Part shown: piece after piece, positions 1 to 38,510 of the stretch
Position numbering within the stretch: position 1 is the stretch's first letter
How the letters are laid out: each line of letters opens with the position of its first letter
Source: a virus
Virus record (IMG/VR): IMGVR_UViG_3300037882_001386
Span: 1 to 38,510 of that record
Strand: one strand, 5' to 3'
Length of the DNA stretch: 38,510 nt
Program-made: the position numbers and the translations under genes
The notes under the pieces: model-generated
Told to the model about the DNA's origin: nothing
Seen by the model: the letters and a program-made list of their open reading frames with translations, nothing else
Databases searched by the model: none

Positions 1-99
1 CCTTGTCAACCGCCGCCACATGGAAAGGGCGCTGTTTCTGGCAAAGGCCCCAGAAGCCCTGCAAATGGCCCCACAGCCCGTTCCCCATATCCCGGCTCC
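1..99. repeat. Terminal redundancy identical to 38412-38510
   Basis: The first 99 bases are repeated exactly at the end of the window. Joining position 38411 to position 1 restores one uninterrupted endolysin frame of 585 nt across the seam. The overlap therefore marks a circular or circularly permuted genome of about 38,411 bp. An odd-length overlap like 99 is typical of a k-mer assembler closing a circle, so I do not read it as a biological terminal repeat. Confidence 0.95.
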
Positions 100-190
100 C
101 ATGCAGCCCCGCCCCGTGCAACCCGCCCCTGTGACTCCCGTAGCGGCTCCGAAACGCTCATGGCTGGCCAGACTGCTCGGGTGGGCCTGA
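2..190 (+). CDS. Endolysin, C-terminal part (continues from 38017)
   Basis: This is the 3' part of the lysozyme gene that starts at 38017; the reading frame enters at base 2 and stops with TGA at 188-190. Joined across the genome seam, the protein is 194 aa. The segment finishes the lysozyme fold (GLVNRRHMERALFL) and then adds a Pro/Ala-rich linker (QPRPVQPAPVTPVAAP). It ends in a short basic and hydrophobic tail, RSWLARLLGWA. The tail could help the enzyme contact membrane or cell wall, but that is a guess. The gene is incomplete here only because of where the circle was cut. Confidence 0.93.
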   Translation, partial: LVNRRHMERALFLAKAPEALQMAPQPVPHIPAPMQPRPVQPAPVTPVAAPKRSWLARLLGWA

Positions 191-209
191 AACCTAGAAA
201 GGAAACACC

Positions 210-410
210 ATGCTTCTCGAATTCATTTCCAATGAACCTTACGTGCAACTCGGATTTCTCGCCGGGATTGTGGCCATTTCCGTGGCCGCCTTCGCGCACA
301 ACGGCTCAAAGAAAAGCAAGGAGCTTGAGTTTGCCGACAAGCCAGATGCCCGCGCCCATGAGGCTGATATGTGGCGGGCGAAACAGGGCGCAATCGAACA
401 CAAAAAGTAA
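210..410 (+). CDS. Small membrane protein of the lysis cluster
   Basis: The product is 66 aa. It has one hydrophobic segment at about residues 12-29 (LGFLAGIVAISVAAFA) and then a charged, probably cytoplasmic tail that ends in Lys-Lys. An AGGAAA ribosome site lies just before the ATG. It sits 19 bp after the endolysin, among other one-helix proteins, which fits an accessory lysis role such as pinholin or antiholin. I do not recognise the family. The position supports a lysis link, but which protein of the cluster is the true holin cannot be settled by reading. Confidence 0.75.
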   Translation: MLLEFISNEPYVQLGFLAGIVAISVAAFAHNGSKKSKELEFADKPDARAHEADMWRAKQGAIEHKK

Positions 411-446
411 CGTGCCTAGATTTTAACAACCTGAAAGGACACTACC

Positions 447-629
447 ATGACTGCATTTTTTCTTGCCCGCCTCAAAGCCTTTTTTGGCCTCGCCGCTGTT
501 GGCGTTGCAACCGCCGTGCTGAAAGCCGTTGAAGGCGCGGTCGGCTTCGACATTCCGCTCGAATACGAAACCGCCATCATCGCGGTGATCACGGGCTGGA
601 CCGTGAACTACATGCCAAACGTGAAGTAA
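447..629 (+). CDS. Small hydrophobic protein, holin candidate
   Basis: The product is 60 aa and almost entirely hydrophobic. It has two apolar stretches, about residues 10-28 (AFFGLAAVGVATAVLKAVEG) and 42-55 (AIIAVITGWTVNYM), separated by a short acidic segment. The start has a GAAAGGAC ribosome site. Size, two hydrophobic segments and a place just after the endolysin make it a good class II-like holin candidate. The family is not recognised, and the proteins at 37057-37326 and 210-410 compete for the role. Confidence 0.78.
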   Translation: MTAFFLARLKAFFGLAAVGVATAVLKAVEGAVGFDIPLEYETAIIAVITGWTVNYMPNVK

Positions 630-630
630 A

Positions 631-849
631 ATGCTCGGCACCTTTCTTGGTTTCGCCGCCAAGCTCCTTGCTGCCATCTTCAAGGACTGGCGGCGCGATC
701 AGTCATTGAAGGAGCTTGGCGCAAGCCGGGAACGGGAACGGCAGGGCGATGCCACGATTGAAGTCTTGGCCCGCAATGCGGAAGGCGTCCAGGAAGCGGA
801 TGACATGACCGAAGAAGAGCGGCGGAGGCGTTTGACCGATGGCAGTTAA
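631..849 (+). CDS. Spanin-like inner membrane protein (putative)
   Basis: The product is 72 aa. An N-terminal hydrophobic anchor (residues 1-17, MLGTFLGFAAKLLAAIF) is followed by a very charged helical region (SLKELGASRERERQGD and TEEERRRRLTDGS). This layout, a signal anchor plus a charged helix, is that of inner-membrane spanins (Rz type), although the helix is short. It starts one base after the previous stop, and the next gene begins inside its 3' end (11-bp overlap), an arrangement often seen for Rz/Rz1 pairs. The assignment is by architecture only. Confidence 0.65.
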   Translation: MLGTFLGFAAKLLAAIFKDWRRDQSLKELGASRERERQGDATIEVLARNAEGVQEADDMTEEERRRRLTDGS

Positions 850-1048
850 GGAATTCTGTTTCGGCATCCTGATCATGTACTGCCCACCGGGAAAGCCGCC
901 CGCCAAGCCTGATCCGCAAGTCATTGTGTGCAATGCGGTCGAGCCTGCGCCAAAACTCACGGGCAAGGAATATGACGCCATGCCTGAAAAGGTGCTGAAG
1001 TACATCAACCGGCACGACAGCAAGCGAAGAAAGAACAACTGCAAATGA
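839..1048 (+). CDS. Small Cys-containing protein, possible outer spanin
   Basis: The product is 69 aa and overlaps the preceding spanin-like gene by 11 bp in another frame. A short hydrophobic start with a Cys (FGILIMYC) is followed by a Pro-rich run (PPGKPPAKPDP) and a basic C-terminus ending in Cys-Lys. Proline-rich, embedded or overlapping partners are typical of Rz1-type outer spanins. However, the lipobox is poor because Tyr precedes the Cys, so lipidation is doubtful. It could instead belong to the small conserved proteins found after spanins in alphaproteobacterial phages. Coding is likely; the role is tentative. Confidence 0.6.
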   Translation: MAVKEFCFGILIMYCPPGKPPAKPDPQVIVCNAVEPAPKLTGKEYDAMPEKVLKYINRHDSKRRKNNCK

Positions 1049-1161
1049 AACGCCGCTTCTACTACGCTCACCGGGACAGCATTACAGGCCATTTCTGTTC
1101 ACGCGCCTATGCTGAGAGGAACCCGAAAACCACGCAGCGGTGCCGGATTTATTACACCTGA
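1045..1161 (+). CDS. Tiny conserved-looking phage protein (38 aa)
   Basis: ATG at 1045 overlaps the previous stop as ATGA, and the frame runs 38 codons to TGA at 1159-1161. The sequence MKRRFYYAHRDSITGHFCSR followed by AYAERNPKTTQ matches the style of a small family seen across prophages (RD..TG.F....YA..NP.TT). No function is known for that family. It is the last gene of the rightward late operon, just ahead of the terminator. Confidence 0.65.
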   Translation: MKRRFYYAHRDSITGHFCSRAYAERNPKTTQRCRIYYT

Positions 1162-1163
1162 AT

Positions 1164-1186
1164 TCCGCGCCACGGCGGAACCGTGG
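1164..1186 (+). repeat. Two mutually exclusive short hairpins
   Basis: TTCCGC pairs with GCGGAA, and CCACGG pairs with CCGTGG a few bases later. The two stems share bases, so only one can form at a time. They lie just after the last late gene and before the terminator. The element may only add stability to the mRNA end. It is short and could be chance. Confidence 0.3.
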
Positions 1187-1268
1187 TAGTATGTTTCGTT
1201 GCCGGAGTTCACGCCAAGCCCAGCAAGGCTGATTTTGAAACTTGATCTATTGATGTCCCCACATCACA

Positions 1269-1302
1269 GGCCGTTCCTCAGAAATGGGGAGCGGCTTTTT
1301 TG
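1269..1302 (+). terminator. Rho-independent terminator of the late operon
   Basis: GCCGTTCC and GGAGCGGC form an 8-bp stem with one G-T pair, followed directly by six to seven T. It lies 108 bp after the last rightward gene and before the convergent end of the leftward operon. The reverse strand lacks a U tract on the proper side, so it should act only on rightward transcripts. Confidence 0.85.
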
Positions 1303-1356
1303 TTGGAAACAATCCGACATTTTGTATTGATGTATCCTACTATCCGACATATGCGT

Positions 1357-2079
1357 TTACGCCGCTCGCGGAAATTGACGCAAAAGCAAGTGGTCTGGAA
1401 TTGGCTTCTTGTCCGTCATCTGCTTCATAAAAAACGCCACACCCAAATCTTCACATTGTTCTTTCAGGTCTTCCGCCCACAACGGGTCCATGTAGCGCGT
1501 TTCCTTACCGGATTCGCCGCCGCAAATAATCCAATTTGGTGCCTCAAAGTTTTCAAGGCGCAACGACCCTATTGCTGGCTCATAGCTTATGAACCGAACC
1601 CGAGCAGGGACGGACTTGAGAACAGGCCATCTCCGGTCATAGTTCTTTTGATCTTCGCAAGTCGCGCCAAGCCATACGTTGTCATACCCGTTTCCCCAGT
1701 CTGTTGGCAGCATCTTGCGAATGTTCTCCGGTCGCTTGGTGAGCAGCAGCCAATCAAGTTCTGGCGTCTGCTCAATGAGGGCGAATAGGTCTGCCCGCCA
1801 TTCCCGTGGCACCTGATTGTCAAACACATCGGCCAATGAAGCGCAGAAAACCCGTGGCCGAGTCTCGTTCGCTTGCCTTGCCCAACGCAGAGGAAGTTTC
1901 CAATTGGCTTCTGAGGTGCGCTTGCGTTCGCCGTGCGGACCCCATGTCACCTTGCCATAGCGGGTGTCCATCAAAGCTTCCGCGTAGCAATGATCACAGC
2001 CTGGAGAAACTTTCTGACAGCCAATCCAAGGGTTGAAAGTGTGGGTTGTCCATTCAATTTTACTGTTCTCAGCCATCAT
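1357..2079 (-). CDS. Phage Gp37/Gp68 family protein (DUF5131), radical-SAM-like
   Basis: The product is 240 aa with the family hallmark N-terminus (KIEWTTHTFNPWIGC) and cysteines C21, C28 and C31 spaced as in a radical-SAM-type iron-sulfur site (CX6CX2C). Later blocks (WLLLTKRPENI, ISYEPAIGSL, WIICGGESG) also match the DUF5131/Gp37-Gp68 family, which is common in phages but has no settled substrate. It is the last gene of the leftward operon. ATG-ATG gives two possible starts (2079 or 2076), both downstream of AGGA. Family assignment is firm; the reaction is unknown. Confidence 0.9.
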   Translation of the reverse strand: MMAENSKIEWTTHTFNPWIGCQKVSPGCDHCYAEALMDTRYGKVTWGPHGERKRTSEANWKLPLRWARQANETRPRVFCASLADVFDNQVPREWRADLFALIEQTPELDWLLLTKRPENIRKMLPTDWGNGYDNVWLGATCEDQKNYDRRWPVLKSVPARVRFISYEPAIGSLRLENFEAPNWIICGGESGKETRYMDPLWAEDLKEQCEDLGVAFFMKQMTDKKPIPDHLLLRQFPRAA

Positions 2080-2135
2080 TATTTCCTAGCACATAAAATG
2101 AATTTAGTGTAGTGTTTTAGCATGTTTTACGCGCC

Positions 2136-2387
2136 TCACTCTCCTTCTTTCATCTGTATTGGCGAGAGGGCGGCAGCACGGCGGAGGTCGCCCAAGGTGA
2201 TTGGCGCTGTTTCCCAACTTGGGAGTGGACGGCAGCCGAGTGCCAAGTCGTCTCTTTGAAAATCAGGCCAGAGTCGGGCTTCGTTTGCAAACGGCTTCAA
2301 TGCCCCTTCAAGCTCTGCAACCCGTTCTCTCAAATCTGCAATTGTCTGTATATCGCTCAACGTCTGGCCTTGTTCTGTGCTGGTCAT
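2136..2387 (-). CDS. Small early protein, coiled-coil N-terminus
   Basis: The product is 83 aa when started at 2387, where ATG overlaps the upstream stop (ATGA); the frame is open further upstream. The sequence has a short predicted coiled coil (IADLRERVAELEGALKPFA, about residues 13-31) followed by a region ending in TLGDLRRAAALS. Similar short early proteins with 'RI.ELE.AL..FA' segments are frequent in phages of Proteobacteria and have no known role. It is translationally coupled within a chain of small genes. Confidence 0.7.
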   Translation of the reverse strand: MTSTEQGQTLSDIQTIADLRERVAELEGALKPFANEARLWPDFQRDDLALGCRPLPSWETAPITLGDLRRAAALSPIQMKEGE

Positions 2388-2623
2388 GACTTTGCCTTTT
2401 TGATGGTGGAGAATGAAAAGTCGCCGCGCCAAAATTCACAACTTCCAAGGTCCATGTTCCCCGCGCCATTTTCAGATAGCGCCATGTGTTTGCCATCCGT
2501 CACCAGGCCCCGATCCCTCATGCTTGCCTCTGCTGCCGTAAACGCTTCCTTCATTTTTTCGGCATCCCAATGGTTAAAAGCTATGAGAGCCGCTTCAATT
2601 GCTTGTGCATCAAATAGGCTCAT
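2384..2623 (-). CDS. Hypothetical early protein (79 aa)
   Basis: The product is 79 aa, acidic at the N-terminus (MSLFDAQAIEAALIAFNHWD), with no domain I recognise. Both its start and its stop overlap neighbours by ATGA, so it belongs to one translation-coupled string with the genes at 2136-2387 and 2620-2763. It is likely coding because of this tight packing. Function unknown. Confidence 0.65.
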   Translation of the reverse strand: MSLFDAQAIEAALIAFNHWDAEKMKEAFTAAEASMRDRGLVTDGKHMALSENGAGNMDLGSCEFWRGDFSFSTIKKAKS

Positions 2624-2763
2624 GGCTTATTTGTCGCTGTTGAAAGCGCCTTCTTGAGTTTCAGAATGTCGTAGTAAGTGCCGTAAGCTCCATTTGACCG
2701 GGCAATGTTGGCGGCGCTCTGAATGGCTTTGTTCCACGCCTCTTCAACATCCTTGGTTGTCAT
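2620..2763 (-). CDS. Small early protein (47 aa)
   Basis: The frame is open from 2868, but ATG at 2763 overlaps the stop of the upstream gene (ATGA) and gives a 47-aa product beginning MTTKDVEEAWNKAIQSAANI. It is mostly helical, with no cysteines or membrane segment. The short form is preferred because the long form would overlap the nuclease-like gene by over 100 bp. Function unknown. Confidence 0.6.
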   Translation of the reverse strand: MTTKDVEEAWNKAIQSAANIARSNGAYGTYYDILKLKKALSTATNKP

Positions 2764-3251
2764 GGCGTCTCTCCACTCGCGGCGGCAATGGCTGCGCGGT
2801 ACATCGAAGGCTCGCAGCCCCATCGTCCCAATATCAGGCGCATGGTAAACGCTTCCGAGAATTGCCAATCGCGGTTGTGGCGCGGGCGCTTGATGAGCGT
2901 GAACGAATTGTATTTGTAGGGAGCATCGGGGGCGAAGTACATAAGCCCCGCGTCCTTCGGAACCTCTGATTTTTCCACCAGACCGGGCGGGGTTACGAAG
3001 AAAACCCCACTACAAAAGGGTTGGTATTTGGTCCACTTTTCGGCCCGTACATCGGCGAAGAAGTCCCCGCGAGAAACCTTAATCTCGTGAACCTGTGGCG
3101 AGCATTTTTTCAGGTGAAGGCACTTTTTCATCGAAAACACATCGGGCCGTCCGGTCCCCCAAATGTCCATCCGCATATTGGTCCAAGTCATGCGACCATA
3201 GCAGGCCCGGAGCCATGCCTCGCAAGCGTCAGCTAATTCGTCGTGTTTCAT
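2760..3251 (-). CDS. PD-(D/E)XK nuclease-like protein
   Basis: The product is 163 aa. The motif GRPDVF (Asp37) is followed by HEIKVSRGDFF (Glu56, Lys58). This PD...ExK spacing is typical of the PD-(D/E)XK nuclease fold, as in MmcB-like and VRR-NUC-like proteins. Later FFVTPPGLV and AGLMYF fit the core strands of that fold. It probably cuts or binds DNA during recombination or attack on host DNA, but the substrate is not inferable. Flanking genes are coupled by ATGA overlaps. Confidence 0.7.
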   Translation of the reverse strand: MKHDELADACEAWLRACYGRMTWTNMRMDIWGTGRPDVFSMKKCLHLKKCSPQVHEIKVSRGDFFADVRAEKWTKYQPFCSGVFFVTPPGLVEKSEVPKDAGLMYFAPDAPYKYNSFTLIKRPRHNRDWQFSEAFTMRLILGRWGCEPSMYRAAIAAASGETP

Positions 3252-3889
3252 TTCTCCACCACACCTTCACTCAATGGCTGGCGTTCGTAGCCAAGGCCAA
3301 TTGCTGGCTGCTCAGTTGGAATTTCTTCACTCAATTGCTGGGGAGCTACGGCGACTTTCTTGAAATGTCCCGGTGAAAACATTGTGCGCTCAAGTCCGTG
3401 AATAGTTACGGACGGGCCTTCTTCATGCCAATGCTCGACGGTGTATTGGCGTCCTTTAACAAGCCCGAAGCTACCAAAGTCGTCATCCTGCACTTCAACA
3501 ATGTCGCCTTTCTTGAAAGCGGGCGCTGGAGCTACGGCGGCAAGTTCGCGGATGGCTTCAAGGGCGGAGATGACAGTGGTAAGTTGCTTTGCTGGAATTG
3601 CGTAGTTTTTGAGTCCCGAGAATTTCAATTTGCACAGTTTGGGTATCAACGCCACTCCCGCTTCCAGAACAGCCCTGCGCTCCACAGCGGTGGGGTTGGA
3701 GAGGGCGGCTCCTTTGCGGGCGAGGGCTATGAGCGACAGAACGACGGCTGGCCATGTGGCATCTTGAAATTCCCGCCAAGTGTTGTCAGCCTTAACTTCA
3801 CCAGCAACGGTAGGGTTTTTAATCTGAACCTGTAGCGTTTTTATGGCGGCGTTCGCCAATCGCTCTAATTCGTTCAAGTCAATATCCAT
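3248..3889 (-). CDS. Hypothetical protein with SH3/KOW-like segment
   Basis: The product is 213 aa. The N-terminal half is helical (LERLANAAIKTLQVQ; AVVLSLIALARKGAALS). From about residue 125 a beta-rich stretch appears (FKKGDIVEVQDDDFGSFGLV then GRQYTVEHWH) that resembles an SH3/KOW-type barrel. The C-terminus is low-complexity and rich in Glu, Pro and Gln. A GGAAGGGAAA ribosome site precedes the ATG. I do not recognise the family and assign no function. Confidence 0.65.
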   Translation of the reverse strand: MDIDLNELERLANAAIKTLQVQIKNPTVAGEVKADNTWREFQDATWPAVVLSLIALARKGAALSNPTAVERRAVLEAGVALIPKLCKLKFSGLKNYAIPAKQLTTVISALEAIRELAAVAPAPAFKKGDIVEVQDDDFGSFGLVKGRQYTVEHWHEEGPSVTIHGLERTMFSPGHFKKVAVAPQQLSEEIPTEQPAIGLGYERQPLSEGVVEK

Positions 3890-3891
3890 TG

Positions 3892-4128
3892 CTATTTCCC
3901 TTCCTTCAAATCAGTCCCGGCAAGTGGGGGTGTGGGGTAGTGGCCTACGCCGCCGCAGTCGTGGCATGTGTCTTGAATTTGCCCCTCAACAGGATTGTTG
4001 CAACACTCACCCGATGGACGAGGGTTGTCGCAACAGACAGCGATTGACTTTGCTATCCATCCGCCGCCATCGCACGTTTCACACTTCACGTCGCCAATAA
4101 GCTCAAGAGTGGTCATGGGGTGGGTCAT
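3892..4128 (-). CDS. Zinc-motif protein with DnaJ-like CxxCxG repeats
   Basis: The product is 78 aa when started at 4128, where ATG overlaps the upstream stop. It carries CETCDGGGW near residue 17 and CHDCGGVG near residue 56, plus a CCDNP...CCNNP segment between them. Paired CxxCxGxG-type knuckles of this kind bind zinc in DnaJ. A stand-alone version in phage may be a small metal-binding adaptor. It follows the Dcm-like gene directly. Zinc binding is inferred from the motif only. Confidence 0.65.
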   Translation of the reverse strand: MTHPMTTLELIGDVKCETCDGGGWIAKSIAVCCDNPRPSGECCNNPVEGQIQDTCHDCGGVGHYPTPPLAGTDLKEGK

Positions 4129-4700
4129 GCTGCCTGTTCCTTTCTTATGTCTCCGCCCCATTGAAGGGCCATGGCCTTGGCAATGCCTTCATAGGTCCGG
4201 GAACGATTCTTCCACCTGTCAGGTCCGGGCGGTTCCCGGTGAACGCGGGCAACCCGGCCCTCGACAATGTTGGTAGGCTCCAGCTTTGGCAGTCCCTTGA
4301 GCCAGAGGCACGTTGCCTTGGTTTCGCCGTTGCCGAATTGCCAAGGCTGGATGATTTGATCGGGCTTGGCAATGCGACTTGAAATAACCCCTATAGGATT
4401 TTCAATGCAGATGCGCGGGATGGGTGCGCCCATCAAATTTTCAACAAAATTCAGGGCTAACTTTTGTTCTAGTATTCTGTCCTTGAACCATCGTGCACCG
4501 CTTACCGCAAGATAGGTGCAAGGCGGATGCGCTATCATTAAGTCCCAATTTCTGTCTAAAAAATCCAGACAGTTTCCGCGCAAGTGTTGTATCCAGTCAT
4601 CTTCCGCTTCGAGGAGATCACAACTCCAGGCGTCATGCCCCAAGGCGCGGAAAGCCCGCCTCACAACCCCTGAAAATTCACACGCGATCAAGACACGCAT
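4125..4700 (-). CDS. DNA cytosine methyltransferase-like protein
   Basis: The product is 191 aa. It begins with a strand and glycine turn (RVLIACEFSGVVRRAF) where SAM-binding motif I lies. It has HPPCTY (Pro59-Pro60-Cys61), matching the catalytic Pro-Cys of C5-cytosine methyltransferases, and CIENPIG (Glu100) in place of the ENV motif. It is shorter than classical Dcm enzymes and lacks an obvious target-recognition domain. It may modify phage DNA against restriction or be a diverged relative. A strong GGGGGAGG ribosome site precedes the ATG. It lies downstream of attP, so it would be cut off from PL in an integrated prophage. Confidence 0.75.
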   Translation of the reverse strand: MRVLIACEFSGVVRRAFRALGHDAWSCDLLEAEDDWIQHLRGNCLDFLDRNWDLMIAHPPCTYLAVSGARWFKDRILEQKLALNFVENLMGAPIPRICIENPIGVISSRIAKPDQIIQPWQFGNGETKATCLWLKGLPKLEPTNIVEGRVARVHREPPGPDRWKNRSRTYEGIAKAMALQWGGDIRKEQAA

Positions 4701-4801
4701 GGCGCACCTCCCCCGGTTCCCCGTGATGCGTGAGGATGTGTGATGGGACGCCTCGTGAACAAACTTCCCGTGAATTCCCCACCGGCACCCGCCGAATGAT
4801 G

Positions 4802-4835
4802 CCTATTCCTGCCGTTTCTTGCCGAATAGGTTTTT
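4802..4835 (+). repeat. 7-bp inverted repeat followed by T tract
   Basis: CCTATTC (4802-4808) pairs with GAATAGG (4824-4830) and is followed by five T. On the plus strand it resembles a weak terminator. No rightward gene lies upstream in the circular form, so it may instead insulate the prophage end or be an arm-type or regulatory site of attP. Confidence 0.4.
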
Positions 4836-4882
4836 AGGGGTTGCGGGGCATGTATTGATTCTGTAAGGGAATTTCCCACAGC

Positions 4883-4922
4883 GCTGCTGTAGCTCAGTGG
4901 TAGAGCACTCCATTGGTAATGG
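4883..4922 (+). other. attP: attP core candidate: 5' half of tRNA-Thr(GGT)
   Basis: Bases 4883-4922 read as the acceptor strand (GCTGCTG), a complete D arm (GCTC...GAGC), and the anticodon arm CTCCA-TTGGTAA-TGG of a bacterial tRNA-Thr with anticodon GGT. Identity to a tRNA stops after three bases of the 3' anticodon stem, so no full tRNA is encoded. A partial tRNA next to a tyrosine integrase is the standard sign of an attachment site in that host tRNA gene. Here the carried part is the 5' half rather than the more common 3' end. Confidence 0.75.
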
Positions 4923-5027
4923 CGCGGATTGGGCAAATCAAAACCCTCATAAAACCCTTTATTTACTAGCATATTTTGCATTTCATTGCACCTGTTAAAT
5001 TCATCAGTTCCCGTCTTTTTACCCACG

Positions 5028-6008
5028 TCACCAGCCCATTGCCTTGATGCTCGGAGCCATATGCTCCACGTTCACATGGGCGTAGCGCATGACCATTTCT
5101 ATGCTCGCCCAGCCGCCCAACCCTTGGAGCCCAGGTACGTCTCTATTGGCCGCGTAATGCCATGTAGCCCATGTATGGCGGCAATCGTGCGGGGTGAAAT
5201 TTTTGATCTTTGCACGGCGGCAAGCTCCATTGAATCCGGTCTTGATTTGCCCGCCGCAATCCTCAACATACTTGTACGGCTTGCCGCGATTGGTAAGAAA
5301 CACGGGGCCAACCCGATGCTTGATACCCGAAAGCGCGTCATAGGTTCTTTCGCTCAACGAAACGCCACGGCTTTTGTAGTTTTTTGTTTCCTCAAAATTG
5401 ACCTGTTTCAGTTTGTGGTCAATCTGTGACCACTGAAGGTAAAGCGCCTCTGAAACCCTTGCCCCGGTTCCAAACATGAAAATCAGCAATGGCCTCAGAT
5501 GCGGAGCCGCTTCGCTCACAAGCGCTTCTGCTTCTGACACCGTAAGATAGCGCACCCGATTGTTATTGTAACGCGGGCGCTCAAGCACAATGAAATTGCA
5601 CCAGTCGCGCTTGGCCCCATGGCGCAGCACGGCGCTCACGGGGGAATATACTTGCCGATCACGGGTTGATGGTTTGGCTGTTGGATAGATCGCCTTTGCG
5701 GCGGCGTCTATATCGGCCTGTCCGATAGAATTGACAGTGCGCCTTTTCCCGAAGTGCTTAATGATGGGAGCAAGGAATCTCGCTTCGCCGCCATTTTCCA
5801 TGAATGAAACAGCAGCTTCCACAAATGTCACCGTTGCCCGTTCGCCAAATATACTACGGTTGAGGAGCCGCTGTTCTTCCTTGATGCGGAGCGCTTCTGC
5901 CGCTTCCCGGTTGTCAGTTTTTGTGCTCTTGTCCACAGCGATTCCTCGGACAGACCCCCGGAGATACCAGGCTCTTGAACCTTTGCGCTTGACAACTTGG
6001 AGGGGCAT
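5028..6008 (-). CDS. int: Tyrosine-family site-specific integrase
   Basis: The product is 326 aa, full length for the family. The catalytic domain shows Arg184 in FGTGARVSEAL, a candidate lysine at 209-212 (TKNYKSR), His274-x-x-Arg277 in PHDCRHTW, Trp300 in GGW and Tyr309 in MRYAHV. The N-terminal third is a DNA-binding SAM-like region. It would recombine attP with a host tRNA-Thr gene and, with excisionase, reverse this. Its start lies inside the excisionase-like gene (181-bp overlap) and has a weak ribosome site, so translation may depend on coupling. Confidence 0.95.
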   Translation of the reverse strand: MPLQVVKRKGSRAWYLRGSVRGIAVDKSTKTDNREAAEALRIKEEQRLLNRSIFGERATVTFVEAAVSFMENGGEARFLAPIIKHFGKRRTVNSIGQADIDAAAKAIYPTAKPSTRDRQVYSPVSAVLRHGAKRDWCNFIVLERPRYNNNRVRYLTVSEAEALVSEAAPHLRPLLIFMFGTGARVSEALYLQWSQIDHKLKQVNFEETKNYKSRGVSLSERTYDALSGIKHRVGPVFLTNRGKPYKYVEDCGGQIKTGFNGACRRAKIKNFTPHDCRHTWATWHYAANRDVPGLQGLGGWASIEMVMRYAHVNVEHMAPSIKAMGW

Positions 6009-6175
6009 TGGATGGCCTCACATATCTTGTTTATGTCGGACTGGCTGAAAAGCTTCCGGCGCTTTCCAGCCACCTTGTAGAAGGCATGGACTTTTATCAA
6101 GTCTTGCAGAGTGCGCCGGGAAATGTGTAGTGTTTCGGCGGCTCCGTCCATTGTGAGAAGCTTTTCCAAGCTCAT
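5828..6175 (-). CDS. xis: Excisionase-like helix-turn-helix protein
   Basis: The product is 115 aa. Residues 1-55 form a MerR/excisionase-type winged HTH (MDGAAETLHISRRTLQDLI and GKRRKLFSQSDINKICEAI). The rest is polar, low in structure, and overlaps the integrase start in another frame. A GGGGAG ribosome site supports the ATG at 6175. Its place directly upstream of the integrase suggests a recombination directionality factor. A general transcription regulator is the alternative. Confidence 0.75.
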   Translation of the reverse strand: MSLEKLLTMDGAAETLHISRRTLQDLIKVHAFYKVAGKRRKLFSQSDINKICEAIQCPSKLSSAKVQEPGISGGLSEESLWTRAQKLTTGKRQKRSASRKNSGSSTVVYLANGQR

Positions 6176-6233
6176 CTCTGGCTCCCCTTCATTGGTTCAG
6201 CAGGAACACGGTTTCGATCTGATTTCGCCACGG

Positions 6234-7100
6234 CTATTTCGCCACGCTCAGAAACGGTACGGTTGAGTTTGGAACCATTGTCGTGGGCAGTGAGCCGTTC
6301 CACTTTTCAGCGGTCACAAGGTCCACAAGTTGCGGATTGTCGCGCAGTGCTTCGCCCTTGACCCTGATGGCTTTGGCTTCTGCATCGCCGCGCAAGATGG
6401 TGGATTCGGCGTTTGCCTTGGCGTTTGCAACTGTGGCATCGGCTGCGGCCTGCGCTTGGATCACGATGATCTGCGCTTGAACCTTTTCACGCTCTGCATT
6501 CTGGCGAAGCTTCTGCACTTCGATTTCTGCTTGCATACGCTGTTCAATTGAGTTTTCGTAGGCGTCGGAAAAATCTATGTTCTCAATTTGAACGGACGTA
6601 ACCGTGATCGGTTCACCCTCAACACTAGCTTGCAAATTTGTCAGTATTTGGGCGCTGAGTGATTGCCTGTCTTGAATTGATTTTGCTGCTGTAAACTGTC
6701 CAAAAATATCCTTCACAGCCTTGAACACGCGCGGGTCAAGAATACGGGTTCGCAACCCTTCTTCACCGCCGAATTTTGCGTACACGTCAGCAACCGCCCC
6801 GGCAGGAATGGTGAAGTTTGCCGACAACCTGATGCCTGCCGTTTGCTGGTCATAAGAATAGGCCAGCATTGGATTTTCAGCGCCGTACACCGCCACATGC
6901 TCTTGAACGGAAATATCAAGCACGGAGTCAATCCACGGCATCTTGAAGCCAAGTCCAGGTTGTGCCGTTCCAACGATAGCGCCGTTGCGGAGAATGACCC
7001 CGCGATAGCCTTGATCGACGGTGTACCAGCTTCCAAATAGAGTTGACATTGCGACTAATCCGGCAACGCCTGCTACACTTGCTGCAACAATCCTAATCAT
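6234..7100 (-). CDS. SPFH / band-7 (prohibitin-like) membrane protein
   Basis: The product is 288 aa. An N-terminal membrane anchor (residues 1-20) is followed by the SPFH core (TVDQGYRGVILRNGAIVG; GLGFKMPWIDSV; QTAGIRLSANFTIP). A long charged helix follows (YENSIEQRMQAEIEVQKLRQ to about 250, Ala-rich) and ends in LVTAEKWNGSLPTTMVP. These are hallmarks of the HflC/prohibitin/stomatin family, which forms membrane rings and in E. coli (HflKC) modulates FtsH. A phage copy might alter FtsH activity, membrane domains or superinfection. It is coupled by ATGA overlap to a small membrane gene upstream. Confidence 0.9.
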   Translation of the reverse strand: MIRIVAASVAGVAGLVAMSTLFGSWYTVDQGYRGVILRNGAIVGTAQPGLGFKMPWIDSVLDISVQEHVAVYGAENPMLAYSYDQQTAGIRLSANFTIPAGAVADVYAKFGGEEGLRTRILDPRVFKAVKDIFGQFTAAKSIQDRQSLSAQILTNLQASVEGEPITVTSVQIENIDFSDAYENSIEQRMQAEIEVQKLRQNAEREKVQAQIIVIQAQAAADATVANAKANAESTILRGDAEAKAIRVKGEALRDNPQLVDLVTAEKWNGSLPTTMVPNSTVPFLSVAK

Positions 7101-7273
7101 TTCGTTTTCTCCTTTAAGTTTTTGCGTGATGCTGCTATTGTTCCATCTGCGTCAGCCGCGATGGCGTCCGCTGCCTTCTTGTCAGCAGAACGAAACATCC
7201 ATCTGAAGCTGTAGTAAGCGCCAACTACGAACAGGGCCACGATGACCAATTCGCCAACAATTATTCGTGTCAT
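7097..7273 (-). CDS. Small single-pass membrane protein (58 aa)
   Basis: Started at 7273, where ATG overlaps the upstream stop, the product is MTRIIVGELVIVALFVVGAY plus a charged tail rich in Lys and Ala. One transmembrane helix covers about residues 3-22. Its own stop overlaps the start of the SPFH gene (ATGA), so the two are translated together. It could be a partner of the SPFH ring. Family not recognised. Confidence 0.7.
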   Translation of the reverse strand: MTRIIVGELVIVALFVVGAYYSFRWMFRSADKKAADAIAADADGTIAASRKNLKEKTK

Positions 7274-7605
7274 TTTTGGTTCTCCGGTAAGCGGGCTTCT
7301 AGATAACAACGCCCGTCAACTTTCGAGCGTTTGCGGGATTTCATAAGACATGGCTTAATAGGCAACGGCGGCACGAACACATTGTCTGGAACGTAGATCG
7401 ACAGAATGTATTCGCGGCCCACTGTCGGCAGATGATCATAGAAATACTTCACCGGATGAACGCGCGGCTTATGAATTCCTTCCGGCTCCGGAATTGTCAT
7501 AGCAGCCTCGTCTATAGCCACACATGGCTTCATCTGGGGCAATGGAGGCTTTGTGGCTGCGAAGGCGGGCATCACAAGCAATGAAATGGCGAGGAGGGTT
7601 CTCAT
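7270..7605 (-). CDS. Secreted protein with signal peptide
   Basis: The product is 111 aa. It has a clear Sec signal peptide (MRTLLAISLLVMPAFAA, cleavage probably after residues 16-17) and a mature domain with three Cys (KPCVAID, KPCLMKS, GRCYLEA). It contains HPVKYFYDHLPTVGREYILS, and I do not recognise the fold. It is the first gene of a three-gene coupled set (secreted, membrane, SPFH). The leader upstream is the C-rich, G-poor spacer 7606-7709. Function unknown. Confidence 0.7.
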   Translation of the reverse strand: MRTLLAISLLVMPAFAATKPPLPQMKPCVAIDEAAMTIPEPEGIHKPRVHPVKYFYDHLPTVGREYILSIYVPDNVFVPPLPIKPCLMKSRKRSKVDGRCYLEARLPENQK

Positions 7606-7709
7606 GTGTTCAAAACCTTTAGGTGTCGTGTTGTAGATTTACGTGTGATGACATGTGGTAACGTTGCGTGATGTAGAGTGGCGTTGTGTTGCGTGGTTTG
7701 GAGTGGTGA
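7606..7709 (-). promoter_or_regulatory. C/A-rich, G-poor leftward spacer 1
   Basis: On the transcribed (minus) sense strand this spacer has about 10 G in 104 bases and many C and A. It shares a 15-base block (plus strand GCGTGGTTTGGAGTG at 7691-7705) and TGTAGATTT (7632-7640) with spacer 2. Unstructured C-rich, G-poor RNA is what Rho binds, so a rut-like site is possible. It also serves as the leader for the secreted protein gene. Confidence 0.45.
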
Positions 7710-8204
7710 TCAATCCTTTGAAAAAAGCTTTATCGTTTCAGCCACGGGCAACTCAGCGCCCCTTGCGGTGACGCCAGATTGAACGGCCTTGATGCCGCGT
7801 GGTGTTAAGAACGCGGAGACAGCGCCGAATATGCTGGCATTCGTGGCGTGAGATATACGGGCAGCATCTGACAGTCCCGCGTAGTCCTTGACCTTAAAAA
7901 GTCGCTCAGATGATTTCTTGGCCTTTCGCCGCAAGCCGCTTACATCGTTGCTGGATGACTTGACAATTTCACCGTCATCTAGGCGCTTGTAACCGATCTT
8001 GGCGATGTTGCTGAAAACCATGTTGTCGTCGCGGAAGGCGCGGCGAAGTGCTGACTGCAAATTGGAGTCAGCACCGACAACCTCGCGGCTGATAGTTTCA
8101 GACAGGTCCGCATAGGTTACGGTCTCCCCGATCTGTGATGCGACAAGGCGCTGGTACAGCAACCTTGTATCAATGTGGACTTCAAAACTTGGCCTCGTAG
8201 TCAT
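7710..8204 (-). CDS. Hypothetical early protein (164 aa)
   Basis: The product is 164 aa. The N-terminal region (LLYQRLVASQIGETVTYADL then SNLQSALRRAFRDDNMVFSN) reads like a small helical domain. The middle is basic (RRKAKKSSERLFKVKDYAGL), and the C-terminus contains RISHATNASIFGAVSAFL. The first half resembles a winged-helix layout, but I cannot name a family. A clear AAAGGA ribosome site precedes ATG at 8204. C-rich spacers flank it on both sides. Confidence 0.7.
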   Translation of the reverse strand: MTTRPSFEVHIDTRLLYQRLVASQIGETVTYADLSETISREVVGADSNLQSALRRAFRDDNMVFSNIAKIGYKRLDDGEIVKSSSNDVSGLRRKAKKSSERLFKVKDYAGLSDAARISHATNASIFGAVSAFLTPRGIKAVQSGVTARGAELPVAETIKLFSKD

Positions 8205-8309
8205 GATGTGTTGTCCTTTTGCGTGTATTGGCGTGGTTTAAAGTGTCGTGCTGTGGAGTAATGTAGATTTGGGTAATGTGTAATGTTATTGGGTGGGGTG
8301 TAGTGGTAA
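8205..8309 (-). promoter_or_regulatory. C/A-rich, G-poor leftward spacer 2
   Basis: This is the most extreme of the three spacers, with about six G in 105 bases on the sense strand. It has the shared block GCGTGGTTTAAAGTG (8231-8245, plus strand) and TGTAGATTT (8262-8270). No hairpin or promoter is evident. It may be a Rho-loading site or an unstructured leader that aids translation of the 7710-8204 gene. Confidence 0.5.
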
Positions 8310-8873
8310 TTATTGTTCCGTCCACTGAACGGATTTAACTTCCCAACGCCCGTTCAGTCCGCCGTTTTGAGGGCGATACTGGCCGACGCCGATAAACTTG
8401 CCGCTTTCCTTTATGACGTATTCAAAAATGTCTTTTGGAATAGCATCGTCAAAAATGTAGAACGTGAGTTTTCCGGACCATTTTGGAAACACTGGCATGG
8501 TGCGTTTGACGCGTTTTCCGGAGCCGCGTCGCCCATCTGCGTGGGCATTGATTGTAACGCCCGTCACGTTGTCACGAGTGAGGCCCAAGGGCATATTGTC
8601 AGAGCAAAGAACGCCTGATGCAAAATTCTTGGTGTAGGTCGCCTTGCCCTTTCCCGGCACTTGCAGCGAAAGATATTTGGCGGCGGCGTCAATCGACTGC
8701 TTGAAAGCAATGGAAGGAATGTAGGCAACCCCGCTTTCATCGTAGTACGCTTTCTCCCGCCACGTGCGGCCTTCGTATTCGTCAGCACGTTCCTTTTCCA
8801 GCTTCGGAGTGTCGTGCATCCGAGAAGCGGAATAAGGCGTGACGCTTGTAAGTTCTACGGTAGCAACTTTCAT
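8310..8873 (-). CDS. Conserved phage protein with RAMP-like glycine-rich C-terminus
   Basis: ATG at 8873 has an AAAGGAA ribosome site and gives 187 aa; the frame stays open upstream through the C-rich spacer, which is unlikely to be coding. Features include SVTPYSASRMHDTPKLEKE, YIPSIAFKQSIDAAAKYLSL, PGKGKATYTKNF and DGRRGSGKRVKR. The end, ESGKFIGVGQYRPQNGG then GRWEVK, is glycine-rich like the C-terminal loop of RAMP/Cas7-type proteins. I believe related proteins occur in many phages near recombination genes, but I know no tested function. A nucleic-acid-binding role is an inference. Confidence 0.72.
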   Translation of the reverse strand: MKVATVELTSVTPYSASRMHDTPKLEKERADEYEGRTWREKAYYDESGVAYIPSIAFKQSIDAAAKYLSLQVPGKGKATYTKNFASGVLCSDNMPLGLTRDNVTGVTINAHADGRRGSGKRVKRTMPVFPKWSGKLTFYIFDDAIPKDIFEYVIKESGKFIGVGQYRPQNGGLNGRWEVKSVQWTEQ

Positions 8874-8992
8874 TTGAGTTTTCCTTTCATTAGGTGTTGT
8901 GTTTTGACATGACGTGCAATTGCTTTGCATGAGGTGGCGTACGGTGCCGTGGTCTGTAGTTGGGTGATATGCAGTGCATTGTGGTGGTGTGA
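8874..8992 (-). promoter_or_regulatory. C/A-rich, G-poor leftward spacer 3
   Basis: The sense strand is C/A-rich with about 15 G in 119 bases. It ends in ACACAACACCTAATGAAAGG before the gene at 8873, echoing ACACGACACCTAAAGG before the gene at 7605. It may act like the other two spacers. An 80-codon frame runs through it but looks like read-through of a frameshifted small gene. Confidence 0.4.
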
Positions 8993-9129
8993 TTACTTTC
9001 TCCAATCTTGAATTGACTGCTTCCATGCGTTAAAATCGTCACAAACCTCAACCGTGTCTCATACCCATAATCATTATGTCTCTTTACAAAGAATGAGCGG
9101 ATAAAACGGGTGAGGCGGCGAAGAGTCAT
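8993..9129 (-). pseudogene. Small phage gene, apparently frameshifted
   Basis: ATG at 9129 has a GGGAGA ribosome site and reads MTLRRLTRFIRSFFVKRHND followed by YGYE. Near 9055-9065 the sensible reading jumps frame: the next frame gives TVEVCDDFNAWKQSIQDWRK and then TAA at 8993-8995. Together they make a plausible protein of about 44 aa. The unshifted frame instead runs on for 80 codons through low-complexity CA-rich sequence. A one-base indel, by mutation or by sequencing error, is the simplest explanation. Programmed frameshifting is possible, but no slippery site is evident. Confidence 0.45.
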
Positions 9130-9133
9130 GAAG

Positions 9134-9352
9134 TTACTCTCCCATCTCTGGGGCAGATTGACTCCCGACCCAACGGGTGCCACAGATGGAACAAATGAAC
9201 GCCACGTCGCAGCAACTGTAGGAACGTCCACAGCCGTATTTCTTGCGCTCTTTTGCGGTTGTTTTGGTCCTCTTGCAAAAGCCTCCGCAAGTACACTCAT
9301 AGGATTCCAAACCACGCTCAATCGTTTCTGGAAATTCTTTGGTTTCCGGCAT
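9134..9352 (-). CDS. Cys-rich zinc-ribbon protein
   Basis: Started at 9352 (GAGGG ribosome site, one base after the HNH stop), the product is 72 aa. It has many cysteines: ECTCGGFCKR, YGCGRSYSCCD and FICSICGTRW. At least two CxxC-type knuckles suggest zinc binding of the rubredoxin-knuckle kind. An upstream ATG at 9367 is possible but overlaps the HNH gene. It likely binds nucleic acid or protein; the exact role is unknown. Confidence 0.65.
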   Translation of the reverse strand: MPETKEFPETIERGLESYECTCGGFCKRTKTTAKERKKYGCGRSYSCCDVAFICSICGTRWVGSQSAPEMGE

Positions 9353-9353
9353 C

Positions 9354-9710
9354 TCAATATCCCTCATTTACGTATTTAGTATTGCTCGGATAGGCTTTGA
9401 AGCCGCGTGACTGGATTTTCTTCTTCGGCCTCTTTGCCCCTATGTGCTTTGCTTCACGGCGCTTGGCTTTCGCTATCAATCCCATGTCGGTCTTTGTCTT
9501 GACCTTGGCGCAAGCCAGGTGAGCTATTCCACGGTTGCTCATGTCGTTTGAGCCGAGCAGTTCCAGCGCCAGTTCATGTTCATCAATCCACTTGGAGCCG
9601 ACCATGATCTGCATTCCACAAATGCAGCACTTACCTTTGTGCAATTGGAATTGCTCAACCCTTTGTTTGGTTGTGAGGGGCTTGCGCTTTTTAGGGATTG
9701 CGAATTCCAT
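9354..9710 (-). CDS. HNH endonuclease-like protein
   Basis: The product is 118 aa. Cys28-x2-Cys31, then WIDEHELALELLGSNDMSNR (His45, Asn55) and HLACAKVKTKTD (His64, Cys67) give the HNH order with a zinc knuckle. The basic tail (KAKRREAKHIGAKRPKKK) fits DNA binding. Small HNH proteins of this type are common in early operons of alphaproteobacterial phages. The start overlaps the upstream stop as TAATG. Confidence 0.8.
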   Translation of the reverse strand: MEFAIPKKRKPLTTKQRVEQFQLHKGKCCICGMQIMVGSKWIDEHELALELLGSNDMSNRGIAHLACAKVKTKTDMGLIAKAKRREAKHIGAKRPKKKIQSRGFKAYPSNTKYVNEGY

Positions 9711-10195
9711 TAAGCAGGCACCCTTAACCAGTTGTCATATTCAATTCTGAGATTGCGGAACTTCTTCTCCGCGTCCGGCTTGCCCTCGATATTGGCGCGG
9801 CTGTTCACGCCGCAGAGTTGGCGAACGTATGTGGCAGCATCGTCAACTGTAATTACGCCTTGCGGAGCAATACCTTTTCGCTCCGCAACAAATTTTTGAA
9901 AGCCAATCTCATTGCACATAATCCCGGCTTGCTGCGCTATTGAGAGTTCATCCCATTTGCGCTTTGCCTTGTCGGATTTGGTTTCAGGCGTGGGCTTTAC
10001 TTCGGGTTCTGGTTCCGCAACACCCATGCGGGCAATTGCGACATGCACGGGCGCAACCATAGTTGGCCAGCCAAAAGCTTCTATGACTTTCAACGCATAT
10101 TCCTCCGGAATATGGATTGTCAGACAGGCGCTCTTATGCGTCGATACGTTCTTGATCGACACAAGCTGGCCTTCTATGGCTGCGAGTTTTGTCAT
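9710..10195 (-). CDS. Conserved early phage protein (161 aa)
   Basis: The product is 161 aa. The N-terminal part is beta-rich (QLVSIKNVSTHKSACLTIHI, PEEYALKVIEAFGWPTMVAP, VHVAIAR), followed by a Pro/Glu/Lys linker. The helical C-terminus contains KRKWDELSIAQQAGIMCNE and LCGVNSRANIEG. The 'SIAQQAGIMC...FVAER...LCGVNSR' part matches proteins I have seen beside single-strand DNA annealing genes in rhizobial phages. No function is established. It is coupled to the OB-like gene by an ATGA overlap. Confidence 0.75.
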   Translation of the reverse strand: MTKLAAIEGQLVSIKNVSTHKSACLTIHIPEEYALKVIEAFGWPTMVAPVHVAIARMGVAEPEPEVKPTPETKSDKAKRKWDELSIAQQAGIMCNEIGFQKFVAERKGIAPQGVITVDDAATYVRQLCGVNSRANIEGKPDAEKKFRNLRIEYDNWLRVPA

Positions 10196-10596
10196 GCGAA
10201 AGGATCGTCGTTGAGGTCATCCATAGCGGCAGGATGGCCGGGAGGCGGGCCACCGAGAGGGGCCTGAGCCTCTTCGGCGGTGTATTCAACATCATTAGGG
10301 GGTCTGATACGAATAGCCTGTACCGTGTCTCCCTGATATTCCACCCATGCCGTGATCAGCTTGATCTTCTTGCCAATCCAGGTATCTGTTTCCGCGCCGT
10401 AAAGCTTGGCAATCATCTTGGCATTGGTCTTGTTCAGGACCAAGCCTTTCGGATTATTATTGATGTAGATGCAGGGCTTGGACTGGCCATCCTGCATCTT
10501 TGCCATTTCAATTTGCGTAATTGTCACCACAGGCGTCTTGCCTTTGAGGTCAGCGGCGCTAATGTACTTTGAGGTAAAGACTTCATCGATATTCAT
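10192..10596 (-). CDS. OB-fold-like ssDNA-binding candidate
   Basis: The product is 134 aa. A beta-rich domain spans residues 10-102 (GKTPVVTITQIEMAKM; YINNNPKGLVLNKTNAKMIA; WIGKKIKLITAWVEYQGDTV). The acidic tail ends DDLNDDPFA, and an acidic DDPF-type C-terminus is typical of single-stranded DNA-binding proteins. Related phage proteins sit among recombination genes, as here. An AGGA ribosome site supports ATG at 10596. The SSB-like role is inferred from tail and context. Confidence 0.7.
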   Translation of the reverse strand: MNIDEVFTSKYISAADLKGKTPVVTITQIEMAKMQDGQSKPCIYINNNPKGLVLNKTNAKMIAKLYGAETDTWIGKKIKLITAWVEYQGDTVQAIRIRPPNDVEYTAEEAQAPLGGPPPGHPAAMDDLNDDPFA

Positions 10597-10641
10597 TTGA
10601 ATGTTCCTGTTGAGTTAAGGTTTAGGCACGGCACGTTTTGG

Positions 10642-10872
10642 TTACTGGCAATCCTTCAATGCCAGCGCAATGAAGTTCGCGGCGCTTTCCAGATCATCCT
10701 TGAATGCCTTGCGCTTGTCGGGCATGGTTTCCCGTACAATATGCAGAACGTCCTCTGCATCATCTGAAAACGATGCAATGAAATATTCGTTGTTTTCCTC
10801 ACGCATGGCGTCTTTCCTTGCCTGTTGCATTTCGTTGTAGTTTTCCAAGGCTTTTTCTGCTATAAGGTCCAT
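10642..10872 (-). CDS. Hypothetical early protein (76 aa)
   Basis: ATG at 10872 follows the upstream stop by two bases with a GGAGAG ribosome site. The product is helical and acidic (EKALENYNEMQQARKDAMRE; FSDDAEDVLHIVRETMPDK; NFIALALKDCQ). The frame is open upstream to 10929, but that would overlap the neighbour. No family recognised. Confidence 0.65.
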   Translation of the reverse strand: MDLIAEKALENYNEMQQARKDAMREENNEYFIASFSDDAEDVLHIVRETMPDKRKAFKDDLESAANFIALALKDCQ

Positions 10873-10874
10873 CG

Positions 10875-11141
10875 CTACTCTCCGTACAAATCCGCATCGC
10901 TCATGTACATGCCCCTGCCGCGCCGCCATGTTGCTGTAGGTTCTTTCCGTGACATGGGCCTGTTGATGCGGAAGCGGTGTGTGTTTTCATTGGCAAAGCG
11001 CCGGACGCGAATAGTAAGGTCAATCTCTCTCAGCATGTGCGTTTCAAAACCCTCTAAATCTTTTTCAGTGAGCAATTCAGCGCCAGGAATTGCCCTGAGG
11101 GCTTCGATGTTGAGAAGGTGATGGGCGGGGAGAGTGTTCAA
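10875..11141 (-). CDS. Hypothetical early protein (88 aa)
   Basis: The product is 88 aa with a helical N-terminus (LLNIEALRAIPGAELLTEKD) and a basic middle (LTIRVRRFANENTHRFRINR). ATG at 11141 overlaps the upstream stop (ATGA), placing it firmly in the operon. I recognise no domain. Confidence 0.65.
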   Translation of the reverse strand: MNTLPAHHLLNIEALRAIPGAELLTEKDLEGFETHMLREIDLTIRVRRFANENTHRFRINRPMSRKEPTATWRRGRGMYMSDADLYGE

Positions 11142-11362
11142 GATTGCACCTTTGACCTTTCGGCAATCAGGGCGTCTGCGTAGGCATATGAAGTTTTTGC
11201 TAAATTAGTGAGGTAGGGTTCTTCCGAATTGTAGTCGTAGGCAATGCTTGCAAGCGCCTGTCCCGCGAACCAATCGCGCAAGGTCATGCCGTCAGAAACG
11301 ATAGATGATTGTTCGTTTGGAACGACAACCGGAAAAGCTGGCCAGCCTGTATCCTTCGTCAT
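11138..11362 (-). CDS. Conserved small phage protein, 'MTLRDWFAGQAL' type
   Basis: The product is 74 aa. The centre has SDGMTLRDWFAGQALASIAY, a signature found in many short phage and prophage proteins (G[MLI][ST]LRDYFAAQAL). Their function is not known. The sequence before it, TGWPAFPVV, is also typical of the family. Start and stop both overlap neighbours by ATGA. Confidence 0.8.
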   Translation of the reverse strand: MTKDTGWPAFPVVVPNEQSSIVSDGMTLRDWFAGQALASIAYDYNSEEPYLTNLAKTSYAYADALIAERSKVQS

Positions 11363-11514
11363 TTCTTCACCTCTAGAGCAAGGTAGTCTGGATAATCCGA
11401 GCGTCTGCTATCCCAGCGAATTGGTTTGCCCGATGGCACCAGCCCAAGCTTCTGAATTTCAGAAAGCTGATATGAAAGCGTGTTGGCTTTGCCGATGAGG
11501 AGAAGGCGGGTCAC
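11359..11514 (-). CDS. GTG-started small basic protein (51 aa)
   Basis: GTG at 11514 overlaps the previous stop (GTGA), and TGA at 11359-11361 overlaps the next ATG. The product begins VTRLLLIGKANTLSYQLSEI and ends SDYPDYLALEVKK, with a central GLVPSGKPIRWDSRR. The double stop/start overlap and protein-like composition support coding. Fold and function are unknown; a winged-helix fragment is possible. Confidence 0.6.
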   Translation of the reverse strand: MTRLLLIGKANTLSYQLSEIQKLGLVPSGKPIRWDSRRSDYPDYLALEVKK

Positions 11515-12149
11515 GCTGACACCGCCGCCGCTTCTTCCTCGGCAAGGCGTTTCATATCCGCCAGCGCATCTTCGTTGCTGTCATAAAACCGTGCCGGATT
11601 GATTGGCGAACCGCTCTCGCGGTAAATCAGCATTGCCGCCAGTTCCCAATTGAAACGGGCTTCAAGCGCCTTCCCTGCTTCGCCAGCAAGTGTCACGGCC
11701 CAGCCCGCGCGGCAATGCGTTGTTTCGCAAGTGTGCGGGGCGTTCATTTCAAGGGCGTTTGGCTGCGAAACAGCTTCAAAAATCCGCGAATGTATGCTAT
11801 CAATCTTCGGGATAGAAAATTCAAAGACCTTGCCGGGGGCGACGTTGTTTTCGCCCGAGCAGTCCGAGCAGCGCGAGCAGTACGAGCAGTCCGAGCAGTC
11901 CGAGCAGTCCGAGCAGCGCGAGCAGCGCGAGCAGCGCGAGCAGTCCGAGCAGTCCGAGCAGCGCGAGCAGCGCGAGCAGTACGAGCAGTCCGAGCAGTCC
12001 GAGCAGTCCGAGCAGTACGAGCAGCGCGAGCAGTCCGAGCAGTCCGAGCAGTCCTTTAGAGTTTTGAGTGACTCCCGTGCGGCTTCTTCACTGCCCCACT
12101 TCTCAACCGAAGCGCGGTTTCCGTTTTCGCCCGTGATCCAAGTTTTCAT
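11511..12149 (-). CDS. Protein with 22 tandem Cys-Ser-X tripeptides
   Basis: Started at 12149 (MKTWITGENGNRASVEKWGS), the product is 212 aa. Residues 34-99 are 22 perfect CSX units, where X is Asp (11), Arg (7), Tyr (3) and finally Gly. A normal C-terminal domain follows with MNAPHTCETTHCRAGWAVTL (CxxxxC) and LAAMLIYRESGSP. Cys at every third residue could make a metal-binding or disulfide-stacked solenoid. I believe relatives with variable numbers of such repeats exist in other phages; none has a known role. An ATG four codons upstream (12161) lacks a spaced ribosome site. Confidence 0.8.
   Translation of the reverse strand: MKTWITGENGNRASVEKWGSEEAARESLKTLKDCSDCSDCSRCSYCSDCSDCSDCSYCSRCSRCSDCSDCSRCSRCSRCSDCSDCSDCSYCSRCSDCSGENNVAPGKVFEFSIPKIDSIHSRIFEAVSQPNALEMNAPHTCETTHCRAGWAVTLAGEAGKALEARFNWELAAMLIYRESGSPINPARFYDSNEDALADMKRLAEEEAAAVSA
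11853..12050. repeat. 9-bp tandem repeat encoding (Cys-Ser-X)22
   Basis: On the plus strand the units are GAGCAGTCC, GAGCAGCGC and GAGCAGTAC (with shifted phase), repeated without interruption for 198 bp. Only the two or three bases of the X codon vary. Near-identical DNA units imply recent expansion by slippage or recombination, so copy number should vary between isolates and may be miscounted by short-read assembly. Confidence 0.95.
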
Positions 12150-12184
12150 CTTCAGTCCCATCCTTTGGTTATGGTCTAGAAACT

Positions 12185-12222
12185 AAAAGTGGGGCGCTGC
12201 GCTTGTGGGAGACACAGCGTCC
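12185..12222 (-). terminator. Leftward hairpin with T tract, possible attenuator
   Basis: On the minus strand GGACGCTG pairs with CAGCGCCC (8 bp, one wobble; 12222-12192) and is soon followed by TTTT. It lies right after the first gene of the PL operon, where phage lambda has tL1. The T tract is short, so it may be partial and overcome by antitermination. Confidence 0.45.
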
Positions 12223-12231
12223 GGCTTTCAG

Positions 12232-12414
12232 TTACGAACGCTTGGTTTCGCATTCCTTCTCGGCTTTGACTTTGATGCTGGTGCCGCCAGATGTCTGGCA
12301 GGACTTGGTTGCGGCATTCACCCAGTTTCCTGAGCTGGGCCAGCACGGCAAATCCTTTGCAGAAGCCATCGAGGCTGTCGCAAACAGGGCGGCGATGATA
12401 ATTAGGGTTTTCAT
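12232..12414 (-). CDS. Small secreted Cys protein, first gene of the PL operon
   Basis: ATG at 12414, after a GGAGAGAAA ribosome site, gives 60 aa. It has a clear signal peptide (MKTLIIIAALFATASMASA, cut before Lys20). The mature part is about 41 aa with three Cys (LPCWPSSGNW, KSCQTSGG, KECETKRS). It is the first product made from PL under repressor control. A superinfection or envelope effect is possible but not supported by any motif. Confidence 0.65.
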   Translation of the reverse strand: MKTLIIIAALFATASMASAKDLPCWPSSGNWVNAATKSCQTSGGTSIKVKAEKECETKRS

Positions 12415-12460
12415 TTTCTCTCCGTTTCGGGCCGCACCGTGATTGGTGGGCATGGAGAGT

Positions 12461-12488
12461 AAGTTACCAGAGTTCTGGTTAATGTCAA
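12461..12488 (-). promoter_or_regulatory. PL: leftward early promoter
   Basis: On the minus strand a perfect TTGACA (12488-12483) is separated by 16 bp from TAACTT (12466-12461). The 14-bp operator at 12466-12479 lies between the two boxes, and a second one overlaps and extends upstream of the -35. This layout lets the repressor block polymerase directly. It drives the whole leftward operon. Confidence 0.7.
12466..12479. promoter_or_regulatory. Operator OL1 (ACCAGAGTTCTGGT)
   Basis: This is a 14-bp palindrome (ACCAGA-GT-TCTGGT), identical to the site at 12926-12939 on the other side of the repressor gene. It lies in the spacer of PL. Confidence 0.75.
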
Positions 12489-12501
12489 CAAGTATTCTGG
12501 T
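12488..12501. promoter_or_regulatory. Operator OL2 (imperfect)
   Basis: ACAAGTATTCTGGT matches 11 of 14 positions of the OL1 palindrome and starts 22 bp from it, about two helical turns. It borders the PL -35 box. The spacing suits cooperative repressor binding. Confidence 0.6.
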
Positions 12502-12533
12502 TAGAAATGATTATTCTTTTAAACGATTGGTAA

Positions 12534-12866
12534 TTAAAGGTCTTTCAGCCGCGCCGCTCGGCGACTCGCCACGTCGATATAGTCCTGAAGGTTCCGCAGG
12601 ATGGTGCGCTGCGTTTCGTCATCCAGTTCCCTGGCGTTGTAAACCGCTTCTTCCCAAGCATCCAATGGGGCGGGTATTTCCGGGTCCAATTCATAAGCCT
12701 TAACATCTAGGGCCTTTGCTATCCTGTAAATGGCCTTTGTGGACCGTGTAGCACCCCGCTCGATCTCGCCAATAAGCTGCTGGCTGACCCCGGCCCGCTT
12801 CCCGACTTCGCCCTGCGACATATCTGCCGCAGCCCTCGCAGCCTTGAATTTCTTTATGTCGATCAT
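12534..12866 (-). CDS. CI-like XRE repressor
   Basis: The product is 110 aa. Residues 8-60 are a Cro/CI helix-turn-helix (KAARAAADMSQGEVGKRAGV then SQQLIGEIERGATRSTKAIY). The C-terminal region is a short helical part (WEEAVYNARELDDETQRTIL), probably for dimerisation. There is no LexA-type peptidase domain, so it is not expected to self-cleave after DNA damage. It lies between two operator pairs and opposite a Cro-like gene, which identifies it as the immunity repressor. The ribosome site is weak. Confidence 0.88.
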   Translation of the reverse strand: MIDIKKFKAARAAADMSQGEVGKRAGVSQQLIGEIERGATRSTKAIYRIAKALDVKAYELDPEIPAPLDAWEEAVYNARELDDETQRTILRNLQDYIDVASRRAARLKDL

Positions 12867-12902
12867 GGGTTGAATTTACCCATAAAAATATTTTCGGTCG
12901 TG

Positions 12903-12916
12903 ACAAGCTTTCTGGT
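12903..12916. promoter_or_regulatory. Operator OR2 (imperfect)
   Basis: ACAAGCTTTCTGGT matches 11 of 14 positions of the palindrome and starts 23 bp before OR1. It overlaps a candidate -35 (TTGTCA, minus strand, 12906-12901) for the repressor gene, so binding here could regulate repressor synthesis. The matching -10 is poor. Confidence 0.6.
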
Positions 12917-12944
12917 TGCATAGTAACCAGAGTTCTGGTAAACG
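12916..12944 (+). promoter_or_regulatory. PR: candidate rightward early promoter
   Basis: TTGCAT (12916-12921), 17 bp, then TAAACG (12939-12944) is arranged around OR1 in the same way that PL is arranged around OL1. The boxes are weak matches by themselves; the parallel with PL is the main argument. Transcription would begin close to 12951, the A of the Cro start codon. Confidence 0.45.
12926..12939. promoter_or_regulatory. Operator OR1 (ACCAGAGTTCTGGT)
   Basis: This is an exact second copy of the 14-bp palindrome, between the divergent repressor and Cro-like genes. It lies 12 bp ahead of the Cro start codon, where a bound repressor would block PR. Confidence 0.75.
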
Positions 12945-12950
12945 TGGTAT

Positions 12951-13166
12951 ATGTCGGATTTTAAATTACACATTAAGGAAGCGGTAAGAATTGCGGGAAC
13001 GCAGAAGGCGCTGGCCGATGCGATAGGCATTTCACAGCAGGGCATTTCCTATCTGCTGACCGACGCCAAGGACATTTCGCCCGAAATCGCGGCGGCAATT
13101 GACAAATTTACCAACGGCAAAATATCCAAATCAGAGCTTCGCCCTGACATATGGAGCGCGGCGTGA
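12951..13166 (+). CDS. Cro/YdaS-like helix-turn-helix regulator
   Basis: The product is 71 aa and is nearly all HTH (IKEAVRIAGTQKALADAIGI then SQQGISYLLTDAKDISPEIA). The pattern matches the YdaS/Cro family of small regulators divergent to a CI repressor. No Shine-Dalgarno is visible before ATG at 12951, and the predicted PR start falls on or next to it. It should repress the repressor gene and open the lytic path. Confidence 0.85.
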   Translation: MSDFKLHIKEAVRIAGTQKALADAIGISQQGISYLLTDAKDISPEIAAAIDKFTNGKISKSELRPDIWSAA

Positions 13167-13195
13167 CATGAAACAGGTGGGGGCCGAAAAATCAA

Positions 13196-13390
13196 TCAAT
13201 CATCCGAACGGACCAGTTCTTCATGGAGCCGAACGAATTGCAATGTCAGTTCACGCAAGTGAGCATTTGAAATCGGCAAATACAACACCCCGCCGCCCTC
13301 AAGGCCAAACCGGATTTGATAATCTTGTTGTGCGTGCTCAACGCCAATCAAGCTTGCAATCACGGGTGGGCCAGCGGGTTCTTTCATCAT
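13196..13390 (-). CDS. Leftward small protein inside the rightward operon
   Basis: The product is 64 aa (MMKEPAGPPVIASLIGVEHA ... GGGVLYLPISNAHLREL ...). It has an AAAAAGG ribosome site and a TACAAT-like -10 (13419-13414, minus strand), but the -35 is poor. The frame is open upstream; a longer start at 13462 also has a GGTGGG site. Protein-like composition favours this strand over the plus-strand frames. Its antisense position next to the switch suggests expression in the lysogen. Function unknown. Confidence 0.55.
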   Translation of the reverse strand: MMKEPAGPPVIASLIGVEHAQQDYQIRFGLEGGGVLYLPISNAHLRELTLQFVRLHEELVRSDD

Positions 13391-13736
13391 TGCACCTTTT
13401 TCTTTGTCCCAATATTGTAGCACACAAAAACGCCGCCAGCCATCTTTGGCCAGAGGCAGCATGAATTCCCACCGCCCTCTCCCCCCACTGCAATACAACG
13501 GGCGGAACCTTGGCCGGGGTGTTGGAGAACTCGCTCCGGCCATTTCTTATTCTCGAATTCACGGCGCTTTGGTTTCTGCGTCCCTCGATGTCGAGGGCGT
13601 TTGCCTTCCGGTAACGCTGGCAACGAGGCGTCGTGAACCTTTCTTCAAAACTAATCGTCTTTGTACGGAACATACTTAATCCAGTGCATGGCAGCGGGCC
13701 GCTGTCAAGTGAACGAAACGTAAAAGAGGTCGTGAA
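13391..13736. other. Ambiguous stretch without a firm gene
   Basis: Open frames exist on both strands here, none convincing. One leftward frame (13338-13673, beginning MFRTKTISFEERFTTPRCQR) and a plus-strand frame (13404-13679) overlap each other. The leftward 115-codon frame that includes the 13196-13390 gene also extends to 13543. A 13-bp palindrome, CAGCGGGCCGCTG, lies at 13692-13704, 33 bp ahead of the next start. It might be an operator. Confidence 0.4.
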
Positions 13737-13808
13737 ATGCGGGATTATTTTTCAAAAGCGGTGCTAAACGCTGGCATTTCCCGGCGCGTATTGTCGTGGG
13801 TGCTGTGA
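13737..13808 (+). CDS. Leader-sized peptide coupled to the next gene (23 aa)
   Basis: ATG at 13737 has a good AGAGGT ribosome site. The frame reads MRDYFSKAVLNAGISRRVLS plus WVL and stops at TGATG, overlapping the next start. The next gene has a poor site of its own, so this peptide may serve to load ribosomes on it. Alternatively it is the remnant of an HTH protein. Confidence 0.45.
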   Translation: MRDYFSKAVLNAGISRRVLSWVL

Positions 13809-14203
13809 TGGCCGCGCCAAAAAAGTATGCGCCTGAATTTCGCAAGTACGTTGTTTCGTTGAGAGGCAAGTTCTCGGCTTCTGATATTAGTTCACAACTT
13901 AATATCCCTCGCGGCGGGGTCATCTCGATATGGAGACATGAGGGATGCCCGCCAATGTCTCGGACAGAAAAAAATGAAATGGCGTCTAGAGGGCAAAAGG
14001 GAAGAACGCATACGCCTGAGTCGAAGAAGAAAATGTCTCTTGCCAAATTGGGCAGGAAGCGGATGTCGGGAGGTGGCGTTCCGCAGCATCTAGCCCAAGA
14101 CTACCGTAATATTTTGAAGAAAGGTTTCTCGCGTGAAGAAGCCCTCAAAATGCTCAAGCTCGCCACCCCACCTCTCAGAGAGGGTGAACATGAGCCAGCT
14201 TAA
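13808..14203 (+). CDS. DNA-binding protein with HTH and NUMOD3-like motif
   Basis: The product is 131 aa. Residues 20-45 look like a HTH (KFSASDISSQLNIPRGGVIS). A basic motif follows (GRTHTPESKKKMSLAKLGRK) that matches the NUMOD3 DNA-binding repeat of homing endonucleases. No nuclease domain is present. The helical end (DYRNILKKGFSREEALKMLK) may dimerise. It could be an early activator or a repurposed endonuclease fragment. The start at 13808 overlaps a 23-codon leader frame; an in-frame ATG lies 12 bp upstream. Confidence 0.65.
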   Translation: MAAPKKYAPEFRKYVVSLRGKFSASDISSQLNIPRGGVISIWRHEGCPPMSRTEKNEMASRGQKGRTHTPESKKKMSLAKLGRKRMSGGGVPQHLAQDYRNILKKGFSREEALKMLKLATPPLREGEHEPA

Positions 14204-14495
14204 TCTTTTCTATCCGCAAAAAGCCGGGTGGCGTGAACCTACCACAAGCCGGGACAACGCGCTCCGCATTGAAGCCAGTGGGAAAGCAAAAACCCTGCGT
14301 GAACGGGCCAAGCAGTTTTTTGAGGACGGCGGTGAAGCCACTGCGGATGAACTCTCTACAATTCTTGGCGTTCCATTTCGCAGCGGGCAACCCCGCGTCG
14401 CTGAATTACGTGCTCAAGGTTTCATAGAACCTACAGGGATACGCAGAAAAGGAAGTGGCGGCGGCAGTTCTCACGTTTGGAAGAAATCCGCATGA
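14190..14495 (+). CDS. Winged-helix DNA-binding protein
   Basis: The product is 101 aa from ATG at 14190 (GAGAGGG ribosome site). Residues 34-95 form a winged helix (RERAKQFFEDGGEATADELS; FRSGQPRVAELRAQGFIEPT; IRRKGSGGGSSHVWK). This pattern is common in early phage operons, where such proteins act in replication or regulation. It overlaps the previous gene by 14 bp. Confidence 0.72.
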   Translation: MSQLNLFYPQKAGWREPTTSRDNALRIEASGKAKTLRERAKQFFEDGGEATADELSTILGVPFRSGQPRVAELRAQGFIEPTGIRRKGSGGGSSHVWKKSA

Positions 14496-14554
14496 CCCCA
14501 TCCACTTCCTGTCTAGTATTCAATACAAAGTCAAAGGTCTGGAGTGTGGGATGA
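14492..14554 (+). CDS. Bridging micro-ORF (20 aa)
   Basis: ATG overlaps the previous stop (ATGA), and its own TGA overlaps the next ATG. The peptide is MTPSTSCLVFNTKSKVWSVG. The double coupling suggests that ribosomes pass through it to reach the DnaA-like gene. It may have no function as a protein. Confidence 0.35.
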   Translation: MTPSTSCLVFNTKSKVWSVG

Positions 14555-15048
14555 GTAGCGAACTGTCTTACCAAGCGGAACTCGTCGCCAAATACCGGGC
14601 GGTCCATACGAGGCTGTGGGGAACAAAGAAATCGTGCCGCTTGCCAATGCCGGTTGCCCCAAAGGTGGCCCCGCCCATACCGAAGGATGAGGTCGTTACC
14701 TCCGGAGCCGCCCTGCGGGCCGCGATATGCACCTTGAAGGACTTGACCCCGCTGACATGCGCCGCCTGCCTTGTTGCGGCTTCGCAGGCCACGGGAATAG
14801 CGGTTGCCGATATTCGCGGCCCGCGTCGGCTCCGGAACATAGTTATCGCCCGCCATTTGTTTTTCTGGCTGGCGGTCAAATATACCAAATCAACCCTTCC
14901 ATCCATTGGCCGCTTTGTCGGCCATAATGATCACAGCAGTGTTTTCCATGCCGTTTACAAAATCACGGATAACCCAAAAATCTGGGAAGGCCTTGTTGAG
15001 AAGGCCGAAGGTTTTTTGAAATCGAATGAAGGGGTTGTGAAGCCGTGA
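14551..15048 (+). CDS. DnaA domain IV-like protein
   Basis: ATG at 14551 after GGAG gives 165 aa. Residues 69-140 resemble DnaA domain IV, the part that binds DnaA boxes: TGIAVADIRGPRRLRNIVIA, then IGRFVGHNDHSSVFHA (119-134), a close variant of the DnaA signature. There is no AAA+ ATPase domain. It may direct initiation at the phage origin or interfere with host DnaA. The neighbours are early DNA-binding and replication genes. Confidence 0.8.
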   Translation: MSSELSYQAELVAKYRAVHTRLWGTKKSCRLPMPVAPKVAPPIPKDEVVTSGAALRAAICTLKDLTPLTCAACLVAASQATGIAVADIRGPRRLRNIVIARHLFFWLAVKYTKSTLPSIGRFVGHNDHSSVFHAVYKITDNPKIWEGLVEKAEGFLKSNEGVVKP

Positions 15049-15392
15049 GGGAAACATATGCCAATGGCGCTTACGGGATGGACAATGAAAAGTATGTCAC
15101 TGATGACATGCGCCAGGAAGAAGATCGCGCCCTAAGTGGTAAACTGATCCGTAACGCACGTCTCCGTGCCGCCAAGGAAAAGGGAACTCACACTCCCGAG
15201 CAATGGGAAGCCCTGAAAGAGAAAATTGGATGCTGTGTGTTTTGTGGCACGACTGAGTACTGGCTTACCAAGGATCACATCATCCCTGTTTATCAAGGCG
15301 GCTGCGATTGCATTGAGAATATCCAGCCCGCTTGTATGCCCTGCAATGGGCGTAAGGGGCCAGATGAAACCGACAGGCGGGGTGGGGCTTAA
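15045..15392 (+). CDS. HNH endonuclease
   Basis: The product is 115 aa from GTG at 15045, overlapping the previous stop (GTGA); ATG at 15078 is an alternative. The C-terminal HNH has C64-x2-C67, DHIIPV (Asp77-His78), GGCDCIENIQPACMPCN (Asn92, Cys97, Cys100) and the final Asn101. Free HNH proteins in phage early operons can act in nicking, packaging or homing. A basic helical region precedes the domain. Confidence 0.85.
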   Translation: MRETYANGAYGMDNEKYVTDDMRQEEDRALSGKLIRNARLRAAKEKGTHTPEQWEALKEKIGCCVFCGTTEYWLTKDHIIPVYQGGCDCIENIQPACMPCNGRKGPDETDRRGGA

Positions 15393-15926
15393 ATGAGCAA
15401 ACCCTTCTCCATGCCCTTCCTTGTCGAGAAGTTCGTCAAAAAAACCGCGCACCTCACAAACGAGGAAACCGGGTTCTATATTCGCCTGCTGTGCGCCATG
15501 TGGCTGCGCGGCGGCACTCTTGATGACAACGATTCCGACAACGCCAGGATGATGGGCCTCAACATGAAAGTGTGGCTGCGGTTGAAACAGCGGTTGCTGC
15601 CGGAGTTGACAGTCTATGGCGGCAAACTCACGCAGGACAGGCTTCAGGAGCAGTGGAATTTTGCACAGGCAATGAGGCTCAAGCAGAGTGAGAAGGGCAA
15701 GCTATCACAAAAATACCAAAAGGAACGAAAACAAGGGCTTAGTTCCATCCGTGGTTTAAACAACGGTTCCAACAGTGGTTTCAACACAGCTGAAGCATAC
15801 TTAAGAAAGAAAGATATACCTATACCTTTATCAACCACTGTTGGCTTTGAGCGAGATGAACACCCCGACATTGATCCGGGGATTCCTGCCCGCCTTAACA
15901 CCCCGCTATTGAGGAGATTTGGATGA
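15393..15926 (+). CDS. DUF1376/YdaU-like replication protein
   Basis: The product is 177 aa. The start (FLVEKFVKKTAHLTNEETGF) followed by YIRLLCAMWLRGGTLDDND and ARMMGLNMKVWLRLKQRLLP fits the DUF1376 (YdaU-like) winged domain found in phage replication initiators. The rest is a polar linker with an Asn/Ser-rich patch and no helicase-loader domain. It follows the HNH gene without a gap. Confidence 0.78.
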   Translation: MSKPFSMPFLVEKFVKKTAHLTNEETGFYIRLLCAMWLRGGTLDDNDSDNARMMGLNMKVWLRLKQRLLPELTVYGGKLTQDRLQEQWNFAQAMRLKQSEKGKLSQKYQKERKQGLSSIRGLNNGSNSGFNTAEAYLRKKDIPIPLSTTVGFERDEHPDIDPGIPARLNTPLLRRFG

Positions 15927-16168
15927 CTGAATTGATACGCCTGTATTTGCCTTGGCTGCTATCGGCAATCACGATCTACACGATGTGGCAGGCTGGTAAC
16001 CGTCACAAGTTCACATGGCTCGTCGGGCTGTCCAATCAAGCCCTGTGGCTGGTTTGGATTGTCGTGTCTGCCTCATGGGGTTTGCTGCCCATGAACTTTG
16101 CCCTGTGGTTCGTCTATGGCCGCAACCACCTGAAATGGGCGCGTGAAAAGCGGGAACAGTCCGCATGA
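15923..16168 (+). CDS. Small multi-pass membrane protein (81 aa)
   Basis: The product is 81 aa with two to three hydrophobic segments (LIRLYLPWLLSAITIYTMW; FTWLVGLSNQALWLVWIVVS; WGLLPMNFALWFVYG) and a basic tail. It is coupled to both neighbours by ATGA overlaps. Membrane proteins are unusual in a replication operon, so it may act on the host envelope or against superinfection. Family unknown. Confidence 0.72.
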   Translation: MTELIRLYLPWLLSAITIYTMWQAGNRHKFTWLVGLSNQALWLVWIVVSASWGLLPMNFALWFVYGRNHLKWAREKREQSA

Positions 16169-16305
16169 AACCGCTCCCCAAGTATCTCAGCAAAGCCCCG
16201 CTCACCCGCTACGGCACGAAGCGGCTCACTAAGAAAGAACTATTATCCCTGGCGAAGAAAAAGAAACGGGAGAAGCGCAATGCAAGTGGAGTGCCTGTGC
16301 AATGA
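16165..16305 (+). CDS. Very basic small protein (46 aa)
   Basis: The product is 46 aa, beginning MKPLPKYLSKAPLTRYGTKR and containing LTKKELLSLAKKKKREKRN. The start overlaps the previous stop (ATGA), and the stop overlaps the next ATG. The high Lys/Arg content suggests nucleic-acid binding. No family recognised. Confidence 0.6.
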   Translation: MKPLPKYLSKAPLTRYGTKRLTKKELLSLAKKKKREKRNASGVPVQ

Positions 16306-16733
16306 AAAGGCGCGGGTTTCTTGGAATGTTTGGCGCGGCTCTTGCGGTCGGTCCTGAGGCTGTAGCCAAGCAGGCTGGGGTTAATCTTGATCCTTTTGCG
16401 CTCGGTGGCGTTTCAAGGGCTGGGCTGGTATCTGGAAGTTTGGGCGCGGCGGTCCCTGATGTTGCGTCATCTCCTGCGTTCTATGAAAAACAACAGTTAG
16501 CCCGCATCAAACTACTCAAGTTCCTAAATCCTAAATGGCTTCAAGAGTCGCGTCGAGACAGCGCCAAATATGTCTCGCAGATTGATATGGATTTAGCTGT
16601 TTTACGTTCTGTTTCTCTTGCTGGAAAGGTGACAATTCAGCGTGAAAGAAATTATCAACGCGAACTTGACCGCGAAGAAACTTGGGCAAGCCACCGCCTT
16701 CAAGAGCGTCTTTTTGAGGCGGCAAATCCATGA
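16302..16733 (+). CDS. Tat-signal-like protein
   Basis: The product is 143 aa. It begins MKRRGFLGMFGAALAVGPEA, a twin-arginine RRGFL motif with a weakly hydrophobic core and A-x-A-like end (AVA), as in Tat signal peptides. The rest is helical and basic (ARIKLLKFLNPKWLQESRRD; RERNYQRELDREETWASHRL). Export by Tat is inferred; a membrane-tethered form is also possible. I recognise no domain in the mature part. Confidence 0.65.
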   Translation: MKRRGFLGMFGAALAVGPEAVAKQAGVNLDPFALGGVSRAGLVSGSLGAAVPDVASSPAFYEKQQLARIKLLKFLNPKWLQESRRDSAKYVSQIDMDLAVLRSVSLAGKVTIQRERNYQRELDREETWASHRLQERLFEAANP

Positions 16734-16780
16734 CCTTACCCAGCATGAAGCGCAATGCAATGAATGAGAGGATAGGATGA
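16730..16780 (+). CDS. Bridging micro-ORF (16 aa)
   Basis: It starts in an ATGA overlap with the previous gene and stops in an overlap with the ATG at 16777. The peptide is MTLPSMKRNAMNERIG. It may only carry ribosomes across. Confidence 0.25.
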   Translation: MTLPSMKRNAMNERIG

Positions 16781-16866
16781 GCGGGAAAGAATATTGGTCT
16801 GTTTATATTTTCGGCGTTGTTGTCGGCCATGCGAATTATTGGTTTTTATTCGTGTATCTTCAATGA
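16777..16866 (+). CDS. Tiny one-helix membrane protein (29 aa)
   Basis: ATG at 16777 has a GAGAGGATAG ribosome site. The frame gives MSGKEYWSVYIFGVVVGHAN followed by YWFLFVYLQ, nearly all hydrophobic. Small single-helix proteins of this kind often tune host membrane complexes; no partner can be named. Confidence 0.45.
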   Translation: MSGKEYWSVYIFGVVVGHANYWFLFVYLQ

Positions 16867-16914
16867 CCTCACTATCCTATGCCCTTGCTGATTTGAGAAT
16901 GAATGAGGTTTGAG

Positions 16915-17067
16915 ATGAAGATCAATGATTTTGAAAGCGAAATTTTGTGGCGCGGGAAAGTTTTAAAGGGCAGACAGGCCGAAATATTTTTGATCGGCTA
17001 TCTGATGTTCTGGGTTTTGACGGCCTTCACTGCGGGCTTTGCAGTAGGATTTTTCGCAAACAACTGA
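16915..17067 (+). CDS. Small membrane protein (50 aa)
   Basis: ATG at 16915 follows GAGGTTTGAG and reads MKINDFESEILWRGKVLKGR, then a transmembrane helix (FLIGYLMFWVLTAFTAGFAV), stopping at 17067. A polar N-terminus and hydrophobic C-terminus suggest a tail-anchored or single-pass protein. Family unknown. Confidence 0.6.
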   Translation: MKINDFESEILWRGKVLKGRQAEIFLIGYLMFWVLTAFTAGFAVGFFANN

Positions 17068-17075
17068 GGCAGCAC

Positions 17076-17339
17076 ATGACAAAAATTGAAGAAATGGATT
17101 GGGCTGTTGCAGTCGTGGCTGCAATGCAATTGCCCTATGAGGCATTGAGAATTGGCAAGGATGATGAGGTCGCCGCCGCTCTCCGCAAAGCCAAGGCTTC
17201 TGGAATGAGGGAAGCGAAAACAGTTATCCGCGAATTCCATGACGGGCGGCTTTTGAATTCGGATCAACTCGACACAGAACTTGCACTTTGGGAACTTCTC
17301 GACATTCGCGCCAATGCGATTGAATCTCCCACCACATAG
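17076..17339 (+). CDS. Hypothetical early protein (87 aa)
   Basis: ATG at 17076 is preceded by GAGG with good spacing, though the frame is open upstream inside the neighbouring membrane gene. The product is helical (MTKIEEMDWAVAVVAAMQLP; DDEVAAALRKAKASGMREAK; LDTELALWELLDIRANAIE). I recognise no domain. Confidence 0.65.
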   Translation: MTKIEEMDWAVAVVAAMQLPYEALRIGKDDEVAAALRKAKASGMREAKTVIREFHDGRLLNSDQLDTELALWELLDIRANAIESPTT

Positions 17340-17366
17340 CCTGCCTGCCATATAGGGGACCGACAC

Positions 17367-17816
17367 ATGCCTTGGGTGATTATGAAAACCGAGCCTGCCA
17401 AAGAATTAAAGGCCGCTGCGGGCCTTTCCGACTTCGACCCCTACGTGCCTAGGGAGGTTCGCATTCTGCGCCGTGGCAAGCACCGCAAGTCCGCCATGAA
17501 GGAAATTCCGGCCATCCCCCGCCTGATCTTCCTCTACACGCCCTATTCCTGGGGCCTTCAGGACATCATAGGGCGGAAATACACCCTTGGCCTTGTCCGT
17601 GACCCCACCTTGCCCGCCGATGACATGGCGCGGCCCGCCTATGTTATTCCTGACCGCCAGATGGGACGCTTTCAATGTGTTATAAACGAGATGATCTACG
17701 ATGCAAGGGAAGCATTTGAGCGGAGAATACCAGCAAAAACCAAGAAGTTAAAGCTCAAAACCTTCAATGATCTGAAGAATTACTTCGATGGCCTTGCCAA
17801 GGCTGAGGAAGCGTAG
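17367..17816 (+). CDS. NusG-like (NGN-domain) transcription factor
   Basis: The product is 149 aa. It starts like NusG/RfaH N-terminal domains (MPWVIMKTEPAKELKAAAGL then FDPYVPREVRILRRGKHRKS) and continues with a KEIPAIPRLIFLYTP segment, matching the 'P.fPgYvFv' strand of NGN domains. The C-terminus is basic and helical, with no clear KOW domain. It is the last early gene, just before the tRNA and the late operon. A role in processive antitermination of late transcription fits the position but is inferred. Confidence 0.72.
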   Translation: MPWVIMKTEPAKELKAAAGLSDFDPYVPREVRILRRGKHRKSAMKEIPAIPRLIFLYTPYSWGLQDIIGRKYTLGLVRDPTLPADDMARPAYVIPDRQMGRFQCVINEMIYDAREAFERRIPAKTKKLKLKTFNDLKNYFDGLAKAEEA

Positions 17817-17971
17817 TATAGATTCTATCCGCCAGTGCGATTTAGCCGTGTTTACACCGAATTGCTGGCGACTGCTTAGGCGGTCCAGAAGCGAAGCATT
17901 GCCCCCTCACCACTACAACTGCTCACAGAGAGATAGGGAATGACATATCACACGTGAATCTTTACAGAATT

Positions 17972-18045
17972 GCCGTCTTAGCTCAATGGTAGAGCTACGG
18001 TCCTGTAAATCGTTGACGTGGGTTCGATTCCTACAGATGGCACCA
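17972..18045 (+). tRNA. tRNA-Thr (anticodon TGT)
   Basis: The 74 nt fold as a full cloverleaf. The acceptor pairs GCCGTCT with AGATGGC; the D arm is GCTC/GAGC; the anticodon stem is ACGGT/ATCGT with loop CCTGTAA; the T arm is GTGGG-TTCGATT-CCTAC; CCA is encoded. The loop gives anticodon TGT, but base 33 is C rather than the nearly universal U. G1-C72, C2-G71, G35 and U36 agree with threonine identity. It would read ACA codons if functional. Confidence 0.88.
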
Positions 18046-18052
18046 GAGTTTT

Positions 18053-18237
18053 AGCCTAGCGGCTGAAAGCAAGCGTGAAATTGCGGAATTTGACCGCAGC
18101 CTTGGTGGATAGAGGCGGACCCCGCAAGTCCAGTGGCCTTATGGCTGCGTAGCGGGGGAATAGCGGCAAACAAATGCTGCCGCGCTTGTCCAGCCCCGCC
18201 CCCACTCACACACAGAAGGATAGAGGCAAGCGCCTCT
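18053..18237 (+). repeat. Hairpin cluster after the tRNA
   Basis: Three stems are visible: AGCC/GGCT (18053-18064), GCGGCA/TGCCGC (18163-18183) and AGAGGC-AAGC-GCCTCT (18222-18237). None has a U tract. Together with the pair at 18337-18373 they suggest structured RNA or a DNA recognition site. Confidence 0.45.
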
Positions 18238-18336
18238 CCACAAATTCCCGGCCCTGATCCCGCATTGCTCAATCTAAGCAAAGCTTTTTCATATTGGCAA
18301 TTTGGCAGGCTTGCGCCGGGAAACTGAATTCACCCC

Positions 18337-18373
18337 ATTCCGCAATCATGCGGAATAGAACGCTGCGGCGTTC
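18337..18373 (+). promoter_or_regulatory. Two tandem perfect hairpins in the late leader
   Basis: ATTCCGCA-atca-TGCGGAAT (18337-18356) and GAACGC-tgcg-GCGTTC (18358-18373) lie back to back, 21 bp ahead of the first late gene. Neither is followed by a U run. They may protect the mRNA end or act in antitermination or packaging. Confidence 0.5.
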
Positions 18374-18394
18374 GCTTTCCAAAGGAACATCGAA

Positions 18395-18643
18395 ATGGAA
18401 ACCATCGAATACAGGGTGCGCCCTGTCACGCGCTATATTGTGACTCGTTTCACAAACGATCCGAACGGCGTAAAGGGCGGTTCAATTGAGGGGCGCGGTG
18501 AATACGAAAATTCAGAAGTGGCTTTTGAAGTAGGTTATGCGCTTTGCAAGGCCGAACATGACAAACTGGGCTGGCCTCCCGGAGACATGAGAATTAAATA
18601 CCCGGAAAACCCGGCTCTAAAAACCGCCGTAAGAATTGAATAA
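18395..18643 (+). CDS. Hypothetical protein, first late gene (82 aa)
   Basis: The product is 82 aa from an ATG after AAAGGA. It has a beta-rich start (ETIEYRVRPVTRYIVTRFTN) and a helix (SEVAFEVGYALCKAEHDKLG), ending PENPALKTAVRIE. The family is not recognised. It lies just after the structured leader. Confidence 0.7.
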   Translation: METIEYRVRPVTRYIVTRFTNDPNGVKGGSIEGRGEYENSEVAFEVGYALCKAEHDKLGWPPGDMRIKYPENPALKTAVRIE

Positions 18644-18691
18644 AACCTAGATTTTAATAGCATTTCTGAGCTATTTGTGCAATAAGAGATC

Positions 18692-18907
18692 ATGGTTATT
18701 TTCGAAATAGTTGGTGATACATGGCGAGAAGTTGCTAGCGTTTGGTGGTACAATAATATCCGCCGCCCTCTCGCCAATCGCCGCCTGAAAAAGATGTGGA
18801 TTTCCGAAGGCCGCGACCCCGAAATTTGGGGTAGGGGCATCGGACGGATCGACAAGAAGCATCTAGCTTGGGCAAAATCCGAAGTTAAGCGCCTCAATCT
18901 TAAGTAG
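18692..18907 (+). CDS. Hypothetical basic protein (71 aa)
   Basis: The product is 71 aa (MVIFEIVGDTWREVASVWWY; RRPLANRRLKKMWISEGRDP; IDKKHLAWAKSEVKRLNLK). It is rich in Trp and Arg, with no membrane segment. The ribosome site (AAGAG) is moderate. Function unknown. Confidence 0.6.
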   Translation: MVIFEIVGDTWREVASVWWYNNIRRPLANRRLKKMWISEGRDPEIWGRGIGRIDKKHLAWAKSEVKRLNLK

Positions 18908-19036
18908 TTTCAAAACCAATTCCCGTCCCCCAATTTGGCAGGGCAGTAAGTCGGGATACCTGTTCACTAACTGAGTTTCGCTTTCACCAAGCGCGGCTGG
19001 CCATGCTCTCCGCGCTATTCCCTTATGGAGGGCTAC

Positions 19037-19453
19037 GTGGCCGCATTCGTAAAATACGAACCTTTTGTGGAAAGCCTTGCCAACAAGCTCATTGACGCTT
19101 TTGGCACGACTGACACATGGAAGGCCGCAATTCATTCCGACGCACCTGTTGTTGCAACCGACGACGAACTGGCTGACCTCACCCAGGTCACAGGATCCGG
19201 CTACACGGCGGGCGGGGAAAACATCACCTTCAACAGCACCCGCTCAGGTGGCACGATCACGGCTACGGCAGTTGACACGATATGGACTGCAGCCGCTGCC
19301 GACTGGGGCGCTGGCCGCTATGTGGCCATCCACGATGACAGTTCGACGACCGACCGGCTGATGTGTGATTTCGACTATGGCGCGAACTTTACGCTTGGAA
19401 ACGGCGAGACGTTCACATTAGATTTCGGGGCAAGCCTCTTCACTTTAGCTTGA
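19037..19453 (+). CDS. Probable virion protein (138 aa)
   Basis: GTG at 19037 has an ideal GGAGGG site five bases upstream and starts MAAFVKYEPFVESLANKLID, as related phage proteins do; ATG at 19025 is the alternative. The body is beta-rich with SGYTAGGENITFNSTRSGGT and ends NGETFTLDFGASLFTLA. Proteins of this type occur among head or tail genes of many phages and are presumed structural; the exact place is not known. Confidence 0.7.
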   Translation: MAAFVKYEPFVESLANKLIDAFGTTDTWKAAIHSDAPVVATDDELADLTQVTGSGYTAGGENITFNSTRSGGTITATAVDTIWTAAAADWGAGRYVAIHDDSSTTDRLMCDFDYGANFTLGNGETFTLDFGASLFTLA

Positions 19454-19483
19454 TATTTCAATAATTTAGGAGTAAAGTATCGC

Positions 19484-19963
19484 ATGATAAATACCCTAGA
19501 TATTGCATGGCTTGGCGGGCTTCTTGAGGGAGAAGCATCTTTCATGATTAGGAAGGGATGCCCCAAGATTGGCCTTCAAATGACCGATAAAGACACAATG
19601 GAGCGAGTGGCAAAAATTCTAGCTGTTCCTGTCGGCGCTTATTCAAGACGGCCCAAAGGTAAGTCCACTTATTTGCCCGTTTGGCATCTGGCAGTACACG
19701 GTACCAAGGCTATCTCTTGGATGATGACTCTCTACCAGTTTTTGGGAAATCGGCGTCAAGAGAAAGTAAGATTTATTCTCGACACATGGAAGGCCTCAAA
19801 GGCAGCCCCACGAGCCTCGCGCGGCACACGGCTAATGTCGGTGTGCCATCCAGAGAAGCCACGTTGCGGTGACATGTTGTGTCGTGCTTGCTGGATGCGC
19901 GAATATCGCAAGCGCACCGGAAAGAACGGTTCTTATTATCGTAAATTGGCCATCGCCGCCTAA
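19484..19963 (+). CDS. LAGLIDADG-type homing endonuclease
   Basis: The product is 159 aa. The motif WLGGLLEGEASF (about residues 9-20) is a LAGLIDADG helix with the metal-binding Glu. It is followed by IGLQMTDKDTMERVAKIL and a basic region. The C-terminus has CHPEKPRCGDMLCRACW, a zinc-knuckle-like Cys cluster. One motif implies action as a homodimer. It is free-standing between structural genes, so it probably spreads by cutting related phages at this locus. Confidence 0.8.
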   Translation: MINTLDIAWLGGLLEGEASFMIRKGCPKIGLQMTDKDTMERVAKILAVPVGAYSRRPKGKSTYLPVWHLAVHGTKAISWMMTLYQFLGNRRQEKVRFILDTWKASKAAPRASRGTRLMSVCHPEKPRCGDMLCRACWMREYRKRTGKNGSYYRKLAIAA

Positions 19964-20244
19964 TGGCTCATGTTCTCGCCTGCGAGCGGATTTCAGTCAA
20001 GGAATGTCCTGCAAAAATTCCCCTCAAATGGATTGAGGATTTGGAGCAGAACCAGAAAATTGCGTCATGCTGCCGCCATCCTGAAAATCACGACATTGAG
20101 GCGTTCTACAGCAACGAAGAAGAAAAATTCAGGGGCGGACGCGAAAATCCGCCCGACATTTATATTTTTCATTGCACATGCGGGCGACAGCACCGCCGTT
20201 TTTGCGTAGGCGGCGGAACAAGACCTGGCTGGGAAGTGAGATAG
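19963..20244 (+). CDS. Hypothetical Cys/His protein (93 aa)
   Basis: The product is 93 aa. It contains ASCCRHPENHD and IYIFHCTCGRQHRRFCVGGG, suggesting a zinc site made from Cys and His pairs. ATG overlaps the previous stop (TAATG), so it may be carried with the endonuclease. Function unknown. Confidence 0.6.
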   Translation: MAHVLACERISVKECPAKIPLKWIEDLEQNQKIASCCRHPENHDIEAFYSNEEEKFRGGRENPPDIYIFHCTCGRQHRRFCVGGGTRPGWEVR

Positions 20245-20248
20245 TCCA

Positions 20249-21385
20249 ATGGCTACGGGTAATGACGCCTTTACCAAATTTCTGCTCCACTTCAACGGCA
20301 CCGATACATCCACCACAATAGTTGACACCAATGTAGGAGGTTCGGCCCACACATGGACGGCGAACGGCAACGCCCAGCTAGATACGGGAATTACGCCAAA
20401 GTTTGGCAGTGCTGCCCTTCTTTGTGACGGCACCGGAGACTACGTTTCCACCCCGGACCATGCGGATTTCACGCTTGGCTCTGGCGACTGGACCCTCGAC
20501 GGCTGGTTTAATGTCGCTGGCGGTGCTGGCGGTGCCCGAAAAATGTACGGGCAGTGCAATTCAACAGAAACGACTACAACTATAAGCCTTATCGGTGGAC
20601 TGAGCGCAGGCAACGCCTTGGCGGTACAGGCATACGTAGGCAGCACACAACACGTAATTTTTAGTTCAACGACCTTTACCTCCGCTGGCTGGCACCACTT
20701 CGCCCATGTCAGAACAGGCAACGTTCTGAAACTTTTCGTAGATGGCGTTCAGGAGGGTGGCGATTTAGCTATTGCCGGGACCGTAAATGACTCTGCAAAT
20801 GCTTGGGCCATAGGCCGTCGCGGTGAGTCAACAACAACGACTTGGAACGGTAGTGTTGATGAATTCCGCCTCTCGGTAGGCATAGCCCGCTGGACGGCTA
20901 ATTTCACGCCGCCAACTGCTGAATATGGTGTTGATCTTGTTGCCGCCGCTGGCAGCTTTTCACTGACGGGTAGCGTAGCGACGCTGAAGCGGGGCTACAA
21001 GGTTGCTGCTGTTTCCGGGGTTTATTCCGTCACAGGTTCTGCCGCTGGACTGCGCTTAGCCCGCCGTATTGTCGCTGTTTCCGGTTCCTACGCTCTGACC
21101 GGAACGTCTGCTTCGCTTGAGTACGGCTACAAGGTTGCTGCTGCTTCCGGTTCCTACACCCTGAACGGGTCCGCCGTAACTCTACGAAAGGGCATCACGC
21201 TCAACGCCGCGTCTGGCGCATTCACGCTAACAGGCTCCGATGCCAGCTTCAGCATCACGGGTCCGCCCGATGAACTGCACCCCGCAGCCATCACGAGATA
21301 CCGCCTCAATCCGGCTCCGGCAATCGCAGCAAAACAAAAGCCGTCAGCCACTTCTCGCCCATCCCTCATCAGCAGGCTTCAATGA
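20249..21385 (+). CDS. LamG-domain virion protein with 22-residue repeats
   Basis: The product is 378 aa. Residues 1-225 form a concanavalin/LamG sandwich (FLLHFNGTDTS; SGDWTLDGWFN; AGWHHFAHVRTGNVLKLFVD; TWNGSVDEFRLSVGIARW). About five copies of a 22-residue unit follow (VAAASGSYTLNGSAVTLRKG and variants). The Pro-rich end is LHPAAITRYRLNPAPA. Such proteins commonly decorate capsids or fibres and bind sugars. It is placed upstream of the terminase rather than with the fibres. Carbohydrate binding is inferred. Confidence 0.82.
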   Translation: MATGNDAFTKFLLHFNGTDTSTTIVDTNVGGSAHTWTANGNAQLDTGITPKFGSAALLCDGTGDYVSTPDHADFTLGSGDWTLDGWFNVAGGAGGARKMYGQCNSTETTTTISLIGGLSAGNALAVQAYVGSTQHVIFSSTTFTSAGWHHFAHVRTGNVLKLFVDGVQEGGDLAIAGTVNDSANAWAIGRRGESTTTTWNGSVDEFRLSVGIARWTANFTPPTAEYGVDLVAAAGSFSLTGSVATLKRGYKVAAVSGVYSVTGSAAGLRLARRIVAVSGSYALTGTSASLEYGYKVAAASGSYTLNGSAVTLRKGITLNAASGAFTLTGSDASFSITGPPDELHPAAITRYRLNPAPAIAAKQKPSATSRPSLISRLQ

Positions 21386-21386
21386 C

Positions 21387-21683
21387 ATGCCCATGTATTA
21401 TCCAGGCTCGACAATCCCCGTGCGAACGGAAGTCCGTGACAGTTCGGGCGATCTAGTTGCCGCCGCAGCAATCACAATGGTCTGGAAAAACGGCCTGCAC
21501 GGCACGGAAACAACCGAAACGCCAACAAGTATTTCAACAGGCATTTATGAAGCGTCTTTCGTTCCCGAAACGGGAGGCAATCATTACGTCCGCTGGGATA
21601 CTTCGACAACCGAAGGCGTTGACGACGTATCAGATGAGCAAATCATCCCGGTGCGCGATTCAGCCTTCAATGACTACCGCTAA
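21387..21683 (+). CDS. Ig-like small virion protein
   Basis: ATG at 21387 lies one base after the previous stop and gives 98 aa. The pattern (PGSTIPVRTEVRDSSGDLVA; ITMVWKNGLHGTETTETPTS; GIYEASFVPETGGNHYVRWD) is that of a bacterial Ig-like beta sandwich. It may decorate the capsid with the LamG protein. The exact role is unknown. Confidence 0.68.
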   Translation: MPMYYPGSTIPVRTEVRDSSGDLVAAAAITMVWKNGLHGTETTETPTSISTGIYEASFVPETGGNHYVRWDTSTTEGVDDVSDEQIIPVRDSAFNDYR

Positions 21684-21712
21684 CCGCCAATAGGCGCGAC
21701 TGAAAGAAAACC

Positions 21713-22165
21713 ATGAGTGATGAAGCCACAAGAGGCCAGCCAAGTGATTACAGCCCTGAATTCGTAGAACAGGCCAAGAAGCTCTGTGAGCTTGGTGCAA
21801 CCGACTACGAACTAGCTGATTTCTTTGGAGTTTCAACAAGGACCATCTATCGCTGGAAGAACGCCCACCCAGATTTCTGTCAGGCAGTCATAGCGGGAAA
21901 GGAAAGCGCCGACGATAGAGTGGAACGATCCCTCTATAATCGCGCTGTTGGCTACAGCTTTGAGAGTGAAAAGGTCTTTCAGTTCCAAGGCGCAATTATC
22001 AGGGCAGAAACCGTTGAGCACGTACCGCCCGATACCGGGGCTGCAATGAACTGGCTCAAGAACCGACGCGGCGATAAATGGCGCGACAAGATTGAACATG
22101 AACATGGTGGCAAGAATGGCCTGCCCATCGCCGTAAGCATCAGCGCCGTTGAGAATGACTTTTAA
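21713..22165 (+). CDS. terS: Terminase small subunit
   Basis: The product is 150 aa. The N-terminal HTH (LGATDYELADFFGVSTRTIY then RWKNAHPDFCQAVIAGKESA) recognises the packaging start. A central oligomerisation region (DRVERSLYNRAVGYSFESEK) follows, and the C-terminus would contact the large subunit. It overlaps the large-subunit gene by 11 bp. Confidence 0.9.
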   Translation: MSDEATRGQPSDYSPEFVEQAKKLCELGATDYELADFFGVSTRTIYRWKNAHPDFCQAVIAGKESADDRVERSLYNRAVGYSFESEKVFQFQGAIIRAETVEHVPPDTGAAMNWLKNRRGDKWRDKIEHEHGGKNGLPIAVSISAVENDF

Positions 22166-23477
22166 GCTATCCCCCAAGCAAGCCCAGGCCAATGCCGTAT
22201 TTGCCTCTCCCGCCATGCACCAACTATTCTACGGCGGTGCACGTTCGGGCAAGACCTTCGCCATCATCAGGGCAATTTGCATAAGGGCCATCAAGACTGA
22301 ATCGCGCCACGCAATGCTGCGCTTCAGGTTCAACCACATCAAGGAAAGCATCGTCTATGATACGTTTCCGAAGCTCATGGCCTTGTGCTTTCCGCAGGTT
22401 CCTTATGAGGTCAACAAATCTGACTGGTTTGCTAAGTTTCCGAATGGCTCAGAAATCTGGTTCGGTGGGCTAGACGACAAGGACCGGGCCGACAAGATAT
22501 TGGGCAAAGAATATGCGAGCATGTTCTTCAACGAGTGTTCGCAAATACCTTACAGTTCGGTTGAAATCGCGCTTACACGTCTGGCACAAAAGACCGGGCT
22601 ACCGCTTCGGGCTTACTATGATGAAAACCCGCCCGACAAGAACCACTGGTCCTATAAGCTGTTCATTCTGAAGCAAGACCCGTTGACCGGCAAGGGCAGG
22701 CCCGACCCCGGCAACTATGTTTCAATGCAATTGAAGCCTGAAGATAACCAGGACAATCTCGCACCGGAAGCCTTGAACGTATTGAAAAACCTGTCAGGCA
22801 GGCGGCGCAAGCGGTTTCTTGATGGCGAGTTTGCCGATGCGAACCCGAATGCGCTGTGGTCCAGCGACATATTCGACCGCTACCGCATTATGAATGAACC
22901 TGTTCCTGATTTTCAGCGCGTGGTCATAGGCGTTGATCCTTCCGGCTCCGGCGACATTGACAACGCGGACAATGATGCAATCGGGATTATCGTTGCAGCC
23001 CTTGGCTCGGATGGCAGGGCTTATGTGCTTGAAGATTTGACGATGAAGGCAGGCCCCGCGCAATGGGGGGCCACGGCCACAGCGGCATTTGACCGGCACA
23101 AGGCCGATTGCGTGGTGGGCGAAGTGAATTACGGCGGCGCAATGGTGCAGCATGTCATCCAGACGGCAAGGGCCAACACGCCTTTCAGGGAAGCCAAGGC
23201 CACGCGCGGCAAGGTAGTTAGGGCCGAACCCATTGCAGCGCTCTATGACCAAGGCAAGGTGCGCCATGTGGGCCAGTTCCCCGAACTAGAAGATGAACTG
23301 ACCGGCTTCACGACAACGGGCTACACGGGCAGCTATTCGCCAAACCGGGCTGACGCGCTTGTCTGGGCCATTACATCGCTGTTTCCGGGGCTGACCAAGG
23401 AAGAAACGGTAATCGTCAATCCGCAGCTTAGTGTGCCGCCGATCTTCCAGTCTCCGGGCGGATGGCTGGCCTCATAA
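22155..23477 (+). CDS. terL: Terminase large subunit
   Basis: The product is 440 aa from ATG at 22155; a TTG lies two codons upstream. Walker A is GGARSGKT (27-34). The Walker B region reads MFFNEC (Asn126-Glu127), with Asn at the usual Asp. The nuclease domain shows VIGVDPSG (Asp261), VVGEVNYGG (Glu323) and NRADALVWA near the end. It pumps DNA into proheads and cuts it. The circular permutation suggests headful packaging. Confidence 0.95.
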   Translation: MTFKLSPKQAQANAVFASPAMHQLFYGGARSGKTFAIIRAICIRAIKTESRHAMLRFRFNHIKESIVYDTFPKLMALCFPQVPYEVNKSDWFAKFPNGSEIWFGGLDDKDRADKILGKEYASMFFNECSQIPYSSVEIALTRLAQKTGLPLRAYYDENPPDKNHWSYKLFILKQDPLTGKGRPDPGNYVSMQLKPEDNQDNLAPEALNVLKNLSGRRRKRFLDGEFADANPNALWSSDIFDRYRIMNEPVPDFQRVVIGVDPSGSGDIDNADNDAIGIIVAALGSDGRAYVLEDLTMKAGPAQWGATATAAFDRHKADCVVGEVNYGGAMVQHVIQTARANTPFREAKATRGKVVRAEPIAALYDQGKVRHVGQFPELEDELTGFTTTGYTGSYSPNRADALVWAITSLFPGLTKEETVIVNPQLSVPPIFQSPGGWLAS

Positions 23478-23548
23478 GCCGCAACTCACAGTTTAGTAGT
23501 GTGGTTTCAGTCACCGAAAACCACGGCAAAACACCAATTCAAGGTTGA

Positions 23549-25450
23549 ATGATGACTGAATTGTCCCACCGCGAGGTGCTGAAACGCTTCGATGACCACT
23601 GGCAGGCTGACCGGGTAAACCGTGATGACGCCATTGACGATTTGCGCTTCTGCGCCGGGGACCAGTGGCCGGACGCCATCAGGCAGGAACGCCAAGCGCA
23701 GGGTAGGCCGGTCATAACCGTCAACCGCATGAACCAGTTCGTCAAGCGTGTGTCCGGCACTTTGCGGCAAAGCCATCCGGCGATTGACCCGTTCCCGGTT
23801 GACGACAAGACCGACCCTATCCTCGCTGACATTTACGCGGGCCTGATCAGGCAGATCGAGTATGTTTCCGGGGCCTCGTCCATCTATTCATGGGCGGCGG
23901 AATGCGCGATCAGATGCGGCATTGGCCATTGGCAGATCAAGACACGCTACCAGGAGGAGAGCTTTAACCAGGAGATTTATCTTTGCCGCATAACTGATCC
24001 TCTTTCTGTCACATGGGATTCGGGCGCGGTTGAACTGGACCGCTCGGATGCCTTTGAGTGCTTCGTTTCCGAACTGATCACCAAGGATGAATACTACCGC
24101 CGCTGGCCCGATCAGAAAAAAACCGGATCGGTTCACAACAGTTTCCCCAATGCGCCAAACACGGATTCGCAGCTTTACTGGCAGACCGATGACCGTATCC
24201 GCATAGCCTCACGCTGGTTCAAGCAGAAGAAGCTCAAGACCCTCGGCATGACGGCTGAAGGGCAAGTTTATGACATTACCAAGCTGGACCGGGTTTCAAT
24301 CCAGTCTTTGGGCATTACGCGCGAACGCAAGGTTGACGGCTGGGAAATCATGCACCAGCCGGTATCCGGTGACGACTTCCTGGACGACGCCAAGAAATGG
24401 GCGGGCCAGCATATCCCGATTATCCCGGTCATTGGCGAGGAAGTGCCGGTCGAGGGAAAGGTTATCCGCCACGGGATCATCCGCTGGGCCAAAGACCCGC
24501 AGAGGCTCTACAATTACTGGCGCAGCGCCGCCGCTGAAATGATAGCCCTTGCACCAAAGGCCCCATGGCTGGTGCCACACGGCATGATCAGCGGGCTTGA
24601 GGGCTACTGGAACCGGGCCAACACGGCGAACCTTCCCTATCTGCCCTATAAGCCAAATATAGAGTTCCCCACGCTTGCGCCTAAGCGCCAGGACATGCCC
24701 CAGCCGCCCGCCGCCATGTGGCAGGAAGCGCAAATATCCCAGGACGACATGAAGGCCGCAGTCGGCATTTATGACGCGGCATTGGGCAACAAGTCCAATG
24801 AAACGTCAGGCGTGGCCATCGAGGCAAGGCAGGAAGAAGCCGACACCGGCTCGTTTGTTTATCTGGATAACTTCAGCAACAGTTCCATGCGCCGCAACGG
24901 CGTCGTGCTCATGGACCTGATTGGGGCCACCTATGACGGCGAACAGCAAATCCGCATCATCGGGAAGGACGAGAAGGAGGGCTTTGTTCCGATCAACAAG
25001 TCCGTTGCCACGATAGACGGGCCTGCCATCATCAACGATATGTCGGCTGGCAAGTTTGATGTCCGTATCAAGACCGGGCCTAGCTACGCGAACGCGAAGG
25101 CAGAAGCCAAGGCGGCGTTCAGCATGATCCTGCAAGCCGATCCGAAGCTGATGCAAGTTGTGGGCGACCTCTGGGCTGAAAGCCAAGACTTCCCGCCTGA
25201 CGTGCAGGCCAAACTTGTCGAGCGCATGAGGAAGATGATCCCGCCGCAGATCAGCGGTGAACCGATGCCGCCTGATCCACTGGCGCAAGCAACACAAGCC
25301 GCAGGACTGGCCAAGATGGAAGCCGATACGCGGCTTACGCAATCCAAGTCCGACGAACAGGTTATGAAAAACGAATTGCTTGCCGAAGAACTCGGCATGT
25401 CCGGGCCGACGAAGCCGCCCGAAGAAAAAGAGCCAGCGAAAGCGGCTTGA
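23549..25450 (+). CDS. Portal protein, P22-like
   Basis: The product is 633 aa, close to P22 gp1 in size. The start (VLKRFDDHWQADRVNRDDAI; CAGDQWPDAIRQERQAQGRP; VITVNRMNQFVKRVSGTLRQ) is typical of P22-like portals. Later come YNYWRSAAAEMIALAPKAPW and the Gln/Ala-rich C-terminus. It forms the dodecameric DNA gate. ATG-ATG gives two equivalent starts. It is followed directly by scaffold and coat genes. Confidence 0.93.
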   Translation: MMTELSHREVLKRFDDHWQADRVNRDDAIDDLRFCAGDQWPDAIRQERQAQGRPVITVNRMNQFVKRVSGTLRQSHPAIDPFPVDDKTDPILADIYAGLIRQIEYVSGASSIYSWAAECAIRCGIGHWQIKTRYQEESFNQEIYLCRITDPLSVTWDSGAVELDRSDAFECFVSELITKDEYYRRWPDQKKTGSVHNSFPNAPNTDSQLYWQTDDRIRIASRWFKQKKLKTLGMTAEGQVYDITKLDRVSIQSLGITRERKVDGWEIMHQPVSGDDFLDDAKKWAGQHIPIIPVIGEEVPVEGKVIRHGIIRWAKDPQRLYNYWRSAAAEMIALAPKAPWLVPHGMISGLEGYWNRANTANLPYLPYKPNIEFPTLAPKRQDMPQPPAAMWQEAQISQDDMKAAVGIYDAALGNKSNETSGVAIEARQEEADTGSFVYLDNFSNSSMRRNGVVLMDLIGATYDGEQQIRIIGKDEKEGFVPINKSVATIDGPAIINDMSAGKFDVRIKTGPSYANAKAEAKAAFSMILQADPKLMQVVGDLWAESQDFPPDVQAKLVERMRKMIPPQISGEPMPPDPLAQATQAAGLAKMEADTRLTQSKSDEQVMKNELLAEELGMSGPTKPPEEKEPAKAA

Positions 25451-25493
25451 CCCCATCGCCGCAATCAAGCGGTGCCATACCCAAAGGTAAACC

Positions 25494-26360
25494 ATGACCA
25501 CTGAAGATAACGCTACAGGCGGCGTACAGCCTGACTCGGCCTCCACTGCCGCAACAGATGTGGATACCAAAGACGATGTAACCAAGACCGAAGCCGACAA
25601 GGCAGCGGACACTACCACGGCTGAGGGCGACAGGCCCGATGCTGCGACGAAGCCAGACGACAAGGACCAAGCCGCTACTGACGCCGCCAAGCTCCTTGCA
25701 GACCGAAAAGCGCAGAAAGCCAGTGAGCGTCAAGAACGCTGGAACAAGCTGACGCGCGAAAAGAACGACGCATTGCGCCGTGCCGACGACCTTGAAAAAG
25801 AGGTTGCTAAGCTCAAGGGAGGGCTCAAAGAGCCGAACCCAGCAGATTATGACGATGTATCCGACCTGACCGCCGCCAAGGTTGATCACACCCTTGACCA
25901 GCGCGAAATCAAACGCCTCGAAGGACAGACGACACAATCACGCCAACAGGCCGACGCGGCCAAACTCGAAATCTTCAATGCGAAAGCGGATGAAGCGCGT
26001 GAGAAGTACGATGACTTCGATGACGTGGTAATCAAGCCCGCCCGGTTGCCCATGTCGCAAGACACGCAATCCATCATCCTTGATATGGATGAAAGTGCTG
26101 ACGTGATTTACCACCTGGCGAAAAACCCAGCAGAGGCACAACGGATAGACCGTCTTTCCGACCGCGAGAAGGCTTTTGAACTCGGCAAGATTGCCGCGAA
26201 GATCACACAGCCGCCACCTCGCAAAGTCACACAGGCCGCAGCCCCGATTGAATCGGTAGGCGGAAAATCATCAGGCGGTGCCGGGTTTGATCCCGCAAAG
26301 GCATCGGTTGAGGATTTCTCCGAACGCTACCGCAAATCAAGAGAGGCTAGGGCGTCCTGA
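25494..26360 (+). CDS. Capsid scaffolding protein
   Basis: The product is 288 aa. It has an acidic, Thr/Asp/Ala-rich N-terminus and a long charged coiled coil at about residues 70-175 (ERWNKLTREKNDALRRADDL; REIKRLEGQTTQSRQQADAA). A small basic helical end (VEDFSERYRKSREARAS) resembles the coat-binding helix-turn-helix of P22 gp8. Position between portal and coat supports the scaffold call. Confidence 0.88.
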   Translation: MTTEDNATGGVQPDSASTAATDVDTKDDVTKTEADKAADTTTAEGDRPDAATKPDDKDQAATDAAKLLADRKAQKASERQERWNKLTREKNDALRRADDLEKEVAKLKGGLKEPNPADYDDVSDLTAAKVDHTLDQREIKRLEGQTTQSRQQADAAKLEIFNAKADEAREKYDDFDDVVIKPARLPMSQDTQSIILDMDESADVIYHLAKNPAEAQRIDRLSDREKAFELGKIAAKITQPPPRKVTQAAAPIESVGGKSSGGAGFDPAKASVEDFSERYRKSREARAS

Positions 26361-26422
26361 TCCCCTAAACAACCGGCGTTCCCGCAGTCGATGCGGCACG
26401 TCCCATTGATGGAATTACCAAA

Positions 26423-27673
26423 ATGGCTAATACAACCCTGACCGCAGATATTGTTGCGAAGGCATCTCTTGCCGTTCTTGACAATAACCTCGGCTTCCTC
26501 GACACCTTCCACCGTGAGTTGGAAAGTGAATTCACACAATCGGTAAACGGCTACAAGCCGGGTGCCACGATCCGTATGCGCCGTCCGGCTGACTTCACCG
26601 TCCGTTCCGGTGCCGTCATGTCGGTGCAGGACGTTATCGAAGGCCGTTTGGCCTTCACCGTAGACAAGCAGAAGGGCATTGATTTCAACTTCACCAGCAC
26701 TGACTTGACCCTCTCGGTTGAGGCTTTGCAGGAGAAGGTGATCGAGCCTGCAATTATCCGCCTTGTCAACGAAATCGGCAAGGACTGCCTTGATGCGTTC
26801 TATAAAGGAACCTATCATTGGGCAGGCACCCCCGGCCAGACCATCAACAGTTTTGCGGACTTTTCCAAAGGCCCGGAACGCCTTGATGAGATGGCAGTTC
26901 CGCAGGACGGGCGCACCGCCATCCTGTCACCTACGGATCATTGGGCGATGCTCGGTTCGCAGACCGCGCTTTATATCAATGATGCGGCGAAGTCGGCCTA
27001 TCGCAATGGTGAGCTTGGCCAGATTGCAGGCGTGAAAATGTTCTCGTCCGCAGTCGTGCCGACCCACACCACGGGTTCGCGCGATGACACCACGCCTATC
27101 ACGGCGGCGGCATCGGGCGATCAGTCAGTGACCTATGACTCGGTAAAAAACACCTGGGCAATGGACTTGGTGACAACCGGCTTCGACAACGCCACCACGC
27201 TTGTTGCAGGCGACGTGTTCACCATCGCTGATCTCTACGCAGTAAATCCGGTGACGAAACAGGCGACTAACTTCTTGCAGCCGTTTGTGGTCAATACGGC
27301 CATCACACTGGACAGCACTGACACGATCAACATCTCGCCCCCGATCATTACTTCGGGGCCGCACCAGACCGTGGCACTCTCAACCGGAACATTCGCCTCT
27401 AACGCCCTGGTCAACTTTGGCGCGGCGTCAACTGGCTATAAGCAGAACCTTATCTATCACAAGAATGCTTACGGCTTGGCCTTCGTGCCGATGGAACTGC
27501 CCAGCGGCGCTGTCAATCCGTCCCGTGTAACGTCAAAGAAAACCGGGATCAGCATTCGCGTGATCCCGGCCTATGACGCCACGAACGATGTGAGCGCATG
27601 GCGTCTTGACGTGCTTTACGGGCGTCAGGCTATTGACCCTCGTATTGCCTCGCGTCTCAGCGGCACCGCTTAA
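26423..27673 (+). CDS. Major capsid protein, P22 coat-like
   Basis: The product is 416 aa, close to P22 gp5 (430). The start (VLDNNLGFLDTFHRELESEF; GATIRMRRPADFTVRSGAVM) and VEALQEKVIEPAIIRLVNEI match the P22 coat family with its HK97 fold. The end, WRLDVLYGRQAIDPRIASRL, is also characteristic. It should be the most abundant virion protein. Confidence 0.94.
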   Translation: MANTTLTADIVAKASLAVLDNNLGFLDTFHRELESEFTQSVNGYKPGATIRMRRPADFTVRSGAVMSVQDVIEGRLAFTVDKQKGIDFNFTSTDLTLSVEALQEKVIEPAIIRLVNEIGKDCLDAFYKGTYHWAGTPGQTINSFADFSKGPERLDEMAVPQDGRTAILSPTDHWAMLGSQTALYINDAAKSAYRNGELGQIAGVKMFSSAVVPTHTTGSRDDTTPITAAASGDQSVTYDSVKNTWAMDLVTTGFDNATTLVAGDVFTIADLYAVNPVTKQATNFLQPFVVNTAITLDSTDTINISPPIITSGPHQTVALSTGTFASNALVNFGAASTGYKQNLIYHKNAYGLAFVPMELPSGAVNPSRVTSKKTGISIRVIPAYDATNDVSAWRLDVLYGRQAIDPRIASRLSGTA

Positions 27674-27680
27674 TAATCCG

Positions 27681-27702
27681 GGCGGGGCTTAACGGTCCCG
27701 CC
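27681..27702 (+). terminator. GC hairpin after the coat gene
   Basis: GGCGGG pairs with CCCGCC around a 10-nt loop, nine bases after the coat stop. There is no U tract, so it is more likely a partial attenuator or mRNA stabiliser than a full stop. Confidence 0.45.
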
Positions 27703-27729
27703 TCCCTCAATCAAATTTGGAGAACTACA

Positions 27730-28014
27730 ATGGTTAAATATCTTACTGACGGCGCGGATGAAGGCCATAGCATGGGGCAGTCCGCAACCGACCTGATCTC
27801 GTTCTATGGCTTCACGCCCGTTGTGCAGCCAGCCGATACCGCCCAATCAGCGGTACTTACAACCGCCTTGACCACAATTACCGACATTGTGACCACGGCA
27901 TCCCTTACAGGCGCGTTCAATTCGGTTGTTGCCCGTGTTGAGGCCCTTGTGGTCCTGACTAATCGTATCCGCGCGGATATGGTGACGCTGGGCCTGCAAA
28001 AAGGTTCAATCTAA
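27730..28014 (+). CDS. Small head-associated protein (94 aa)
   Basis: The product is 94 aa (MVKYLTDGADEGHSMGQSAT; LISFYGFTPVVQPADTAQSA), then a helical hydrophobic end (VVARVEALVVLTNRIRADMV). Proteins with this 'GQSATD.ISFYG.TPVVQP' start follow coat genes in many phages and may be decoration or trimer-tip proteins. Coding is clear; the role is tentative. Confidence 0.72.
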   Translation: MVKYLTDGADEGHSMGQSATDLISFYGFTPVVQPADTAQSAVLTTALTTITDIVTTASLTGAFNSVVARVEALVVLTNRIRADMVTLGLQKGSI

Positions 28015-28016
28015 CC

Positions 28017-28544
28017 TTGCGGGAACTTCTCCTTGGCTGTGGAAGCAGCCGGGAAAAACGTGTGTCCTGGGGTGGCAGGGAGGCTTGGGCCGATCTCGTC
28101 ACCCTGGACTTCAATGATGACCACAAGCCCGATGTGGTTCACGATGTTGGCAAAATACCGCTGCCGTTTCCAGACAACAGCTTTGATGAAATCCACGCCT
28201 ATGAAGTCATGGAACATGTGGGAAAACAGGGTGACTGGAAATTCTTCTTCGAGCAATGGTCCGATCTCTGGCGCATCCTGAAACCGGACGGCGTGTTCGT
28301 CGGAACGTCGCCTTCATGGAACAGCCCGTGGGCATGGGGCGACCCCGGCCACACACGGGTTATATCGGCGGAATGCCTTGTGTTCCTGCACCAGCCCTCC
28401 TACGCGCAAGTCGGTACTTCACCCATGACCGATTACCGCTTTTGCTACAAGGCGGATTTCCAGCCGCTGCACATCAAGACAAATGACGGGCTTGGATTTG
28501 AATACGTCCTGAAAGCCGTGAAACCATCAAGGATTATTGCATGA
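28017..28544 (+). CDS. SAM-dependent methyltransferase
   Basis: The product is 175 aa. The start LLLGCGSS is a SAM-binding glycine motif at the very N-terminus, so TTG at 28017 is probably the real start. FPDNSFDEIHAYEVMEHVGK and LWRILKPDGVFVGTSPSWNS complete a class I Rossmann methyltransferase. It is coupled to the glycosyltransferase gene. The target may be a sugar or a protein; the context does not decide. Confidence 0.85.
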   Translation: MRELLLGCGSSREKRVSWGGREAWADLVTLDFNDDHKPDVVHDVGKIPLPFPDNSFDEIHAYEVMEHVGKQGDWKFFFEQWSDLWRILKPDGVFVGTSPSWNSPWAWGDPGHTRVISAECLVFLHQPSYAQVGTSPMTDYRFCYKADFQPLHIKTNDGLGFEYVLKAVKPSRIIA

Positions 28545-29260
28545 CGCAAAAGGTCTACATCGCCATGCCGGTCTATACCGGCGTTATTCATCTCGGCACC
28601 TTTCATTCGATCATACTTGAATTGGGAATACTAAACGACAAGGGCATCGCCACTGAAATCAGGGAGGAGTCCGGCAATGCGATGATTGCCCATTCCCGCA
28701 ATGCCTTCCTTGCAAACTTTCTGGCCAGCGATTGCACCGACCTTATATTTGTCGATGATGACGTGCAATGGGAACCCGGCGCAATGCTGCGACTGCTCGG
28801 CCATGATGCCGATATTGTTGCAGGCATCTATCCGAAGCGTTCCGACCCACTGGGCTTCAATTGCCGCTACAGGCAGGACAAAAAGGAACTTCAGGCCGTC
28901 AACCCGACAACGGGCAAGCCTATCACTGAGGAAGGCACCGGGCTTATCGAAGTTGAGGGCGTCCCCATGGGCTTCACCCGCATTTCCCGGCGCTGTCTTG
29001 AAAAGATGATTGTGCATTACCCGCAGTCGCGGTTTTTCAACGCGCAATCGCCCAATGGCTACGCCTGGGCCTTGTTCGACAATATCCACGAGGGCGATGT
29101 GTATTTCGGCGAGGATTATTCCTTCTGCCGCCGCTGGTTCCAGATGGGCGGAAAAGTCTGGGTCGATCCCAATATCGGGATGGGCCATGTGGGCTACAAA
29201 ATGTTCTGGGGGAAATTCGGCGACTGGCTGAAATCCCGCGCCACTGAGGTTACAGCATGA
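28541..29260 (+). CDS. GT-A fold glycosyltransferase
   Basis: The product is 239 aa. VYIAMPVYTGVIHLGTF begins a GT-A domain. LIFVDDDVQWEPGAMLRLL holds the DxD metal motif (Asp72-74), and VPMGFTRISR and GEDYSFCRRWFQMGGKVWVD fit the acceptor half. Enzymes of this type lie beside phage structural genes and may glycosylate virion proteins or host surface sugars. It overlaps both neighbours by four bases. Confidence 0.85.
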   Translation: MTQKVYIAMPVYTGVIHLGTFHSIILELGILNDKGIATEIREESGNAMIAHSRNAFLANFLASDCTDLIFVDDDVQWEPGAMLRLLGHDADIVAGIYPKRSDPLGFNCRYRQDKKELQAVNPTTGKPITEEGTGLIEVEGVPMGFTRISRRCLEKMIVHYPQSRFFNAQSPNGYAWALFDNIHEGDVYFGEDYSFCRRWFQMGGKVWVDPNIGMGHVGYKMFWGKFGDWLKSRATEVTA

Positions 29261-29649
29261 CCATCACAATCAACACAGTCGTCACCGATGCCATGCGTAA
29301 CGTCAACATGATGGCAGCGGGGCAAAACCCGTCCGGCGAGGAAGCGGCGGAAGCCCTACGCACCCTCAATGACATGATGCTGTCACTCCCGGCTACGGGC
29401 GTCCATACGGGCTGGACGGAACTGGATTTGACCGATGATTTTCCGCTTGAGGACCGGCACATTGAGGGCGTCAAATGGATGCTGTCTGAGGCGCTGGTTC
29501 CGGCCAATGGCATGTCTCTCACCCGTGAACAGCAGGGCAAGGCCACGAACGGCAGGCTGTTGCTTGAGGCTGATTACAAGATACTGGAACGGCTCCGGGT
29601 TGACGGCGCTCTTGCCGCAATGCCTTCACAGCGCCTTGTCGGGCGTTAA
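29257..29649 (+). CDS. Neck/tail accessory protein, P22 gp4-like
   Basis: The product is 130 aa. VVTDAMRNVNMMAAGQNPSG, EAAEALRTLNDMMLSLPATG and the acidic-hydrophobic LTDDFPLEDRHIEGVKWMLS match gp4-like head-completion adaptors, which sit under the portal. P22 gp4 is longer and has muramidase activity; this short form covers only the adaptor part. Position between coat and gp10-like genes supports it. Confidence 0.82.
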   Translation: MTITINTVVTDAMRNVNMMAAGQNPSGEEAAEALRTLNDMMLSLPATGVHTGWTELDLTDDFPLEDRHIEGVKWMLSEALVPANGMSLTREQQGKATNGRLLLEADYKILERLRVDGALAAMPSQRLVGR

Positions 29650-29651
29650 GC

Positions 29652-31097
29652 ATGGCTCCGGTAAGCCGCTTCATGCCCATACCGCTGGGGCCGTCATCAA
29701 ACCCGGCCCGGTCAAGCAATGTCTCAACGGCGCTGCTTGTGAACTGCTTTGTTGAGGCGTCCGAAACGGGCAAGAACAGTTTCGCCATCTATGCCGATCC
29801 GGGCCTTGTCACCCGTGAAACATTCACCGATGCGGGCTCAATCCGTGGCGGGCTGCTGCTCGGAAATCTGCTCTATGTCGTGGCGGGCGAAACGCTTTAT
29901 TCTGTAACCTCGGACGGGACGCAAACCGAAATAGGTGACGTGCTGGGAACGCAGGCGGTCATATTCGCCAGGAACGCGGCGGCAACCCCGCAAGTCGTCA
30001 TCGTGGCCGATAGCATCCTTTATCTGCTTGTCGGCGGGGTTCTTAGCGTATTCCCCGATGCGGACCTTCCCGATTTGGTAGTCTCAGCGTCCTTCATTGA
30101 TAACTACATCGTGTTCCTGCTGAGCGACGGGCGGTTTTTCTGGTCGGCGGTAAACGACGCCGATGACATTGACGCGCTGGATTTCAAGACGGCGGAAGGC
30201 AGGCCGGACGGCGGGGTAAGGAATATTACCCTTGGCCGTGAAATGTGGGTATTCGGCGACGAAAGCATCGAGGTTTACGCCACTTCAAACGACGCAACCG
30301 ATCCTTTCCCGCGCATCGGCGGCGGCTTTATTTCACGGGGCTGCAAATCAAAGCATTCGGTCTGCACCGCCGATAACACCGTAGTCTGGGCCTCCGATAA
30401 CGGCATGGTCATGCGGGCCTCGGGCTTTACCCCGGTTCGTATCAGTAATTCGGCAGTTGAACGTGATTTGCAGCGGACAATCGACGCACAGCGGGCAACC
30501 CGCATTGAAGCCTTTGTCTGGAACGAGGGCGGGCATGAGTTCTACCAGATTTCAGGGCTTGACTGGACCTGGGTTTATGACTTTTCGACAAGCCTCTGGC
30601 ACAAGAAGGACAGTGTAGGCAGTACACGGTCGCGCATCCGGCATTATTTCCGGGCCTTTGACCTTCATATCGTGGGCGACAATGACAGCGCCAAGCTTTA
30701 CCGCATGTCGATTGATTTATATGACGAGGCGGGCGATGCGCTGATCATGACCATCAGGACGCCTATTTTTGATGAGCAGGGCCATTACATCACCTGGGAT
30801 GCGCTGCTGCTTGATATGGAAATGGGCGTAGGCGATGCGGGCGCTGATGAGGATAGCGCTGAGATCAACCCGACTGTGATGCTGAACTGGTCCGATGACG
30901 GCGGCAAGACATGGGGCTTTGAACGTGAACGCCCGCTTGGCCGGCAGTCGAAGTTCAAGGGCCGCTTGCAGTTCAACCAGTTGGGAACCTCAAGAGAGCA
31001 GGGCAGGGCGTACCAGATCAGGATTTCCGCCGCGTGTAAGAAGGTGGTTATCCAAGCCCATGCGCGGATCAGGGTTCACAGGGCGCAAGCGGCATGA
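29652..31097 (+). CDS. Packaged-DNA stabilisation protein, P22 gp10-like
   Basis: The product is 481 aa, near P22 gp10 in size (472). The start (PLGPSSNPARSSNVSTALLV; NCFVEASETGKNSFAIYADP) and the repeated beta-blade pattern (LGNLLYVVAGETLYSVT; VWASDNGMVMRASGFTPVRI; HYFRAFDLHIVGDNDSAKLY) fit the gp10 propeller that plugs the tail. It closes the neck after packaging. Confidence 0.9.
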   Translation: MAPVSRFMPIPLGPSSNPARSSNVSTALLVNCFVEASETGKNSFAIYADPGLVTRETFTDAGSIRGGLLLGNLLYVVAGETLYSVTSDGTQTEIGDVLGTQAVIFARNAAATPQVVIVADSILYLLVGGVLSVFPDADLPDLVVSASFIDNYIVFLLSDGRFFWSAVNDADDIDALDFKTAEGRPDGGVRNITLGREMWVFGDESIEVYATSNDATDPFPRIGGGFISRGCKSKHSVCTADNTVVWASDNGMVMRASGFTPVRISNSAVERDLQRTIDAQRATRIEAFVWNEGGHEFYQISGLDWTWVYDFSTSLWHKKDSVGSTRSRIRHYFRAFDLHIVGDNDSAKLYRMSIDLYDEAGDALIMTIRTPIFDEQGHYITWDALLLDMEMGVGDAGADEDSAEINPTVMLNWSDDGGKTWGFERERPLGRQSKFKGRLQFNQLGTSREQGRAYQIRISAACKKVVIQAHARIRVHRAQAA

Positions 31098-31366
31098 GCA
31101 ATAACAAGATAACGGTCCCGCAGGATTTTCATATCGTAGAAGAACGCGATTCTGGCGATGTGTTGAATAACAGGCGGGCAGGCCGGGGCGGCAGGGCAAG
31201 CCGTGAACTCGTTCTGGTTCTCAACCAGATTACCCGCAAACTCAACGCGGCGGACGGCCAGACGGCGGTTGCGACGGCGGACGCATCCGACCTTGCCACG
31301 GCAATTGCGCTTTCAAACTCACTCAAGACAGCCTTGAATTTACTTATCGCGGCATTGCAGAAATAG
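31094..31366 (+). CDS. Small protein after gp10-like gene (90 aa)
   Basis: The product is 90 aa, coupled by ATGA. It has a basic Gly/Arg patch (NNRRAGRGGRASRELVLVLN), then an Ala-rich helix (ATADASDLATAIALSNSLKT) and a hydrophobic end (ALNLLIAALQK). It may be a tail or ejection accessory. Family unknown. Confidence 0.65.
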   Translation: MSNNKITVPQDFHIVEERDSGDVLNNRRAGRGGRASRELVLVLNQITRKLNAADGQTAVATADASDLATAIALSNSLKTALNLLIAALQK

Positions 31367-31376
31367 GACTAAGGAC

Positions 31377-31994
31377 ATGGGCTTTCTATCCAGTGTAATA
31401 GGCGGTGTCACATCATTGTTTGGCGGCAATGACGCGAAGAAAGCTGCCAAGGAACAGTCAAAGTCAAACGCGGCAACGCTGAAAAAGCAGATTGAACAGG
31501 TTGCCCCGTTCCGTGATGCGGGCATTGCAGCGATTAACCCGCTCAAGGACGCTACGGGAATTGGCGACAACAACGCCGCCGCTGCACGGTTCAAGGCTTC
31601 CCCCGAATACACGCTGAACTATGACAACATGCTTGCGGATTCCCGCGATGATGTAACAGCCTTTGGGGCGGGGAGCGGGAACCTGTTTTCAGGCGGTACG
31701 CTCAAGGCGTTGCAGGACCGGGCGGGCAGGCTGACTAACCAGCTATTCGGGAATTACACCAACAACCTGTTCAAGCTTTCCGGCATGGGTGCCAATGCGG
31801 CGGCGGGCGTTGCAAGCAACATGGGCGATGCCGAAAACCGCAACCAGAACGCGATTGCAAATCAGGGCAATGCCAGTGTGGCACAAACACTTGGCATCGG
31901 GCAGGCGGCGCAGGGCGCGGTGAAGGGCTTCGAGAATATCTTTGGCGGCAAGCAATCCAGTTTTTCTAACCCTGACTTTTCGAGGCTCTGGTAA
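31377..31994 (+). CDS. DNA ejection protein, gp7-like
   Basis: The product is 205 aa. The hydrophobic Gly-rich start (MGFLSSVIGGVTSLFGGNDA) is followed by APFRDAGIAAINPL and a central RFKASPEYTLNYDN. The Asn/Ala/Gly-rich helices (NLFSGGTLKALQDRAGRLTN; MGDAENRNQNAIANQGNASV) match phage 'DNA transfer' proteins of the P22 gp7 type. It is ejected ahead of the DNA and helps cross the cell envelope. Confidence 0.8.
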   Translation: MGFLSSVIGGVTSLFGGNDAKKAAKEQSKSNAATLKKQIEQVAPFRDAGIAAINPLKDATGIGDNNAAAARFKASPEYTLNYDNMLADSRDDVTAFGAGSGNLFSGGTLKALQDRAGRLTNQLFGNYTNNLFKLSGMGANAAAGVASNMGDAENRNQNAIANQGNASVAQTLGIGQAAQGAVKGFENIFGGKQSSFSNPDFSRLW

Positions 31995-33031
31995 TGGCCC
32001 AGCTCAACGCAAACCTTCTAAACCGTATCGCCACGCCTGTTGATAATTACAACAACATGGTGCAGGGCGAACAGGCGGTTGAGATGAACACGCTCAACAT
32101 GGAAAATCAGCGCAAGGAAGCGGAACGCGCCGAAGCGTCGGCCAAGATCGACAAGATTGCGTCAACACTGTTCACCGCGAAAGACCCGAAGGACTACGCC
32201 ATGCGGGTGGAATACCTGAAGTCGCAGGGCATTGAATTTGATCCCGGCGAAGATGCCTGGGAAAACCGCGAGGCTTTGCAATCGCAAGCCATGTCCCTCA
32301 AGGAGCATATTGCGCAGGGCAAGGATGCGCGGGACTTTGCTTTTGACCAAACCAAGTTTGCCGCCGATCAGGACTATCGCGGTCAGACTTTGGGAATTCA
32401 AAGGGAAAATCTTTCTCTTGAGCGAGAGAAGATGGCACAACCCGACAAGCCGCCCGCCTCTGTTGCTGAATACGAGTACGCCAAGCAGAATGGATTTACA
32501 GGTTCATTCATAGACTTTGAGCAGGCCAAAAAGGGTGAAGGCATCACCATGACAAATCCTGACGGGACGACCGTTACTATTGGCGGCAAGGGTGGAAAGA
32601 CCACAGATACGATGCGCCGCGCCAAAGGCTTCAAGGCGTCAATGAAATCCTCTATTGAAAGCCTGCAAAGCAATTTCACAGCACTGACTGACCCGAAAAA
32701 CTATCTTGGTGACAGGACTAAAAACTTTGGCGGTCGCGCAATGATGACACCAGAAGGCCAGATGGCGGCGGACAACTTCGACGAAGTTGTTGCGGACGCC
32801 CTGTATATCGCTTCCGGCGCTACGCTAACCGCGCCAGAAGTCGAGCGGAAGAAAGCGGCGATTATCCCGACGCCAAACGATAGCCCTGAAACAATCAAGG
32901 CAAAAAAGCGCAGGCTGGATGACCTTGTAAACGCCGTTGACGTTATGGCCGGTGACGCCCCGGGCGTATCACAGACAGACGATGGTGCTGGCGTTGAGGT
33001 CTATGATGCACAAGGCAACAGGCTGAAGTAA
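31994..33031 (+). CDS. Ejection protein 2 (345 aa)
   Basis: The product is 345 aa. A helical N-terminal third (EMNTLNMENQRKEAERAEAS) and a long amphipathic helix (QRENLSLEREKMAQPDKPPA) are followed by a small domain near residues 265-315 (DNFDEVVADALYIASGATLT; DSPETIKAKKRRLDDLVNAV). Position between the gp7-like and the large ejection gene equals that of P22 gp20. Stop and next start overlap (TAATG). Confidence 0.75.
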   Translation: MAQLNANLLNRIATPVDNYNNMVQGEQAVEMNTLNMENQRKEAERAEASAKIDKIASTLFTAKDPKDYAMRVEYLKSQGIEFDPGEDAWENREALQSQAMSLKEHIAQGKDARDFAFDQTKFAADQDYRGQTLGIQRENLSLEREKMAQPDKPPASVAEYEYAKQNGFTGSFIDFEQAKKGEGITMTNPDGTTVTIGGKGGKTTDTMRRAKGFKASMKSSIESLQSNFTALTDPKNYLGDRTKNFGGRAMMTPEGQMAADNFDEVVADALYIASGATLTAPEVERKKAAIIPTPNDSPETIKAKKRRLDDLVNAVDVMAGDAPGVSQTDDGAGVEVYDAQGNRLK

Positions 33032-35148
33032 TGGCTACCGCAACCCTTAGTGATGGCCGGAAAATCCAGTTTCCTGACGGGCTTCCGCCTGATCGGGTAA
33101 AAATGATTATTCAGAAGGCATCAGGAAGCGCCGTAGCGCCCAAGGTCGATAACGAGCAGCCAAAGACCCCCGGCATATTGAAATCCATTGGCAGCGGCCT
33201 TGTGAAGGGCGCAGCGGCCATTCCGGGTGCCATTGGTGACATTCCTGCACTCATTGATAAAGGTGCGGCGTATGCTGTTGGGCAAACCCTTGGCCGTATG
33301 GACAATTATCTTAAAAAGGGAACTTTTGACGCCGTTCCGGCCAGCGAAATTCAGGAGGCGGAAACCAAAATACGAAAAACGCTCAGTAACGATGGCATGC
33401 CGGTTGTTCCGAAACCTCAAGAAGTCATAACGACAGAAAAAGTTCTTGGCTGGTTGAAGGGCCTTGGGGTTGAATTGCCAGAAGCTGTTACCAAGGGAGA
33501 GAAGTACGCGGAAACCATTTCTTCCTTTGGACCATCAGCTATTGCAGGCGGCGGGACGTTAAAACAGAAACTATTGCAGACCCTAATTCCCGGCGCGTCA
33601 ACAGAGGCCGTTGGACAGGAACTTGAGGGAACAGACTATGAGGGAATCGGACGCCTTCTAACGGCCATCATTACTGGCGTTGGAACAAACGTACTGACTC
33701 GCCGCGACATTCCTGAAAAAATGGTGGCCGATGCCGCTGGAAATCTTACTGACCAGCAATTGCAGGCTGCTAAAAAACTGATGGCTGACGCCGAACTGGA
33801 AGGCGTCCCGCTCACTATTCCAGAAGCAATTCAACAGGTCACTGGCGGCGGTACGCGGCTCGCTGATTTGCAGCGCGTAGTTGAGCAGACGCCAAAGGGC
33901 GGGCAGACCATGCGTGATTTTTACGCGCCACGCGCCGAAGAAGTGAAACGCGCTGGCGCTAGGAAAATGGATCAGATGGCCCCCGCCCCGTTGTTCCCCG
34001 AAGTTCTTGGCCCTCGCGTCAACACCGCTGCGAAGAAAGACATTGAAGGCGTAAATACGGAAATCAACAATAGAACCCGTTCGCTTTACCAGAAGTCGGC
34101 AAACGACATTGTTAATTCTCCGGCGCTCGCCTCTCCTGCCTATAAGGAAGGTGTTAAATCAGTTCGCGCCGATCCGGTGTTGGGACCGAAGTATTCACAG
34201 TATCCCGATAATTCTGTTGCGATGGTGGATGCCGTTCAAAAAATATTGAAATCCCAAGCCGAAGCCCTGAACACTCCTGGCGTTGGTCTGAACCGTTATA
34301 AAAGTTCGGTGATTGAGCTTGACCGCAAGGCAGTCAAGAAGGATGCGAGGCAACAGTCATCCGGCTATGACGCCGCCCTGAACGAGCAGAGACGCTTACG
34401 CGAGGGGGCTCTAAATCCTCTAAAGGAAGGCCCAACCGGAAAGCTTGCAAAGACAACCGATGTGGGCAAGCAAACCCAATCCACATTCCCCTCCCGGCCC
34501 CAAGCCGGTTCTGAACGGGGAACAGGCAGGGCGATCCGGGGCGTAGGTAAGTCTGATCCGAAGGCTGCTGAAGGCATTGTGCGCCAGCATCTCGAAACTG
34601 TGTTTGCCGAATCAACACAGAAGAACATGGGCGGGGCCAATCAGGCAGGCGGCGCAAAGTTTGCCGCCACAATCGCGGGCAACCCGCAGCAGAGAAAGAA
34701 CCTTATGATTGCTGTGCAATCGCTCCCCAATGGAGTGCAACGCTGGCATGGTCTGAATAGGTTTCTGAGAGTTCTGGAAGCCACTGGACAGCGGCAAGCC
34801 CCCGGATCGGCAACCGCTTTCAATGCTCAGATCATGAAAGAGCTTGAAGGCGGTAAATTCGGCGGCGAGCTTCCAACCTTGGTTGCGTCACCTCAGAGGG
34901 CGCTTACGGTCATTTCTGACAAATACAAGCAATATCGCCTAGGTAAGGGTTCAGATGAGCTTGCGCGGCTCTTTACGAGGGGCAGCATCGACGACTTCAA
35001 GGCCCTCCTTAATTCTCCCGTGGGCAGTCCAAAGGCCGCTGCTGCTGCCATAAGATTGCTCGGTCAAATCAGTGTTTCCGATGAGGCCGTTAAACTCCCC
35101 AACGGTTCGCTCGACATTGGGACGGTTTACGCCTCGCCGCCGAATTAA
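33031..35148 (+). CDS. Large ejection protein, gp16-like in position
   Basis: The product is 705 aa. A short N-terminal segment (TLSDGRKIQFPDGLPPDRVK) is followed by a Gly/Ala-rich, membrane-active-looking region (KSIGSGLVKGAAAIPGAIGD). Long helices make up the rest, with a basic low-complexity stretch (TFPSRPQAGSERGTGRAIRG). No transglycosylase motif is visible. Size, helix content and order agree with the third P22-type ejection protein. The 3' end is overlapped on the other strand by a membrane-protein frame. Confidence 0.78.
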   Translation: MATATLSDGRKIQFPDGLPPDRVKMIIQKASGSAVAPKVDNEQPKTPGILKSIGSGLVKGAAAIPGAIGDIPALIDKGAAYAVGQTLGRMDNYLKKGTFDAVPASEIQEAETKIRKTLSNDGMPVVPKPQEVITTEKVLGWLKGLGVELPEAVTKGEKYAETISSFGPSAIAGGGTLKQKLLQTLIPGASTEAVGQELEGTDYEGIGRLLTAIITGVGTNVLTRRDIPEKMVADAAGNLTDQQLQAAKKLMADAELEGVPLTIPEAIQQVTGGGTRLADLQRVVEQTPKGGQTMRDFYAPRAEEVKRAGARKMDQMAPAPLFPEVLGPRVNTAAKKDIEGVNTEINNRTRSLYQKSANDIVNSPALASPAYKEGVKSVRADPVLGPKYSQYPDNSVAMVDAVQKILKSQAEALNTPGVGLNRYKSSVIELDRKAVKKDARQQSSGYDAALNEQRRLREGALNPLKEGPTGKLAKTTDVGKQTQSTFPSRPQAGSERGTGRAIRGVGKSDPKAAEGIVRQHLETVFAESTQKNMGGANQAGGAKFAATIAGNPQQRKNLMIAVQSLPNGVQRWHGLNRFLRVLEATGQRQAPGSATAFNAQIMKELEGGKFGGELPTLVASPQRALTVISDKYKQYRLGKGSDELARLFTRGSIDDFKALLNSPVGSPKAAAAAIRLLGQISVSDEAVKLPNGSLDIGTVYASPPN

Positions 35149-35292
35149 CCAGTTCGTGATGCCGTTGTGAATCATCGTGAAGGCCAAGACGACGAGAAAA
35201 CCTATGAAAATGGCTCCCCCTTTCACGCTGGGGTCCGTCCACACCGCCCCAACGGAAACGCCAATAAACAGGGCTAATTGAATTAGCTTCAT
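34951..35292 (-). CDS. Antisense small membrane protein (moron candidate)
   Basis: ATG at 35292 (or 35298) begins MKLIQLALFIGVSVGAVWTD, and a second helix follows (GGAIFIGFLVVLAFTMIHNG), then a basic ITNWLIRRRGVNRPNV. The rest overlaps the 3' end of the 705-aa gene on the other strand and looks less ordered. The membrane part fills the only gap in the tail operon. A leftward TTGACA-17-TAAAAG promoter (35333-35305) precedes it. A lone reversed gene with its own promoter fits a lysogenic-conversion gene. Function unknown. Confidence 0.55.
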   Translation of the reverse strand: MKLIQLALFIGVSVGAVWTDPSVKGGAIFIGFLVVLAFTMIHNGITNWLIRRRGVNRPNVERTVGEFNGLIGNTDLTEQSYGSSSGLWTAHGRIKEGLEVVDAAPRKEPRKLI

Positions 35293-35304
35293 CAGCATCC
35301 CCGC

Positions 35305-35333
35305 CTTTTACCCCCTTCCCAAAGGACTGTCAA
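35305..35333 (-). promoter_or_regulatory. Candidate promoter for the antisense membrane gene
   Basis: On the minus strand TTGACA (35333-35328), 17 bp, TAAAAG (35310-35305). Transcription would begin near 35298, at or just before the first ATG, so the message could be almost leaderless. The boxes also overlap the ribosome-site region of the fibre gene, so chance is possible. Confidence 0.45.
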
Positions 35334-35336
35334 AAC

Positions 35337-36353
35337 ATGGCCGTAATCCCCAGCCTGCAAGCTATTGCCTTTGACGCAAGCGGCAATCTTGCGACCGCCG
35401 CTCGCATGTATGTCTTTGTTGCCGGGACCACAACGCCGGTTGACGTGTTCACTACAAGCGCCATGTCGGTTGCTCATTCGCACCCGATTGACGCCAACTC
35501 AGCGGGTGTATTTCCGCCCGTCTACGCGGCCCAAGGCAGCTACAAGGTCAGGTATACCACGAGTGCAGCCGCAGGCGGGGCAACGCTTTACGAGGTTGAC
35601 AACTACCAAGTCGCGGCAAGCGGTTCAACTCTCGACTTCCCCGTCTCGGTTGAAACGGCAAACTTCACCGTAACCGCAGATGACCGGGGCAAGGTGTTTC
35701 TTTGTGATGCGTCAGCTATCGGCGGCCTGGTACTCACCATCACGGCGGACAGCGAAACGCTCACCTCCGGGTTCCCGTTCTTTATCGTCAACACGGCTGC
35801 TACCGGCACCATCACCCTGCAAGGCACGGGCGCACAGCTTATCGACGGCTCGGCCACAAAATCACTGGCAACGCAGTATTCATCCCTCGGCGTTGTTTCG
35901 ACCGGCGCTTCCGGCTGGCAATCGGTCATGACGGCCAATGCCAGCCTTGGTTCGGCGGCGGCGCTCAATGTCTCAACGGCGGCGGAATTCAGGAATGACA
36001 CGGCGGCAAAGGTGCTGACCGGCGAAATCGTCTGGGATGCGGCGGAAGAAGTGACGCTCACCGACGCGGCAACCATTGCCGTTGATATGTCAACATTCCT
36101 CAATGCCAAGGTGACATTGGGCGGCAACCGGACATTGGGCCAGCCTTCTAATACCAAGGTTGGGCAAACCGGGGCAATCCGCATTATTCAGGACGGCACT
36201 GGTTCACGCACCTTGGCCTATCATGCGGACTGGAAATTCGCTGGCGGCGTTGATCCGCCACTGACGACAACGGCAAGCGCAACCGACATTCTTTACTATC
36301 AGGTCATCGCTACCAACTTCATTGCCGCAAGCCTGTCCAAGGCGTTCGCGTAA
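35337..36353 (+). CDS. Tail fibre / receptor-binding protein
   Basis: The product is 338 aa. The N-terminus (IPSLQAIAFDASGNLATAAR; MYVFVAGTTTPVDVFT; YKVRYTTSAAAGGATLYEVD) looks like a virion-attachment domain of fibres and tailspikes. A repetitive beta-rich body follows (FPFFIVNTAATGTITLQGTG; VTLGGNRTLGQPSNTKVGQT). No depolymerase catalytic motif was recognised. It starts after AAAGGA. Confidence 0.8.
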   Translation: MAVIPSLQAIAFDASGNLATAARMYVFVAGTTTPVDVFTTSAMSVAHSHPIDANSAGVFPPVYAAQGSYKVRYTTSAAAGGATLYEVDNYQVAASGSTLDFPVSVETANFTVTADDRGKVFLCDASAIGGLVLTITADSETLTSGFPFFIVNTAATGTITLQGTGAQLIDGSATKSLATQYSSLGVVSTGASGWQSVMTANASLGSAAALNVSTAAEFRNDTAAKVLTGEIVWDAAEEVTLTDAATIAVDMSTFLNAKVTLGGNRTLGQPSNTKVGQTGAIRIIQDGTGSRTLAYHADWKFAGGVDPPLTTTASATDILYYQVIATNFIAASLSKAFA

Positions 36354-37060
36354 TGCTTCCTGGTATAGCAGGCATATCCGGCAAGGCGTCTGGCTCGAAT
36401 TACGCCATTGAGTATCTTGGCGTCCTTTCGTGGTCATCCGGCAATACAATATCGGGTAGCATTGATATTGGCTTGGTTGATTCCACCAAGGAAATATTTC
36501 TCGTTTCGGTCGCTCAAGGCAGCGCTACCCGAACACTCACGGCAGCGACGACAACCGTTGACGGGGAAGCCGTTACAAAGGCGACGACCAATTACACGTT
36601 TGATAATGGCGGCGGGCCTCCGGCATGGGAGATTGCCGCCGCATTTGTAGCAATGCCGACGCAAGCCGGTTCGGTGACGATAACCGCAACCTATTCAGGC
36701 ACACTCACCGGAGGGCGTGTTGCCGTCTATAAGGTTGTGGCCCGCCCCGGCATTGGCGATAATGAAAGCGATGCGGACCCCGGTGGCTCGACCACAAACG
36801 CCGTCACCACGAATGCCACGACAATAGCCGTCAATGAATTCTGGCTTGGCGCTGCAATCTGCTTCGGCGATGCAGAAACACTGACGACCGGCCCGACAGG
36901 CACTATCACCGACACTACTGAAAACTGGACCGCAACCGTAAGCGCCCGCGTTGCCTTCAGCCACAGGGCGGTGCAGGCAGTTGAAAGCACACCGACTGAC
37001 ACTTGGACATTCTCATCCGGAGATGTGGACAGCGATGCGCTTTCATGGGCTTTTGGATGA
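36353..37060 (+). CDS. Second fibre-associated protein (235 aa)
   Basis: The product is 235 aa, Thr/Ser/Gly-rich and beta-patterned throughout (YLGVLSWSSGNTISGSIDIG; AGSVTITATYSGTLTGGRVA; TDTWTFSSGDVDSDALSWAF). It starts in a TAATG overlap with the fibre gene. It may be the distal or host-contact part of the fibre. No specific family recognised. Confidence 0.7.
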   Translation: MLPGIAGISGKASGSNYAIEYLGVLSWSSGNTISGSIDIGLVDSTKEIFLVSVAQGSATRTLTAATTTVDGEAVTKATTNYTFDNGGGPPAWEIAAAFVAMPTQAGSVTITATYSGTLTGGRVAVYKVVARPGIGDNESDADPGGSTTNAVTTNATTIAVNEFWLGAAICFGDAETLTTGPTGTITDTTENWTATVSARVAFSHRAVQAVESTPTDTWTFSSGDVDSDALSWAFG

Positions 37061-37326
37061 CGGCCTATCTCGCCACGCATTGGGACGGCTGGATTCTGCA
37101 TTCCATTATCGCCGCCCTTCTCATGCACCCCATCATCACCAACAGCTATCCAAAGCTCATGTTCGGAATGCACGTTGTATTCTGGCCGATGCGCGAAGCG
37201 TGGCAGCATGAAGGGCTGCAAAACATCTTGACGCCGCACCGCATTCTTGAAGCGACGGCACCTATCGCAGCGGCGTTCGTTGTTCTGCTGATTGCGCTGC
37301 GCTGGCCGTACAGGCGGAAGAAATGA
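37057..37326 (+). CDS. Membrane protein, holin candidate (89 aa)
   Basis: ATG at 37057 overlaps the previous stop. The product is 89 aa with hydrophobic segments GWILHSIIAALLMHPIITN and IAAAFVVLLIALRWPY, and a basic end (RRKK). It begins the lysis cluster. Two helices and a charged C-terminus suit a holin, but other small membrane proteins of the cluster compete. Confidence 0.65.
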   Translation: MTAYLATHWDGWILHSIIAALLMHPIITNSYPKLMFGMHVVFWPMREAWQHEGLQNILTPHRILEATAPIAAAFVVLLIALRWPYRRKK

Positions 37327-37355
37327 ACGTGCTTATAACGGCGGAGTGCAAGTGA

Positions 37356-37718
37356 ATGACGAAGTTAGGAATTGAACTTTCCCATTTCGGGGCGCTGTGG
37401 CGGCATATCCTCTCGATATGCGGGGTGCTGACAACGCTCTGGCTGTTTTCAGGGCCTCTTGTGAAAGCCTATGCGGCGGACGCTTTTGTCGAGATGCTGG
37501 AAGCGCAGGGCATGTCGCCAAAAGATTTTGCAGCCATCAAGAGCAAGACCAACGAGATTGCCACAGACAACGAAAAGATCAAGAGCGACCTCAATTCGGT
37601 GAAGCAACAGAACGGGGCGATTTCCGCCAAACAGGATGCGCTGCAAACGCAAAGCAGCCGGATTGAACGGCAGCTCGATCAAGTTCTGCAAGTGCTGATT
37701 GGGAGGCCGCCGCAATGA
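37356..37718 (+). CDS. Membrane-anchored coiled-coil protein (120 aa)
   Basis: The product is 120 aa. One transmembrane helix (HILSICGVLTTLWLFSGPLV) is followed by a coiled coil at about residues 60-112 (KSKTNEIATDNEKIKSDLNS; SSRIERQLDQVLQVLIG). The layout resembles a spanin or a fibre-chaperone-like lysis accessory. GGAG precedes the ATG. A 10-codon frame links it to the previous gene. Confidence 0.68.
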   Translation: MTKLGIELSHFGALWRHILSICGVLTTLWLFSGPLVKAYAADAFVEMLEAQGMSPKDFAAIKSKTNEIATDNEKIKSDLNSVKQQNGAISAKQDALQTQSSRIERQLDQVLQVLIGRPPQ

Positions 37719-38020
37719 TCAAAACCCTGATTGTCATTGCCTGCCTTGTGGTTGGCCTTCTCTTGATGTGGGCAGCACAGGCTTATTCGCAAAACTCGCC
37801 TTGCGGGAAGTCCGCTGAAATGACCAATGCCTTGCTCCAAACTTACGGGGAATCCGTGGTCCTGAGCGGCAAGACCAAGCAGGGCAACGTACTCAAGATA
37901 TTCGTGAACCCCAAAACCCGTACCTGGACGGCTGCGATAGACGGCGGCGCATTGCTTTGCCTTGTCGCATCCGGGGGCGGGGCGACTATGGGGCTTGAGG
38001 CGAAAGGGCGCGAATTATGA
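37715..38020 (+). CDS. Secreted Cys protein of the lysis cluster (101 aa)
   Basis: The product is 101 aa with a signal peptide or anchor (MIKTLIVIACLVVGLLLMWA then AQAYSQ). The mature domain has CGKSAEMTNALLQTYGESVV and FVNPKTRTWTAAIDGGALLC, a compact beta fold with two Cys that could form a disulfide. Similar periplasmic proteins occur in many alphaproteobacterial phages, with no known role. It is coupled to the lysozyme gene (ATGA). Confidence 0.75.
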   Translation: MIKTLIVIACLVVGLLLMWAAQAYSQNSPCGKSAEMTNALLQTYGESVVLSGKTKQGNVLKIFVNPKTRTWTAAIDGGALLCLVASGGGATMGLEAKGREL

Positions 38021-38510
38021 AAACTTCCCGCGAAGGGCTTGACTTTATCATTGCCCGCGAAGCCCTCAAGACCAAGGCCTACAAGGACGGCGGCGGCGTT
38101 TGGACGATAGGAGTCGGCCATACTGCAATGGCAGGCCCGCCCGTTCCAAAGGCTGGCATGACAATCACCGTGCAGGAAGCCAAGGACATTTTCGCCAATG
38201 ATCTTGTGCAATATGAACTTGGCGTTTCCAAGGCCCTGAAACGCACCCCGAACCAGAACCAGTTCGATGCCTTCGTGAGCTTGTGTTTCAACATCGGCGT
38301 GAAGGGCTTTACCAGTTCATCCGTGGTGCGGAACTTCAATGCCGGGAATCTCACGGCGGCAGCGAATTCGTTCCTGCTGTGGAACAAGGACAACGGCAAG
38401 GTCATTCCCGGCCTTGTCAACCGCCGCCACATGGAAAGGGCGCTGTTTCTGGCAAAGGCCCCAGAAGCCCTGCAAATGGCCCCACAGCCCGTTCCCCATA
38501 TCCCGGCTCC
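38017..38510 (+). CDS. Endolysin (GH24-type lysozyme), cut by window end
   Basis: The protein is 194 aa when joined with 2-190. The T4-like catalytic triad is visible: Glu15 in IIAREALK, Asp24 in AYKDGGG and Thr30 in VWTIGVGHT, with the family spacing E-x8-D-x5-T. It cleaves peptidoglycan between MurNAc and GlcNAc. No signal peptide is present, so it depends on a holin. ATG at 38017 overlaps the previous stop. Confidence 0.95.
   Translation, partial: MKTSREGLDFIIAREALKTKAYKDGGGVWTIGVGHTAMAGPPVPKAGMTITVQEAKDIFANDLVQYELGVSKALKRTPNQNQFDAFVSLCFNIGVKGFTSSSVVRNFNAGNLTAAANSFLLWNKDNGKVIPGLVNRRHMERALFLAKAPEALQMAPQPVPHIPA

Follow-up and report, generated by a model that had tools for sequence, protein, structure and literature searches.

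Pentapeptide repeat proteins such as MfpA and Qnr (PF00805) are expansions of a short five-residue unit, A-(D/N)-L-x-x, that coils into a right-handed, square beta-solenoid with Ala and Leu inside, and MfpA is known to mimic DNA (PMC10886550). In the left-handed beta-helix (PF00132), as found in LpxD and GlmU, units of the type [LIV]-G-x4 place six residues on each face around a core of Ile, Leu and Val. The insect antifreeze protein TmAFP is a short, Cys-rich beta-solenoid with a 12-residue repeat, and it is secreted and disulfide-bonded. Tandem Cys-Xaa-Xaa repeats are known from bacteriocin precursors of the heterocycloanthracin type, small proteins with a leader peptide and associated TOMM enzymes, in which copy number varies between strains (Haft 2009, PMC2674419). 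This was the only relevant study retrieved in our literature search on Cys-Ser-X or triplet solenoids.

The gene considered here lies in the window, a viral stretch of 38,510 nucleotides (IMG/VR record IMGVR_UViG_3300037882_001386), and its product contains 22 Cys-Ser-X triplets, again a short unit in many copies, but of three residues where the pentapeptide unit has five. The protein matches neither PF00805 nor the Hexapep family. Its top sequence match in the PDB is TmAFP (1ezg), with an E-value of 0.035 that is compositional in nature, and it differs from the antifreeze protein in its triplet repeat and its cytoplasmic-looking character. With the heterocycloanthracin precursors, the phage arrays share tandem Cys-x-x units in variable copy number. 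We consider it reasonably probable that we are dealing with an early two-part phage protein, in which a variable solenoid would serve as a binding rod on a constant docking or effector domain.

The array gene and its reading frame

The open reading frame occupies positions 11511-12149 on the minus strand and encodes 212 amino acids. A further in-frame ATG upstream, at 12161, gives rise to a long form of 216 amino acids, but the second Met is the better start because relatives begin there with MTTWI or MKTWI. A conserved N-terminal cap (12051-12149, minus strand; W-I-T-x-E-N-G-N-R...G-S-E-E-A-A..L-K), predicted to form a strand pair and a helix, runs directly into the first Cys of the array. 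The latter (11853-12050, minus strand) comprises residues 34-99, or 38-103 of the long form, and its triplets follow each other uninterrupted. In the window DNA, TRF identified a 9-bp unit in 22.2 copies, of the form TGC-TCG-NNC, and all 22 units read TGC-TCG followed by GAC (11), CGC (7), TAC (3) or GGC (1), without a single silent change, so that X is Asp in 11 triplets, Arg in 7, Tyr in 3 and Gly in 1. Note that relatives keep the C-S-X frame in spite of different Ser codons that would scramble the other frames, which identifies C-S-X as the coding frame.

A variable linker (11814-11852, minus strand; alignment A1), modelled by AF2 with low confidence, connects the array to an all-alpha C-terminal domain (11514-11813, minus strand). 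The core motif of this domain, H-x-C-x-x-T-H-C-R-x-G-W (11700-11735, minus strand), consists of invariant columns of alignment A2, which includes proteins of the Cys-X-X (CXX) and the pentapeptide (PPR) type, and may be a metal site. The preliminary description of this locus had reported 22 perfect Cys-Ser-X triplets at residues 34-99 of a product encoded at 11511-12149, with X restricted to Asp, Arg, Tyr and Gly, a near-identical 9-bp DNA repeat and a subsequent domain containing CETTHC. The translation, the codon count and the TRF analysis bear this out, and CETTHC lies C-terminal to the array (long-form residues 145-150).

Conservation of the Cys-X-X arrays

When viral contigs were scanned with the window protein, 143 relatives emerged, the best 80 of which were fetched. 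According to the preliminary description, a neutral microsatellite was to be recognized by the absence of the repeat from relatives or by arbitrary residues in its place, and the comparison with relatives did not bear this out. In the 81 arrays formed by these best 80 of 143 relatives and the window, Cys is found at 2,392 of 2,402 triplet starts. The second position of the triplet is mostly Ser, with F, Y, W, L, I, R and T also present, and the third is D, G, R, Y, N or one of a few others. The comparison of repeat counts that had likewise been suggested gave 13 to 59 triplets in uncut copies, the maximum being reached in L015. Ser codons vary between arrays (TCG, TCC, AGC, TCA, TCT and AGT). 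The Cys-X-X repeat also occurs in bacterial isolates of Rhizorhapis, Phyllobacterium, Kaistia, Dyadobacter and Bosea and in the cultured Flavobacterium phage FL-1, which excludes a microsatellite private to the window. Well over 100 phages thus retain the Cys-Ser-X stretch. A pattern scan for triplet arrays also picked up short CSG or CCS runs, located in short ORFs and with an X that does not vary, and these were set aside as microsatellites of other frames.

In the FL-1 record (L187, KY421186.2, approximately 26,460-27,271) the long Cys-X-X array has no annotation; a short hypothetical ORF is all that covers the array end, and the C-terminal motif is divided over two frames. In L069 the array continues in a shifted frame (GLLGLLALL), so that either the copy is frameshifted or the sequence is in error. 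L016 holds tandem paralogues of the gene at 5119 and 6001, with 97.9% identity in the C-terminal DNA and arrays of 45 and 52 triplets that are arranged differently.

Several Cys-X-X arrays are joined to other C-termini, related to phrog_20532/7964 in L372 (2643-2858) and L377 (5393-5626, minus strand) and containing a GCR..T..EA-like motif in L396 (5502-5711, minus strand) and L419 (13541-13738, minus strand). The array therefore is a mobile module in its own right.

A C-terminal domain with exchangeable repeat partners

In the PHROGs database, the C-terminal domain matches phrog_31265 (E 7e-27), whose profile in turn matches all 30 members of alignment A2, while phrog_15341 corresponds to the repeat and phrog_889 to the core motif. 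All three are unnamed phage families without an assigned function. AF2 predicts the domain as all-alpha with high confidence (pLDDT approximately 81-98 by block). It did not match any Pfam family, nor did the protein as a whole, and Foldseek searches with the domain against the PDB and BFVD were empty. A search for phrog_889 in host genomes gave no signal and was uninformative.

Bacterial genome contigs and two further viral scans were combined into a census of 298 distinct ORFs bearing the domain, with 140 of the pentapeptide type, 131 of the Cys-X-X type, 20 others and 7 truncated, a ratio shaped by the choice of queries that does not represent natural frequencies. As evidenced by Pfam, the partners of the domain include pentapeptide repeats (PF00805, E 6e-41 and 5e-57 in two examples), the hexapeptide left-handed beta-helix (PF00132, E 5e-18 and 4e-11 in L197 and L218) and, in L227, HEAT repeats (PF02985, E 3e-10). 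A tree of the domain, midpoint-rooted and poorly resolved, requires at least two switches between the CXX and PPR types, and its basal branches are PPR. From these sequence comparisons, the position preceding the C-terminal domain is a solenoid slot that is exchangeable among repeat types, and nothing speaks more strongly for Cys-Ser-X being a solenoid as well than the presence of known solenoids in this slot before the same domain. An unnamed phage domain thus accepts at least four unrelated solenoid kinds, so that the purpose of the rod can be tested by swapping. The same domain also follows apparent further short repeats in L105 and L244 and an Ala/Trp-rich repeat in L118, all without a Pfam match.

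Predicted fold of the triplet repeat

With a gappy alignment of 22 rows, a first AF2 run left the repeat unresolved (pLDDT approximately 33). A second run on the cap and the 22 triplets, with 45 nearly gapless rows, gave the cap a pLDDT of 93-96 and, between residues 31 and 58, put a one-residue beta-bridge on each Ser, once every three residues. The regular part of this model is confined to the first eight or nine triplets, with pLDDT values of 90, 82 and 60 for consecutive ten-residue blocks and below 50 thereafter. Foldseek returned zero significant matches for the second model; the weak ones were mostly to left-handed beta-helices (LpxD, GlmU, YdcK, eIF2B, a dynactin subunit and perosamine N-acetyltransferase).

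The number of triplets is not quantised by two or three (p ~0.3) and shows no bias modulo 2-6. In an autocorrelation analysis the largest value was that of lag 3 at the Ser position, a weak peak that is confounded by duplication. The residue spectrum of X (D, G, R, Y, N) is common to the outward i+2 position of pentapeptides (G, D, Y, S, R, N), and in comparisons with the family's own pentapeptide arrays the cosine is 0.71 for triplet position 2 against i+1 (S/R) and 0.77 for triplet position 3 against i+2, although pentapeptide position i-1 (D/N) likewise resembles X (cosine 0.73).

We consider it likely that the Cys-Ser-X repeat is a solenoid. It is most likely a triplet beta-solenoid, with which the second model agrees over its first eight or nine triplets, and probably an unusually small one of a new kind; three triplets, or nine residues, may make up each coil. 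A three-residue solenoid repeat was absent from Pfam, the PDB and BFVD as searched, and such a minimal structure could serve as a design scaffold.

Homogenised scaffold and variable X

In 113 arrays, those from short-read metagenomes being possibly misassembled in part, the mean pairwise difference within arrays is 0-0.029 at scaffold positions including silent sites, and 0.013-0.029 at the silent sites themselves, as opposed to 0.433 at X1 and 0.466 at X2, the first and second base of the X codon. The pentapeptide arrays of the family show the same contrast in a milder form. Under neutral drift of an old array the silent sites would vary too, while homogenisation alone would flatten X; the observation fits with selection on X, or with copying between units whose X residues form a selected set.

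Near-identical phages, all of them metagenome assemblies in which repeat collapse or chimerism is possible, differ by X changes and by the loss or gain of whole triplets: L133 and L142 share approximately 2.8 kb of identical sequence with L145, save for three base differences that all fall on X1 or X2 of two units; L072 and L077 are identical over 3 kb apart from a 27-bp deletion and a single change at X2; and L467 and L468/L469, identical over 1 kb on each side, differ by 16 triplets (34 versus 18). Frozen silent sites next to an X that changes between phages with identical flanks make this an unusually clear example of how a homogenised array can diversify internally. The preliminary description had inferred a recent expansion, and this is half correct, as the DNA is homogeneous, but many phages have kept the repeat, and homogeneity is maintained in every array while X varies. 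Its suggestion of a stacked solenoid that changes length by slippage gains support from the exchange of repeat types, the solenoid start in the AF2 model and the whole-triplet indels between identical flanks.

Gene neighbourhood

In the window, the array gene is located downstream of a cI-like HTH repressor gene (12534-12866, minus strand; PF01381, E 3e-10) on the same strand, an early-region context. YqaJ is found near 18 CXX and 20 PPR loci and ERF near 13 and 12, respectively, and DUF3799, RecT and SSB are further neighbours of both versions. In most loci these recombination genes are situated downstream on the same strand. The gene thus sits in an early recombination region (YqaJ, ERF, RecT), and the shared neighbours of the CXX and PPR versions argue for equal roles of both solenoids. 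A Bordetella record has the pentapeptide version approximately 2 kb from YqaJ.

The latter version, in L188 (Bordetella bronchiseptica plasmid pA, NZ_CP132331.1), is carried on a 39-kb element that also encodes an integrase, a lysozyme and YqaJ; typed as a plasmid, it is probably a phage-like replicon. Between repressor and array gene, the window further encodes a 73-residue ORF (12232-12453, minus strand) with a signal-peptide-like start and no match in Pfam or PHROGs.

Possible function and alternative explanations

In the proposed protein, the N-terminal half would be a narrow, rod-like beta-solenoid of C-S-X triplets, with Cys pointing inward as a ladder, Ser forming the bridge between coils and X at an outward corner, while the C-terminal half would be a constant, small helical docking or effector module. 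Slippage or unequal recombination would add or remove entire 9-bp units and thereby homogenise the scaffold codons, with X kept diverse by selection or by the copying of units inside the array. We infer that the solenoid is a binding surface; that it forms a rod with a diversified face is plausible but tentative. The most far-reaching version is doubtful; here a new, three-residue-face, Cys-ladder class of solenoid would act as an interchangeable phage rod with a fixed scaffold and one variable residue per unit, as in TALE repeats, and its hypervariable, recombining X array would recognise a linear or repetitive target by reading or matching it. The partner probably would be a factor of the host or the phage that takes part in DNA metabolism or in defence, and any specific target named at this stage is unlikely to be the correct one.

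The preliminary description had raised metal binding by the cysteine ladder; in such a metal or redox protein, the thiols would coordinate Zn, Cu(I) or Fe-S or serve as a redox sink. Cys is the sole near-invariant residue, the C-x-x-C spacing suits metal sites and there are weak compositional matches to zinc-finger chains. However, pentapeptide, hexapeptide and HEAT repeats without such cysteines fill the slot, with the same C-terminal domain and neighbours, the Ser position accepts F, Y, W, L, I and R, and the number of triplets is unrestricted. Since Cys-free solenoids can take the place of the repeat, metal binding by the ladder becomes less likely, and we regard this function as unlikely. 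Nor do we expect a DNA mimic like MfpA or Qnr that would, for example, protect phage DNA from a host nuclease or a gyrase-linked process, an idea that draws on the pentapeptide solenoids in the same slot, the adjoining recombination genes and the acidic average of the arrays. Their net charge has a median of -4, but while it is negative in 84 of 115 CXX arrays it is positive in 25, and the HEAT and hexapeptide versions fit a mimic poorly. That the repeat is a disordered or disulfide-linked Cys-rich spacer joining two small folded ends would agree with the disorder in the first AF2 run; given the beta-bridges of the second run and the exchange with folded solenoids, it seems improbable.

The bacteriocin precedent raises the question of a modified-peptide precursor, be it a heterocycloanthracin- or TOMM-like Cys-Xaa-Xaa substrate or one of the His-Xaa-Ser type. 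The corresponding HxsA4 match (NCBIfam) reaches 16.6 bits against a cut-off of 55, YcaO is present in none of 50 CXX phage records, and a conserved domain of 100 amino acids follows C-terminal to the repeat, all of which renders such a precursor very improbable. Equally remote is a neutral microsatellite or assembly artefact, in spite of the near-identical 9-bp DNA, the many loci from short-read metagenomes and the frameshifted copies in L069 and FL-1. The repeat is kept in isolates and many phages in a single frame, with scaffold codons that differ between arrays, and X varies while silent sites stay invariant; at the level of the family, this explanation is refuted. We thus retain the two-part protein with a solenoid rod as the preferred reading.

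DUF5131 was considered as a modification partner and rejected, as it is found in 6 of 50 CXX and 4 of 50 PPR records and thus shows no association. In the window, a DUF5131 protein with three Cys (PF07505, E 1.4e-77) is encoded at 1411-2067 on the minus strand.
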